This document shows, piece after piece, positions 1 through 64,000 of a stretch of DNA of 64,000 nt. Both the position numbers and the translations under genes were made by a program. Under the pieces are notes generated by a model. The model saw only the letters and a list, made by a program, of their open reading frames with translations. It did not search any database and had not been told where the DNA came from. Source of the stretch: Alternaria dauci (Eukaryota > Ascomycota > Dothideomycetes > Pleosporales > Pleosporaceae); assembly GCF_042100115.1 (NCBI RefSeq), contig NC_091278.1, forward strand, positions 248,001 through 312,000. The letters run 5' to 3'. Position 1 is the stretch's first letter, and every line of letters begins with the position of its first letter.

Positions 1-224
1 TACCTATTACCTTAGGTCCTACTATCTTATCTAACCTATTTACCATAGATAGTTATAATAGCGCTACTATCCTAAGGTATTCTACTATCCTAAATATTAG
101 ACCTTAGTGTAATAGTATATTATATAACTTAGTGCGCCTTATACTTAGCCTTCCTTCCTTTATTTATAACTTTCCTAATATAAGAAGGATTTAACCTTTA
201 TTACTTATAATAGTAATCCCTATT

Positions 225-470
225 ATATACTCCTAAGGTTTAATAGGTGTCTTTTTCTAGTTACCTTTAGTAAATATTTTAAACTTTAGTTTTCGTATAT
301 AGACTTTAGAGCTTTACTACTATAAAATACTAATTAGTCTTATATTTAAACTACGTTATTACTTTATCTTTCTTATTAACTTTTAAAAATACTTAGTAAA
401 GGGATAGCTACTTTCTAATTTTTTTAAAGTTATATTTAATAATACCCCTATACTTCTAGAAAATAAAAAA
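225..470 (-). repeat. Repeat family copy A (inverted orientation)
   Basis: The reverse complement of this segment aligns by eye with 1355-1580 (shared blocks such as AAAGATAAAGTAATAACGTA and AAAGCTCTAA), so it is an inverted partial copy of the same repeat as copies B and C. No coding content was seen. Confidence 0.65.
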
Positions 471-519
471 CTATACCTAGTAAGATCTTATTATTATATA
501 GTATCTATAATACTTTATT

Positions 520-937
520 CTCTATAAGTAGGGTAGTATTATTAAAATAGAACTTTAAAAAATCAAAAAGTAGCTATCCCTCTACTTATTAATTATAGAA
601 GTAAATAATACTATATTGTAAATAATAAACTAATTGATATCTTAAAATACTAAAGCCCTAATATCTATATATAAAAACTTAAAGTAACTAAAAATATACT
701 TATAAACTCTTATAGGCCTAATAGAAATTACTAGTACTAGCTAGTAATATAATTATAATATATTATAAAAGGAGGAGGATATAGTATCTTTACTATAACT
801 AAACTTATCTAGAATTTTTTATATTTCTCTAAAAGCCTAGCTACTTCTAACCTTTATCTTATACTAACTTACTTTAAGTATCCTACTATATATAAATAAG
901 TTATACTATATAAGATTAAGTTCTACTATATATAAAT
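520..937 (+). repeat. Repeat family copy B
   Basis: Direct copy of 1355-1868. Both begin with a CTATAAGTAGG..GGTATTATTAAAATA block, share GGAGGAGGATATAGTATC in the middle, and end in ACTATATATAAATA. Copy B has only about two of the 20-bp units that copy C has in about six copies. It could be an LTR or a MITE-like element; no diagnostic ends were found. Confidence 0.65.
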
Positions 938-946
938 ACTAAAATA

Positions 947-991
947 TTTCCTAAGTAAGTTAGTAACCTAAGTAAGTTAGTAATACTAAAC
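947..991 (+). repeat. Left terminal inverted repeat of the pogo-type element
   Basis: This stretch contains two tandem 17-bp units (CCTAAGTAAGTTAGTAA) and is the reverse complement, with a few mismatches, of 4177-4222. Pairing of the two ends at about 3.2 kb, on either side of a pogo-like transposase relic, identifies them as the transposon termini. Confidence 0.75.
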
Positions 992-1354
992 TAAAATACT
1001 ACCTATATATAATAGTTATATAATATCTTAATTATAATATTCCTAAAAGATATATACTAAAGCTAACTTATAGCTTACTATCTTTAGTATTAAAGTATAA
1101 TTCTTATAAAGTATTTACTAAACTATAATAATATATCATATACTAAAAAGTATATAAAATATAACTATAAATTAAACCCAAAGTATAATATAAAACTAAA
1201 AAAGAAGGCTATAGTCTAGAAGTTTCTTAAGTAATCTATATAAAGTCTTACCCCCTTAAGGTCTATTATATAAGAAATAGTAAATAGACTCCTCTAATTC
1301 TAAGGTAGTAACCTTATTAGTAAGAATTAAGTAAATAACTTTATAATTTTTTAT

Positions 1355-1868
1355 TTTCTATAAGTAGGGGGGTATTATTAAAATAAATCTTTAAAAAAGT
1401 AAAAAGTAGCTATCCCTTTACTTATTAGTTATTAAAGTTAATAAAAAAAGATAAAGTAATAACGTAATTTAAATACTAAACTAATTAGTATTTTAGGGTA
1501 GTAAAGCTCTAACGTCTATATATAAAAACTAAAGTTAAAAAAATTTACTAAAAGTAACTAAAAGGATACCTTTTAAACCTTAGTAGGCCTAATAGAGATT
1601 ACTAGTATTAGCTAGTAATATAATTATAGTATAGTATAAAGGGAGGAGGATATAGTATCTTTACTATAATTAAGTTTACCTAGAATTTTATACGTTTCTA
1701 TAAAAGCCTAGCTACTTCTAACCTTTATACTAATACTAATTTACTTTAAGTATCCTACTATATATAATTAAATTATACTATATATAATTAAATTATACTA
1801 TATATAATTAAATTATACTATATATAATTAAATTATACTATATATTATTAAATCCCACTATATATAAA
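1355..1868 (+). repeat. Repeat family copy C, apparently nested in the pogo-type element
   Basis: Direct copy of 520-937 with an expanded 20-bp tandem array at its 3' end (1756-1868). It lies between the left terminal repeat (947-991) and the transposase relic, which is best explained as an insertion into the transposon or as old 5' sequence shared with copy B. Confidence 0.6.
1756..1868 (+). repeat. 20-bp tandem array inside repeat copy C
   Basis: About five and a half tandem units of ACTATATATAATTAAATTAT, the last ones degenerate. The equivalent place in copy B (about 885-937) has about two units, so array length differs between copies of the same repeat. Confidence 0.9.
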
Positions 1869-2477
1869 TATATATAGTTCGTCTTTATCCTTATCTAGGA
1901 GGTCTTCTAGCCTAGCCTAAAAGCCTTAGCTAGATAGGTGCTAATTAATATATCTATAAGTACGTAATATACCTACCCTATATATACTAAGGAGCTACCT
2001 AGAGTAGTCCTTAATAAGTTAGATAAGTAATTACCTAAGTTCTACTATTTTTTATAAACTAAGATAGTAAATAATATTAATATTATTAATACCTCTAATA
2101 TTAATAATATTAAAGTAGAGGAGATAGTAAAGAAGAGTAGAATATAAATACTAAAGGATATAGAGGAGGTTATCTATAAGGCCTAGATTAATAATACTAA
2201 TAGTAGTAAAGTCTTTATAGTTAACTATCTTACTATCTTAGTATTAGGAAAGGGATTAAGCTAAGAGACTAAGACCTAGCTATAATAGTAAATAAGTAAT
2301 ATTAGGAGGGTAATTAATAATTAATATCTTAGGCTTAAAGAGAGGGAATTTAAATAGATACTATAGGGATAAGAGAATAAGGCGTAGATAGTACTAGTAC
2401 TAATATTCCTCTAACTAAAGCTAATTATTAGATAGTAGTAGCTATACTATAAGTAGCTAGTTAGTTATTCTTAAGAA

Positions 2478-2545
2478 GAGGTAGAGGTAGTAGTAGTAGA
2501 GGTAGTAGTAGTAAAGGTAGTAGTAGTAGAGGTAGTAGTAGTAGT
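2478..2545 (+). repeat. 15-bp GTA-rich minisatellite
   Basis: About four imperfect units of GGTAGTAGTAGTAGA, one with AAA in place of AGA. It sits upstream of the recognisable transposase relic; no function can be assigned. Confidence 0.8.
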
Positions 2546-2899
2546 TATAAAGGGTAGATATAGTAAAAGATAGTAGAGGATAGTAAAAGATAGTAGGGGA
2601 TAGTATATAAGTTAGAAGGTTATATCTTATCTCTAGTAGGTATATAATACTATTATATATCTTTAGTATCTAGCGTTTATAATATACTATATATATACTA
2701 GTAGTACTAAATATAAGCTTATATAAGCTTATAGTTACCTAGTAAGCGCTTTATCTTAACAAAGTCTCTAAATATACTATAATAATAATAAAAAAAGTCT
2801 ACAAAGGCTAAGGCTAAGTTAATAACTTTATAAAGTAGACTCTTAAGCTCTAGAAGAACTAAAGTAATCTATATAACTATTAGTAAGCTACCTAGAAGG

Positions 2900-4107
2900 A
2901 TCCTACAGCTATCTAGCGCTAGTTTAACTTAATATAGGAGATAAAACTAAAATAGGGGATTATAGATAGTAATATCTATAACTTTAATAAGACTAGGTTT
3001 ATAATAGGTAAGATTTTATTATAGATAGTAATTACTAGCTTTAAAGTAACTAGAAGAAAGAAAATTATCTAGCTAAGTAACTATAAGTAAGTTAATATTA
3101 ACTAAGATATTAGGGTAATAAGTTATTTACTCTTTACTTTTTATTATCTTTAAAAGTAGTATACTTATTTAATATTTAGTTTAAAAACCTACTATATAAT
3201 TAGATCCTTAAAGTAAGCCCTAATAGTTAGATAAATAACTAGTTTACTCTTACTTAATTAGAGTACTTTAATAAGTATATACTAGCTACTTATAGTTAAT
3301 AGGTATAAGAGCTATAGTATACTAAAATTCTAAGATCTTTATAATAAAAAGAATATTATCCTTTACTATATACCTCTATATTTATTACACCTACTATAGC
3401 CTCTTAATATTAGTTACTTTACGCTATTAATATATAGGGATAGTAAATAAGTCTTATTATAGGTATATAACTATACTACTTTTATTAGTAAAGAATCCTT
3501 CCTCTAAGTATTTAAGCTAGCTTTTAAATAGTCTTTAATAGTAGAGAATATTAAGGTAGGCTTTAGAGGTACTAAACTAGTCCTATATAACCTAGAAGCT
3601 ATTCTATTAAAGCTTAATATAAGGTTATAGACTCTAGTACTATTATTACTAATATAGGGCGTATAGGAGGCGTAGATACTATATAATATATAGAAGATTA
3701 AGGCGTAGGCTATACTTATTTAATAGAGGATATAAAACTATTATAGGTCCTTTATAAGCTTATTAGATAAAAAGATTAGGTAGCTAAGTAAAGGTGTATA
3801 GTAGATTATATATAATATAGTATTATTATAAGAGGGATAGGCGTATATATAAAGCGTAATTAATAAGCTTATAAAGCGTTAGTTAAGAAAATATAAGTAT
3901 ATTTAGATAGAGGAGACCTTAATAGTTAAGGAAGTATAGGACTTAATTATTAAGAGGGTGGGTAAGGAGTGTAATACTAGTAAAGGGCCTACGCGTAAGG
4001 TGCGTAGTATATAATACTATAGATATTATAGTAAAAAAGGATATAACTCCTATACCTATAAGGTAGAAATAGATAATACTAAGGATAGTAATAAGTTTAA
4101 AGAATAA
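2900..4107 (+). pseudogene. RIP-inactivated pogo/Fot1-family DDE transposase (C-terminal two thirds recognisable)
   Basis: Translating the + strand through many stops gives the conserved order of a DDE_1 (CENP-B/pogo) transposase. An IYNFNKTRF block near 2970-3000 corresponds to the family's NFDETGF, with the first catalytic Asp now Asn. A LLIVNRYKSYS block at 3288-3320 corresponds to the family's DGHxSH region, and the PHSSHxLQPLD-like block follows near 3380-3430. Near 4015-4060 is a CCHC zinc-knuckle relic (YYRYYSKKGYN) in which Cys and His codons have become Tyr, as C-to-T and G-to-A changes would produce. The N-terminal DNA-binding part (before about 2900) is not recognisable. Family assignment is strong, subfamily is not. 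Confidence 0.8.
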
Positions 4108-4176
4108 ATTAGCTTATTATAAGTTTTAATAAGTATAATATATACTAAATATTTATTACGCGTAAGTAGTATATAC

Positions 4177-4222
4177 GTTTAGTATTAGTAACTTACTTAG
4201 GGTAGTAACTTACTTAGGAAAT
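4177..4222 (-). repeat. Right terminal inverted repeat of the pogo-type element
   Basis: Reverse-complement partner of 947-991, again with the duplicated subterminal unit. It lies about 70 bp after the end of the relic transposase frame, the expected position for the 3' terminus. Confidence 0.75.
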
Positions 4223-4529
4223 ACGTTATAGATACTATAATAATATAGGGTATAATATATAAATATATAATTATAAAGTAGAAGTAGCCTCTTAATACTA
4301 TTTTATAGTCTTTTATACTATATTATACTAGAGTAAGTTATAATAAACTATAATAAGAGGAGTTTTAGTAGGGTCTTAGTATAAGTAGTAGGTAGAGTAT
4401 AAAAGCACGTAAAGTATACACCTACGTTATATATATTACTTTGCTTATACGCTTACTCTGTGATCAGTTATTAATAGTATGTTTTGCTTCGACATAGTTA
4501 TGCAACTATCAAGACAATGTAGCTAATCA

Positions 4530-4560
4530 CCCCCCCCCCCCCCCCCCTCCCCCTCCCCCT
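4530..4560 (+). repeat. Poly-C tract at the AT-rich/normal composition border
   Basis: Eighteen consecutive C residues (4530-4547) followed by two CCCCCT-type units. It lies within about 100 bp of where base composition switches from AT-rich repeat to ordinary genic sequence. 4561-4806 after it shows no gene. Confidence 0.9.
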
Positions 4561-4806
4561 ACGCTGTACGGTCCGCTTCCGATAGCCAAGGACGAATCTC
4601 TTCCCTACCGGAGCTACGCCAATCCAGATGCTTGGGAGATGCTTATACTGAGGTATTGCATGCGGAAGATTGAGGAGAGCTGCAGCATTTCATATGCCAA
4701 ACTCACTGCGTGGAAAGAGTTTGTCAAAAATAGCCATGCCGTACACAAGTGACCGTCTCCATTTGAGTCGTACAACAGTGTTCATGAGAGAATCCCACAC
4801 GCAGAT

Positions 4807-5061
4807 CTACGCTGTACCCAAACAAGTGCAAGGCTTGGTACTCTGTCCCCTACCCCTGCATCTTGCACACATTCCAGTGACACTACCTGACCTCATGCAA
4901 GCCCTACATTGAATCGCGTGTATGCGATCCGGCGCGCGGAGTATGCCGGTGCCGCGACATCGCTGACACTGTGCGCTCCGTCTACCTGTGCCGTTGCAGC
5001 CAGTACAGCGTATTGGTAGGCGGCGCGTGTTTCGGCAGAGAGGGCAGTTGTTGTATGCCAT
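4807..5061 (-). CDS. Small Cys-rich protein with DnaJ-type CxxCxGxG repeats
   Basis: An 84-residue protein starting at the first ATG of the frame (the longer frame upstream opens only with TTG). It has CxxC pairs at residues 6-9, 19-22, 32-35, 52-55 and 65-68. Three of them are perfect CxxCxGxG units (19-26, 32-39, 65-72), the repeat that binds two zinc ions in the DnaJ/Hsp40 cysteine-rich domain; a last Cys pair (78, 80) ends the chain. There is no J domain, signal peptide or membrane segment. Stand-alone DnaJ-type zinc domains are known as chaperone-like proteins such as plant BSD2, so a protein-holding role is possible but inferred. It is the first gene after the RIP block. An upstream exon cannot be excluded. 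Confidence 0.6.
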   Translation of the reverse strand: MAYNNCPLCRNTRRLPIRCTGCNGTGRRSAQCQRCRGTGILRAPDRIHAIQCRACMRSGSVTGMCARCRGRGQSTKPCTCLGTA

Positions 5062-6207
5062 CTGGAGTTGTATTTGTACAGCGTATCCGTGAAGGACGTT
5101 GGAGAAGGATCGGAACGATGGAGGCAAGGGAAGAAGGGCAGGTTGGGTAGCGACGAGGCTAGATCTCTGGTATGTGGTTAGCAATACTCTTTTGCTTCTT
5201 TATTACTACGACAGTGGTTTGTGTTACAAAGGGACTCTCTATCCTAATGTCGAAGCATGCGCAAACACATTTGAGTTTGAATCATATGTCACAATACAGA
5301 GTCGCCTAGCGGGATGTCATTGATAACAAAGCTGACTCGTGAGCAGGCTGAGAAGCCGAGGCATTTGATTGCTGTGTGCGCGGCGTGAGCTACCGTGTCC
5401 GCTCAAGTGCTGCGTCTCCACCGTTTGAAGGCTCCAAGTATCTTCGTAGGATATCGATGTATGTCGGTGAAGCGCGATCCTGAAGGTCGCTACTGGGCTG
5501 TGGCATTAGGCGCAGGGTGACACAACGTCTACTCTCGATGGCTTCAACAGCTGGTAATTTGCCTAGCGTACTCGCCACGAAAACCCATAGCCCTTACAGT
5601 GATATAACACACGGATTAATAGGAAGAGAAAACAATACTATCGGTGGACCCGAATCGGCAATGATTCGAGCCGAGAGCTCACTGCGAGTGTTCATCAGCC
5701 TGGTGGAGTGTTGGATCTTGACAGTCGAAAGGCTGCATCGAATCGGCTGCACCGTTGAATGGACCCCATCGACAGTCCGCAAGCAAAGGCTTCTGACTCG
5801 TACAATACATATTGTGGCGTTATTGGAGGACGACTGCATCCGCAGTGCTGATATGATTCGATGACAAGGAATGGTGGGCGCATCGCAAGGCAGTCACGCA
5901 AGAACACCAAAAGGCAGCTTAAAAGAGGTTAAGCTTAAAAAGTATTGCCGTTTAAGCTGGTGCATGAGATGTCAAGTATATACAAACCATCTTTTGGTAG
6001 ATGCGAACCGAGTGTGGAGGACTAGCAGTACTGCGAAACCATCTGTGCCGCAAAATAGTCTTATCAACCGCCCGGGGCCTGACACGGTAGCATTGCAGGG
6101 AGCGATAAGCCCTCACCGGTGAGGCGATCTTCCTCAAGAGAGCTTTAAGGCAGCTGAGATTGCTCATTGACGCTCATGATGAGATTCCCAAACGTCTTCT
6201 TGCAACA
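5062..6207. other. Intergenic, no supportable gene
   Basis: Only short overlapping frames on both strands (longest about 115 residues, at 5517-5864), with no recognisable domain, signal peptide or consistent splice pattern. Composition is ordinary. It probably contains the promoters of the neighbouring genes. Confidence 0.5.
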
Positions 6208-8181
6208 ATGCCCGAGAGTATCGGCGAGCCACCTTCTTCGATCGTGCCTTCGGGCAGTGGTCAAAAGACTCCCGGCTTCAGTACGCAAGGTCAGCTCAGC
6301 TGGACAGGCCTCATCTCTACCACCTTTCACGTCACTGTCAGCATCCTGTCCCGAGTTAGCGCCGCTGGTGTTGACCCGTACACCATTCTTGTGGGCCAGA
6401 AACTCAGCAACATATTCCAGATGACACCGGCCTGCCGTAGGCAAATCACAGACGCCATCAGCGCCTTGCCTCTTTATAAAGGTATTGGCGGGGTTCTCTC
6501 CTTCGGATTTGGCGTTGAGCATCTGGTCCGTGTCATGAACAAAACAGAAGAGGGGCAAGCACTGTTGATCTTATGTGCCTCCCTGTCCGAGTGCTACCAT
6601 TCAGATCACGTTGCAGAGGTTCTCATCGAGTTGGTGCGTACTAGTCGAGCGCCAGAAACTCTGCAGCCTTCGGTCGCACAATGGCGGAGCTTGTTGGATG
6701 TCAGCGCCGGGATTCTTTCTGCCACGACCTTTGCGTTGCACGCAGAGAAGATCATGTCTCTCTTCCTTGCACACCTATCGCTTGGGTATGGTGGTCCTAG
6801 CAGCCCGTCACAGGAACGGACCCAGATGAGGAGGCGTGGATGTGCTAGTCCAGAAAGCCTTGCCGAGGCTATACTCGCGATTGCTCAGGTCACAAGAGGG
6901 GAGTCCAAATCCGTTACAATAATAGGCAACTCCAACGCAGGCTGGCTAGCTGCATTTGCAGAATGGCATTTCGAGCTATCGGTGCAGATTCTACACGAAG
7001 GGAAAGAATGTGTGCTGTACGAAAGCGGGAACAGCGGACATGAGTTTCAGGTGATAGTCATCTACTCGAGTGGCCAGCAGGAAGGAAGCCTGCAAGTAGC
7101 GGGCCTCATATATAGGATCAGGGATGTCGCCGACATCATCAAAGATGGCATGTGGCATCGCGATACTATGGCCGTCACCGGACGTACGCCTTGGAGCAGC
7201 GCTTTGACATCCACCTTTGGAGACGACTTCCGTAGACTTTTGGAGCAGGGACCGGCTTTCGGTGGTGCGATAGGCTGCCTGGTGCGTATCATCAAGGCCT
7301 TGAGATTAGGAGAAGACGCGGTGGGTATAAGATTTCTCTTTCACTGGGACTGCTCTGAACAGATCGTATTGGATTGTTACGGTAGCAAATTCATCGCAAA
7401 TCTGATGGAGTGGTTTCCGGAGCTCATTGAACTACGACAATACACGAATCACAATGTAAAGCTTGATGCGAGCACAGCGGTGGCACGGTACATGGCTTAT
7501 AAAGCGGCGCTGAAGATTGCATGCGGTTGTGCTTCGTGTCGTGGTAGTAAGGCCGGGGAAGGGTATTGCTTCATCGTCCTGGTCGAGACTATTGTCAAAC
7601 TTGGGCAGTTGCTGTCCAAAGTGGACAATCCTGCTTCTCTACATCCTTCGCGTCTAGGTATAGAGCAGTTCTACATCCAACCACTAGGACGCAAGAGGGG
7701 TACCGATTCAGCGCAGCAAGACATCAAGAGCGACCGGTATGATTCAGATGTCATGTCAGCTCTGTATAGTTCCACCAATTGGCTGAACGATACGTTGCGG
7801 CTTTTCTCTGGTCGTGTGGTCAAGCAGGCGGATACACAGAGCGCAGTGTGCAACTTTGGGATTTGTACGTTTTACAGTACATTCGGACAGGCCTGTGCGG
7901 GACAACTGTCGGGTCGCGTTACTGTCACGGTGGGCACCATCCAGTCGCATGAACGCTCATACCAGATGATGACAGATGACTACATGGCATCCGAGTTAGA
8001 CATTGCCGTCGCGTCGAGACTGCCAGAAAGTCTGAGTTTCCATGACGTTAGCGTAGTGATACGCGAGACAGCGACAGCGCTGAAGGTTCGGTTCGAGCTC
8101 AAGGATCCATCGCAGAAAAGATGGCAGGGTATATCGGATCATGCCCGCGTCCGCGATTCGATCTTTCCTCTGGAAGACTAA
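6208..8181 (+). CDS. Uncharacterised Pezizomycotina protein (SNAGWLAAFAEW-type family)
   Basis: A single uninterrupted frame of 657 residues from the first ATG (the frame is open back to 6160 but only with a TTG). The central block with SNAGWLAAFAEWHFEL, followed by a beta-rich stretch (IVIYSSG..) and a TGRTPWSSALTSTFGDDF block, is a pattern I recall from many filamentous ascomycete proteins without a named domain. There is no signal peptide and no clear membrane helix; a Cys cluster CGCASC lies about two thirds along. Function unknown. The C-terminus is rich in charged residues. An upstream exon is possible because the sequence before 6208 in frame also looks coding. Confidence 0.7.
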   Translation: MPESIGEPPSSIVPSGSGQKTPGFSTQGQLSWTGLISTTFHVTVSILSRVSAAGVDPYTILVGQKLSNIFQMTPACRRQITDAISALPLYKGIGGVLSFGFGVEHLVRVMNKTEEGQALLILCASLSECYHSDHVAEVLIELVRTSRAPETLQPSVAQWRSLLDVSAGILSATTFALHAEKIMSLFLAHLSLGYGGPSSPSQERTQMRRRGCASPESLAEAILAIAQVTRGESKSVTIIGNSNAGWLAAFAEWHFELSVQILHEGKECVLYESGNSGHEFQVIVIYSSGQQEGSLQVAGLIYRIRDVADIIKDGMWHRDTMAVTGRTPWSSALTSTFGDDFRRLLEQGPAFGGAIGCLVRIIKALRLGEDAVGIRFLFHWDCSEQIVLDCYGSKFIANLMEWFPELIELRQYTNHNVKLDASTAVARYMAYKAALKIACGCASCRGSKAGEGYCFIVLVETIVKLGQLLSKVDNPASLHPSRLGIEQFYIQPLGRKRGTDSAQQDIKSDRYDSDVMSALYSSTNWLNDTLRLFSGRVVKQADTQSAVCNFGICTFYSTFGQACAGQLSGRVTVTVGTIQSHERSYQMMTDDYMASELDIAVASRLPESLSFHDVSVVIRETATALKVRFELKDPSQKRWQGISDHARVRDSIFPLED

Positions 8182-8934
8182 ATTTGAGTATTGCAGTCCA
8201 GCTTCAACGGCGCATACTACTACCGCTAGCGACGCTATCATCAAGGCACAAACCTGAAACTTGACTCGATACCAAATCGGCAAGGTCGAAGTAGCAGTTT
8301 TGGAGTCGAGCCTTGTGCATCAGTGGTTGTTGGTGGACTGTACAGAGACGGAATTCATCATTGAAAAGGAATGCTTGGATTGTAGTCTGGCTGCAGCGCT
8401 GGCTGCCGCATATCAGCTTTGGCGTAGAAGCGGTCTCGGTGAGGACTGGTACAAGGTGTGGATTTGTAGGACGATTGGAGCTTGAAGGCCTGGTCAACTG
8501 TAGCCTCTGGTCCTGTGTAGATGATTTTACGATTGAAACGCTCGAAGTAGTCCTTGCGAGGTAGTGTAGCGTTGGGGAGGGCTGCGGAATTTGACAATGG
8601 TGATATCACACGTCTGCCAAGCCCGTTTGCGCTAAAGTTATTGCCGCAGCAAAGCCGGGGACGGGCGGTGTGAACATGTTTTCCTCCACTCACCACACAC
8701 GTACAAGCTAGCCATCCTTTTGTCATGGCGGCAAATCTTTCGGCCTGGTCGCATGGCCTTGCAGAAATACATACTCGTTGAGACCGCTTTTGATCTTCCT
8801 GCTTCAATCGCCAAGATAGCCCCCATTTCTTCACAGATTGTCCCGTCATGACGACATCTCCGTTGTAATACCACCTGCAGCAAAACACCTGTAGCGTACC
8901 CACCCCGCGCTGCGGCCTCCCCAGGGACGAACCA
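8182..8934. other. Intergenic, no clear gene
   Basis: A 74-codon frame at 8261-8485 (+) and a 181-codon frame at 8358-8903 (-) overlap each other; neither shows a known motif. Best read as the 3' region of the preceding gene and the promoter of the Bor1-like transporter. Confidence 0.5.
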
Positions 8935-10773
8935 ATGTCTTCGGATTACGCGAATAGATCGTGGAAGTCGCGTGTGCTCCGTCCCTCGAAGCACAATGCC
9001 GCGCCGAACAACTATCTCCATCGGGAGACCACGCGCCAATCGCGCGGAACCGCTGCGTCAAACAAGAGCGCTTGGTGGAAGACACGCTTGTTCAGTGGCA
9101 TGGTGAACGATGTACGGCGACGAGCACCGTTCTACTGGAGCGACTGGAAAGATGCGTGGGACTACCGTGTCGTGCCCGCGACAGTCTACATGTACTTTGC
9201 GAACATCCTCCCCGCGCTCGCTTTCTCGCTAGACATGTTCGAAAAGACAAACGAGAGTTTTGGCGTTAACGAGGTCCTCCTTGCCTCCGCGCTAGCCTCT
9301 GTCGTTTTCTCACTCGCAGCAGCCCAGCCGCTGGTCATCGTCGGCGTCACAGGACCCATCACCGTCTTCAACTACACCGTATACGATATCATTACCCCAC
9401 GGGGAACCAACTACTTCGCATTCATGTGCTGGATAGGCATATGGTCCCTGATCTTCCATTGGATCCTCGCATTGACGAATTCCTGCAACGGCTTACGATA
9501 CGTCACGCGCTTTTCCTGCGACATTTTCGGCTTCTACGTCGCTTTCATATATCTGCAAAAGGGGATACAGGTCTTGACGAGGCAGTGGGCTGTCAATGAC
9601 GCCTCGGCATATCTCTCAATCGTGGTTGCTTTGCTGGTCACGGCGGTCGCATACATTTGTGGCCTCATTGGACAATCGTCGCTGCTTCAGCGGCACGTTC
9701 GAAAGTTTGTCGAAGACTATGGCACGCCGCTCACCGTCATCTTCTTCACTGGTTTCGTGCACATTGGCAAGATGGCCGGTATTGAGCTGCTCAAGCTACC
9801 TACGTCCAAGGCCTTCTTTCCGACGACGGATCGCGGATGGTTCATACACTTCTGGGACATAAGTGTCAGCGACGTCTTCCTAGCTATTCCGTTCGCCATA
9901 CTCTTGACAATTCTATTCTGGTTTGACCACAACGTTTCCAGTCTCATCGCGCAAGGCACGGAATTTCCGCTGCGCAAGCCTGCAGGCTTTCACTGGGACA
10001 TCTTCCTCTTAGGCATCACGACTGGAGTTGCGGGTCTACTAGGCATTCCGTTTCCCAACGGCCTCATCCCCCAGGCACCATTCCATACCACATCGCTTTG
10101 TGTCACACGCACTGTGTCCGACTCGGACGACGAAGATAACAAAGGACATGCCAAGCGGGTTGTTGACCACGTAGTAGAGCAGCGAGTGTCGAATCTCGCG
10201 CAAGGACTCCTTACGCTAGGCACCATGAGCGGACCTCTCCTCATTGTTCTGCATCTTATTCCACAAGCTGTGCTAGCAGGCCTGTTCTTCGTCATGGGCA
10301 TACAGGCACTGGAAGCAAACGGCATCACAGCGAAGCTCATCTTCCTCGCAAAGGACAAGCACCTCACATCGCGATCCGACCCCTTGAGACAGATCAAGCG
10401 CCGGTGGGTGGTCTGGGCTTTCGTTGGCCTCGAGCTCATCGGCTTCGGTGCTACCTTTGCGATCACTCAGACTATCGCCGCCATTGGTTTCCCGGTCTTC
10501 ATCTTCTTGTACATTCCGATGCGAACATTCTTAATGCCCAACTTCTTTACGCAGGAGGAATTAAATATTCTTGATGCGCCGACTGCGAGTCCGTTTACTA
10601 TGGAGTCGGTGGGTGGTAATCATGGGCAGATTGTAGAGCCAAATCCAAACAATCAAGCATTGGAAGAGAGCGAAGAGGCCGAAAGAGGCGAAAGGCGCAG
10701 TACCGACGAGGAGAAGATGGGTGCTATTGGAGGACCTAGTAGAGACAGGAACACTTTTCAGCGGACGGGTTGA
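8935..10773 (+). CDS. bor1: Bor1-like anion/borate transporter (SLC4 HCO3-transporter family)
   Basis: An intronless frame of 612 residues. The N-terminal approximately 60 residues are basic and polar, then hydrophobic helices begin in the order of the SLC4 fold. The blocks AAAQPLVIVGVTGPITVFNYTV, NSCNGLRYVTRFSCDIFGFYV and PFNGLIPQAPFHT-like (here PFPNGLIPQAP) are signatures of Bor1/anion-exchanger proteins, and RVSNLAQGLLTLGTMSGPL matches the conserved second gate region. Yeast Bor1 (about 576 residues) exports borate at the plasma membrane, and that is the expected role. The C-terminal tail after the last helix is acidic (EESEEAERGERR). Start ATG sits in a good context (ACCAATG). Confidence 0.9.
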   Translation: MSSDYANRSWKSRVLRPSKHNAAPNNYLHRETTRQSRGTAASNKSAWWKTRLFSGMVNDVRRRAPFYWSDWKDAWDYRVVPATVYMYFANILPALAFSLDMFEKTNESFGVNEVLLASALASVVFSLAAAQPLVIVGVTGPITVFNYTVYDIITPRGTNYFAFMCWIGIWSLIFHWILALTNSCNGLRYVTRFSCDIFGFYVAFIYLQKGIQVLTRQWAVNDASAYLSIVVALLVTAVAYICGLIGQSSLLQRHVRKFVEDYGTPLTVIFFTGFVHIGKMAGIELLKLPTSKAFFPTTDRGWFIHFWDISVSDVFLAIPFAILLTILFWFDHNVSSLIAQGTEFPLRKPAGFHWDIFLLGITTGVAGLLGIPFPNGLIPQAPFHTTSLCVTRTVSDSDDEDNKGHAKRVVDHVVEQRVSNLAQGLLTLGTMSGPLLIVLHLIPQAVLAGLFFVMGIQALEANGITAKLIFLAKDKHLTSRSDPLRQIKRRWVVWAFVGLELIGFGATFAITQTIAAIGFPVFIFLYIPMRTFLMPNFFTQEELNILDAPTASPFTMESVGGNHGQIVEPNPNNQALEESEEAERGERRSTDEEKMGAIGGPSRDRNTFQRTG

Positions 10774-11326
10774 TCGAATGCAGTCGTTTGAGAGGCCAGC
10801 AAGTGGAAAAAGTAGCGGCTGAAGCTCTGCGCCTGTGAGATGTTAGAAACAAAATGCAAGGCAGAGATTTAGTACACTAACGTCGAAGGTTGATATGCTC
10901 CGCGATACTGTCTTGGCGCGTTGTAGATGATGACAGCAGCATATCACAGTATCTTTGCCGTAGATAGTAGTTGGGTTGACGGGCCCGTCTTTCGGAGCGG
11001 TAAAACTACCTGTTTGTGACCAGGTGTGCTTGGCATCTTACCATATTGCTCTTGGCATGGTAACGCCCAGGCGACGGACCGTCACGATCGCCTACGCTTA
11101 TCTTCTTCCATCGGTCAAGACTCAAAAATATCGCCCGCTCCAATCATTGATCGGAGCCAGATATGCCGACTCCGAGCAGGCGGTTGCCGGATTACGTGGG
11201 TGGATCTAGACACAAAGGTGCGAGCAATAACTCCAGGGCCGTCGTGAGTGGGGTCCAAAATTTTGGAAGATGCTCCTAAACATTCAATAAAAACCAGCTA
11301 CCCCCTTCAATGAAAGCATCGAACAA
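10774..11326. other. Intergenic, no gene seen
   Basis: Short frames only (up to 77 codons, 10976-11209) without motifs. Contains the 3' end of the transporter transcript and the promoter of the amino-acid oxidase unit. Confidence 0.5.
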
Positions 11327-11527
11327 ATGGCACAGCAACCACAACTCCGGAGGTTTGCCGGCGGCTCTTCGGTGAGCTTGCCTGGAGAAGTGCACAAGGT
11401 AGTGCACAATAACATAGCCGGCATGACTGATAGATTCTCAACAGTGGATATCGAGGACATCAAGGTAGATACCAGCGAGTCTTGGCTTGCCAAGAATTTC
11501 TTCCAGAAGTTCCATAAGAAGGCATAG
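11327..11527 (+). CDS. 66-codon ORF just upstream of the amino-acid oxidase (uORF or small protein)
   Basis: A complete ATG-to-stop frame of 66 residues ending 58 bp before the oxidase ATG. The peptide begins MAQQPQLRRFAGG, is mixed in composition and ends in a basic FFQKFHKKA. It has no signal peptide or known domain. Its position makes it either a long upstream ORF in the oxidase leader, which would reduce downstream translation, or a separate small gene. No splice signals join it to the oxidase frame. Confidence 0.4.
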   Translation: MAQQPQLRRFAGGSSVSLPGEVHKVVHNNIAGMTDRFSTVDIEDIKVDTSESWLAKNFFQKFHKKA

Positions 11528-11585
11528 AGAAGTACCATTGCACAATGTTGTTGACCAGCGGCTTCATTCTCCATCAGCAATCGCC

Positions 11586-13716
11586 ATGCCGCCATTCACC
11601 AAATTGCTGCCACTTCTGGCAAGCATTGCTTCGCTTTCTGAATCTAAGCCGTTGAGCCAGCCGTCGGTTACCTTCGCTCCTCTCACAGGCGCTACCCCCG
11701 GAAGCGCTCAGAATATCGTCGTTGACTATGTCGGAGATGTCGATGGTGAGCTTACAATCACATACGCGGCATGTGATGTTAGCGCTTCCATTGTATCTGC
11801 AAGGCAACATATCGGCCGAACGCACGTCGGCGCTCATCCTTTAGCGAAACGCCATGAGCAATACGAGAAGAGGCGGCCGAACAAATTCGTCTGGTTGACT
11901 CCAGCCGAGATGTCTGGCGGATGTCTTCATGCTTTCCTTGACGGAGAGCTCATTGGCAAGTCAGAAGAGCTGGTTGTCAGCAAGCGTCGCACTCGCCGCA
12001 GCGACAAGAAGTCGTTTGTCGATGTCGCGGGAGTCGACAGTAACTGGTTCGACGGCGTTGCATACTTGCAGCAGAAGCAGCCAGATGATGTGTTTGTGGC
12101 TTCGGCGAAGAACAAGTCCTTTGGTATCCTAGGCGGAGGAATATCGGGACTCATGTCATCTGTAGGTACTCAAAGAGTCAAGTATATCAGTATTGCGCTA
12201 ACGAAACGACCAACAGCTCTTGCTAGACTCTGTTGGCATCCACAACTGGAAAATCCTGGAATCTTCCCAGCGTGTTGGCGGCCGCATTCGTACAGTCTAT
12301 CTCAACGGTACTTCTCCAGATGAAGGCCAGTACCATGAGCTTGGACCTATGCGTTTCCCATACGAAATGACAGATTCTGAGACGAACGAGAGCATTCCAT
12401 TCAACGACCAGCGCATGGTCTTCCAACTCGCCGAAGCTCTCAATGAGCGTAACGGTGGTAACAAGGATCTTCTTGTCGACTTTATCGAGTGGATCCAGAC
12501 ATCTCCCAACACTCCAGGTGACAGTCCTTTCCGTCGTCCCGACGGAACGATTCCTAGCAGGACTGAGATCGCAAACGACCCCACATACAAGAACCCGACA
12601 ACATACGGTAACGCCACTGCTGCCAAAGAGGCTGTTGCTGCTCTTGATGAGTTCAAGGGTCTGGACAAGGAGCGCGTGAAGATGTACGCTACCAACATCT
12701 TCAAAGCCTACAAGCAGGCCAAAGACGACGGCATGTTTGACTACTCCGAGGTCGCCTACCTCCGCAACAAGCTCAAATTCGATCTCAACACCACGGATGA
12801 GGTCGGCCAATCCCACATCTACTGGCCCATGTGGGAGTACGAGACCGTCTACTTCCTCGCGACCAAATGGGTAACCATCAAAGGTGGTCTCTCCAGAATG
12901 CCCGCAGCTTTCGAGCCCCTGGTCAAGGACAAAGTCCAATACGGTGCCAAGATCAATGGCCTCCACTGGAACGCCAACAACAAGACAATGTCCGTATCCT
13001 GGAAGCCCACCGGATCTGATGCCTTTTCAACCCAGGACAACACCGAAAACTTCGACTACGTACTCAACAGCGTTCCCCTCAACCTGATGAAATTCTGGCG
13101 CCTCCCGCGCTACTCCAGCCTCCTCAAGCGCGCCATCGACCGCACCCTCTACGCCAACGCCTGCAAAGTAGCTGTGCAATTCAAAACGCGTTTCTGGGAG
13201 CACCTCGACAAGCCCATCATCGGCGGATGCACACGCATCACGCAGCCCCAACTTGGACAAGTCTGCTACCCGTCGTGGCACGTCAACGCTACCGGTCCTG
13301 GAACAATGCTCGCTTCCTACCTCTCCGACTACGAAGCCACCGTTGCATGTGCGATGCCCGAAGCCGAGCATATGGCGTACATTAAACGCGCTTTTATCGA
13401 AATGCACGGCGAAGATGTGGTCGAAGAGAACTGGACTGGCAACTATGCGAGACAGTGCTGGGAGCAGGATGAGCATCAGGCTGGAGCTTTTACGATGCAA
13501 ATTTTTGGGCAGCAGGATTTGTATCTTCCGGCCTTCTACCAGACGGAGTTTAATACCGTGTTCATTGGGGAGGCGGCGACGTTTACGCATACGTGGATTT
13601 TTAGTGCATTGGAGGCGGCAACGAGAGGGACGGTGCAGGTGTTGCTTGACATGGGATTGGTGGATGAGGCGAAGCAGATTACGGAGACTTGGATGGCGAG
13701 GTTCATTAGTATGTAG
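11586..13716 (+). CDS. Secreted flavin L-amino-acid oxidase
   Basis: Two exons, 11586-12161 and 12217-13716, with a 55-bp intron (GTAGGT..CAACAG) at a codon boundary; 691 residues. Residues 1 to about 20 form a signal peptide. The FAD-binding GILGGGISGL motif lies at about 180-189, right at the splice junction, followed by the flavoprotein E-x5-GGRI(R) motif (ESSQRVGGRIRT). The C-terminal GEAATFTHTWIFSALEAA motif is the second flavin-contacting block of the LAAO/monoamine-oxidase fold. These enzymes oxidatively deaminate L-amino acids to keto acids, ammonia and H2O2 outside the cell, giving nitrogen and sometimes antimicrobial peroxide. The approximately 160 residues before the Rossmann motif are longer than in most amine oxidases but usual for fungal secreted LAAOs. 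Substrate range is not predictable. Confidence 0.9.
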
Positions 13717-13997
13717 AGGCGGTAGATGGTTGTAGGTTCGACCCATACCAATAGAGAGCTTTAGAGTGCAGAAATTGTGCATATTGTATCAAGTGCGGTG
13801 TACAGGTAACACGGTGAGAAGGTGACACGAAAAAATTGGAAAATGCAGAGCGAAGGTAATGAAGGTGAGAAGAGTGGTATAGAACGCAGTCAAACGGAAA
13901 GGCAGAGACCAGGTCCTGCGCTACTCCTTGATCCTAGTGGAACCCCATACTGTTGCTTAGAGGTAGGAAGTCTACTTCCGAAGTACACTACCGACGA

Positions 13998-15506
13998 CTA
14001 CTCTAAACTCTTGAAAAATTTATGCAAATGTCTGTTAACATGGTGTGGAGCCTCACTCTGCATAAAGTGTTTTGCTGGCACGGTCCTAACTGTAAGGAAC
14101 GGAAGATGCGGCGAAGTAGAGCTGAACTGAATGCTTGGAATGGCAATAGGGTCGTCATCGCCAGTGATTAGCATAGCGCGTTTGGTGACCATAGGGGTAG
14201 TTGAGGCTTTGAGCGCTTGTGTGTGTTAGTTACAAACTATCTCATTGTCTGCTGACACGATCGAAGAAACCTTGGAAGAATTCAGAAGAAGGGATTGATG
14301 AGAAACAACGGAAGCGGTGACTCCAGGTCCAGTATGGCCTTGAAAAATGGGACTGTAAAGTTGTATTATACGTACATTCTTCGTCGTTAGTGTTGTATCC
14401 CCTCATCATAGCCCGATACCACTTATTCGCGCCATCCATACCGCCCTGTGCTTTCACGATCGTGCGCCACTGCGAGAGCGTAACGTCTGTCAAGTGCTCA
14501 TTCTCAAATGGGATTCGACCATCACCAAGCAGCCAGCGCTCCAAAGCACCCACCACAGCGATATTAGATACCCAGACAGTATCGGCACCATAGGCAATAT
14601 TGTAGAGAGCATCGAGCTAGTAGGTGAATTGTCAGCCTGGTACACCCCAGTTCGTTGATAGAGTCTTTTAGGAATCACGCGAGGAATGGCATGATTTCGT
14701 TTCCACTTACGTGCTGATCCATGATGGCAGCTGCGTCGTCGCGCTCGTTAAAGTACCAGTACCCAAGAAGGGGATATCCAAACGCCGCCTGAGTGGCGTC
14801 ATTGGTAGCATCTACGAATGCGCGGGTGAGATCTGCACCAGGTGCAGAGTAGCCAAGATTGAGGAAAACGAGAGCACTCAGACGGTCGGGATGGTAGTGC
14901 TGAAGGCGAGAGAGCATGGCCGAGCCGCTATGATGATTAGTTAGTCGGTTAGCAATGGACAAGGCCGTGTAAACCTTAAGAGCGCTGGTCTTACATGTCG
15001 TGGCCGACGCCAATGACTTTCCCAAGACCTTCACACTCGAGGAGGTCGTTCATCTCGTCAGCTGTTCGCTTGAATGTGAATGACTCTAAATCCTCTGGAT
15101 TATCACTTCCGCCTGTGCCTAGCATGTCAGGAGCAACAACGCCGTAGCCCTGGCGGGTGAAATAATCAATTTGATTAGCCCATGAGTACGATGTTTCGGG
15201 CCACCCATGAAGAAACAAGATCGTTGGAATTGAGGAGTCAAACGGCGCTTTGAAGATGTAGCGATATGTATGACCTGAAGGGAGTCGCACGCTTCTGACG
15301 AGATTGGCATAGCTCGTATATTTGATGTCGGTCTAAGGAGGAGGAAGATGGAGTGAGCCAATTGAAATCGCCAATGTGCATACAGAGGAGGCTTACAATG
15401 TCGGGGTTCAAGTTGACCTTGGACGATGTAGTCGGGTTGCTTGTTGTCGTCTATGTATGTTTCAGGTCAATGGGATACCAGTGCAGTGTTGGACGTGACT
15501 TACCAT
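13998..15506 (-). CDS. Epoxide-hydrolase-like alpha/beta hydrolase
   Basis: Six exons read on the minus strand: 15504-15506, 15397-15450, 14995-15332, 14711-14927, 14376-14616, 13998-14215; 356 residues. The oxyanion motif HGWPETSYSW, the nucleophile in GHDIGSAM (spliced across the exon 3/4 junction), the cap-domain region, the acid in ITGDDDP and the His in AKHFMQSE give the full Asp-His-Asp triad of the soluble epoxide hydrolase/dehalogenase branch. These enzymes open epoxides through an Asp ester; the natural substrate is unknown. The first exon contributes only the ATG, then GTAAGT begins the intron; no other in-frame ATG exists before the catalytic domain. The fifth intron (160 bp) is the least certain. 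No signal peptide, so cytosolic. Confidence 0.8.
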
Positions 15507-16335
15507 GGCGAAGAACAAATATTCCAAGTGATGGACAAAAGTGTACGCACAGAAAGATGTGGATCAATTCGGCAGAATTGTTAAGCGACTTTGTGATTAG
15601 AAGAATGGTTGCTTGACTGTGGTAACCTTGGAGCGTCTTATATGTTGATTTATGCGAAATGTGAACGTGGGCTTTCAATGTACTTCGCTGCCATACGTAG
15701 GCAAAATCCACTACGGAGCTTGGCAATGATTATGAGTAGAATGCCGGTATAGCCATCTCAGCATTCGTCTCGACTTCAAGGCCGCGTTTTTCGCTGACCT
15801 AGCATGGATCCAATGTGTTTCCTGGTACCTAGGTAGACACAGGAGTAATGCTCGATTTCTAAGCAGACACCTCGACAACCTTCTGATGCTCTCGATACCG
15901 CTCCGATATGCAGAAGGCTTGATTTCACCCAATCAAAGTCGTCGGTCAAGCCTCCGTGAAGTGAATCGGTCCGGTTACTAAGACGTGTTTGATAATCGAC
16001 AATGCTAACTACGGTAAAGGGAAAGCGCCCATACGACAACACCACGACAGAGACTTTGTCTCTCGCAGTTAAGAAGCGGTCCTAAAATATTACGAAGTTT
16101 CAGCGTTAAACCATGTCATATTGTGACCAAGCAGCAGTAACTAATCACCCACTTACTAATGCATGCAGGAAGAGAGCTAACAACGTCAACTACATTCCTC
16201 AAAACGCTTGCATAAGAAGAGACAGAGTCCATGTCATCCTGTAGACTGGACTATCACCATCAACTTCAACATCACGCTTGACTTCAATTCTATCTGACTT
16301 CCATTATCCCTCAAACTGTTCTAGCCGCCTCCAAG
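15507..16335. other. Divergent intergenic region
   Basis: Lies between the hydrolase (leftward) and the reductase (rightward) and should hold both promoters. Frames of up to 91 codons on the minus strand have no motif. Confidence 0.5.
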
Positions 16336-17664
16336 ATGTCTAAGGAACTGGTACTTGTTAGTAACCCCTTCTTCAAACACGTACACTTGCTATTTTTCGA
16401 ACCGTACAGACCTTAGATAGTAGAAAACAAAGCTTCTAAGGCCTATGCGCAGGTCTGCAATCAATGTCGAAGACCCTCTGTATCCTTTCACCTACGGCCT
16501 GCACAATCTGACGATCACCATAGATGTAACCAGCAGAAGACTAACATCCAACACAGATAACTGGCGTCTCAGGCCATGTCGGCTTCCGCGTTCTCGTTGA
16601 GGCACTCACACGCGACTTCCGCGTTCGCGCTGTCGTTCGCAAGGCTTCGCAAGGCTCTACAATCCTCGCCACCTCATCCGTCTCACCGTATGCCTCAGAC
16701 GTAGAGATTGTCGTCATTGAGGACTTGACAAAGGAAGGCGTGTTCGATGACGCGCTGAAGGGAGTGAGTGGGGTGCTGCATGTAGCATCTCCACTTGCAA
16801 TCAGTGTGCGTTAGCTGCAATCCTGCCCCAGCAATCCTTAGCCTGACTTTCACTCTAGACCGATGACTTCAAGCGCGATATCATCGATCCAGCTATTGGT
16901 TCTACGTCTAGCATCTTGAGATCTGCAGCCAAAACCCCGTCTGTCAGGAGAATCGTCTTTACATCCTCGGTCGCGCCGCTATTGTCGCTGGAGTACATCA
17001 TGTCCGACGACTTCACCAAAGTTTTCACTGGTGATACCTATCCTCTACGACTGTTTGACGCTAAGAATGCTAATATTACCCAGCTTACGACACTTATCCC
17101 CCGCCCGATCTCTCATCCCAATTCTCTGTGCCCCTCCAGGCTTACGCAGCAGCCAAGAGCCACGCACTCGCCGTCTCGGAGCAGTTCGTGGCGACTGAAA
17201 AGCCACATTTTGATATCATGAACATCATGCCTAGCGTTATCATTGGAAAGAACGAGCTAAACACCACAAGGGAAGAAATCCTAGCTGGTACGAACGGCAT
17301 TGCCCTGGGCCCGTTGCTTGGCCGTAAGGCGGAGATGCCAATGATAGGAGTGGCAGTGCATCTTGACGATGTTGCGAGGGCCCATGTTGATGCGCTGAAC
17401 CCCAAGATTTCTGGGAACCAGAGATTGTTATGTACATATGGTGGACTGGAAGGCGTCCAATGGGACGGTGCGAAGGACATCGCAAAGCGGCTTTATGGCA
17501 AGCAGGTGTCGGAGGGACTCTTTCCGCTCACTGGCTCAACACCGACAAGGCCTATTCGACTTGATGCATCCGAGACAGAAAAGGTGCTTGGGTGGAAGTT
17601 CAAGTCTTTCGAAGAGCAGGTTAAAAGCGTAGCCGATCACTATGTTGAGGCAGCCTCTGCTTAA
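16336..17664 (+). CDS. NAD(P)-dependent extended short-chain reductase (dihydroflavonol-reductase/aldehyde-reductase type)
   Basis: Four exons, 16336-16356, 16557-16805, 16859-17030 and 17084-17664; 340 residues. ITGVSGHVGF at the exon 1/2 junction is the TGxxGxxG nucleotide-binding motif; VFTSSVAP holds the catalytic Ser and AYAAAKSHA the YxxxK pair. This is the fold of fungal Gre2/methylglyoxal-reductase and dihydroflavonol-reductase-like enzymes that reduce aldehydes or ketones with NADPH in the cytosol. The first intron (200 bp) is unusually long for this window but has a good branch site (AGACTAACATCC). Introns 2 and 3 are 53 bp each. Substrate is unknown; the adjacent divergent epoxide-hydrolase-like gene could share a pathway, which is only inference. 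Confidence 0.88.
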
Positions 17665-18353
17665 ATGATAGAAAGTCAGCAGAAGAGGCAGATGACGAAA
17701 TTCACTGATTCGCAGCCTGCACATTTTCGGATTCTGATTGTGATGATCGTTCGAAATTAATCTGGGGCTGGTTCTGAGGAGGTAAAGAGGCGACGGTAGA
17801 TTTTGGATGTACTAGCACAATCGTTGGTTTAACAATTACGATGACATACTTGACTGCGGAACGTTGCGGTGCGGAGAGCTCTCGATGCTTCATATGCGAC
17901 TGATTATCTGTAATATACCAGAAGAAAATATCCAAGGCTGCAGCATTGCCATTGCGTCAGTCCGCAAGCGATGCACTCGTTTTGTTGTTGTTGTTGAGCC
18001 CAGGTGTGGCGTTATCAACAGATTTCCATGGTTAGTGGTTCGGGAGGATCATTGTGGCGCATGTCGCTCTAATCTTCTGGACAATAAATAGATGCAGGGT
18101 GGCTGCATGAGCTGAGCTGAGCTGAGCAACACGATTGGGGGCCGTTCCCCTCTATCCTTCGTTTCGCGCAAGCGCTGGCCTGCCCCATCACTCGTCCTAC
18201 TGGTACCGCGATCGCCAAACCATCGCCTTCTCCATCGTTCTTCCTGACGGAGCACGTAGTTCATTTGCACTAGAACACTCTTCAGGGCATTCACGACGTT
18301 ACCCGTTACGAATCTCGCGCGAAGTAGCGAATACTCGCCCATGAATCCGTCTA
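17665..18353. other. Intergenic, with a short GAGCT tandem run
   Basis: No gene seen. A run of four GAGCT-type pentamers lies at about 18109-18126. Contains the promoter of the kinase gene. Confidence 0.5.
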
Positions 18354-20399
18354 ATGGCTCAGCAAGGCTTCGAAGAAGAGCTCTTACGAAGATGGTTTCC
18401 AGCCAACGCTGAGAAGACATTGACACCATTAACGGAGACCGATATTCGCGGTATCGCAGACGTCTTGACGCGATGCGCACGGAAACGTTGGTGCCTTGTC
18501 CTGAGATTGTATAGCATTCTCCGGAAGATTGGCCAGCTGGAGGTGATAGACGCGTTCATTGACAGCGACATTACAGATGTCTACTTTCCGTTCACGAAGA
18601 GCACATTACCGGAGGCATTACGCGACCATTCCGCACGACTCCGATTCCTCGAGTTGCAGCATCTTGTTTACAACAAGGAAGCACTTAATCTCGAACGACT
18701 CGCGCCCCACGGACACTTTAGCGATTTTACAGAGGTACCTTTGAAGAAAGTAGGAGAGCTGGGTAAGGGTGGATTTGGATTCGTCGACCGTGTCGTCAAC
18801 ACCATAAGTCATCGGGAGTACGCACGAAAACTCATATTGAGAGGAAGAACCTTCAAGAAGGACAAGCAGATCCTGAAAGACTTTACGATGGAATTATCGA
18901 ATCTCAAGCAGTTGTCGCACAGGCACCTCGTCGAGCTGGTCGGAAGTTACACAGATAACAGATATGTGGCCATTATCATGCTTCCGGTTGCCGATGCGAA
19001 TTTGCAAACGTTCTTAGAGAGAGCGCATCGTGACGAAAGATCCCGATCCTTCTTGAGACCTTTCTTCGGCTGTTTGACTTCCGCACTATGTTATCTGCAC
19101 GACAATCGCATTCGACACAAGGATATCAAACCTTCAAATATACTAATCAAAGACGACCAGATTTATTTCACCGACTTTGGAACAGCCCTCGATTGGTCCG
19201 ATCGAACAAGCAGCACGACATTGACGGCAGCGCCCACAACTCCCCGATATAGCGCTCCTGAAGTCATCGTGTACACTCAACGTAACTCATCTTCTGATAT
19301 CTGGTCACTTGGCTGCGTTTTCTTGGAGATGTGGACTGTTTTGCGATGTCACGTGCTCGAAGATCTCAGGACGCACATGACTGCTCATGGTTCTGGAGTC
19401 AAAGAATACCACTCCAATCCTGAAGCCATTACGATTTGGATCGAAATCCTTCGATGCTCCCCAGGATCATCAAGTGATCTCATCTCCTCTACTTGGATTA
19501 CAAATATGCTACAAAGAGAGCCGACAGACCGTTGGAATATCCACACTCTTGACAATTACATTGAAGAGGCCTGTGTTGACTGGTCAGTACAATACATGTT
19601 CAAAGGAATGTGCTGCCTAGAACATGAAGATGATCTTTCCGAAGATGCATGGTCCTCGGCAGAAGAAAGCGAAGGCCGATCAACAGCTCAGTTACAAGCT
19701 CAGCATACATCTGAGTCGACCGCAGCGAAACCATCGTCTCAAGTGCCAGATCCTAGTCAATATGCAATCACCATGCTGCCAGAAGACAAAGAAATGCCAG
19801 TCTCTCTAGACGGAACTAACCACTTAGCTGAGGCTGAGAGCAACTCTTTCGTTTACAAGAGTGCTATAAGCTCTAAGGACACACCAGGAAATTGGGTTGG
19901 TAATATTGGCATGGACATAGACAAAGAGGCTACGCTGAAGGTCGCATCTCAGTATTCTGATGCTAGCATCTGGGAAACGGAGAATCTTCCCGGGACTGAG
20001 ATAAAGCATGATACTACACCAAGCTCTGATTTGGTCGACGATGCAAAAGCAACCACCGATTATCCGAACGTACCAAACTTACTGACCTGTCACTGGGACG
20101 TTGCATTCGAGCGCGAAGACGATAATGCTACCGATGATGAGACATTACATCGCCGCGACACCACTAGTAAATTTGCCAGTCACGCGCTGGTACCCCTCAA
20201 TTCTTACCAGGAGGAAGCTGCTATCGATTTCGACCACCACGCCCGTGCTTGTGTTTCCTGCAAAGATCCACTAGACGTTTTTCATCGACATGACATACTC
20301 TGCGCAGAGGGTCTCCATCTTGCTAAGAGACTTCTCGAATTCGTCTCTCAATCCAACGGCAGAGTATACGGCACGCGTATGATACCGATAGTCGGATAG
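18354..20399 (+). CDS. Serine/threonine protein kinase, fungal-specific, with long tail
   Basis: A single frame of 681 residues. An N-terminal helical region of about 130 residues precedes a protein-kinase domain: glycine loop GELGKGGFGFV (134-144), the ATP-anchoring Lys in YARKL (159), catalytic loop HKDIKPSNIL with Asp257 (HKD instead of HRD), DFG at 274-276 and APE at 301-303. The architecture, an N-terminal extension plus an atypical HKD kinase and a long polar tail, is common in expanded Dothideomycete kinase families of unknown substrate. The tail (about 430-681) is acidic and Ser/Thr-rich. The frame stays coding-like beyond the TAG at 20397-20399 (see the next entry), so this may be the truncated form of a longer protein or may hide a short intron. 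Confidence 0.8.
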   Translation: MAQQGFEEELLRRWFPANAEKTLTPLTETDIRGIADVLTRCARKRWCLVLRLYSILRKIGQLEVIDAFIDSDITDVYFPFTKSTLPEALRDHSARLRFLELQHLVYNKEALNLERLAPHGHFSDFTEVPLKKVGELGKGGFGFVDRVVNTISHREYARKLILRGRTFKKDKQILKDFTMELSNLKQLSHRHLVELVGSYTDNRYVAIIMLPVADANLQTFLERAHRDERSRSFLRPFFGCLTSALCYLHDNRIRHKDIKPSNILIKDDQIYFTDFGTALDWSDRTSSTTLTAAPTTPRYSAPEVIVYTQRNSSSDIWSLGCVFLEMWTVLRCHVLEDLRTHMTAHGSGVKEYHSNPEAITIWIEILRCSPGSSSDLISSTWITNMLQREPTDRWNIHTLDNYIEEACVDWSVQYMFKGMCCLEHEDDLSEDAWSSAEESEGRSTAQLQAQHTSESTAAKPSSQVPDPSQYAITMLPEDKEMPVSLDGTNHLAEAESNSFVYKSAISSKDTPGNWVGNIGMDIDKEATLKVASQYSDASIWETENLPGTEIKHDTTPSSDLVDDAKATTDYPNVPNLLTCHWDVAFEREDDNATDDETLHRRDTTSKFASHALVPLNSYQEEAAIDFDHHARACVSCKDPLDVFHRHDILCAEGLHLAKRLLEFVSQSNGRVYGTRMIPIVG

Positions 20400-21031
20400 A
20401 TTCTGGAGGCGGTCTACATCCCTCCATCTTACCATCAGGTCAAAGGTTTATTGACAACCATCGACCGCAGTAAGAGGTGCCCCGGTAACTACGTCTTCCT
20501 CGCTCGTTACTGCGAGGATCCCGAGCACCGTTACTGGCAAGAGCTATATCCCTGCCCTTGGTGCACAAGGCCACTCGGATCAAAAACCAGGAAGCTGGTG
20601 AACAATGGGGCGCTGGTACACAAAAGATGTCGCTTTTTGAGGATGGTACGGAGGACGGGAACAGTGAACATAAAAGAGAGATGCTGGAGGTAATGCAAGA
20701 GTTGGACTCGATGCGGGTCGAATGCGATGAAGCATCTCCAAAATTCAAGGGATCTGTCTTTATGAGCTTTGTGCATCACGTTCTCCAGAAACGCATACTT
20801 GACAGATTCACGACCCAAAGATGGTCGGATTCGCTTGAGTACTCTGAACCACGCAAGGTAAAACGCCCAGTCACCTCGCAGCGTCCCGGTGCGCCCATAG
20901 AGATCATCCCCATCTCCCACAAGAGCAGAAACAGCAGTGGACCAACAGGCTCTGGTCAGAAGAAGAAACTTTCTCGGCGGACTAACGCAGATGTCCAATA
21001 TCGAAGAGAATCGGAAGTCGAACAGTCTTGA
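20400..21031 (+). pseudogene. Possible continuation of the kinase protein beyond its stop codon
   Basis: Directly after the kinase TAG the same frame is open to 20693 and reads like protein, including a Cys motif YPCPWCTRPLG and HKRC. From about 20620 a second frame (open 20558-21031) takes over with KREMLEVMQELDSMRVECDE, giving a hydrophilic, partly basic tail. A 36-bp GT..AG stretch (GTATAC..GGATAG, ending at 20399) could be spliced to skip the stop, but that is shorter than normal fungal introns. Otherwise the gene carries a nonsense mutation plus a frameshift. Also possible is an unrelated downstream gene. Confidence 0.4.
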
Positions 21032-21522
21032 AGCAGAGTCCAATTGTCGAACAAGAGCCAGGAACGTCCCAAGCATACATACCGCAGTCAAAGTCGCTTC
21101 GACACTGCCGAAGAAGAAGCTGATTACTGTAGCTGGATAGAAGAACGAGAATATGGTCTTATTCGTAGAGAATTTCCCAGCGATTCCAGTAGATAAGTAT
21201 TCCGTCTTCTGCCTAGCATTTATATTCGTGGATGACTCCGTGTGCGCGACCGCATGCGAGTTTCACTTGTTGCAATTATGGGTAATGGTACGTAGTATTA
21301 AGAGATTTTAACATCTAGCATCACGCCTCGATCAGTGATCACAGTAGGAGAATACGGTTACATCTCACAAATGCAATGGCCTGCACCATCCTACGCACCA
21401 GTAGAACTGCGTCGCGATATGGAACCATAAGGTGATATGAACTTGCGTCGTTAATCATCTACGAGTACCATCTATATCTACCCGTACCAAACACCTCTAA
21501 AACTCCACCAAAAACAAAACAC
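21032..21522. other. Intergenic between convergent genes
   Basis: 3' regions of the kinase unit and of arginase. A short frame to 21140 might be a further tail fragment of the kinase; nothing else is seen. Confidence 0.4.
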
Positions 21523-22631
21523 CTACAAAAGCGTATCCCCAAGCGCGCACCGCACAATCGAAACACCCGCGCGCACCGTGTCTCCTGCACCCTCAGCATC
21601 AAGACTAGGATTAACCTCGACAAGATCCAACGCAATCAGCTGGCCCGTCTCCGCAACACACTCGGCGATGAAGTCGCCCTCGCGCAGCGTCAGTCCGCCG
21701 CGGACAGGAGTACCAGTGCTAGGCGCCCACATGGGGTCGAGCGCGTCGACGTCGAAGGAGAGATGGATGGGCGTATCGCTTCCGATCCAGCCCAGGGCCA
21801 TATCCATGACTTTGCCAATACCATGTCTATCAATATCGTGCATGGAGAAGGCCTTGATACCGTGCTCCCTCAAAATCTTCTTCTCTCCACGGTCAATATC
21901 CCTCAGACCTGCTAGCTGTCAGTCCAACAATCTCAACCGCCCACCCTCAACCAGGATAAAACGAATCAAACGTACCGATATAAACCAACTTCTTCGTACT
22001 CAGCCGATGCTCCTCCTTAATCCATCCAAACACATCCTCGCGCTCCTCGGTCGCCAACCCCGTCAAAAACGCCACCGGCATGCCATGAATATTGCCCGAC
22101 TCACTCGTCTCAGGCGTATTAATATCCGCATGCGCATCGACCCAGATTACCGCAATATCCTTGCCCAGCCGCTCCCGCACCGCTTTCGCCGTGCCAGACA
22201 CCGTTCCAATCGCAATCGAATGGTCGCCGCCGAGCGTCAGCACAAGTTTCCCAGACGAGGCGTGCGCGTAGACTTGCTCGCTGACTTGCTGCGTTACTGC
22301 AGATGCGAATTTGGGGCGCTTCATGCCGCGGTAGTCGGGGTCGGACGAGGGTTGCAGTTCGGTGTAGTTGTGGACTTGGCCGTCGTAGGTAACTTTGTAT
22401 TCTAGGTCTTGTTCTAGTTGGTTGATGAGGCCGTTTTCGATGAGCGCCATGGGGGCGGCGTCGACGCCGGCTTTGGGCTGGAGATAAAGATGGTTGGTTG
22501 GTTGTTGTTGGGTTTGGGGGAGGAGTTTGGGATGGTGGGCTTACCTGGCCGCCGCTGAAGCCGACTGCGACGAGGCCTAGGTCATGCCTGTTTGGCAGGA
22601 ACTTGGGCTGTTGAGTGGGCGCGGACGTCAT
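21523..22631 (-). CDS. car1: Arginase
   Basis: Three exons on the minus strand: 22545-22631, 21976-22477 and 21523-21908; 324 residues, the usual arginase length. Mn-binding signatures are all present: LGGDHSIAIG, WVDAHADINTP and SFDVDALDP, followed by DLVEVNPSLD near the end. It hydrolyses L-arginine to ornithine and urea in the cytosol, supplying nitrogen through urea. Introns are 67 and 67 bp with GTAAGC and GTACGT donors; the second splits a Gly codon. The start is the only ATG before the exon-1 coding block. Confidence 0.95.
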
Positions 22632-23435
22632 TTTGCTAGGAATAGTGTTAGTATTATGATTCTCGAGCGGGTTTGTTGCATGAGATGGTGTAGAATGGGC
22701 TTTGTTTGTCTGTTGTTGGTCGCGCTCCAGACATGCAACCACTACATCGCAACCACATCATAAAAGTAATGCTGCAATACCTTACCTTTTACAATTAATC
22801 TCTATAGCAATAGCCAAAGAAACAAGCTAATCTAGCAGGGCAAAAAAGTGGCTAAAATCGCAATGCGTACAATACACACTCTCAACCCAGTCTACTCTGT
22901 TGTTGAGCAATCGAGGAAAATTTACAAATTTACAAAACGACAAAATGGGTGCAGGCGGTCTGCCTTTTATCTCTGGACGGCGCAAGCTCTTAGGTAATTG
23001 GGTGTCGTTGAATTTTCGTGGCATCGTGTACACCTGTACTTAAGGGAAGACATCGATGAGGCTCTCGTCAAATTTATCACTTAGGGGAAGTAGTCTTTAT
23101 CTTAGGGGACTGGTACCGTAAGAAAGCCCCCACTACCGCAACTTGCCGCCATGTCGCTTTAGGTAGGTCGGACGGGGTCATCGGTAGCAACGTGGCATTT
23201 CGAGATTCCCCAGAACTGGACAAATATTTCTGTATCTGGAGACTGTAAGTAGGTATGTTCTGTTCTCATAGGCCTCACAGTTCGCAGGTGTTTGGCCAGC
23301 CACTGGGGGGCGCGATTGGTCGGATGCGCTGGCCGTGGCTAACCCGCGCGAGGAAAGGACGGCTGCAATCGGCCTTGGGCACCACCTCCAGCCGCGTCAC
23401 CTACCCATTCTTACACACGCCGTCATCGCAGTCAC
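22632..23435. other. Divergent intergenic region
   Basis: Between arginase (leftward) and the DUF167 gene (rightward). No frame with recognisable content; presumably promoters. Confidence 0.5.
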
Positions 23436-23804
23436 ATGCACTCCATCTCGTCCATGTCCGTTCCCGCGATCCGCGTTGCAACTAAAACGTCCGCCAGGAA
23501 CTGTACCAGCACCGTCCAATTACTGTGCCATGTCAAGCCCGGGGTCAGTGCGAACCGCGAGGGCATTGCAGCGGTATCGGATGAGCGCATCGAGATCTGC
23601 GTTGCGGCTCAACCGAAAGACGGCGAGGCGAACAAGGCCGTGAGGCAAGTCATTGCTGATGCGCTCCGAGTCGCAAAGACGGATGTCGAAGTGGTAAAGG
23701 GGTTGAAGAGCAGGGAGAAGACTGTGGCGGTGCAGATGGGCGTGGATGGCACGGCGGAGGAACAAGTCACTCGCATCAGAGCGGTGCTGGAGAGTGCGAT
23801 ATGA
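23436..23804 (+). CDS. DUF167/YggU-family protein
   Basis: An intronless 122-residue protein. From residue about 28 it matches the YggU/DUF167 fold: LLCHVKPGVSANREG, then IEICVAAQPKDGEANKAV and the VVKGLKSREKTVAV block. The GEANKA and G-x-KSREK motifs are the most conserved parts of the family, found from bacteria to humans (C15orf40) with no established function. The N-terminal 25 residues are extra and slightly basic (possible mitochondrial targeting, inferred). A second in-frame ATG at 23454 is an alternative start. Confidence 0.88.
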   Translation: MHSISSMSVPAIRVATKTSARNCTSTVQLLCHVKPGVSANREGIAAVSDERIEICVAAQPKDGEANKAVRQVIADALRVAKTDVEVVKGLKSREKTVAVQMGVDGTAEEQVTRIRAVLESAI

Positions 23805-23961
23805 GTAAACGAGTTTATCAAAGCATTACTATTATATTAAAGCCATTAAGGAGCGTCGTATGTACACCGTAAACATATCCGTCCACCACATCGTGGCTCA
23901 TTATCACATCCCAAACAAACATTACCAACTCGTCCTCACCACAACAACTGGTGAAAAGAGT

Positions 23962-24612
23962 CTAGTACTGCCACGCACCAGGCTGCTCAACCGCAACCGT
24001 CAGCGCACTGAAGCCCAAACACTCCTCACCAAACGTCGCGCCCTCGGCAACCTGGCCAAATACCTGATACCCATCCGTCGCATTCGCCGCCGGACAAGCC
24101 ACAAAGCCAGTATCAAAGTTGAGGTACCCAAACGCATTTCCGTTCGCAGGCGCAGTCCGACTGAACCCGTCGACGTGGCTGCCCTCGGGGATATACGCAC
24201 TGTGCGCAACAGTATAGCTCAGCGCACCGTCAGGCGCGACATATACCTGCTGTCCACCAGGCACTACAACACCAAGCCCGAGCGTCACGTCGCCGCCAGC
24301 GAGCACAGTCGTGTTGCCTGGTGGACAGTTCTCGGCGCCGATTGTTTCGGCAGGGCAGTAGGAGCTTGGGGGGCCGCCGCCGAGGTAGAATTTGGTGCCG
24401 CGGGCGGTGAGGGGGAGGAGGTGGATGGGCGAGGCGGAGCGGGAGGAGATGACGCCAAAGTAGCCGTTGTCGGTGGTCGGTGGGCTGGGGGTTGCGGACG
24501 GTTGGCTGGAGGTGACGGTGGCGGTGTGCGAGGGCTTGGAGCAGTCGGATGGCTTGTGGTCGCCTGCCATTGCGATGGCGGCGAGGGCTGAGAGGGCGAG
24601 GGAGTACTTCAT
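23962..24612 (-). CDS. phiA: PhiA-family secreted cell-wall protein
   Basis: An intronless frame of 216 residues from the ATG that opens a signal peptide (MKYSLALSALAAIAMAGD); a further upstream ATG at 24666 would put 18 odd residues before it. After a Ser/Thr/Pro linker the domain begins FGVISSRSASPIHLLPL and continues with KFYLGG, GGQQVYVAPDGALSYT and CLGFSALTV, ending AWQY. These are signatures of Aspergillus PhiA, a cell-wall protein needed for phialide and conidium development and related to IgE-binding allergens. It should be secreted and wall-associated. A TATA element (24754-24759) lies about 145 bp upstream. Confidence 0.9.
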   Translation of the reverse strand: MKYSLALSALAAIAMAGDHKPSDCSKPSHTATVTSSQPSATPSPPTTDNGYFGVISSRSASPIHLLPLTARGTKFYLGGGPPSSYCPAETIGAENCPPGNTTVLAGGDVTLGLGVVVPGGQQVYVAPDGALSYTVAHSAYIPEGSHVDGFSRTAPANGNAFGYLNFDTGFVACPAANATDGYQVFGQVAEGATFGEECLGFSALTVAVEQPGAWQY

Positions 24613-24753
24613 CGTGGTGGTTGTGGGAGTGAAGTGGAGAAACCGGGAGTTGAGTGAGATTTTCAAGGAAGGTTTCTGTTACTAAGGAATTGCTTTTGAG
24701 AGTTTGCTGAGAGTGATGATGGTATCCTTTGTGAGCGGCCGTTTGCAGACTCC

Positions 24754-24759
24754 TTTATA
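24754..24759 (-). promoter_or_regulatory. TATA box of the phiA-like gene
   Basis: TATAAA on the minus strand about 145 bp upstream of the chosen ATG, followed by a leader of about 115 bp. Consistent with a strongly expressed cell-wall gene; position-based inference. Confidence 0.45.
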
Positions 24760-27035
24760 CAAGCACCGAGGGATGAGCGGTTTGTTCTGCACGTCGTTCA
24801 AAGTCCTGCTAAGTAAAGTAACACGACTATTTTTTCCCCACCGTCTTGCCTCATAGGCACGCTGCAGATGCAGTGCTGCACAGTCCCTGCAGTTCCATGC
24901 CTTTCGCAGTAATGTCCCGCCCGTTTAGATCGCAGCCTAAGCATGGTTCAGGTGATGATCAGCCCAGTCAATATCGCTGGAAACACTGACGCGAGGGGGA
25001 CCGGACTAGCCGGCAACGTTGCATCACGCATTCACGCGATCCAAAGCTTGTCCAACAAGGGGACGTCATATTCCGACCCTGACGTACCACTACCGTATCG
25101 CGTAGTATATGCATCTTGTCGTTGTTGGTGATCGCCTCGTGTCGCAATGTCACCAGACGTAAGGGGGACTGTGTGTGATTGAATGCAATGGTTCCGTGTC
25201 GGGTGCGAGTTTCCCCCATCAGCCACTTGCATCTTGCTTGCTTAAGCGACATGCACAAGCTGAGGCGATAGGCCAGAATAATTCCGCACTCCGGTATCGA
25301 TAGTCCTCGCATCTGTCTGCTTGCGCGTTTGGTGAAGACCAACTCCATAGCTGCTTCTACCATCGTATTCGCACTACCCACGTGAATGCACGACGGAGCC
25401 TCTCCGCGTGGCGGTGGCTACATTCTACACGACACCAATAAAATGTACCATGGTACCAACATCGTGGCGCAGTACCACGCAAATACCTAGTTCACACGAC
25501 ACGGGCAACGCTCACCACAGCACGAGTGCCTCCGCCAGCCTCGTTTTGCCGTAGGATTGCACCGTCCTCGCTGGTGGTGCCACTCCCGCTACCTTAGTGC
25601 TCCTACACTACCTTCCCCATCGCCGCATCCGGAGCTGCGAGATCCACCGCATCTCGTATTGCTTCTAGCAGCTTCGCTTGGGGTAGACGTTAGTCGATAC
25701 GACCGGTTATTTGCAAGTCGCATGAAGAAGGCGCAAAGGCGAGAACAGTGGTATGGCTAGGTTCCATCAACAGCTTGGATGATGGCTTCATTTTACAATG
25801 ACAGAGCGTCACTAAGCGTACGGCTTCTCCGGAAGAACTCGTTTCGGCTCGCAGTACCCGACAAATGCATTCTGCACCTGGTGTATCTCGGCAGACAGCA
25901 GACTGCTCGTGGCAGGCACGCGGCCACCGTGATGGAGTTTTGCATGGGCCGACCCACCGACCCTGGTCGATACTATGGAGATGCTACTCAATTCGGCCGA
26001 GAGAAAAACAGCACCACGGTATTCCAAAAACAATAGATCGCATACATGCATGAGTTGTAAGAATCTATATTTCGATGATGCAATAATTCAATAAGCGAAT
26101 CAGACTCTGCATGAGAGGTATTTACGAGCAACAGAACTAATACAGAGTCGGTCAAACACGATAGGTAGTGTGCAACTACGAAAGACCTTGTGCGCGACAA
26201 AGTACTCGATGAATACATGGAATATCTTCAGCAAAAGATACTAAAGCTGTTAACATTATTCTATGAACTTGGGTACGGCTCTCGTGATCAATGCAATCCA
26301 GAACTTTGGCAGTCTGAGCGAAAGGACCACGCGTTCCAAGGAAAACATTGAACGCTCTCCCTAGCTGCCCGGGTAGAGTATTCAGCTTTTCCCTAAACCG
26401 CGTGGAGCTCACTTTTCTTCGCGATATAAACAGCTTATATCTAGCAAGCGTGCAATAGCAATGAGTATGAGAGACTGGTAAGCTCACTGCTACATGAAAG
26501 ACGAAGCAACGAAGATAAATTCAATGGTGAGACGTTGCACAAGTCATCACTACGAACCCAGTGTACATATTCTAGACTAGGGTTCAGAGGGTAGCGGTGC
26601 AATGCATAACCTCCATGGCATGCCGAGTCCGAATACTCCAAGGGAAGTTTCAAGGCGTCAAGCCCCAATCAAACGACGAATGAATCACTGCCAATTCTAA
26701 GTTGATGTACTCTTCCATCTGCATGGAGGGGTCGTTGAGTGAAACATGGTGACGATTGTGGGGCTGTAGGTGCAAGTTACACATTGCAGTCACCGTCACA
26801 TATCCAGAAGAGCGTCTCAAGTACTTCCTCCAACACTATCGAAATAGAAATATCATGGCTCAAGCGTGATAGCTACAAAGAGATCCAACGAGACTAGCAA
26901 GTGCAACTACAAAGACCTCTAGGGTATCAAACGACGTGACAGCAACCCACTAACCAACACCAACTTCGGCTCCATCACAATCCAACTCCCATTTTCCCTT
27001 TTATTCCACATTCGATTCTTCTTCGTCCCTTCTCT
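24760..27035. other. 2.3-kb stretch without a supportable gene
   Basis: Ordinary composition, not visibly AT-rich. Many frames of 60-137 codons on both strands overlap and none shows a domain, signal peptide or spliceable series. It could contain the long promoter of phiA, a noncoding transcript, or an old unrecognisable relic. Confidence 0.45.
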
Positions 27036-28689
27036 TCACATCCACAAACACAGCTTTCCGCTTGCAGTACCAGCAGCCACCCAATCAAGCGTAGGATGAA
27101 ACTTTGCCACAGCCGGCACCGCCGTGATACCCTCGCCCCCCAGCTGAGCCAACTGTTGCCCCTTTGCGGTATAAATATCCACAAAACGATTCATGTTCCC
27201 GATACAGAAGCGCTGGACGTTGTCTTGAGGAAATTGCTGCCACTGAGCTCGTAATCTACGCGACTGGTTAGCAAGGAGCAGAACGTAGGGGATAGGGAAA
27301 GTGAAAAGTGAGTCCACCACCAATCCAGGCAACTTACATAGTAACCCATCGTCCCGTCTGATTATTATGCGGCACAGCGACACTCGGTTCCATCTCCGCC
27401 TCACCCATCTCCACGCCCACCTTCCACTCCGCACAATTCCCAAAATCATGAATCTTAATCGTATCATCATACGACGCAGTAGCCACCTGGCCCGCCGAAT
27501 TCCATGCCGCATGCGATACAGACAATTTGCTCGTATGCTCCCCGACCAGCGCCGGCGCCCTTTCCCCTGCTTTACCACTAATCTTCCTCAGATCCCAAAT
27601 CTTGAGCGTGCGATCCAAAGACGCTGTAGCAACGAGATGCGGATGCCCAGGATGCAACGTGAACCCGCCAATCTTCTTCTCGCTCAGCTGGAAAATTTGC
27701 AAACCCGTTGCTTTTTCTTTCGGCGTGCGCATGTCATAGATGCCAAACTGACCGTCGAGCGTAGAAAAGTAGAGCGTGTGTGGGTCGTCTTTTGAGATTT
27801 CGAGACCGGATAACGGCGCGTCTTCATCTTTATCGGGTGGCGCGTAGACTTCGACGGCGACACCCTTGGCGAGATCTAGCTTGCGTACGCTCGAGTCGTA
27901 GGAAGCGGTGTACAGTGCGTTTGCGTCGTGGGGGCTGAATTGGAATGTGTGGATGGTTCTCGTGTGTGGTTTCAGCGTAGTGATGGTCGGACCCTCTCTC
28001 TCTGCATCATCTTCGTCGTCTTCTACCTTGACTTCTGCCGCTTTCTGACTCGCGTCGCAGATACCGAGGTTACCTAGCTTGTCACCAGCAAAGACAAGCG
28101 GCTTGTCTGTTGTAGGATGCAGGCCCATGGAATATATCCGCTCCGGCGTGATCTTGATCTCATTCGGCTCAAAGTCTTCCCACAGTGTCAGACCACTCAT
28201 GCGTTCTCTGAGGGCACGCAGTTCCTTGTCCGTTGTCTCTTTGACATCATTGTAATCAAATGTCCGCGCATACGGATCCGCAGGTCCGACTGAGAGAAAG
28301 TTCCCATTCTTATCCCAGTCTTTGCCTGCGACGACAATGTCGCTGAAATTAAACGCTTCACTAACGCGTTGCCGCTTTGCGCGATCTGCAGCCTGCAACG
28401 CGACATATTCCTCCTCTGCCTTCCGCTTGGCGACCTCACTATCAGCCACAATGCCTTTTAACCGAGACGATGTCCTGCGCGGCGCAACTTCTTCTTGCTT
28501 GATCTTCTTCGGCGCAGGTTTCTTTGCTTTGGGGCGCGAAGGCACAGAGGTTTTGGCTTTGCTGGTGGGACCTAGGCCAGCTTCTGCGGCCTCCATCTCG
28601 AGGTTGCGCAGCAGCGCCTGCGTCTTTGCAATGTTCTCTTGCCGTTTCCGCTCATACTCGCTGATCTCGACATTCTTTGCGCGCGCCAT
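27036..28689 (-). CDS. cmr1: Cmr1-like WD40 DNA-damage-binding protein
   Basis: Two exons on the minus strand, 27338-28689 and 27036-27255, with an 82-bp intron (AT|GTAAGT..GCGTAG); 523 residues, matching yeast Cmr1 (about 522). It opens with [22 protein letters not shown], the conserved helical N-terminus of the Cmr1/WDR76 family, then a basic, Pro/Lys-rich segment, then a WD40 propeller (for example [15 protein letters not shown] and [14 protein letters not shown]). Cmr1 binds damaged DNA and joins nuclear replication-stress and protein-quality foci. The propeller ends LCLWM at the stop. Confidence 0.92.
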
Positions 28690-29274
28690 TGTAACCGTAT
28701 ACGATCCGTGTATGGAGAAGCAAATGGGTTACTTCCGACCTGGGGCAAAACGATCGGCCGAGGGGCAGGATGGGACGCGTGAGTCGCGATGCGCGTGGGG
28801 TCACGAAGATGGCGTTTCAATCGGGGGATGTCGCCTCCAAGATGTGCGGGGCAGCCGATGGTTCCTGAAGATCGGATGGCAATATCTGTACGCAATGTCA
28901 GGGGACTTGCGGACTCTAGATGAGATCTCTGGGTGTTGCCACTAGCGTACGCGGGTAGACGCGCTCGACGCGTTCGTCACGTGCTGACGTGTAGATCTAG
29001 AACTTGTGGTATGCAAAGCCACGGCTTGTGGATCCTAGGCTCAGGAACAGCAATTAATTGCCACGTGAGGAACTGTCATTGCCGTCTGCCGTCGAGATGT
29101 ATACTTGCAGCCTTCTAGACGCGGATCGATGGTGCAATTCGATGCTGTAATTGATCGTTCCCACCGACGTCAGAGAAGCTAGCGCGGAGATCTGATCGAT
29201 GCCGGTCTTGGCAGATTTGCGGAGAAGAGAGCAGTCGTCCGCATCGGCAGAACAACCTCAACTGCATCTCAAAC
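28690..29274. other. Divergent promoter region cmr1/coq9
   Basis: About 585 bp between two divergently transcribed genes. A 207-codon frame on the plus strand that runs into it (28322-28945) is mostly the shadow of cmr1. No separate gene was seen. Confidence 0.5.
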
Positions 29275-30108
29275 ATGGCGCCTGCACGACTAGCCAACGG
29301 GCTCCGCGGGACTTTCCGAGCAGCCTCAATTCGCACCACATGTCTTCGTCCAGCAGCCGTCGCAACACAGCGCTGCCTATACCACTCGTATGACTACGCT
29401 CAGCCGCCGCCGTTTCCTCCCGCCGAATCTGCGATACTTTCTTCCGCATACGCACACGTACCGAGCCATGGGTTTAGTATAGATGCGCTCAAGCTCGGGG
29501 CGAGAGACGCGGGCTATCTCGATGTCTCTACGAATCTGCTTCCAAGAGGTGTTTTCGATCTGATCAACTACCATCTAGTCACGCAGCGCCTGGCCCTACA
29601 AAACAATGTTCAGTTCCCAGAACAAGGAGAGCAAGGGAAGAAGATGGGCGTCGGTGCCAAAGTCAGAACACTGACATTGGCGCGCCTGCGAGCAAACGAA
29701 CCCGTCATACATCGATGGCAGGAGGTATGACAACACGCAGGAGAGAATCGAGATCAGCTGGCTGATGGACGACAGGCACTGGCGATCATGGCGCAACCCA
29801 CATACGTCCCCGCGTCCGTGGCCGAACTTGCACGACTCGCAGACGAAATATGGTTTCTGGCTGGCGATCAGAGCGTCGACAGCAGCTGGTATACCAAGCG
29901 CGCGACCCTCTCGGCCATCTACTCGTCGACTGAGATATACATGACACAGGACAAGTCGGCCAACTTTGTCGAGACGGAACAGTTTCTGGATAATAGATTA
30001 CACGACCTCACCAAGGTGGGTGGGTTTGTGGGGGCGCTGGGTGAATGGCTCAACTACACGGGACGTTCTGCCGTCAACGTGCTGCGGAGCAAGGGCGCGC
30101 GCATCTGA
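29275..30108 (+). CDS. coq9: Coq9, ubiquinone biosynthesis protein
   Basis: Two exons, 29275-29724 and 29776-30108, with a 51-bp intron; 260 residues. The N-terminus is Arg/Ala-rich without acids (RGTFRAASIRTTCLRPAA), a typical mitochondrial presequence. ILSSAYAHVPSHGFSIDALKLGARDAGY and the C-terminal DEIWFLAGDQSVDSSWYTKRATLSAIYSSTE are signatures of COQ9, a lipid-binding TetR-fold protein that presents intermediates to Coq7 in the matrix-side CoQ synthome. Length and ending are normal. Confidence 0.95.
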
Positions 30109-31407
30109 GTTTGCGTATGCATCGAGGGTGATTACGCTTTTGATCGGGTATTTGACCTGTATGTTCGGAGTATTTGACCGAGCATACTTATATACTATGT
30201 GTTTCTACTTTTTTTTCTCGCTACACTAGCGACCATGTCATGGTACATGGGATCTCGATGAGATGCTACACTTGCTGTATGCCCCCTATCTTTCTAGTCT
30301 ACCACCAGACACCAAGTCTGTAACCAATATTGCTGATGCCGTCGTACACCTGATGAGTTGCGAAACGATATTTGGTTTCAATTTTGTGATTTGGCCGGAA
30401 CGTGTCCCCAAAAGGACCCTGCGCTGGGGGTTCTGTCAGGTAATCTGCGATCCGGGCTCAATCGGTGATCCATGGTCGAAAGTGGCATCACCCCACTTGG
30501 ACGAGCAGAATTGTCCGCGGAAGGGTTCAGACACGGCAGCAGACAGGGTAGCAGACACAGTTGGCAGCAGTCATGGTCGGTGGCTCACTCGAAACCACAT
30601 CAGCTGAGGATCCAGGCGTCTCTAGACCTGACGAGGCCCCTGTGCGACGTGTACAGTAGGTGAGATGGACGGCGAGGATGGTGACTGGACCCTTGGTTCA
30701 CGACCAGCCTCGGGCGGCTCGATGGGCGATGCCGAGGGTGATTGAGCACGGCGCATTCGATTCAAGGGCACCGGCAGAGACGCCAATCAGGCGGCGAGGC
30801 TTTGGAAGCCGAACAACCAAGGCTCAGATCAGGGTCCAGAGAATCGATGTGCGCTGCCCAGGTGTTGCAAAAGTGACCTCATTTTGCGAGGGGGCCGGGC
30901 GGGCTAGATGATTACAATCTCGATGGACGTGTGGCTGGTGAGGACCGCCGCGGAGGGTCCAGGGTTGAGGGCGAGGGCCATCAGCGATTGGGAGATGAAT
31001 CAGCGATGGAGAGGGGGCTATCGAGCGCTGAAAGGGTCTCGTCGGAGAGCAGCTAGTTGGGAGAGAGGATGCATCGGCGATGGAGCGAGCGGGCGGCGGT
31101 AGTCGCTTGCTTCTAGCCCCGGGAGCGCCACACGCTGTCGCTCGCTCTCACTCAGTGCCAGGAACCCTCGATCCCCAGGCCGTTTCTTGGCATCGGTCAA
31201 ATCGAGAGCATCGAAACGGGCGTCGACCTCAAGATGTATGCTCGTCATGGCCTCGACCTCGTCTACCGCGAGCGACGACACTCGTCTCTTCTGCCCATTC
31301 TGCTCCCCAGCCCTGCCCAGCACCCGCGCCCCCCAGAGACCCCGTGTAGCGCCCATGGAGAGCATCTTCCCCGAGTAACCCGTATACGACTCTGCACCGC
31401 CGCCGCG
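30109..31407 (+). promoter_or_regulatory. Long 5' region of frq with clustered CGAT motifs
   Basis: No protein-coding gene seen. CGAT/GATC words recur: CGATCC and TGATCC within 24 bp at 30448-30471, then CGATGGGCGATGCC at about 30720, CGATGTG near 30849, CGATGGACG near 30921, GCGATTGG and GCGATGGAG at about 30980-31005, and GCGATGGAG at about 31075. Neurospora White Collar Complex light-response elements are paired GATNC/CGATN words, and frq has a long leader with uORFs; the uORF-like frames at 31080-31349 and 31187-31378 would fit. Regulatory roles are inferred from position. Confidence 0.35.
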
Positions 31408-34400
31408 ATGAACGAGCGGCCAGGAACCATTCCCGCCGCAGTGCACCACGCCCATCATCCACGCCGCCCGCCCGCCCACCAGTCTGTGTCTCTCCGCCAC
31501 AGCCCACCCGCCGCGAAGCGCAAGCCGAAAGCCTCAACAACCACAACAACACAGAGCTCGCCAAACCTCGCCAGCGACAAGGCCAACCCCCCGTCGAGCG
31601 TCTCGCCACAGCTGCTCTCCAACAAGACGAGCTCGGGCGAGAGCAGCGACGCGGGCCAGTGGTTTGAAAAGACCAACAACAACACGGCCAGCCGGGCCAA
31701 GTCGTCGTTTGTCGACAGTGAGTCTTGAGCCACGCACCCTCGCTGCCGCCCTGTGCCTAACCCAACCCCCCTCCCCACAGACGAGCCGCCCTTCTTCCTC
31801 CACAACTCGTCGTCGTCCGAGACACCGCCCGACAACTCACAATATGCCCACGCACACGCCGCCATGCCATACCGCCCCGGCCTCGGCCAGATGGGCACCG
31901 ACGGCAGCAGCACCGAGGACTTCCGCAGCGTCATCGACGACCTGACCGTGGCAAACAAGCGCCTGAAGCAGAAGCTGCGCAAGTACGAGAAGCTCTACGA
32001 CGCCCACCTGCAGGAGGAGAAGCTGTTCGAGGTGCGCTTCCACGGCCTGCCCGACCACAAGAAGAAGGAGCTCGAGGAGACGCTGCGCAAGTTTGCTTCC
32101 GAGCTCGACGACGGCGCCGCCAACGACTACGCCGACATGTCGGCCTTTGCCCCGCCGCTGCAGACACACAACACGGCCTCATCGAGCTCACGCTTCGCCG
32201 AGTCGGGCTATGCCTCGCTGTCGGCGTCGGGCCAGAACTCGTCGGCCACCAACCAGGACAATGACCGCCGCAAGATGACAAAGTCGGCCTACAGCCGCCA
32301 GCAGCAGACGATCCAGTCGTACCTCCACGACATCCCCATGGGCCTGCTGCCAAACACAAAGAGCGTCCCCATGACGGACAAGGCCAAGAAGAAGATGGTC
32401 GTGCGTCGGCTCGAGCAAATCTTTGCCGGCAAGCGGTCGGCCGCCGGCTCCCACCCCCAGCAGATGCAGCAGCAGGAGGTGGCCCAGTCGGCGGCGACAG
32501 CGGACCGCGAGCGCCGCGAAGCCACCGGACAGGACTCCAAGCCCGAGGGTCATCGCGAAGCACGCATCCGCAACGACCGCAGTGCCATTGCCGCTGCCGA
32601 GGACAACAACACGACCCAGGACGAGGCCGTCCAGGGCTTCCGCCCCAGTCTGCACATTGAGGAACACGACTTTGCCGGCTCAGGCTCGTCTCCCGATCAA
32701 CGGCCTACGCGGCCGCTCGACTTGGACCCCTACCGTGCTCAGGTGCCTGCCGACAACATGAACTACATCCGCCATCTTGGATTCTCCCCGCCAGACATGA
32801 ACTCTGGAGAGGTGCCTCTCGGCCACGGGTGGATATACCTCAACCTGCTCATCAACATGGCGCAGCTGCACACCCTCAACGTCACCCCCGAGTTTGTCAA
32901 GGATGCCCTGCACGAGTACAGCAGCCATCTCGAAATGTCTCGCGATGGACGCAAGATCCGATGGAAGGGCGGCCTCGACGTCACCAAGAACAGCGGCAGC
33001 AGCTCGTCGGAGCACTGGGGCGGTGCCTCGCCAAACGAGACTGGCTCCCAGTCGCCGTTCAAGCAAATCCCCACGGGCACTAGCGGCACCAGCAGCGACA
33101 TGCTCGACGAGTCTGCAAAGGCAAAACGACTGGCCCGCGTGCGGCGCGAGAAGGAGCAGAACAAGTTTGCCTACAAGCCGCTCTTCTTCCACAAGGACGA
33201 CTCTGACAACGAAGACGACTACTACGGCTTCGACGCGGATTCCTCAGCCGAATACTCCTACCAGCCACATCCGGCTGGAAACTCTTCGGGCCTGAGTAGT
33301 TCGATTATGCAGAGTTCGAGCTCGAAGCCGCGGAGACGCGACGACGGGCCTATGATCTTTTACACAAAGGCCAAGTTCTGCACTGATCTGAGCGGAGACC
33401 GCAATGGTGCTTTTCTCACCATGCCTGGCAACTACCAACCCATCACAACCCAGCCTCTTGGCGCCACGCAGACTGCGTCCCCACAAGCCAAGACGTCCCT
33501 GGATCTATCCGAGCCCCGGGGCCCTCTAGACACGACGCCCATGGATGTTGACTCGACGGCTGGATCGCGCACCGTTCACAGCGACGACCTAGGCTTCTCG
33601 CCCGAGGCTCTGAGGAATGACAGCGGAAACACGTCGCCTGAACTCATGGACTTTGAAGCTTCTGGTCTGGGCGGTGTGCAGCCAGAAGATAACTTTTCTA
33701 TCCACGTGCGACGCTCACAGATTTCCACTGCGCCACCGCAGGGCGCTGCGAGGAGAATGTCACACTTATACCCCAAGGCCATTCAGGACGCACTCAACTC
33801 GCGCCCACACTCTGCGTCCCCTGAAGTCGAGTCTCCGCGCTCGAGCCCGCACCGTGTCATTGAAGAAAAGATCCTTTCCGCATCTCGCAAGAACCTCCCC
33901 TCGTCTGCGCTCCCACCTGCGTCCTTTTTACCCCTCGATTCGTGTTCCTCTGGGGACGTCGACAGCGATTTCGCGTCCGATGCTTCCTCTGAACCTGACG
34001 ATAGCGATAGCGAGTCTGGCGGGCCGGCGACGGCTATGCAGATACTGAATATTGCGCCGATACCGTCCGATATGTCGGAGGGGAGCGAGTCGGATTACGA
34101 GGATAGCGGTGATGACGATGATGATGACGGGTCGGTGGATTTATTGGCCACGGCGAGGAAACAGGATCCGTCGGCTGTAAGGGCGAGTGAGCGCGAGTAT
34201 GATGCTGCGCTTGCGGATCGCTTGGCTGAGGAGATTCAGGCGGGGAGTAGTGCGGCGACGGCGGGTGGGGGGAGTGGATTCAATTCGCCGGTTGGTGGTG
34301 GGGCCGGATTGGTGAGGAAGAGTTTGGAGGGTAGTAGTGTGGCGAGCCAGGGGAGTGTGGCGGGAGGACAGCAGATACCGGGCAAGCTGAAGAGGGCGAG

Positions 34401-34467
34401 GACGAGCGATGGGTTTAGTAATTTGCCGCCCAAGAAGAGTCCGAAGACGAGGAGGATGGGTGAGTAG
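31408..34467 (+). CDS. frq: Frequency (FRQ) circadian clock protein
   Basis: Two exons, 31408-31717 and 31781-34467, with a 63-bp intron (GTGAGT..CCACAG) splitting the Asn of FVDNEPPF; 998 residues, like Neurospora FRQ (989). MPYRPGLGQMGTDGSS, EDFRSVIDDLTVANKRLKQK (start of the dimerising coiled coil, about 155-185) and LPDHKKKELEETLRKFASEL are highly conserved in FRQ. Further on are DNMNYIRHLGFSPPD in the casein-kinase-binding region, a basic nuclear signal KRLARVRREKEQNK near 550, acidic Ser-rich PEST-like stretches and a basic C-terminus (SPKTRRMGE). FRQ is the negative element that inhibits the White Collar Complex. An in-frame upstream ATG at 31234 exists; 31408 is preferred because its N-terminus matches the family. 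Confidence 0.95.
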
Positions 34468-35452
34468 AGTGAATGGAGTTTGGGGGAGAAAAAGAAGATT
34501 CCATTTATGAGACTGGAAAGGAGTTTTTGTTAGACTGTGTGGGGGTGGGGTCGCAAGAGTGTTCCCTCTTTTTCCACATGGGAGCGGGGGGGTTTCTTTA
34601 TCCCTTCCATATTGTGGATGATTTTGCCATCATTTTTGATACCCCCTTCCTTTTTTTTGGAAATTTTGGCTAAGTAGGTTTAGCTTTTCTTGAACGACAT
34701 CATTTGGTTCGATGTATAAACATTTGGTGGTACTGGTAGGACTTGGTATCAATGAATGACAAGTTTCTATCTACACGAGATGAGCTTTTCTTGAAACGGA
34801 GGTTCGTGAGGTTCGGATCTTTCTATCTATGCTGGTGAAGAGATCGAGATGAGATGTAGGCTTGGAGGGGGATTTGGGAATGAGATTTACAGATTTAGAT
34901 TTAGTTTTTGCTGCTCGTGGTGTGGGTTCTGCAGTCTCTGGGGAATGTTGCCTGCTGATAGTCCGTAGGCCATGTCGTCTTCTGGGTCTTGTGCTGCCTA
35001 TACGGGAAATGAAGAAAATGTCGTGGGGTTTGTAGTTGCAAGACCTATCTTGATCAGCTTGACTGTCGACATCTATTGTAGTACTGTAGCCTTTTCTTCT
35101 GTCACATGATGCCAAGCATGGCAGCCTAGTATACAGCGCGCTCATCCCATGGTCACTTCCTCTTTGGGAACAAACGAAAAACTTCACCTGCCTTCACCTC
35201 TCACAAATCACATCGTCAGACCGCGCTCTCATCGTAGCACCGCCAGTCTGCCTATCTCTACACTCTCCTTCCAGAATTCTGGCCAGCATGTACGCCGCAA
35301 CGCAATCTCGACTTGGAACTTCGGCAAAGCTACCACACCAAGTTCCGATCCTGATTTCTCGACTTTCGGGGCTCTGACGTTGTGTTCTCTCATCTCATGC
35401 CCCGCTTGTGAGACGAGCTACATCTGCAATATTCGATTTTCTACCTATCTGA
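34468..35452. other. Intergenic, 3' region of frq
   Basis: T-rich just after the frq stop (for example a run of eight T at about 34650). Frames of 66-138 codons lack motifs. No gene supported. Confidence 0.5.
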
Positions 35453-35546
35453 ATGGTCGCGAGAGTGTGGCCTTGTCGCGCTCCCACCAAGAACTCGGTA
35501 CCGCGGACTCCAAGTAACTACGGTACGGAACAACACAAGCTTAGGT

Positions 35547-35575
35547 GATGGGTAAACCTGCCTCCACGCACAGCT
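35547..35575 (+). repeat. 29-bp direct repeat, copy 1
   Basis: Begins GATGGGTAAACCTG and ends CACGCACAGCT. It differs from copy 2 (36154-36182) at a single C/T position. It lies where the hypothetical frame is interrupted by TGA. Confidence 0.9.
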
Positions 35576-36153
35576 CGAGAAGAGCAGAAGGTTGCAACGA
35601 AGACTTCAAAGCAGCTGAAAGGCCCGAATGGCCGCCCGGATCTCAAGCGCCGCCGCAACGCCGACAAGGCTGTCGATCTTCAGGCCACAACCAAGAAGCA
35701 GCACAAGTCAATCACCTCGGTGCCTGCTGATTCTATTCCGTTGACCGCCGAGCGTCGAAGTGCGGCTCTCAATGCTTTTACCACCACGGATACCCCAATG
35801 ACGGCCCAAGAGGTCCTGGACTTCCAAGCGATTCAGGTTGAAAAATACCAAAACAAAGAGCCCCCAACGATCGCCACCATCAACGCAGCTAGAGACTGGG
35901 CCACAAAAGCCCACACTAGTCCTTTCTGCACACCGGCGTTCGACGAGTACAGGTACTTGTCACGAATCGGTTCCAACCAAGGCGCTGCTAGCCATGCAGT
36001 GAAGATGAAGCAGGGCACTCTGAAGAAGATTGGTCAAGACGTGAACGGTGATGACAGCGATGTCGAGGTCTCTACAAAATGGGGGAAGTACGAGATGTCA
36101 GCGTCTGATGCACTATTTGTTTCGTTCCGTCATACTGCGACGATAAACAAAGC

Positions 36154-36182
36154 GATGGGTAAACCTGTCTCCACGCACAGCT
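36154..36182 (+). repeat. 29-bp direct repeat, copy 2
   Basis: Encodes the last residues MGKPVSTHS of the hypothetical protein. Copy 1 lies 607 bp upstream, so the two copies bracket nearly all of the coding block. Confidence 0.9.
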
Positions 36183-36184
36183 AG

Positions 36185-36839
36185 ACTACGCCGCCTACAT
36201 AGCGGAAGATAGATCGACTGGACGTGTTCGAACTCATCTGGGATGGCATAGTCATGAACGAAGCCGATGTCTGCCCCGGCTCAGAGCCAGAGGTAGCTGC
36301 CTGGGCGGGTTGAGGGGTGCAGAGGACGGGCTACCAGGACGCATATAGGCGCCTCGCTGGTGGGATGGGTCGCTTGAGTATACTCAAAATGGACATGGTA
36401 ATCGTCTGATTAGGATGATAAATGCATGTGTTCAGTACTGGCATGGCAACTACGGTGAGATCCACGGCTACATTTGGGGATATGACGGACGTGCAGGACA
36501 GCTACTTCTACGTTGGCGATGCCAACGCTTCTTGCTGTGGGCTGATGTTGCAGTCTCGCCTGCTTGATTCCAGTATGCACCTGGCAGTTTGGATCACATC
36601 ACGTATTCAGTAGGTAAGAACTCTGACTGCATTTCCTCTAGAATACAGTTACAAGTAAGTAATACAGCAGCTACGCAGGAGCAGCTGCCAACTCTACAGA
36701 TATGATAAAAGTAGCTTCTTCCTGTGATGTTGTCTCTTTTCTTCTTTAGCTACACACGACGGAACAAAGGTATGTCAATGTTTTCCCCTTAACCCCCTTC
36801 ACTTCCTATGCCCTACCAAGCATTATACACTACCCCAGA
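36185..36839. other. Intergenic, no gene supported
   Basis: Short frames only (63 codons at most). Nothing recognisable. Confidence 0.5.
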
Positions 36840-36902
36840 ATGTTAATTCTGCTTCAAGATGCTAATACGTACAATGTTGTTCTAGCTAGTTCCAATTTCA
36901 CG

Positions 36903-37292
36903 ATGTCTGATTGTTCAGAGTGGCGACAACTCAAGGTCAAATTGGCTAGTAACGCCATCTTCTTCGCTGTGTGCGCTTTTGGCGCACTTGTGCTTGGCTG
37001 GTGGTTTGGGTGGAGCTGGCCCTGGCAGAGGAGGGAGCTGGTGAGCGACCTCGAGTCTGCCAACGTCGCGTTGGCAGAGATCGAGGCGCTGCGGAGGATG
37101 AGGGAGGCGGAGGAGGAATGGGGGCGGGTGGTGGAGTTGTCGCGCCTCGCTGAGGAGCGACGCCAGGCAGAGGTCGCCCTCCTGGAGAAGAAGATCTCCG
37201 ATCTTCAGGAAGAGTTGGCCGAGGCCAAGGCGGCGGCACCTGGGGTTGGGGCTGGAGGCCCATCGACTATTCGGAGGCGCATTCCTACTTGA
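36903..37292 (+). CDS. Small membrane-anchored coiled-coil protein
   Basis: A 129-residue protein from the ATG at 36903 (the frame also opens at 36840, adding 21 residues). One transmembrane segment (SNAIFFAVCAFGALVLGWWF) is followed at once by WPWQRRE and then a strongly charged heptad-like helix (residues about 55-115, rich in E, R, A and L) and a Pro/Gly-rich basic tail ending RRRIPT. The layout suggests a membrane-tethered coiled coil. No family recognised; could be lineage-specific. Confidence 0.5.
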   Translation: MSDCSEWRQLKVKLASNAIFFAVCAFGALVLGWWFGWSWPWQRRELVSDLESANVALAEIEALRRMREAEEEWGRVVELSRLAEERRQAEVALLEKKISDLQEELAEAKAAAPGVGAGGPSTIRRRIPT

Positions 37293-38324
37293 GTATATTT
37301 ACCCTTCACGGCATGTATCCCCTTTCTTCTGTATCCCCTGTATCTCTTACTATCGTCATTCTTATGGGCCTTGTCCCCCACCTCCCCGCGGTTATGCCTG
37401 GGGCCACTCCCAAGGACGAAAGGGAGTGGTGCGAAACGGGGCTATTCTTATTCACCATCCACGACAAAGACAACAGCGCAACTCGTCTCAGCTCACGACT
37501 CACTTCTTCCGGTTTGGCGAAGACATCCAGAATCCGCGATCAACAGCCCTATCCGTGAAGTCGTCGTAGCTCTCAACCGCAGTTGAGCTACCTGTCTCGG
37601 CCTCCGCCATCCACCATGTCGTCTCTCGCCATGGCTCGTGTTTTGACTCTCAACACTTCTCAGCCACATGTCGTCTCGAAGTAACAGACTTCCAAACCAG
37701 TACCAGCAGCAGAAGCACACCCAACGAGCCGTGTTAGAGCGCAATGCAGCCTCATATTTGGTCACATCCTTTGGCACCACACTTCCGCGACCATCAAAAC
37801 CACATCCACAACAATCTCCAGATGTTTCGCTGATTCCTATACAAGTCGGATCACACAGAAAAACACTCGGCATCGCGCCTTGGTACCCAGATCCTTCCGC
37901 TGTGGACACTGCTGCACGTCGTCCTGCATTCAGTTGTTGCGAAGCCTCCGGACTCGCTCTGGTCAACGCACCATCAGTCCAAACGTCTTTCCAAGAGCCT
38001 GACACGAGATCGGTGCTCATATCCGGATCATGTATGTAACCACCAGATAAAACAGATAGCATAGGTAGCATAGGTAGCTCGTACCATCCGAGAAAATTCA
38101 TCAGAATTCTCAGCCAGTCACTCCTCGTCAGCCTTTACGTGATTGAATTCGTGCATGTACTTTACCTTGGTACAAAGCCCCCATTTACTGGCCCACAGGA
38201 CTGCGAACCTTGGTTTCGCTAGTGCGCCCCCACCAGATGTATAGAATGTTCCTCTTATATTCCTCATCTCCATCTGTCTCCTGGTTTCTCCAAGTCTTTT
38301 CAATTGAACTAAGGTATCTCCATC
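37293..38324. other. Intergenic; competing frames, no firm gene
   Basis: A 123-codon plus-strand frame (37668-38039, Ser/Pro/Gln-rich) and a 202-codon minus-strand frame (37493-38101) overlap. The plus frame looks slightly more protein-like but has no domain, and I could not place exons around it. Confidence 0.4.
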
Positions 38325-39170
38325 ATGCCAACATTCAACCTAGGCCGTCTGGGTCGCTTCGAAATATCTCGTCTTCCTCCTCTCGGCACCTCGTCGCGAA
38401 CAAAGCACTACGAATTACCTTCAACTCCCCCACCAGAGTATAACGATATTTCCGAAATTGAAACCAAGTACCACGCTCCATCACAAGCCCAGCCACCAGA
38501 GTGCAAAATCGAGCAGGTGCGTCGGTTCCTCATCGAGATTGTCGCAATCACTCTTGGCGCCAACTTTGACGAGCTGAACGCAGCTCTCTACGACATCCCC
38601 GTACCAAGCGGCACGAACACAATCCTTTGCGACTTTGAGCGTGCACATCTCCTCGCACGGTCCAGCCTTGTTCGCAAGGTTCACACGCGCTACCTCCGCA
38701 ATGAAATGACGAAGATAAAGCGAGAGGACGAGGAGGAAATCTGCGTAACCATCACCAGGTCTGCGAGGACCTTTGACCCAGCCAACTTCACAATACCCTG
38801 GTATTCTTTGGACATGATAGCATGGTATAGTGAAGAAGTGCGATCGCCGCCTGGTACACCCTGGAGTTCCACCATCCCCGGCATTTGGGAGAAAAAAGTC
38901 CCTTACAGATTTGATGACAAACAACCTTTCGAAGACTCTATGAGGGCATTCTGGATTATACTCAATGGCACAGCGCCCAACGACAGGGTGCACGGCATAC
39001 TATCGGAGACATGGGACGATGCACGGAGACGATGTGGCTTGGGCGATTTAGGCCCTCCGAACATGTGTTGGCCGCTGAGGGGAGAATATAAGAAAATGGG
39101 AGAATCGCTAGAGAAAATGACGCCGCCGGAGCCTCGAGTTGTCGTTGATGAGTCGCGAAAAACTCCGTAA
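38325..39170 (+). CDS. Hypothetical protein
   Basis: An intronless frame of 281 residues starting MPTFNLGRLGRFEISRLPP. The first 60 residues are Pro-rich and disordered-looking; the rest is mixed alpha/beta with an acidic-basic stretch KIKREDEEEICVTITRSA and several Trp residues (WYSLDMIAWYSEE, GIWEKKVPYRFDD). There is no signal peptide or membrane helix. I do not recognise a family; probably lineage-restricted. Confidence 0.6.
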   Translation: MPTFNLGRLGRFEISRLPPLGTSSRTKHYELPSTPPPEYNDISEIETKYHAPSQAQPPECKIEQVRRFLIEIVAITLGANFDELNAALYDIPVPSGTNTILCDFERAHLLARSSLVRKVHTRYLRNEMTKIKREDEEEICVTITRSARTFDPANFTIPWYSLDMIAWYSEEVRSPPGTPWSSTIPGIWEKKVPYRFDDKQPFEDSMRAFWIILNGTAPNDRVHGILSETWDDARRRCGLGDLGPPNMCWPLRGEYKKMGESLEKMTPPEPRVVVDESRKTP

Positions 39171-39655
39171 ATATCGTATCTTCCACTGGCAATCTGCTTG
39201 CTAGCAATGACAAAGGAAACAACCACTAGCTTTTCGTCCCGTCGCATGTGTTGTGCCAATCACGCGTGACTGCCGAGTTCCGAAGGAGTGATTGAGTTAT
39301 GGGGTGAAATCGCAGTGGATCGATCTCGGAGGGCGATCAACGGCGCTAGCGCAGCCTCTAAGCACAGCCCCATGCAGCACCAGCCACAATGACATCATGC
39401 TAGCTGTACCTGCAGTAACCAACACCATCAATTTCGCTGTAAACCTGCTGTTGGCCCAAGACGAAACACGACAAGCGCGGTTTCCAGATCGCCATCTTCC
39501 AAGCTTTCTCCACCGCCTTCTCCTCTTTTCCTTGTGTATATCCTCTCACTCTTCCCTTTCAGTCTGTCGCTTCGACTTCTTGTTTCTCTACACGCGACTT
39601 GCACGCGAGGGCCCCTTTAGACCTCGATCCTTGTCAACACAACGACACCAGCAAC
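39171..39655. other. Intergenic, promoter of the App1-domain gene
   Basis: CT-rich stretch at about 39500-39595 just before the ATG, typical of fungal leaders. No gene seen. Confidence 0.5.
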
Positions 39656-41294
39656 ATGGTGCATCAACGCGCATCTCAGCGAGCTCTACTGCTCAGCGCG
39701 ACCCTTGGTCTCGCTGGTGCAGTCGCCGTGCCAGAGCCGACAGCTGTCCCTGCCAAGGTCGAAGTTCGTGCGCCCGTTGTGACTCCCGCGGCCATCCGGT
39801 TCGATGGGCGGCACAGCTACGTGCAGAAGAGGGATATCCTCGAGGATATCAAGAGCGGCGTAGAGAACTACGCAAACTCGATAGGCAGCGTTCTGGGAAC
39901 AGACCTGCCCAGCTTCTTCACAGAGGGTAAGCAAATGCATCCAAAGCAAGCTCCGCGCTAGCAAAGCTTGTGCTGACACTTTGTTACTAGGCATCCCCGG
40001 CTGGTTTGAGGACCTGCCCACAGGCAGCCAAGTTCTCTCAAGCCTCGGCATTGGTGATGACGATTTGGCTGCAAAGCCCACCGAAGTCCTCAACATTCCT
40101 CCTTATGCCAACTGGACCGACCAGGGCTGGAACGTGCGCTTCCACGGCAATGTCTACAAGTTCCCGGATATCTCGGAAAGCAAGGTCGACGAATTGGCCA
40201 ACGTCTTCCTGATCGACACCAGCGTTGACCAGCTTCCTGACGACCAGAAGGCCCAGGCACGCAACCTCACGCGCTCCATCTTCATCGTCCAGCAAGGCGG
40301 CGAAAATGTCTCCATGTCGCTTGAACCCGCGCCCATGCAGGGCGGTGACGGAGAGCCCGGCGGCGGCAACTCTATCGAGGCACCTGGCGGCGTCCAGAAC
40401 CTCACCCTCCCCTACGAGACGACGCTGCAAGGTGACTTTGACGTCTTCGTCCCCATCCAGTCCAACGGCCTCCTCCCGGGCAACGAGACCAACAACGTCC
40501 AGCGCCTGAACGTCTACACCAACGGCACTATGAGCGGCAATGCCACTGCCTTCCTCGTGCCATCCGAGGGCATCACCTTCATCTCCGACATCGATGACAT
40601 CCTGCGCGTAACCAAGATCTACGACCCCAAGGAGGGCCTTCTCAACTCCTTCGCCCGCCCCTTCACCCCCTGGATGAACATGCCCGAGATCTACGCAAAC
40701 TGGTCGCGGACCCTCCCCAACAACACGCACTTCCACTACCTGACCACTACCCCTGAGCAAGCTACCCGTCTCTACATGGACTACATCTACAAGACCTACC
40801 CCGGTGGCTCCTTCGATACACGCCCACTCAACTTCTCAGACGTATCCGCCACCCTCTCCATCCGCAAGTTCCTCCTCGTAAAGGTCTTTGAGACTTTCCC
40901 GCAGCGCAAATTCGTCCTCGTGGCCGATACTTCCAACAGCGACGTCATGAAGGCTTACCCCGAACTCGCCCACGACTACCCGAACCAAGTCCAGTGCATC
41001 TTCCTCCGCAACACGTCTGCCACCGACGACTCCATGTGGTTCCCGTACAACACCGAGGGCTTTAAGGGTCTGAACAACAGGAGCTACATGTTCTTCCGTG
41101 AGCCAAATGATTTGGCGGGTCTGGATATTGTTAATGGACAGTGCTTGAATGAGACGATTCCACAGAATGTGACTTTTTCGAGGCAGGCGGAGATTTTGGG
41201 TATTCATGGCGATAGTGCGGGTGGCAGGTTGAACAGCGGGGCTACCGTTAGCTTCGTGGTTGCGCTGTTTGCTGCTGTTGCGCTGTCTCTGTAG
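39656..41294 (+). CDS. Secreted, GPI-anchored App1-domain (DUF2183) protein
   Basis: Two exons, 39656-39926 and 39991-41294, with a 64-bp intron splitting a Gly codon; 524 residues. An N-terminal signal peptide (LLLSATLGLAGAVAVPEP) and a C-terminal hydrophobic tail after a small-residue site (GDSAGGRLNSG.. then SFVVALFAAVALSL) indicate a GPI anchor. Numerous N-glycosylation sites support secretion. The middle holds FISDIDDILRVTKIYD, the HAD-type DxDx motif of the App1 phosphatidate-phosphatase catalytic domain (about residue 290), followed by PEQATRLYMDYI and LVADTSNSDVMKAYPELA. Yeast App1 is a cytosolic, actin-patch Mg-dependent phosphatidate phosphatase; this is an extracellular relative whose substrate is unknown. 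Confidence 0.88.
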
Positions 41295-41484
41295 GGGAGA
41301 TGGCTGAGATGAACGTATATGAGATACGATGATTGTTTGCTTGTTTTTTGGAAGGTTTGGGTTTGGGTATGACGGCATGGTGCTTTGATTTGGGTTTTCT
41401 TGTTCATAGTCATTTTTATCTTCGGCACAATCACAATATTGCCATGACTGATTTCTATATGCTATGCGTATGTAAGGACAGGTG

Positions 41485-42033
41485 CTATGAGTCTAACTTA
41501 CACGGCTCACTCGTCTTATGCTCACCCTGCTTGCTCTTATGAAACCAACACACCTCGTTCTCCACGTCATCCCTCTCATGGACAAGTCTTCGTTGGTTCC
41601 CATATCTGCATTGTGGCACTTGTTTCTTCCCGATGGCTGCCATCTTGGAGTTAGAAGTTTTAGTCTTCTTCTCTTCCTCTGCCTGTTTGATTGGACGGCG
41701 GTGGTTTTTGTGATTCATGTTAGCATGTTGAGTTGCTATGAATCCACAGGTGCATAAGATATCCAGGAACTCAGCGTGCGCAGACCGGGCGGACAAGAAG
41801 CGCTGGCGCGATACAGCCAAATCTAGTGCATACCGGATGTCTAGATGCATCTGGGTGTCGTTTTGAGAAGGAGAGTGCAGACGCTCTGGGGATGACGGTG
41901 AAGAGGAACGCGGACTTTCGATATCATCCGATCTAGATGGTTGAGATATAGAGTTGCGCTGATGGAGGACTGGGTGCTGGTTTGGATCGTCGGCCACCGT
42001 GACAGATTCGCGACGGTCAGCATTTGAATCCAT
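41485..42033 (-). CDS. Hypothetical Ser-rich protein
   Basis: A 182-residue frame starting MDSNADRRESVTVADDPNQ. The first 60 residues are Ser/Pro-rich (SPRSSSPSSPERLHSPSQ), then comes a helical section (HLDIRYALDLAVSRQRFLSA..FLDILCTCG) and a very basic tail. There are no known domains. It lies just upstream, on the same strand, of the gap after the App1 gene. It is plausible as a gene because the frame is long and not overlapped by a better one, but unproven. Confidence 0.4.
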   Translation of the reverse strand: MDSNADRRESVTVADDPNQHPVLHQRNSISQPSRSDDIESPRSSSPSSPERLHSPSQNDTQMHLDIRYALDLAVSRQRFLSARSAHAEFLDILCTCGFIATQHANMNHKNHRRPIKQAEEEKKTKTSNSKMAAIGKKQVPQCRYGNQRRLVHERDDVENEVCWFHKSKQGEHKTSEPCKLDS

Positions 42034-42336
42034 GGTTTTGTTTACGCTGTGGGAGTTATATCTGGGATTACACGCCTGAGTATGCTGGGTATTAGCGTTG
42101 GATGATGTGTAGTTACTTCTTCCTCGAGCGCTATAGGAGTTATGTAAATATATACATGGTCTAGCAAACGGAGCTCAAAGACATTGGTTCCACAAAGAGG
42201 GGATCCACGGCGGTAGATTGCAATGGATGTCTCTGGACATCTCCGAATGTTTTGAGTTCATCCCCAAATGTCTTGAGACGCCGATCGCGTACAATGTCAG
42301 TGTGCAATTCGCACAGTCGTAAGTCTGGTAACAATC
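42034..42336. other. Intergenic, no gene seen
   Basis: 3' region of the fusion enzyme and 5' region of the Ser-rich ORF. Nothing recognisable. Confidence 0.5.
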
Positions 42337-44520
42337 TCAAACACCCATACTCTCCTCGAACCGTCTAGCAATCTCCAACATCTCAGCATCCAGCCTCGAC
42401 CCACTCAGAAACGTCACGCTGAACGGCAACGCACCCTCATCTCCCTCTTTCCCACTCAATTCCTTCACCGGATACGTCCCCGCCGGAACAGCCACACCGC
42501 ACAAATCCAGCACATTTCCACAATGCGTGAACTCGCCCAACATACTGTTCTTCTTGATGGGGTCAGCAAGCACCTCGCCTATCCTCCAGTGCGTCGGCGC
42601 CGTTGGTACAACGACTACATCGACGCCGGCAGCAGAGTATGCAAAGACCTTCTCTGCCTGGCGGGTGTAGAGAGCTTGCGCTTGTAGGTCGCGGTATACA
42701 TCTACAGCCGAGCTCTTCCGCGCAACCACATCGTCCATAAGTTGGGCGATTACAGGATGTAGTCCTGAGCGGTTCTTCTTAAGAAAGTCATCTGGGAGGG
42801 AGGCTAGGCGTTCGGAAACAAACGTGCCGTCGTAGAGGAGTTGGCCTGCTTTTTGAAAGGGCGACCAGTCAATTGGTGTGAGGACGCCGCCGATTGCTTG
42901 TAGCTTTGCTACCGTCTCGTTGAACATGCGCCGAGCTGGTGTTGAGCAGATGGCAAGTGCTTCCGGTGGTGGGATGCCGAACTTGAATGTGCGCGATTGC
43001 GGGCCGATACTGTTTACGTGGCGTTCGAACGCTATCTCAGACTTCGCATAGGGATCGAGTGGATCGTGGCCTTCAAGAATCTGCCAGAGCGTTCGCGCGT
43101 CGGATATGGTTTTTGTGGAGAGTGCGATGCAGTCTAGTGACAGACACGCTGGTGTGATGCCTCGAAAGGAGATTGTGCCTCGTGTAGGCTTATACCCGAC
43201 GATGCCGTTGAGGCCAGCAGGCACTCTACCCGACCCGGCTGTATCCGTTGCCAGGGAGAATGAGACGAGGCCCGCTCCTACTGATACTGTGCTGCCACTG
43301 CTTGAACCGCCGCTGATGTAGTCTTTGTGGTATTCTGAATGGGTGATACCGTATGGGCTGCGGCAGCCTACGAGTCCGGTGGCGAGCTGATCCAAGTTGG
43401 TCTTTCCTATGAACAAAGCACCTTCAGCGATGACCTTTTCGTATACAGGAGCAGAAGATGAAGGTATATGAGCCAGTGGCGGACATGCAGTCGTGGTAGG
43501 AAGACCGGCAATATTTATACTGTCTTTGACGCTGAAAGGAACGCCAAACAATGGTGGAAGCGCGTTGCGATCAGGAAAAGTCGATACCAATTGTCTTGCG
43601 GCGTCCAGAGTTACTACACGTGGCGGCAGGTGTATCCATACTGCCGGATCAATCTTTTTGTATGCTTCGATTTTGTCGTAGACCGCGTCAACGACTGTTA
43701 GGGGCGAAAGTCCATTCTTATACGCTCGCTGAAGAGCGGGTATTGTAAGGTCGCCGTCAAATATCGACGGTGCTTGACAGGGTGCCGAATTGGCATCGAC
43801 CGTCTTGTTTGACACTGGTGCGAGAGCCTCCAGTAAAGGATCCAAACTACCAATGTATCCGAACAGGCCTTGTGACCAGTGAATCATATCCAAAGTTGGC
43901 TTCTTGAAGCAAGCGTCGTTGTATCCACTCGTGGCCTCCTCAATGCCACAACATTCGAAACCCCGGTCGTTCGCTTCCCGGATGGTAGTAGCAAAGCAAC
44001 ATTCCGTAGTGACACCAGAGACGATGAGATGTGTGATGGCTCTTGCCTTGAGTTGATGCAGAATAGTCGTATTCCAGAACGAGCCTTTGCCTGGTTTATC
44101 GATGACAACCTCTCCGGGCAACGGTTTCAGCTCTTCTATGATGTCGTGCCCGTACTCGCCACGCGTAAGTAGGTGACCAAGCTCTCCCTTGTCACCTATG
44201 ACTAGTTTGTGCTGGGTATTACCGGGCGCAGCTTCTTGTCTGACCAACTTTGATGATGGACAGTCGGAGAGATCTGGTTTATGGCCTTCGCGGGTGTGAA
44301 AGACAGCCATTCCAGCGCTCCGGCACGCTCCCAATAACTTTTTAGTTGGCGCAATCGATGCTTGGACAGCTTGTAAGTTTCCCCCTTGGATTTCGCCGAA
44401 ACCTCTGGCGAGCAGGAAGTCGCGTTGCATGTCGATTATGAGCAACGCGGTGTGTTCCAGAGGGAAGGAAAACGCGTATGGCTTCGCTTCAAAGGAGAGC
44501 ATCGTGTCGTTGGAAGGCAT
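42337..44520 (-). CDS. Biuret-hydrolase-like (isochorismatase fold) + allophanate-hydrolase-like amidase fusion
   Basis: One uninterrupted frame; 727 residues from the ATG at 44520 (a longer frame to 44709 adds 63 unlikely residues). Residues about 20-230 are an isochorismatase-like cysteine hydrolase: Asp30 in LIIDMQRDF, Lys142/145 in IDKPGKGSF and Cys174/175 in GVTTECCF. HTREGHKPDL, LTRGEYGHDII and REANDRGFEC are specially like bacterial biuret hydrolase. Residues about 245-727 are an amidase-signature domain: Lys332 in SVKDSI, Ser406-408 in GGSSSGS and the nucleophile Ser430 in DTAGSGRVPAG, resembling the amidase half of allophanate hydrolase (AtzF/Dur1,2). Its separate C-terminal domain is missing. 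Biuret to allophanate to NH3 and CO2 in one polypeptide is the inferred reaction; ureidoacrylate-type substrates are an alternative. Confidence 0.85.
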   Translation of the reverse strand: MPSNDTMLSFEAKPYAFSFPLEHTALLIIDMQRDFLLARGFGEIQGGNLQAVQASIAPTKKLLGACRSAGMAVFHTREGHKPDLSDCPSSKLVRQEAAPGNTQHKLVIGDKGELGHLLTRGEYGHDIIEELKPLPGEVVIDKPGKGSFWNTTILHQLKARAITHLIVSGVTTECCFATTIREANDRGFECCGIEEATSGYNDACFKKPTLDMIHWSQGLFGYIGSLDPLLEALAPVSNKTVDANSAPCQAPSIFDGDLTIPALQRAYKNGLSPLTVVDAVYDKIEAYKKIDPAVWIHLPPRVVTLDAARQLVSTFPDRNALPPLFGVPFSVKDSINIAGLPTTTACPPLAHIPSSSAPVYEKVIAEGALFIGKTNLDQLATGLVGCRSPYGITHSEYHKDYISGGSSSGSTVSVGAGLVSFSLATDTAGSGRVPAGLNGIVGYKPTRGTISFRGITPACLSLDCIALSTKTISDARTLWQILEGHDPLDPYAKSEIAFERHVNSIGPQSRTFKFGIPPPEALAICSTPARRMFNETVAKLQAIGGVLTPIDWSPFQKAGQLLYDGTFVSERLASLPDDFLKKNRSGLHPVIAQLMDDVVARKSSAVDVYRDLQAQALYTRQAEKVFAYSAAGVDVVVVPTAPTHWRIGEVLADPIKKNSMLGEFTHCGNVLDLCGVAVPAGTYPVKELSGKEGDEGALPFSVTFLSGSRLDAEMLEIARRFEESMGV

Positions 44521-45282
44521 GGTTGCCGTAGTTCGCAATAGAGTGAGGTTACAAGGACGCGATGATTGGAGGGTTGTGCCTATGCCAAACAGGCCAGGTT
44601 TCTCCAATGTCAAGTAGGAAACAAAGACATACAGAACCCTGGAAGAGAATGCCAATGCTCCATATTGGCTTCCGAAGTTGAACTCATCAGATGAACGTGG
44701 CGAATCCAAGACTGGCCGCGAACGGCATATGCAACGGGCCTACGGCAGGCGGCGGCGCGAGATTCAAGGTTTCTTATCGAGAAGACACTACCGTGGTCAT
44801 CGGCATGAGTTTTGTATGTATGCGGCTAGCAGGGGGGCTGGTTTTGTGGGGCTCAAAGTCACTTGCTACGGCGGAGCACTAACTTCTCATTAGTGGGGAA
44901 GCATCCGAAGTCTGACCGAATCAGCGTTTCTACACACATTATCGATGCCTCCGAGCATAGTAGTAAGAAACCAGCTTAGCGTGCCTCAGCGATAAGAGAC
45001 CTCCACTGTGCCCAGCGGCTGACACTGTCTACATATGGAGATTGAAGCTTTGGATTTCTTGATAATTATGCCAAACTGCTCCCGCCTCCGCACTCACCCC
45101 GCCGCGCCAACGGCGCACCTCCGAGATAGGAATCGATATGGTTATCAAACTCGGGACCATCATGGTATGGGCCATATAGCTGTCGCGATCCGGTAACCAA
45201 GACTGCGGAGCTTCATAAAGGCCGGATGTAGCCCTGATCGATTGGAATCCAGTGTATTCGTTGTATCGTGTTACTTCCGACC
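44521..45282. promoter_or_regulatory. Shared divergent promoter with six GATA-factor sites
   Basis: Between the fusion enzyme (leftward) and the permease (rightward). HGATAR sites, either strand: 44774-44779, 44939-44944, 44990-44995, 45060-45065, 45124-45129 and 45142-45147. Such clusters bind AreA/Gln3-type activators in nitrogen catabolite repression. A CCG-N6-CGG palindrome at 45102-45113 could bind a Zn2Cys6 dimer such as the neighbour at 47512. Roles are inferred from motif and position. Confidence 0.5.
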
Positions 45283-47073
45283 ATGTCTGTGCTCAAGGCG
45301 AGGCTTGCACCTCACTTTCATCTCAGGGTACCCTTTGAGAGCGGTAAATATGGGTCGCGCTGGTCGAACAGAGGTATGTAGTTGATGATACATGTGTCTG
45401 TAGGAGCCAAGCTAAACACCAGGTCAACAACAGATCTTGATCCGGTTCCTCCTCAACAGCGTACCTGGGGTGGGCTTGACTACTGGGCGTACTGGTGCTC
45501 GGACATGCTCGCCCCTCCTTTGGCATCCACCGTCAGCAGTGTCATGGCGCTAGGTTTTACGGCTAGAGAAACAATACCCATCGTCTTCTTCGGCTTTGCC
45601 ATCTGCAGCGTGGTCATAACACTCACTGGAAAGATGGGTGCCACATATGCTGTGTCATTCCCCGTTGTCATTCGAAGTGTTTTTGGCATGTATGGCTCGT
45701 TTCCAGCGATCTGCATCCGAGCCTTTGTTGCGATGATGTGGGCTGCTATTCTTACAGTGCAGGCAAGCAACTTCTTGCAACGTTGTCTTGAGGCGATCTG
45801 GCCAAGCTTCATCACTTTTCCGAATCGTTTACCTAAGAACGCTGGTATCGATTGTACGGCTCATCCATCTGTTCCTATATATGCGTGTTGCTGATAGTCT
45901 TGTAGCGGCTGGCTTGCTTTGCTTGTTCCTATACTGGTTCCTCCAGACCGCGCTCGCCCTTATGCCGATCTCGAAGTTGCGCGTTCTGTTTTGGATCAAG
46001 AGTATCGTCGTGCCACCAACGTTCTTCGCCCTGTTCCTTTGGGCTGTGATTGTGACCAAGGGGTGAGTATCTCTGCGGATTATGCATCTGTGAACGACAC
46101 TGACCCCGTATCCAGTGGCGGTCCGCTCATCAAGGGAAAAGTAGAGATTACCTCGTCTTATATGAATACGACCTACTCAGTCCTTACCGGGCTCAACGCC
46201 GTCGTTGGACTTTTCTCATCTCTAGCCGTCAATATGCCAGATTTCGGAAGGTTCTCGAAGAATCAGCTCGCTGGTTACCACCAGTTCCTCGCCTTACCCA
46301 TCATTGGAACATTGGGAGCGCTGACACCCATCTTCGTCACTGATGCTCACTCTTACATATGGGGCGACTTTGAGTGGTATATGCCAGACGTCATCGCCAA
46401 GTTCGATTCGCGGGCTGCCAAATTCTTCGTATCTGCCAGCTTCCTCCTTGCCACGATCGGAAACCAAATCGCAGCAGATACGTATCCGTTCGCAAACGAT
46501 GTCGCCGGTATGCTACCAAAATACATCAACATCTTCCGGGCTACCATCATCATCTCTGTCTTTTGCATCGTATCCACTCCATGGAATATCATTAAGAATG
46601 CGTCTGGCTTGCTCTCGTTCCTGAGCGGCTACTCATGTCTCATGGGTCCTCTCGCAGGTACCATGGTCAGCGACTATTACCTCGTAAAGAAGGGCAAGCT
46701 CGATGTGGATCAACTATACACTGACCATGGCATCTATTGGTACAATGGCGGTTGGAACTGGAGAGCATATGCGTCCTTTGTTGTAGGATTTGCTCCCCTT
46801 CTCCCTGGCTTTGCGAAGAGTATCGACAACACTTTAAATATCGGTGGTGCATGGAAAGTCTACACATTCGCATGGATCTTTGGGTTCTGCATTTCGCTAG
46901 TAACGCACTACGTTATCTGCGTGTACGTTTCGCCCGTAACAGGGTCGTTGGTAGAGAGTGCGGTGTATCCGCCGCAAAAGGGGGAGGCGATCGCGCCAAT
47001 CCTAGAAGGCGAAGAACCATCGAACAGGGAGACACTCGTGGCCAAGGAAAAGGGGATAGCTGATATGGCTTAA
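45283..47073 (+). CDS. NCS1-family nucleobase/allantoin-type permease
   Basis: Four exons, 45283-45343, 45404-45853, 45906-46062 and 46116-47073, with introns of 60, 52 and 53 bp; 541 residues. The N-terminus leads into DLDPVPPQQRTWGGLDYWAYW, the entry motif of NCS1 (Fur-type) carriers, then about 12 hydrophobic helices including ITLTGKMGATYAVSFPVV, NMPDFGRFSKN and GPLAGTMVSDYYLVKKGKLDVDQLY, all family signatures. Fungal members import uracil, allantoin, uridine or related ureides with protons at the plasma membrane. The divergent partner hydrolyses a urea-like compound, so uptake of a ureide or related nitrogen source is inferred. The first exon (61 bp) was chosen because it alone keeps frame. 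Confidence 0.9.
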
Positions 47074-47511
47074 AATAATGTCGTCTCGAGAATTTCGATC
47101 AGGAACAATTGGTATCTGCTTCTGCCTTTCCGTGCATGATGTTGTGGATGAGTAGCAAAGATTGGGTGTTCTCTTAGTGATGTCGCTGATTAATGTGCTC
47201 TTGGTCAGTGCTCGCGCGCGCTACCGGTAGACCTCGGCTGATTCTTAACTCTCCATCCTCCCTATCCATGCCTCAACGCCCATCGCATACACGTCATCGG
47301 TAACTCTCCAACAGAGCTAGCAGCTAGGTCCAACATGCACCAAGCCAGCGTGGTAGTGTGATGCATTGAATCCATGGAGAGAACACCACGGCCAGCCACT
47401 TTACCAAGTAGTCACGCGGACGCGTTTCCAGGACCGCGACTCCATCGACATCGGATTCGCGTCATCCGTCTGTTACCAAGACGGACGCGCACTGCACGCT
47501 GAAATGCAAAC
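47074..47511. other. Intergenic, promoter of the regulator
   Basis: No gene seen. Frames shorter than 70 codons without motifs. Confidence 0.5.
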
Positions 47512-49641
47512 ATGAACTTCATGCCTGTTGAGAATCCGTCCCCAACCCACATCGTGCGTGCAGCCAAAACCCAAACCACCAAATCGAAATCGCGCCGCCC
47601 ATGCGACCCATGCCGTCGACGAAAGTCACGGTGCGAGATCTCGGAAGGCGGTCCACCGTGTGTCCTTTGTCAATTCCATGATCAAGAATGCACCTTCAAC
47701 GAGAATCCGCAACCGCGGAAACGGCGCGCTGTCGCTATCAACGAAGGCTCTGAACCGTCCGCAACCGTCCGTGGCCAAATACCTCTTGCAAACGATTACG
47801 GAATAAGTACTGCGGCTTCTACATCTCCTCAAGAGAATGCAGCTAGGATTCGACAGGATCCACCGATCGATGACTATGCAAATTTACGTGGTCCTTCGCT
47901 CCTGAAGAAGACGCTGGGTCTGCAGACTAGCAAGCACAGTCGTTTTGTCGGTTCTACTTCGGAGTACGAACGTCTCTTGTTGGCATTCGAGCCACTCCAG
48001 CCAGTTGCTGGCGTTGATGCTTCGGTTGGCCACCCAATATTTCGAAAAGTGGGTGAAACTGACCCAACAATATTCGTCTTGTCTCCTGATGCCGGCACGC
48101 TGAACAGTCATAGTGACATTCCAGATCTTGACGCTATCGAGATGGCCGTAGCACCACATGGCTCTGCGTTGATACGTCTCTTCTTTAGAATCGTACATCC
48201 CAGCTTCCCAATCTTGCACAAGAAAGTGTTCTTAGAGAAATATGAGCGGACTCACCGAGAGTTCTCGCCCCCGCTTCTGGCAGCAGTGTATCTCCTGGCT
48301 CTGAACTGGTGGGCATATTCCAGCGAGTTGGCTTTGCAACCCAAGCCAGATGTTTCGCATCTAGAAGGATTGGCAATGAAGTCGTTCAGCAATATTGTCC
48401 ACAGGCCTAAACTTTCGACTTTACAGGCAGGCTTACTGCTTCTCCAGCGTCCAGAGGGCAACGGCTGGGCATTGACATGCCAGCTCGTGGGTTTGGGGCA
48501 AGACATGGGTCTCCAACTTGACTGTACGACATGGCACATACCGGATTGGGAGCGCGGTCTGCGCAAGCGTCTGGCATGGGCTGTATTAATGCAGGATAAA
48601 TGGGGCTCTCTTATATATGGTCGCCCCTCACACATTACGCAAACCGATTGGGATGTGCAGCCCCTGACTGAAGACGACTTTCCAGAGAACGCCGCAGATG
48701 AGGATGACGAAGACGGAAGTACCGAGGTAGAGAAAGGACGAATCATGTTCTGTTGCATGGTAGAACTCACACAAATTCTGGCACAGATCCTGTCAACTTT
48801 CTATACGCTGAAGGCCGAGCGCGACTTCGCCAGCCGTGCCCAGGAAGGCGTCAGATCGCTACTTGAAGCAGCCAAGCCTTTACAGCTTACACTACGCCAA
48901 TGGTATGCCAACATGCCATCTGCGCTCAAGATGCAGGACATAGCTCCAAGAAAGCTTTCCAGTGTCGGTTACCTCCACCTTGGCTACTACGCCGTCGAAA
49001 TGACCTTGCATCGACGTATCGTTCGCTCATTGTCTCCATCAGATGGTCCTGAAATCCGCGCTATATGCCGTCAGGCTGCACAAAGCCGACTCACATCTGC
49101 CTTGAGCTTCGTACAATCGCTCCGACCAGAGCATCTCCAATCGTTCTGGTACTCGTCTTCGACATACAACTTCGTGCTCATCGGCTCTTTCATCTCGCTT
49201 CTCTGGGTGACATCTCCCGATAAAGAAGAAGCAGTGAAATATCGAGCGCATATGGACGAGTATAAATGGATCATACGTCTCTCTAGTAAATCGGCAGACT
49301 TTCTCGAGAGAGCGCTGGTATCGCTGGATCTAACTACCAGTGCGCTAATGAAGGCTGTACCTGATGGCATCGTTCCTCCCTCGACCGCGAATGGTCATCA
49401 GATCAGAGCGGGCGATGAACCACGTTATGATGCTAATGCGGGCGACTCCCAAAACTCCAGATCCGTGCAAAATGTCTCAAACTCGCCTGCTACATATCTC
49501 GGTGGAGGAATAGGCGAAATGCTGTTAGAAGATAATGGCCTGGCTGATCATTCGTGGTTCAACACGGTAGACGCGAGCAACTTCGATGGTGATTACAATA
49601 TTCATGGCGTGGCTCTGCCGGGGCAGCCAGATCTGACATAA
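47512..49641 (+). CDS. Zn2Cys6 transcription factor, Dal81/TamA-like
   Basis: An intronless frame of 709 residues. The binuclear cluster is at residues 31-60 (Cys 31, 34, 41, 50, 53, 60; spacing C-x2-C-x6-C-x8-C-x2-C-x6-C) with basic CDPCRRRKSRCE and the linker ENPQPRKRR. The fungal-type trans-regulatory middle domain follows (LFFRIVHPSFPILHKKVF, LGQDMGLQLDCTTWHIPDWERGLRKRLAW). CVLCQFHDQECTF plus PQPRKRR recalls the Dal81/TamA group, co-regulators of allantoin, urea and GABA use; this subfamily call is moderate. An acidic run (DEDDEDGSTEVEKG) lies mid-protein. It is nuclear and likely controls the adjacent permease and fusion enzyme. Confidence 0.88.
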   Translation: MNFMPVENPSPTHIVRAAKTQTTKSKSRRPCDPCRRRKSRCEISEGGPPCVLCQFHDQECTFNENPQPRKRRAVAINEGSEPSATVRGQIPLANDYGISTAASTSPQENAARIRQDPPIDDYANLRGPSLLKKTLGLQTSKHSRFVGSTSEYERLLLAFEPLQPVAGVDASVGHPIFRKVGETDPTIFVLSPDAGTLNSHSDIPDLDAIEMAVAPHGSALIRLFFRIVHPSFPILHKKVFLEKYERTHREFSPPLLAAVYLLALNWWAYSSELALQPKPDVSHLEGLAMKSFSNIVHRPKLSTLQAGLLLLQRPEGNGWALTCQLVGLGQDMGLQLDCTTWHIPDWERGLRKRLAWAVLMQDKWGSLIYGRPSHITQTDWDVQPLTEDDFPENAADEDDEDGSTEVEKGRIMFCCMVELTQILAQILSTFYTLKAERDFASRAQEGVRSLLEAAKPLQLTLRQWYANMPSALKMQDIAPRKLSSVGYLHLGYYAVEMTLHRRIVRSLSPSDGPEIRAICRQAAQSRLTSALSFVQSLRPEHLQSFWYSSSTYNFVLIGSFISLLWVTSPDKEEAVKYRAHMDEYKWIIRLSSKSADFLERALVSLDLTTSALMKAVPDGIVPPSTANGHQIRAGDEPRYDANAGDSQNSRSVQNVSNSPATYLGGGIGEMLLEDNGLADHSWFNTVDASNFDGDYNIHGVALPGQPDLT

Positions 49642-51583
49642 GGCGCGATGATGCAGTATCGTTCAAGAGTTGACTTTCTGGATAGTTGTCATGAATTTCG
49701 ACATCGAGGCTAGGACTACGCAAAGTCACGTTGGTTGAGATATCTCTAAAGGATTGGTCGACGCCCACGCACTCTTCCCAACCCAGCGCACCCGGATTCA
49801 GTAGCCCTGGAGTAGCGTAGTTTCGACGCTCTAGCCCCATACCCACGAGATTCAGCACCTTGCGGAGATTGAGTACATCAAAAGTCCGGGCTACCCATAT
49901 GGTGTTGAGCAGCAATCACACATTGATGAGGCGCTTGGTAACCGGCGATAAAGTCTGTTAGTGTTGAACACCACGATGAGGTTCAAGATCGCGAAGACAG
50001 GTGCCGTAGGATGATAAAGGGAAGACGCGGAAGTTTGTTCCAGATGAGAAGACCGCGGAATGCTGATGCTGAGGGGTTGCAGACGCGTCCAGAGTGCTGC
50101 CTATGTATGCCAAGAGAGAGCATTCTTTAACAGGCAGGTTGTGCACTACTAGCCTACCAATTTATTGCGCTAAAGCCTTCACGTGATACGCCGCAGTCAA
50201 GATAGCCAACACGGTGGCGTGGGATACGAGGGTAATGAGGCAGGGTAGAGCTTCGTCGTCAGATAACGGTAGACGGTGAGTGATGGTTGAGGGATTGGAA
50301 GCTGCTTTCAAAGTACGGGCAGCGAAAGTTCAGCCTTATCGCCAGCGAGCATAGTCCAGCCCCAACACTGGCATCACAGATGCGTCCCGTATTTGACAAG
50401 ACTCGCCTAGCATCGCGCAATGCACATGTTGTCCTTCATTTTCTCCATCGGTATGCAAAACTTACGTACCAGCGGCACCACAATGTCGCTCCAGCCCATT
50501 CTTCCACACCATTCTATAGCACACCACATCACACCATCACACCACCAAACCACGCCTCTTTCCCCAGCCCCCTCAAAACGGTCAACTAAAGCCCACAGCC
50601 CCGCATCTAAACCGCGCCTCAAATATCTCTCTTCCGAAATGAGGGGCAGACGCGAGGTAAGCTTGCGCAAGCCTGCAGCTGCGGTGTCGATCGCATACTG
50701 CATGTATACGGACCGATAATGCAGGCTATCTACAGCCTAGCCCTAAAGCGAGATCGAATTGCTTGTGTTCGCTGCTCGAATTTCTGTTGAGAAGCATGAG
50801 CGGCCTTGAACCAGAATCTGGCAGGTTGATGGGCGTCGAGATGCGTTTTGGAGGATGTGTCGCGTGTGGTGCTGCTTATTGAGGGGGGAAAACGTGGTGT
50901 GACGTCAGCGTTACCCTTGAAAGGAATCGAGAAGGAAGCACGTCTGACGGGCGGCATCCACGTTATCGCTGTCTATCCCTCAATCCGAAAAGTGTGGTTG
51001 AGATAGCAGAAGCAAGGGGTGACCCCGCTGGGAAAAAATGCAGTTTGATATCATCTCGACTGTCGAGCTCAACGATCGCGCGTCAGCGTTCCGTGTGAAG
51101 TGAACTCACGAAAAAGCACGCTGCACGAGAAAATGCAGGGACTGTGCCCCCAGTGCGCCGCGAACACTTCCAATTGGATAGGACATGCTCTACCAACGAA
51201 TTCTCTGGTACGCTTGCAAAGGGTTATTTTGGGATGGCCTAAAACAAAGTACACAAGAAGCACTGCGGGAATAGCAATAATTATGCAGTAAAAGCACGGG
51301 ACAGCATGACAGCATGCAAAACAGTACTGATGACAGATGTAGTGATCATGAATTCGTAAACTAACTATACAGAGTGCGGTTCGGGAACCTAGCAGTTCCA
51401 TCGAATTGATGTTGTGCATTGAAGGGGGGTATCTGTGTCTGATTTGAGCACTTCATTTCAGAACCGTTGCGCCGTTGCCAACCAAAAGGCAAACGCCCAT
51501 TGCAAGTACAAGATTTGAAAACCATCGTAACCATTATAAGCCTCACGTCATCGCGTCATATACACATGCTTCAAGGCGGCAGT
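49642..51583. other. 1.9-kb stretch without a supportable gene
   Basis: Frames up to about 118 codons, overlapping on both strands, no domain. A CA-rich run occurs at about 50500-50560. No mobile-element ends or RNA genes recognised. Confidence 0.45.
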
Positions 51584-52158
51584 TTACGCCCAAGTCTTGG
51601 AAGTGTTGAGACCAAGCTCGAGATGCTGTGCGATGGCGTCTGCAAAGTCGCCGCCAGCGTTTGACGAGTGACGGCGGCGCTCACGACGTATTTGGTGTTC
51701 GGCTTCCATGAGGCGGCCTTGGACCCAGGCGCGCTGCTTCTCGTCGTTGCGGATGCATTCAGTGTTCATGAGTTCGGTGAGGGTAGCGACAATTTGTTGG
51801 TTGATTTCCGCGAGCTTGTGGGACTCTTCAGTGTGCAGGTCGTCGATGCTGTTACGTGAGGTTCCGCGAGTCCTCGAGCTGACGGGAACGGGGTCACTGG
51901 CTGCGGGGAACGGCGTGGAGTACTTTGTTGGTGATGTGGGCGATGAGGACAGAGATTGAAACTCTGGAGAAGTGGCAGTCATGGGTGCGTTGAAGGGAAT
52001 CTCCATAGCCATGCGGCGCTGGAGAGCTTCCTTCTGGGCTGAGAGAAGCATGTACTTCTGCATCGACTCATTCTAGGTGAGCATGTTAGTATGTCCTAGA
52101 GGGGGTGTACTTCGGTGAAACTCACTCGACATAATGTGGGTCTCGACATGGGTGCCAT
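51584..52158 (-). CDS. Conserved hypothetical coiled-coil-type protein
   Basis: Two exons on the minus strand, 52126-52158 and 51584-52072, with a 53-bp intron (GTGAGT..CCTAG, branch site ACTAAC); 173 residues. The short first exon supplies MAPMSRPTLCR and joins in frame to NESMQKYMLLSAQKEALQRRMA. A Ser/Pro-rich linker is followed by a helix (HKLAEINQQIVATLTELMN, then RAWVQGRLMEAEHQIRRERRRH). It is likely a cytosolic or nuclear adaptor by composition. I recognise no named domain; clean splicing makes it a believable gene. Confidence 0.7.
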
Positions 52159-53891
52159 GGTATAGTCTGGTGTTATTTGGTGCTCGTGTCGTTGAACGGG
52201 GAGGGATATTGGGCTCTTGTTCATGTGGGGTTGTCGGGGTCTTGATAGATATAGCAGTTGACAATGCCAAGGGCGTTGGTGCTAAGAGATCGGCGGAGAC
52301 CCGAAAGTATGTGGGTACGTAAAAGCGCTTGGTGGTGGAACCAAGTTGAGGACGGTTGATAAGGTGATGGTGTCGTGAGAAACCGGTGATGAATGAGATG
52401 CGATTGTTACGACGGATGATGGTGACAGAATATCCCAGAGTATTGCGACTAAGTAAAACGATGTCCACTCTGTCTGGGGAGTGTCTGACAACTTAACCAG
52501 TTTGCCATGGGGCCACGCATTCACATGCCCGGAATAGGCCATGACGTGCGAATAACATACCTGCTCCGAAACACAGTGCGGCTGAATCCGTCTTTCCGCG
52601 GTCATTGTGTCCAGACACCTTTGGCTAACGGGGCCGTTTCGCAAAACCCTGTTGGGATAGCCAGGGGTTGTGTGCCTACTCCGTTGTGATTGGTGGAGCT
52701 AGCCCCCCCTTGCTGATCATCATGTGGCTCTGAAAAGGGAAATTAAGCGACATAACGTCACTGGTGAGAACCTGGAAGTAGGGTCATGGTGCAGGATCGC
52801 GATCCAGTAGCAAGATCGCATATAACTGGCCTTGAGCAATGTGATAGCATAGCGTACCTGCGTTTTCGTGAGTAATTCGGCCTGCAAACTCTGCCTTTCA
52901 CTTGTGGGTAACAATAGTCACTAAACCCGAGGTGGGATGTTTTCCCATGCGAATTTTCAACCCTCCATCAGAATCCCATCCTGGTGCAAAAATACCATGC
53001 GTGACACAGAATGACGTTCCGCTGAAACAAAAATGACTCCTGAAAATAGGTGCTCGGATTTTGTGTGGCGGCGCGAAAGTTTCCCCAGACGTCATATCAG
53101 CATGGTGCTGACATTGGCCGACTTTGCTGCAGCCCAGGGCGCAATCACAGTGCCCAACAATGTCACAAATGTGGCTCTCCTGAAGAAATCCCAAAAGAAC
53201 AACTAGGCGCTGCACCTGATTGCTCGCATTCTCCCAGTCTACACGGCCAGAAGCCAAAAGCCAGGCTTAGCACGAGACAAAAATCAGGTTTGACGCCACA
53301 TTAGTGGCTCAGTTCCACGTGTATCCGGATTCCGGCTTGGTGTGACGTCCCTGTGCAAGCCTCAAACCAGAGGCATGGGCATAACAGGGCTGCTCGAGAT
53401 ATGATCGTCGCATATAGCGTATCAGGTTCTCGGATAGTGCCACGACAAGGCTTCCAGAACGGACCCTTGATCCTTCGCAATGCAAGGGAGCGTTGCGCTC
53501 AAGTGCCACGTCGGCATGCGTACTCGTAGACATACGGCGCTCGTGTCCAGTATCGTCTAATCACTAGAAGCGGAAACAAGGCCATGGCTTATCGTCGTCC
53601 GGACGTGCCGCGACTGTACATTCTGTCATTTGGGTATTCGCAGATCCTCAAGTAAGCGTCATGACCAAGTTACAGACTTCGCATGATACGTTATACGGCG
53701 CAATTATTCGGTGTGGTTCAGTCTCAGATGATCGAACGACTAGACGCGCTGATCATGCAACGTCGCTGATCGAACTGCCGTTGTGCGAGAAGATGTCTCT
53801 CGAAAAGCAAACGTGTACCAATGTTCGGCTGAGCCACATCAAAGTGATGAGATGCGTTGCGACATCTAGCGAAAGCAGCGGCACAGGCGTG
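52159..53891. other. Intergenic, 1.7 kb, no gene supported
   Basis: Frames up to 131 codons overlap the upstream leader of the preceding gene; none has a motif. Confidence 0.45.
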
Positions 53892-54500
53892 TCATTCTTC
53901 AGTCGATTGTCGATCTGACCAGAAGCCCTTGCCATAGCTGACGAGGATCTCCTGTCCACGCCCAATACCCTTTGCTCTCTTTCCACTCTTGCCAGCGCTC
54001 AGCACAAAGACACCAACTCTCCTCTCCACCTTCCCATTCCCAATGTCCACAAAAATATCGCGAAATTCGGCGCAGGGTGCTGAGGAGACACCGCGGTAGT
54101 CGTTGATAAATCGCGCTTCATTGCCCATGTTCGATGCATCTACGCCGATGCCAAGTTCGCGGTCGAGTGACAAGTCATAGTCGGATGCTTCATCAATGTC
54201 AGTCTGGTCGTGCACATAGCCCAAGTATGGCAGGATGAACGAGTCTGGTGGTAGATGCTGGTTAGCATATAGCGCATGCTGCCCGTGCGCGGGATGTGTA
54301 GAGTCCGTCACTGGTGTGATCTTGACATTTGGGTATGGTCCTTTGGGCTTGTAAACCTGTGTATTGTGCGCGAGATCGGACTTTGGCAGTATGAGTGCGC
54401 TGAGCTTGTCACCACCGAGCTTCTTCGAGTAGGAAGGTGCATGGAGGTAGATGGTTTGCCCATCCCATCCCTTTGGCACTGCACCTGATGGCCTAGGCAT
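53892..54500 (-). CDS. SET-domain protein
   Basis: 202 residues from the first ATG in frame (54500); the frame opens slightly earlier only with TTG, and an upstream exon is possible. After a polar N-terminus, KITPVTDSTHPAHGQHALYANQHLPP..FILPYLGYVH is the first SET sheet (cofactor region), MGNEARFINDYRG is the position of the usual RFxNHxC motif (here ND in place of NH), and EILVSYGKGFW is the catalytic-Tyr strand. There are no pre-SET cysteines, so it resembles short SET proteins with nonhistone or unknown targets. The altered N-H motif leaves activity uncertain. Confidence 0.75.
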   Translation of the reverse strand: MPRPSGAVPKGWDGQTIYLHAPSYSKKLGGDKLSALILPKSDLAHNTQVYKPKGPYPNVKITPVTDSTHPAHGQHALYANQHLPPDSFILPYLGYVHDQTDIDEASDYDLSLDRELGIGVDASNMGNEARFINDYRGVSSAPCAEFRDIFVDIGNGKVERRVGVFVLSAGKSGKRAKGIGRGQEILVSYGKGFWSDRQSTEE

Positions 54501-56182
54501 TCTACTGTCCAAAGTGCTAGAGCATGCGCCGCTTGCTCCTGAAGTCGGTGAGACCAGAATGGGTTCGAGGATGCGAGCTTAGCGGGTAAGCAAATCTCCA
54601 CACCCGGCAACAAAGGTATACAGATCCAAGGAAATCCACGGTACAGAGGTCGAATGGCGTGGCGATGTACTCAAATCGTGGAGTCGTAGTGTTGGTGGTA
54701 AAGTGAAAGGCGATCTCGAGTTATCGAGGGGCTCTTGCGTAGCCGGCATCACTTCGGCGCGAGGGCTAGAAGCGACAGGAACACCCATCTTCCTCGCCGG
54801 AGCTCTTCCTCTAATTTTACTCTACGCCTCACCGTTTATCGACTCAATTACCTTCTCGCGATTGCCCGGAAATAATAACCACTTGTGGAATATGATAATG
54901 CAAACAGATCGGGGTTCCTTCGTGTTGTGCGGCACGTCATTTGCTCTCCAGTAAAACACTCACGCCCAACTAGGTGCCGCGCTTGATGCGTAACCTCAGA
55001 CTACTATTGTGGCGCTCACTTAGTTCATGCGCGTCTCCTTGGGATTACTGTAGGCGAGATTGCGCTGTTACTATTCCGTCAACGAGTGCGTACTCACGCG
55101 GCGGATGGCTCTCGTAAGGGGAGCCCAAGTGTGACGAGAGCCGAGAAAGAGCTGGAAGCTGGCCAACACTCCACAAGACCACAGAAACTTCGGCAATGAT
55201 TTCCGCGACATCTTCGATGGCTGCCAATCCACGCAGCACTGGATGGGCTGTCGGCCCTTTGCTAGATCTAGTCCCAGGTCTAGATGCAAGGGCAATGCAG
55301 GAACCCGCTCGTCCCCACTATATCGTTGGCCAACGACCTCGACACCAACAGACCGCTCTAATTTGGCCCTTCTCCTATCAGCACTGCAAGCTATTCTTGC
55401 TCCGGCGCGGGGATTGCTCCAGATGTTGTCGCGATTAGCCATCCCCACTGCGATCGATATTTCGAGGTTGACTAGCAAGGCGCCCCTAACCATCGCTTTG
55501 TTCAGGTGTTCGTCGTCACCATCACGGTCAACAGCTCTACACCCGTCGCAACGCACTCTACACTCTGATGCAGTCGCGCAATTGCGCAACCTCTGCTCTG
55601 TTCTAGGCTTACATGCAGGTGCGGATCACAGACCGGAGATAGGTATCTGCCGGGCGATTGAACATGTTCCGCGTGCACAAGTCGAACACTGGGAGCCAAA
55701 GCGGTTAGGACGACGAGCGATGCGTTGAGGCGGCAAGGCCCCCTCGGCAGGGGAAATTGTCAAGCTCATTTCGTTTCTGCGCGCTGTCCACCACTTCATT
55801 GGTCCGCTCATGATCCATCAATAAACAGCTCACAACGGCCCATGTCGAAGCTTTCCGCAGGTCCCCCTATCCCGTACTATCGCCAGGCACAGTCCACCAA
55901 ACGGCGCCACCGGCACGCCAGAGCTTTCGCGATTCTACCAAACGAGCGAGACTATGCCAAAGCGCCCCTGTCCATAGACGCCGGCGTTCTTGGTCAGGCC
56001 AGCTCGTGTATAGTTCTATATAATGTCTTCGCCAGCTGCTCCTCAATTGTTTCTCTACCACACACTCATTACACTCACTAATACACGGTTATCACCGATT
56101 ACACTCGTTTCCAACGACCTCCAACGCCATACAACTTAATACCTTCCGTATTTTAATACCACCCCTCAAACCAACAATCAAG
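54501..56182. other. Intergenic, 1.7 kb, no gene supported
   Basis: Overlapping frames of 60-172 codons on both strands (for example 55071-55589 minus, 55243-55728 plus) with no motif. The right end is the leader and promoter of the cell-wall protein. Confidence 0.45.
56018..56024 (+). promoter_or_regulatory. TATA box of the cell-wall protein gene
   Basis: TATATAA about 160 bp upstream of the ATG at 56183, followed by a C/A-rich leader typical of highly expressed fungal genes. Confidence 0.45.
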
Positions 56183-56899
56183 ATGCGTTCCTTCGCCGTC
56201 ATTGCTGGCTTCGCCGCCGTTGCCCTTGCTGCTCCCCAGTACGAGGCTTACCCAGCTGCCCCAGCTTCGTCTTCGGCTCCCGCAGAGTACCCTGCCTACC
56301 CTGCCGAGTCCTCTTCGGCCCCTGCCTACGAGGCTGCCTCATCCGCTGCCGAGTACCCATCCTACCCCGCTGAGACCTCCGCTGCCTACGAGGCCTCCAA
56401 GCCTGCCTATGAGGCCAGCTCCGCTGCCCCGGTCTACAGCGCTACCAAGCCCGCTTACACCACCACCGAGGTTGTCCACGCCACCAGCTACGTCTGCCCT
56501 GAGCCAACCACCATCACCTACGGTGCTTCGACCTACACCATCTCCTCCAGCACCACCCTCTCTATCCCTGAGTACACCGCGACTTACGTCCACACCCCCA
56601 GCGCTGAGGTCCCGACTGTCCCCAAGCCCACTGCTAGTGTGACCGCTTCCGTCTCCGGCCACCCCTCTGTCCCTGAGGCTTCTCACACTGCTCCGGGATA
56701 CTCTGCTGCTCCTCCCGCTCCCCTGTACCCCAGCTCCAACGGCACCGTTCCCCACGTCCCTGCCGGAACTGGCTACCCCACTGGTACCGGTGCTGTCCCC
56801 AGCTCCACCAAGCCCGCCACTCCTGAGTTCACTGGTGCTGCTGGCAAGGTCACCGTTGGCTTCTTCGCCATCGCTGGTGCCGTCGCTGCTTTCTTGTAA
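56183..56899 (+). CDS. Secreted Ser/Pro/Tyr-rich GPI-type cell-wall protein
   Basis: An intronless frame of 238 residues. The signal peptide is MRSFAVIAGFAAVALAAPQ. Residues about 20-100 are imperfect repeats of an EYPxYPAExSSAPAYEA type unit; a short folded-looking core (TEVVHATSYVCPEPTTITYGAS) with one Cys follows, then a Thr/Ser/Pro stretch and a C-terminal hydrophobic tail (GFFAIAGAVAAFL) after FTGAAG, fitting a GPI signal. Strong codon bias and a TATA element suggest high expression. Structural wall protein or adhesin is inferred. Confidence 0.85.
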   Translation: MRSFAVIAGFAAVALAAPQYEAYPAAPASSSAPAEYPAYPAESSSAPAYEAASSAAEYPSYPAETSAAYEASKPAYEASSAAPVYSATKPAYTTTEVVHATSYVCPEPTTITYGASTYTISSSTTLSIPEYTATYVHTPSAEVPTVPKPTASVTASVSGHPSVPEASHTAPGYSAAPPAPLYPSSNGTVPHVPAGTGYPTGTGAVPSSTKPATPEFTGAAGKVTVGFFAIAGAVAAFL

Positions 56900-58149
56900 G
56901 CGGTTCGCTCATGAGTGATTTGTCGGGACATGGTTCTCCATGTCTCTGCTAGTCTCTTGTCGAGTTTTGGAAAGAGGAGGAAATAAAACATGGCTTCACG
57001 GGTTACGACTTCAACTCTGCATCACGATTCAGTCTAGGATTGGGAGCGCGGTGTTGGCGGTACGAACTCTTGCTTCCTTGCGCAAGCACAGTCGCAGCAG
57101 CATTTCGATGGTTAATATACTTGGTATTGTAATACGCCTTGGTTGGAATGCTTACTGGCCCTATGGAGGGAGTCGTGTGGTCCGGTGGTCTTCTTGTTCC
57201 TAGATTCTTTGCCTGTTCTTGAGAAGAGTCGACTACTTAATGACATGATTTCCACCTCTACTTCACGGCATGACTATTCAACGTCTGATACCCTTGTACA
57301 TATTCTCGCATGAATTTTATTCGACACTTTTTACACTTGATTTCATCTCCTATCGTGCACGTTTTGTCATTCTTCTTCCATCGATATCTCGTATGTCATG
57401 TCGTTGAACGTCTTTCTTCTTTTTCCAATACCTTGATGATGATCGTTCGCAACACACGTGAGTGCCCCCTGAGACCCTGACCCAGGAAATTGCACAGGCC
57501 GCCTTATCCTGCAACACGGCATCTGGCCCCCAACCCATTCATCCGCTTATGGACACACATTTATCCGACAAACGTCAAAATGCGTCACCCTTCTCCCGCG
57601 CGTAATTTAGAATCGGTTCCTCGGCACCGGAATCATTCTTTTTACGGACATTTCCTCATTTATGGTGACGGGGTGGGTGCTGCTCGCGCGATTCACGCTA
57701 ATCTGTTTTGGGACGCGACGTGGCTCACGCTGCGGCACAGGAACGACTATGATCCCTGGGATGACCTTCCTCCACGATAACGCCATGTTGCAGTCTACCG
57801 ATCTGCAAAGCCTAATTAGGCAGGTCAATATTGCCCAAGCGCGCATTCGCACACGCCGCTTGTTATGAGCCCAGGTCTTCCCGGTGAAGTCGGACTCTTC
57901 CAAGGTTGGTCTCCAACCACCAAAGCATCATTGAAGGACATCGTCGCGTACGATGACATGTCATGCAGTGCTATACGGACCTTGTGCACTCAACTACATA
58001 CTCAGAGCAGTAAGGGGCATCACTCACCCTGAAGCAAAGTTTAAAGCCAGAATTGGGAAGGGATGAAAGCTTGCGTGTATTGGTTAACCAGCTTTGTTGA
58101 GTACACAGCGCCCAAAGCTGGCTTAAAGTTTGTGAGCGGAAATGAGACA
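56900..58149. other. Intergenic, no gene supported
   Basis: Two overlapping frames of under 100 codons (57490-57780 plus, 57607-57903 minus) lack motifs. Confidence 0.45.
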
Positions 58150-58826
58150 AGTGATGGTCCGTTCACGACTCTTCATCCTCGACTCTGGCGGAGGATCTTT
58201 AGGCATACTGCTGGACTTGACACCGATCCCCAATTGCGGCTTCATCTGAGTAAGCCGTTTAGCGTTCCGTCTCCCAAGACGACTGGTCCTTAGCGCGCGC
58301 ATACCGCAATGCCGACCTTCAGATGCTCATACAGCTCACAAACTTCTTTGCTGGCGTTTGCCTCGATCCAGATATTCGGGATGCGATAGAATTCTACTCT
58401 GACGAACAAGGTAAAGAGCTGGCTCCAGACGGACAGAACCATATCGTTGAAGCGGATGCGATGAACGTCTTAGAACGATTTGGCGGAGCCTATCGAGCTG
58501 AGTGACGTGTCATCAGCAGCAGATAATGGCATTACGTACAACCAAATCTTCGATAACGATGTCCGAATTGGAAAGATTATAGATGGCGAGATCATCGACG
58601 AGATCTTGGCTGATGAGCAAGAACTCCAGGAGGTTTACCTCATGCCCTCGAGTTGAAGACCGATGAGAAGCCTAGGCACCTTCTAGAAGACCAGGGCGAA
58701 TTCGGTGACGGTCAGAGAATTGATTCATTGGAGCGTCCGCTAAAAAGAAACGATTCCGTCGAAGACAAGCCCGCCGGCTCATCACCTAGTCTAGACTCAA
58801 AGAACTTCATCGCCTCCGACCAGTAA
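58150..58826 (+). pseudogene. Frameshifted relic of a Pleosporales-type hypothetical gene
   Basis: Protein-like sequence continues through three plus-strand segments in alternating frames without introns: a first piece to about 58275 (LRLHLSKPFSV), 58263-58502 (DDWSLARAYRNADLQMLIQL, FFAGVCLDPDIRDAIEFY), then 58498-58653 in another frame (NGITYNQIFDNDVRIGKIID) and back again at 58650-58826 (SPSLDSKNFIASDQ then stop). Alternating shifts look like small insertions and deletions in a dead gene, or assembly errors. Family unknown. Confidence 0.5.
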
Positions 58827-59299
58827 GGAATCTGAGAGACACGGAGACGACCCTTACAGATGCTTGAAGAATTCGATAGGTGACACGCTGTGTGTGAAAG
58901 CGTTGTGTAGGCAATGTCTTCTCTCCGTAAGCTGCCTAACTGAGTAGCTGATATACTAAAGCTATCTTCCGTGTTATATCTTCGTGCTGGAGTAAGATAG
59001 CAGACTACGAAGAGCGAACGGTCGTTGATGGTGCGCAGTCAAGAAATCGTGCTTCACAGATTGCGAATGCAGTGAGTCAGATCTGAATGGCATCTATAGC
59101 ACGAGCAGCAATAGTAAGTACACTACTGGACCAAGGCGCAGTATAGACCGGCTGTGTAGACATTCCGAGTTGATCCACATGTTTGGCAGACATCCATCAG
59201 CCTCTGGATGCGTCTGGGCCACTATACCTCAGCAGATCAAGTCCTTGTGAGCAAAAGTGCTTCCCAATGTCAGACATCATTGGGTGCTCTCGTAACTAT
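58827..59299. other. Intergenic, left border of the RiPP-type cluster
   Basis: No gene seen; contains the 3' region of the UstYa-like gene. Confidence 0.5.
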
Positions 59300-60307
59300 C
59301 TACCATTCTCTCTCCTCAGTAGGCACCTCTCCCGTTTCCTCCCAATGGCGTATCGCATCTTCATAGGCTTTGTGGTAAGCCTTTCGTCGCTCCTCCATTG
59401 AAGGACGGTCTGGATGGCTCTCATCAAACTCCCTCTCTAACTGGCGGAACTCCGCATCTGGCGGAAGGGGATCATATCCTTCCGTCGGCTGAATGTAAAA
59501 TACTCGCAGGTCTTTGTCCACACGATTTTCTTCACTAAAGCGTATCATCGCGTCCAGATCTCGACACTGACGGTTGTAGGTGAGCTCGGGATCTGCCGTA
59601 GGCTCCCCTTCGACCCAAACGTAATTCATAACTTCGTATCCGACGTGGCACGTCAGGTGATCTAGCAAAGCGTGGAGGCAATGCTTTGTGTGAATCCAAT
59701 CCATCGTATCGTTTGGGTATCTGTAATGCTCGCGATACAGCCGTTTCCGGATGTGGTCGAGGCAGTGAATGTTGTGCGTGTGAGCAAATCGCGTGATAAA
59801 CTTCTTCTCGCCGTAGCCAAAGTTCTGTGGGACACCGATATAACGATCTGGGTCTTTGCCGAGGATGCGCATGTCGTCTTCTGTTATCAGGAAGGGATAA
59901 CCGGTGGTCAGCGCATGCCATGCTGCGTCGACTTCTGGGCTTGGTGACTGCTGCCAGATGGTTCCGTTGCTTCCTGCAAAGACGGGGATATTGGTGTGGT
60001 TGAAGCGGGTGCTTCGATCAACGTTTTGCAGGAACGATGGTTCTGATATCATGCTGTATTAGCTACAGTTTCCGTGACGGGAAGATGACGTACCAGATAG
60101 GACCTGTTCTTTCTGTGTATACTGAAACGTCAAGCCAAAGACAAAGAACAGGATAGCCACCACAGTGTATTTCAAGAAAGAGCAAAGCAGCTGGAGAGAG
60201 AGAACAGGTTTCTTGCGGACTTCACCGTTTGGAACTGCTGATGGCAACAGGTCTTCTGACTCTTCAGCGTCTTCACTTTGAGACAGCTTGCGCCACGAAT
60301 GGTCCAT
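59300..60307 (-). CDS. UstYa-family (DUF3328) membrane oxidase, RiPP/mycotoxin-type tailoring
   Basis: Two exons on the minus strand, 60094-60307 and 59300-60042, with a 51-bp intron (GTACGT..ATCAG); 318 residues. An acidic cytosolic head is followed by one membrane helix (about 37-60) and a lumenal domain: SPSPEVDAAWHALTTG, then HNIHC (161-165) and HTKHC (189-193), the paired HxxHC motifs that define UstYa/DUF3328. Known members bind metal and oxidatively cyclise ribosomal peptides (ustiloxin, phomopsin, asperipin) or act in other mycotoxin pathways. The C-terminal approximately 70 residues are charged and longer than usual. It is divergently transcribed from the next HxxHC protein, 643 bp away. 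Confidence 0.9.
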
Positions 60308-60950
60308 GATGTCTTGTACGTGATGGTACAGATACGTCCGACGCTTCTGGCATACAAAGTCAACGAAAGCTCATTAGACTCGCTGTGCGCTTTCCGAGGC
60401 AGCAACGATACCTAACGACCCCCACACAACATGCTTACTAACAGCCTCATTGCGGGACGGATCCTTCGGAACATCATTACTGAGGGGTAGATGCATGCAT
60501 CGGGGCGAAGCTGCATGCTTTCGAGGCAGAATAAGCTGTTCTACCGGCTGTGTACGGCCTTGATTCGGCACATTTGCGGGCCGGCCCCGTCGGACGCCAT
60601 CGCTGTATATCTTCAATATCAAAAGTTTAATCCAAGGACCGCGTACTTCTCCCTCAAATACCGCTAGTGGATCAACACGATGTCAGCTCAAGTCTGCCAC
60701 GAGACGGTCCGCTGATGATAAGAGTCTCCACCTTGCAGTCAACCAACGATACCGTACACTCTTCGATTAGACATATGCACCATTCTACTTTACAAATCAT
60801 CCCGTTTTTCGCTACTTAAGTCTACGAATTAGGAAGAGAGAGGTGAAACCACACCGATCGAACGGGAAGTCAGAGTAAGCACTCCACTACAACTGTATCC
60901 TAGACCCCACCTCACGCCGTACAGTACAGCTCCACACATATACGAAACCG
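60308..60950. promoter_or_regulatory. Shared divergent promoter of the two HxxHC genes
   Basis: 643 bp between two outward-facing cluster genes. No gene inside (an 82-codon minus frame at 60374-60622 lacks motifs). Co-regulation from this region is inferred. Confidence 0.45.
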
Positions 60951-61619
60951 ATGTTTCGCCGCTTCTTCATTTTCCTCAAACCGTTGAGCGCGGGTGCGGA
61001 GGTCGGAGCCGCAGAAGAGCGAGTTGGGCTCACTTCACTCTCGACAAAATACAGCAGCGACGATCCCAAGCCACGAAAAAACCTTATCCTCCGAGGAGTC
61101 GTCGCCATCCTCGTTGCCGTTCTAACTGTATATGGAGCTTATGCGGCCGGATCCCAGACCCTCGCAACGCTGACACGAGATGACGCCTCATGTGTATGTG
61201 GTGTCACGACTGCCGAAGGAATCTCGCGGAACTGCAAGTTTGATGAGATCGAGCTATGCTGGTTGAGGCCGGAGTGTATAGACTCCAAGCTTACGCATGA
61301 ATTCATGACGGCTTCTCGTTCCGACCCCGGGGGTGTTTGGCTATACCAAACTGAGCTTGATGGCAAACAGCGTCTGATCAACGGCACCGAGCTATCGATG
61401 CTCATTGAGCCTGGGCGGACCATATGGTTTACCTACGAGCAGCATGTTGCACATTGTGTTTTTGCGTGGAGAAAGCAGTTCCGGCAGCAGTTCACAGGCA
61501 TCGTGATGCCTACGACGGCATCAGATGAGGGACATATCAGGCATTGTGGTGAAATGTTTATGCTAAACGCTAGCTTGGAGGAGAGACGCACGAAGCTGGT
61601 GTATCCTTCTGAAGTGTAG
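60951..61619 (+). CDS. Second membrane-tethered HxxHC protein (UstY-related)
   Basis: An intronless frame of 222 residues. A basic N-terminal head and one membrane helix (about 46-66) are followed by a lumenal domain with CVCG at 81-84, [11 protein letters not shown] (101-111), [14 protein letters not shown] (HxxHC at 165-169) and GHIRHC (HxxHC at 195-199). The CxCG ... WLxPxC ... HxxHCxxxWRK ... HxxHC layout is a large unnamed fungal family I recall near secondary-metabolite genes; the twin HxxHC motifs and topology parallel UstYa. It probably works beside UstYa on the adjacent precursor peptide (inference). Confidence 0.8.
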
Positions 61620-62278
61620 TTAGATCAGCTGAAGCTATCGTCAAAGAGCAACTAGCGCTCACAAAATGCATGTGGCATCGTCCCGTCCCCGACGACGGTC
61701 CATTCTCAAGCATCAGGCTTGGCCACGCTTAGTCAAGACGTACCTCCGCAGAACCCACCAAACAAGTGGGGATAGTTTTTTGAGAATCGATGTGGAAGAG
61801 CGCTGATCGCGAGCATGTGGGGAGACGAATGACGACGAGTTGAACACCTAGTAACCCAGTTAGCTATGAGGATGCAGCTTGGCCAACCATTGCCAAGCTA
61901 CCGAGCAAGTAAATGGTACGATTGTGGCAGTTCATGGTGGAGAGTACACTCTGACGGCCATTCGTTGGAACCTGAAGACATGCATTGTCATTCGCTGAAC
62001 TCTGCCATACCGTCAGACGTCCGGTAGGCCGCGTGTACTTTACAGGAGACAAGCCCATGTACCAGAGATGACCGAGCGTCATTACGAACTTTGTAACTGA
62101 ACTCGGGTTACATGGCCAGAAGGACGTTAGATCATCTTCATCTTTATCAGCAGAGAGGCCTACAAATAGCTGCCCAGAAATGCGTGTGGCTATTTGTCTT
62201 TTCCTACACAAACACAGTTGAATCTTGCGAAGACCCCTAAGCCCAGTTTTATATTCTCACTCGTACGCATAGCCCAAC
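61620..62278. other. Intergenic, promoter of the precursor peptide gene
   Basis: A 115-codon minus frame at 61864-62211 has no motif and is not called. A TTATATTC element lies about 30 bp before the precursor ATG. Confidence 0.45.
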
Positions 62279-62583
62279 ATGCACAAGAGCTTGTTCCTTC
62301 TCATCGCTTTGGTTGGATTATCGGCGGCAGCCGCTTCTCGTAAGTTTCCTTTCAGCACCGTGATAGGAAAATGACCGTACTAATTGTCGAAGCTGGTGCA
62401 GAAGAACCTCATAATGTGAAGAAGCGCGCTACCTATATTGATTTATTCAGAGATGAGGGGCCAGCTCCGGCGCCAGAAGTGGAGGTTGAAGTGAAGGAAA
62501 AGAAGCGCGCTACCTACATCGATCTGTTTAAAGACGAGGGCCCCGCACCTGCGCCGGAGCAGGAGGCCGAGAATAAGGAATGA
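62279..62583 (+). CDS. Predicted RiPP precursor peptide with two KKR-flanked core repeats
   Basis: Two exons, 62279-62339 and 62402-62583 (62-bp intron, branch TACTAAT; an alternative acceptor at 62392 adds three residues); 80 residues. Residues 1 to about 19 are a signal peptide (MHKSLFLLIALVGLSAAAA). Two 27-residue repeats follow, each KKR-ATYIDLF-(R/K)DEGPAPAPE plus an acidic Val/Glu or Gln spacer; KKR codons are at 62419-62427 and 62500-62508. Signal peptide, Kex2 sites and repeated Tyr-containing cores are the hallmark of dikaritin precursors such as UstA. The core differs from those I know (YAIG, YVIPID, and GLKLAF in victorin). The second repeat uses different synonymous codons (TAT/TAC, TTA/CTG), so the peptide is conserved over the DNA. 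Confidence 0.85.
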
Positions 62584-62640
62584 TCGGGCCGTTCAGGTAG
62601 CGGAGAAGAATGTCGACGACAAGGGCGGTGTCGGAGAGGG

Positions 62641-62651
62641 ATATATATAAA
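62641..62651 (+). promoter_or_regulatory. TATA box of the GT90 gene
   Basis: TATATAAA (62644-62651) 72 bp before the ATG at 62723. A start site about 30 bp downstream would exclude the earlier ATG at 62657, supporting 62723. Only 139 bp separate the precursor stop from this start, a compact arrangement. Confidence 0.55.
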
Positions 62652-62722
62652 GGAATATGAATGAATGCCAGACGTACTGTTCTCATGTTGAGCCTTCTAC
62701 CGTGCCTGCACTCACTACAACC

Positions 62723-64000
62723 ATGCAACACCTACTCCTGACATGCATTCTTGTTGCAGTGGCAACGTGGGGAGCCTCGATCGCATATTCAAGAATATAC
62801 ACTCCATTACATCCTCTCGAGCGTTTAACCGATGTTGCCGAGGACCACTTCCAGTCTTTGGCGGCTCACGAAGCTCATACATACGCGCAGGCGGTAAAGT
62901 CATACCGACACCGACGCGGACGATGTCCACCACCAGGCTTCCGAGTCTTCTACGAACGCCTTCAACAGTCAGGAGGGATCTCGATCGAGCCATTCTGGGA
63001 TCAGATCTACGATGACTTGGAACCATTCTGGGGCGTCCCAGCAGAGACCACGCAGAGTGCTGCGGCCTCGCTGGTCTCTCTCGCCAGATTTCAGAAGCCC
63101 ATTGAAAGACTCCAAGGATTCTCTTTTCGACGTGGAGAAGTTCGAGCTAGTTGCCCGAAAGAAGACATGACCTGCGATGATCAACTGAGTTTGCTAAGGA
63201 GAATCGCCCCGCTGTTGCCGGATGTTGACGTGGTGGTGAGTGTGCATGCCTCGCCTCGTGTGCTCGTTCCTTGGTCTGTGATGGAGCAAGCCCGACAGCA
63301 GGCACGCCAGCATATCCTTCTAGCATCACGCTCCGCAGGCGCCCAGATTCATGTTCATGCGGGCATCAGCAGGGCCGTCCATTCTGATGAGGAAGACGTC
63401 GTGAAGGGATGGAATCGAGGTAAGCCACGGCGCCGGCATGTGCGAAGCTTCTCGGGTTGACTTTTGGACTGCGCGCAGATATCCCTCCATACGCTTTCCG
63501 CAGCGTCGTCTGTCCTCCACAAAACTCACCGTCCGATCACGTACCACTGGCGAATTCTGCTGTCCAAGACGTGTGCGCTCAACCAGAGTTGGCCGGTATC
63601 CACGGCACGATGTTGGCGCCTCACATGGTGTCGACATCGTCTACCCTTCTACCCATTTTCTCCTCAACGCACATACGACACGTGAGCGCCGAAATCACAG
63701 TCCCTGACTTATGGACGTGGGTGGACGAACCCAGTTTCAGCCTCCCTGAACACTTGGTCAACTCGTCCGTGGGCGTGGCGTGGTCAGAGAAGCACAACAA
63801 GGCCATCTGGCGGGGCTCGAACACTGGAGGCAGGCATAATTCCTTGACGTGGATGAAGTCCCATCGCCATCGTTTTGTAGCTCTAATGAACTCCACTTTC
63901 CTTGAAGCTGTCAGCGGTGGTCAAACCGACTGGACTAATGCTTCTCTGGGGAACATAGCGACCATCGAACCACCACACTCTGACTGGATGAACGAGCATC
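62723..64000 (+). CDS. GT90-family glycosyltransferase (partial, runs off window)
   Basis: Exon 1 is 62723-63419; a 59-bp intron (GTAAGC..GCGCAG) leads to exon 2 from 63479 to beyond the window end. It opens with a signal anchor (MQHLLLTCILVAVATWGASI). RRGRCPPPGF, FWDQIYDDLEPFWGVP and KAIWRGSNTGG are signatures of GT90 (Cap10/POGLUT-like) transferases, Golgi-type enzymes that add xylose or glucose to proteins or polysaccharides. The C-terminal part of the domain is missing. Being 139 bp from the precursor and on the same strand, it may be a cluster member, which would be unusual for dikaritins; it may also be an unrelated neighbour. Confidence 0.85.

Follow-up and report, generated by a model that had tools for sequence, protein, structure and literature searches.

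Does the right-hand end of the window, the 64,000-nucleotide stretch of the Alternaria dauci genome (contig NC_091278.1) that was analysed, encode a RiPP pathway of the UstY type, and if so, which of the neighbouring genes belong to it? Positions 59300-64000 carry a UstYa (PF11807) gene, a gene for a second membrane protein with a double HxxHC motif, a Kex2-type repeat precursor and the start of a GT90 glycosyltransferase gene. The first-pass annotation had placed two HxxHC genes, a secreted repeat precursor and a GT90 within 5 kb, and all of them were recovered by Pfam searches, profile-profile comparison and repeat analysis. The precursor and the two oxidases probably form a dikaritin-like, UstY-type RiPP pathway with the predicted core ATYIDLF, as judged from sequence, and the share of the two further genes in it is graded separately below.

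Extent of the cluster

The cluster had been expected to run on for a long distance to the right, with peptidase, P450, methyltransferase or transporter genes. Among the frames tested, the next ~40 kb hold the end of the GT90 gene, one S28 peptidase gene and housekeeping genes; P450 and transporter genes were not found among these frames, nor was a methyltransferase among the subset run through Pfam or read by eye. Since the GT90 gene stops at 64.56 kb on the window scale and is followed by a single S28 peptidase gene and then by housekeeping genes, the locus is delimited as a cluster of five genes in 7.7 kb, with intergenic gaps of ~140 to 730 bp. The precursor is preceded, at no more than 3 kb, by both UstY-superfamily genes, of which gene B is the nearer (~660 bp), and the GT90 gene starts ~140 bp after the precursor stop on the same strand.

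In the right flank, Pfam matches were obtained for an FCP1-type phosphatase with BRCT, a Zn2Cys6 factor, Rad54, a DEAH helicase and a PLP enzyme, together with a weak F-box-like match below the cut-off; an aspartic protease, a sterol-glucosyltransferase-like protein and a GH43-like protein were recognized by eye only, and one frame of 480 aa gave no Pfam match. The Zn2Cys6 factor was not counted as a cluster member because it lies ~7 kb beyond the S28 gene, behind housekeeping genes. Base composition gives no sign of a horizontally acquired or AT-rich island: in 1-kb bins, the GC content is 0.49-0.56 for the five that start at 59 kb and 0.49-0.585 for the nine before them. As a separate observation on this genome, it encodes an Alt a 1 homologue identical to the A. 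alternata allergen at 84 of 88 residues, which points to Alternaria or a near relative.

A repeat precursor under peptide-level selection

The precursor gene was delimited through splice sites, hydropathy and repeats. It lies on the plus strand and has two exons, 62279-62339 and either 62402-62583 or 62393-62583, because the intron has a GTAAGT donor and two candidate acceptors, each in phase, so that the product measures 80 or 83 aa. Its N-terminus is signal-like by hydropathy only (mean +2.3 over residues 4-19), and it contains two 27-aa repeats of the form KKR-ATYIDLF-[R/K]-DEGPAPAPE-(V/Q)E...KE, which a tandem-repeat finder also detects (81 bases, 2 copies). A linear peptide with the GPAPAP stretch would read ATYIDLFRDEGPAPAPEVEVEVKE.

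The conserved 20-codon block KKR-ATYIDLF-[R/K]-DEGPAPAPE reads KKRATYIDLFRDEGPAPAPE in repeat 1 (62419-62478, plus strand) and KKRATYIDLFKDEGPAPAPE in repeat 2 (62500-62559, plus strand). The two copies differ at 13 bases and at one residue, 12 of the 13 changes being synonymous (pS 0.87, pN 0.02), and when 12 changes were placed randomly over 19 codons, none of 20,000 runs left one residue change or fewer (mean 8.0). This disparity points to strong selection at the peptide level, which spans the 20 residues of the block and not ATYIDLF alone.

The pattern itself is rare: an open frame of at least 40 aa in which two [KR]R sites precede an identical run of seven residues was seen once in 248,376 bases (26 of the 58 sequence sources), and 10 order-2 Markov shuffles of equal length gave none. 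Beyond the two exons of the gene itself, no further copy was found at E <= 10 in the 34.9-Mb genome. In the open-access papers searched, ATYIDLF and TYIDLF gave no match and YIDLF matched a single, unrelated paper on MRI segmentation, in agreement with the first-pass annotation, which knew of no such core.

Near the other UstYa and gene-B loci that were scanned (~20 kb at five, 9 kb at one and ~3.5 kb at five, with C6:2647k left out), no precursor of the ATYIDLF-repeat pattern was accepted, though introns could hide some. A looser scan requiring five of seven residues alike returned eight frames, of which five are copies of the precursor while L012, L013 and L047 contribute a single frame apiece, and a second looser scan returned two frames in L047; the frames from these three sources, which by eye are either rich in Arg or part of a long acidic protein, were rejected as precursors with a signal peptide. 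The tandem-repeat finder detected an artificial control and L009, which includes the cluster's right side, and found nothing in L054, L017 and L019-L023.

Two membrane proteins with paired HxxHC motifs

The UstYa-family gene (PF11807, DUF3328) lies on the minus strand at 60307-59300, with a predicted exon 1 (60307-60094), a 51-nt intron (60093-60043) and exon 2 (60042-59300), and was assigned through Pfam and motifs to a type II membrane oxidase of 318 aa carrying both HxxHC motifs, HNIHC and HTKHC. The spliced protein matches PF11807 with E 1.6e-34 and 120.1 bits (cut-off 25), exon 2 alone with E 2.8e-32. The family is common in this genome, where PF11807 matches 18 exons, this one being the best.

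Gene B (60951-61619, plus strand) encodes 222 aa in one exon, with the motifs HVAHC and HIRHC, an N-terminal motif C-x11-C-x-FD-x5-W-x4-C and, in the predicted structure model, one hydrophobic helix at residues 42-68. The protein itself does not match PF11807. An hhalign comparison of its eight-member family with the UstYa set, however, gave a probability of 79.7 and E 1.5e-5 over 53 columns with both HxxHC motifs aligned, and half of the eight family members have a PF11807 match at E <= 1, the best at 5.4e-5. By profile comparison, gene B is probably a divergent UstYa relative. Of the three gene-B loci away from the cluster, two have a UstYa gene within 20 kb (random mean 0.04, P 0.0007) and one has it within 5 kb (P 0.012), both distances having been chosen post hoc.

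The structure models of UstYa exon 2 (pLDDT 47) and gene B (mean pLDDT 67) were too weak for use. No PDB entry matched the gene B model at E <= 0.001, and relatives of the two proteins were not found among solved structures, where one search gave two matches at E 0.8 that were taken as chance and another gave none.

The glycosyltransferase and the S28 peptidase

The GT90 gene encodes 576 aa on the plus strand and passes the window end (62723-64564 on the window scale, to L009:5564), with three predicted exons at 62723-63419, 63479-64162 and 64215-64564. The spliced protein matches PF05686 (Glyco_transf_90) with E 1.9e-19 and 70.3 bits (cut-off 24). Among solved structures, it comes nearest to the protein O-glucosyltransferases POGLUT2 (4.4e-8) and Rumi (8.1e-6); the likeness lies in the C-terminal catalytic stretch and is distant. 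A GT90 step in the pathway, suggested by position and fit, is doubtful.

The S28 peptidase gene lies outside the window (C7:313294-314997, corresponding to 65294-66997 on the window scale and to L009:6294-7997) and encodes 567 aa of the Aspergillus niger prolyl-endoprotease type. It matches PF05577 with E 2.3e-42 and the A. niger enzyme (8b57, S28.004) with E 4e-158 and 531 bits over residues 83-563, whereas at the genome's other S28 loci the stretches that align are 27-37% identical to it. A GGSYxG serine motif, FDPW and an H region are present, which we take to hold the catalytic residues, and a clear signal peptide is missing from the gene model. Its A. niger counterpart is an acid protease that is secreted and has no known precursor partner, whereas the cluster enzyme adjoins a precursor with a Pro-Ala follower. 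The A. niger enzyme is described as accepting large substrates and cleaving after Pro (PMC9147577). With this closest relative and a conserved GPAPAPE follower beside it, the S28 peptidase is a plausible dedicated trimming enzyme, and on family, position and follower the chance that it has this role can be put at about even.

Comparison with known dikaritins

The layout of a precursor beside UstY-type enzymes is that of dikaritin-type clusters, which upholds the assignment first made for the locus. Ustiloxin, phomopsin, asperipin-2a and victorin are described as combining a secreted KR/KKR repeat precursor with UstYa/DUF3328 genes; further likenesses are a short core that offers an aromatic residue to cross-linking and, in some members, a peptidase gene inside the cluster. 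The differences lie in the number of repeats (two, against eight in phomopsin and 16 in ustiloxin), in the core (ATYIDLF, against YAIG or FYYTGY), in the peptidase (S28, where S41 is usual) and in the presence of a GT90.

The whole-genome search gave 35 tyrosinase matches (PF00264), of which one is on the cluster contig, 2.3 Mb away, and none is near the cluster; two other UstYa pairs of the genome, in contrast, have a tyrosinase within 4 kb. S41 peptidases gave six matches genome-wide and none on this contig. Asperipin-2a likewise lacks a tyrosinase, and it lacks a peptidase. Under the five-gene definition of dikaritins (Ding, quoted in PMC12048977), from which working clusters are described as lacking at least one gene, the S28 gene would take the peptidase/transporter place, a tyrosinase is absent, and the methyltransferase that this definition also names was not found among the frames checked by Pfam or by eye; the cluster is not filed under that definition. 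The revised definition quoted in the same source makes DUF3328 the class-defining enzyme. UstYa is a DUF3328 protein with two HxxHC motifs, gene B is probably a second, divergent one, and the precursor, predicted by hydropathy only to be secreted, repeats its core between Kex2 sites.

Umemura and others (2020) surveyed Kex2-processed repeat proteins (KEPs) and report a DUF3328 neighbour for 1,758 of 7,878 (PMC7329392). These share the precursor logic and gene neighbourhood of the present cluster, so that the kind of pathway is already known. Their stated rule calls for at least three tandem repeats of at least eight aa; with its two repeats, the A. dauci precursor would go unlisted, whereas another study set the threshold at one or more repeats of at least 10 residues. 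Tyr is reported in 65.6% of repeats with a DUF3328 neighbour and in 38.2% of those without (PMC7329392, section 7), and UstY enzymes are described as making a Tyr cross-link at a dicopper site (PMC12186524). The ATYIDLF core holds a single Tyr.

Proposed pathway and alternatives

In the proposed pathway, a signal peptide would take the precursor into the secretory pathway, where a Kex2-type protease would cleave after KKR; the genome has one match to a P-domain proprotein convertase (C6:794789, E 5.1e-29). Cleavage would free two peptides, ATYIDLF first and then the follower [R/K]DEGPAPAPE. By family, both HxxHC membrane proteins would oxidize the core, and a cross-link through the side chain of its single Tyr is the likeliest outcome. 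The cluster prolyl endoprotease would cut the Pro/Ala-rich follower, as its family and the conserved PAPAP suggest, and exopeptidases would complete the trimming. In the weakest step, the GT90 may O-glycosylate Thr or Tyr. That both hold jointly, with S28 clipping the GPAPAPE follower and the Rumi-like GT90 glycosylating the oxidized core, is a tentative proposal and rather unlikely.

A variant that overlaps with the proposed pathway confines it to the precursor, UstYa and gene B and regards the GT90 and S28 genes as ordinary neighbours. Both belong to ordinary families, with ~7 GT90 and ~5 S28 loci in the genome once exon matches are merged, and this variant has a considerable chance of being right, if short of even; the closeness of the GT90 start to the precursor stop on the same strand argues against it, as does the fact that the S28 of the genome closest to the A. 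niger enzyme is the one that adjoins the PAPAP follower.

It is improbable that the precursor yields linear, unmodified secreted peptides (a signal, a pheromone-like peptide or an effector) while the neighbouring UstYa genes act elsewhere. In the catalogue of Umemura and others, 78% of KEPs have no DUF3328 neighbour, as is the case for almost all pheromones and for G-9, the sole type listed for Alternaria in its table (PMC7329392), and selection over 20 residues would suit a longer linear product; two UstY-superfamily genes so close upstream argue against this reading. The core also bears no likeness that we recognize to ascomycete alpha pheromones.

Service of the HxxHC proteins to a non-ribosomal or polyketide product, with an unrelated precursor beside them, is very improbable: UstYa-family enzymes do act outside RiPPs too, but no NRPS or PKS was found among the subset of frames tested in the right flank and the left part of the window. 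That the precursor, a short frame in two exons, is a chance or decayed ORF is contradicted by its substitution pattern and simulations, and is extremely improbable.

Implications

The dikaritin-like reading defines a core peptide, and with five genes the set is small enough for all of it to be tested. With two repeats and a second oxidase that escapes PF11807, the locus represents a type of cluster that surveys by repeat count or domain can miss. A glycosylated UstY-type peptide was not found in the literature searched, and the joint reading of S28 and GT90, if true, would add such a product and a new enzyme type on the trimming step. The ustiloxin proteases were called unknown in a 2019 review (PMC6514808), and in 2022 another review gave the credit, in general terms, to peptidases encoded in the clusters (PMC9233826); if the S28 peptidase trims the follower, it would be a named candidate for the removal of the sequences that flank dikaritin cores.

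Gene content and extent of the cluster

In the 34.9 Mb genome (G000; 10 contigs), five genes are arranged rightwards from position 59300 of the window (G000:C7:248001-312000) in the order UstYa, gene B, precursor, GT90 and S28. The UstYa gene (60307-59300, minus strand; predicted splice sites), coding for a membrane oxidase whose spliced protein matches PF11807 with 120.1 bits, is divergent from gene B (60951-61619, plus strand), which encodes a second membrane protein with a double HxxHC motif, and 643 bp lie between them. The stop codon of the precursor gene (62279-62583, plus strand; two repeats, splice sites inferred) is separated by about 140 bp from the start of the GT90 gene (PF05686; plus strand, predicted splice sites), which extends on the window scale from 62723 to 64564, past the window end. 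After a gap of about 730 bp comes the S28 peptidase gene (65294-66997 on the same scale), outside the window. The first-pass annotation had described the HxxHC oxidases, the repeat precursor and the GT90, all confirmed here, as the left part of a candidate RiPP cluster probably continuing to the right. The kind of pathway stands, but the extent had to be revised, as the first gene found to the right of S28, where part of the flank frames were run through Pfam, codes for an FCP1-type phosphatase.

The closest long frame of coding-like character on the left side of the cluster ends at 56899 and encodes a secreted-looking Ala/Pro/Ser-rich protein without a Pfam match; most of the intervening 2.4 kb is non-coding or looks decayed. 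At 58045-58826, short frames overlap that contain protein-like stretches but match nothing in Pfam, and these may represent a decayed gene. Elsewhere, the window harbours the circadian clock protein FRQ (31729-34464; PF09421, E 4.9e-130) and, side by side at 42340-49638, a protein carrying isochorismatase and amidase domains, a purine/cytosine-type permease and a Zn2Cys6 factor, which look like a small nitrogen-use cluster. The genome also encodes a homologue of Alt a 1 that agrees with the allergen of Alternaria alternata at 84 of 88 residues, which places the source fungus in Alternaria or near it.

Precursor peptide

Exon 1 of the precursor (62279-62339) encodes MHKSLFLLIALVGLSAAAAS plus one base and has a GTAAGT donor at its end. 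Either of two acceptors, at 62393 or at 62402, keeps the phase, and the choice affects only the residues between the signal and the first KKR. Exon 2 contains two repeats spaced by exactly 81 bases, each beginning with KKR, the core ATYIDLF, Arg or Lys, and the follower DEGPAPAPE. Across these 20 codons there are 12 synonymous differences versus a single amino-acid difference, Arg to Lys (pS 0.87, saturated; pN 0.022), and pN reaches 0.33 in the last 7 codons of the repeat. None of 20,000 simulations of the same 12 base changes over 19 codons left one residue change or fewer. Therefore, the two copies are old, without recent homogenisation, and selection maintains the core and the DEGPAPAPE follower alike. 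Two dibasic sites with an identical heptapeptide after each were seen once in 248,376 bases (26 of 58 sequence sources) and never in 10 shuffles; no other match to the precursor was found in the genome at E <= 10.

The two oxidases

Gene B itself (222 residues) falls below a PF11807 match. It shares N-terminal cysteines and a Trp with seven other proteins of the genome, C83, C95, W104, C109, C169 and C199 being invariant in all eight; both HxxHC motifs are present in seven, and the plus-strand member at L017 (contig C6) lacks the His of both. Comparison of this family profile with six UstYa sequences (E 1.5e-5, probability 79.7, 53 columns) pairs both HxxHC motifs, and PF11807 matches at E <= 1 were obtained for 4/8 members (best 5.4e-5). 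At distances picked once gene positions were known, a UstYa gene lies within 20 kb at two of the three gene-B loci outside the window (expected 0.04, P 0.0007) and within 5 kb at one of the three (P 0.012); the four-gene group on contig C2 has none within 20 kb. Given this profile comparison, the PF11807 matches and the UstYa proximity, the most fitting view of gene B is that of a putative divergent partner belonging to the UstYa superfamily. Structure models of both oxidases were too weak for use.

Two divergent gene-B-type genes (L017, L019) are located at G000:C6:2664134-2666337, with a UstYa gene about 17 kb off. The C2 group (L020-L023; G000:C2:467853-488420), with four double-HxxHC genes in 21 kb, is possibly another oxidase-rich cluster.

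GT90 and S28 companions

The GT90 protein matches PF05686 with 70.3 bits; among solved structures, protein O-glucosyltransferases are closest to it. The S28 peptidase aligns over residues 83-563 with the Aspergillus niger prolyl endoprotease (E 4e-158); its alignments with Pro-X carboxypeptidase (1.9e-16) and with dipeptidyl peptidase 2 (2e-13) are much weaker. At the remaining S28 loci of the genome, the stretches that match are 27-37% identical to the peptidase of the cluster; for one such piece of 330 residues the A. niger enzyme is also the best solved relative, with only 117 bits. This enzyme is described, in the accessible text, as a post-proline cutter accepting large substrates (PMC9147577), and a peptidase of its type would suit the conserved DEGPAPAPE follower. 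This fit represents the most useful lead of the analysis.

Comparison with known clusters

The cluster belongs to an already known kind, that of Kex2-processed repeat proteins with DUF3328 neighbours. According to the accessible part of a survey that covered 1,461 strains of fungi, 1,758 of 7,878 Kex2-processed repeat proteins have such neighbours (PMC7329392); its threshold was three repeats, versus two here, and G-9, the only type tabulated there with Alternaria, lacks a DUF3328 neighbour. A Venturia study, as far as its text was available, accepted at least one repeat and found nine such clusters (PMC9632046). Compared with described clusters, this one has its own core, two repeats, a GT90, a peptidase of family S28 instead of S41, and no tyrosinase. 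None of the six S41 matches of the genome is on this contig, and of 35 tyrosinase matches the only one on it is 2.3 Mb away. With no tyrosinase near it, the cluster lies outside the five-gene dikaritin definition, and it falls within the revised definition resting on DUF3328, both as quoted in the accessible part of PMC12048977. At G000:C2:154635-157901 and again at G000:C2:4212755-4217020, a pair of PF11807 stretches is found within 4 kb of a tyrosinase match; each locus thus has the ustiloxin-type UstYa-UstYb-tyrosinase set that is missing from the cluster in the window.

The word "glycosyl" does not occur in the accessible portions of the fungal RiPP papers PMC12048977 and PMC9233826, but the available part of PMC7099791 depicts a family-1 glycosyltransferase in a putative RiPP cluster of Trichoderma reesei. 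Among the literature matches listed, which mostly exclude subscription papers and are weak evidence of absence, "peptidase S28" did not occur in one set and "GT90" did not occur in another; in a further set, of S28 papers, one of those listed contained "RiPP", a single time. No title on such a cluster appeared among the Alternaria and RiPP matches listed, again mostly outside subscription papers.

Proposed pathway

By analogy with the family, the signal peptide would take the precursor to the ER, a Kex2-type protease would cut after KKR (the genome has one P-domain match, at C6:794789) and the two HxxHC membrane proteins would oxidise the Tyr-containing core. A dicopper site used for Tyr cross-linking is reported for the UstY family in the accessible part of PMC12186524. 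In the portion available of PMC9233826, the N-terminal Tyr is joined to an internal Ile in ustiloxin and phomopsin, the N-terminal Ile to an internal Tyr in epichloecyclin, and the C-terminal Phe to an internal Leu in victorin; in ATYIDLF the possible joining residues are Ile, Asp, Leu and Phe. Judging from position and fit, S28 would cut the follower and GT90 could O-glycosylate the product. Such a trimming and glycosylation step is testable and possibly new.
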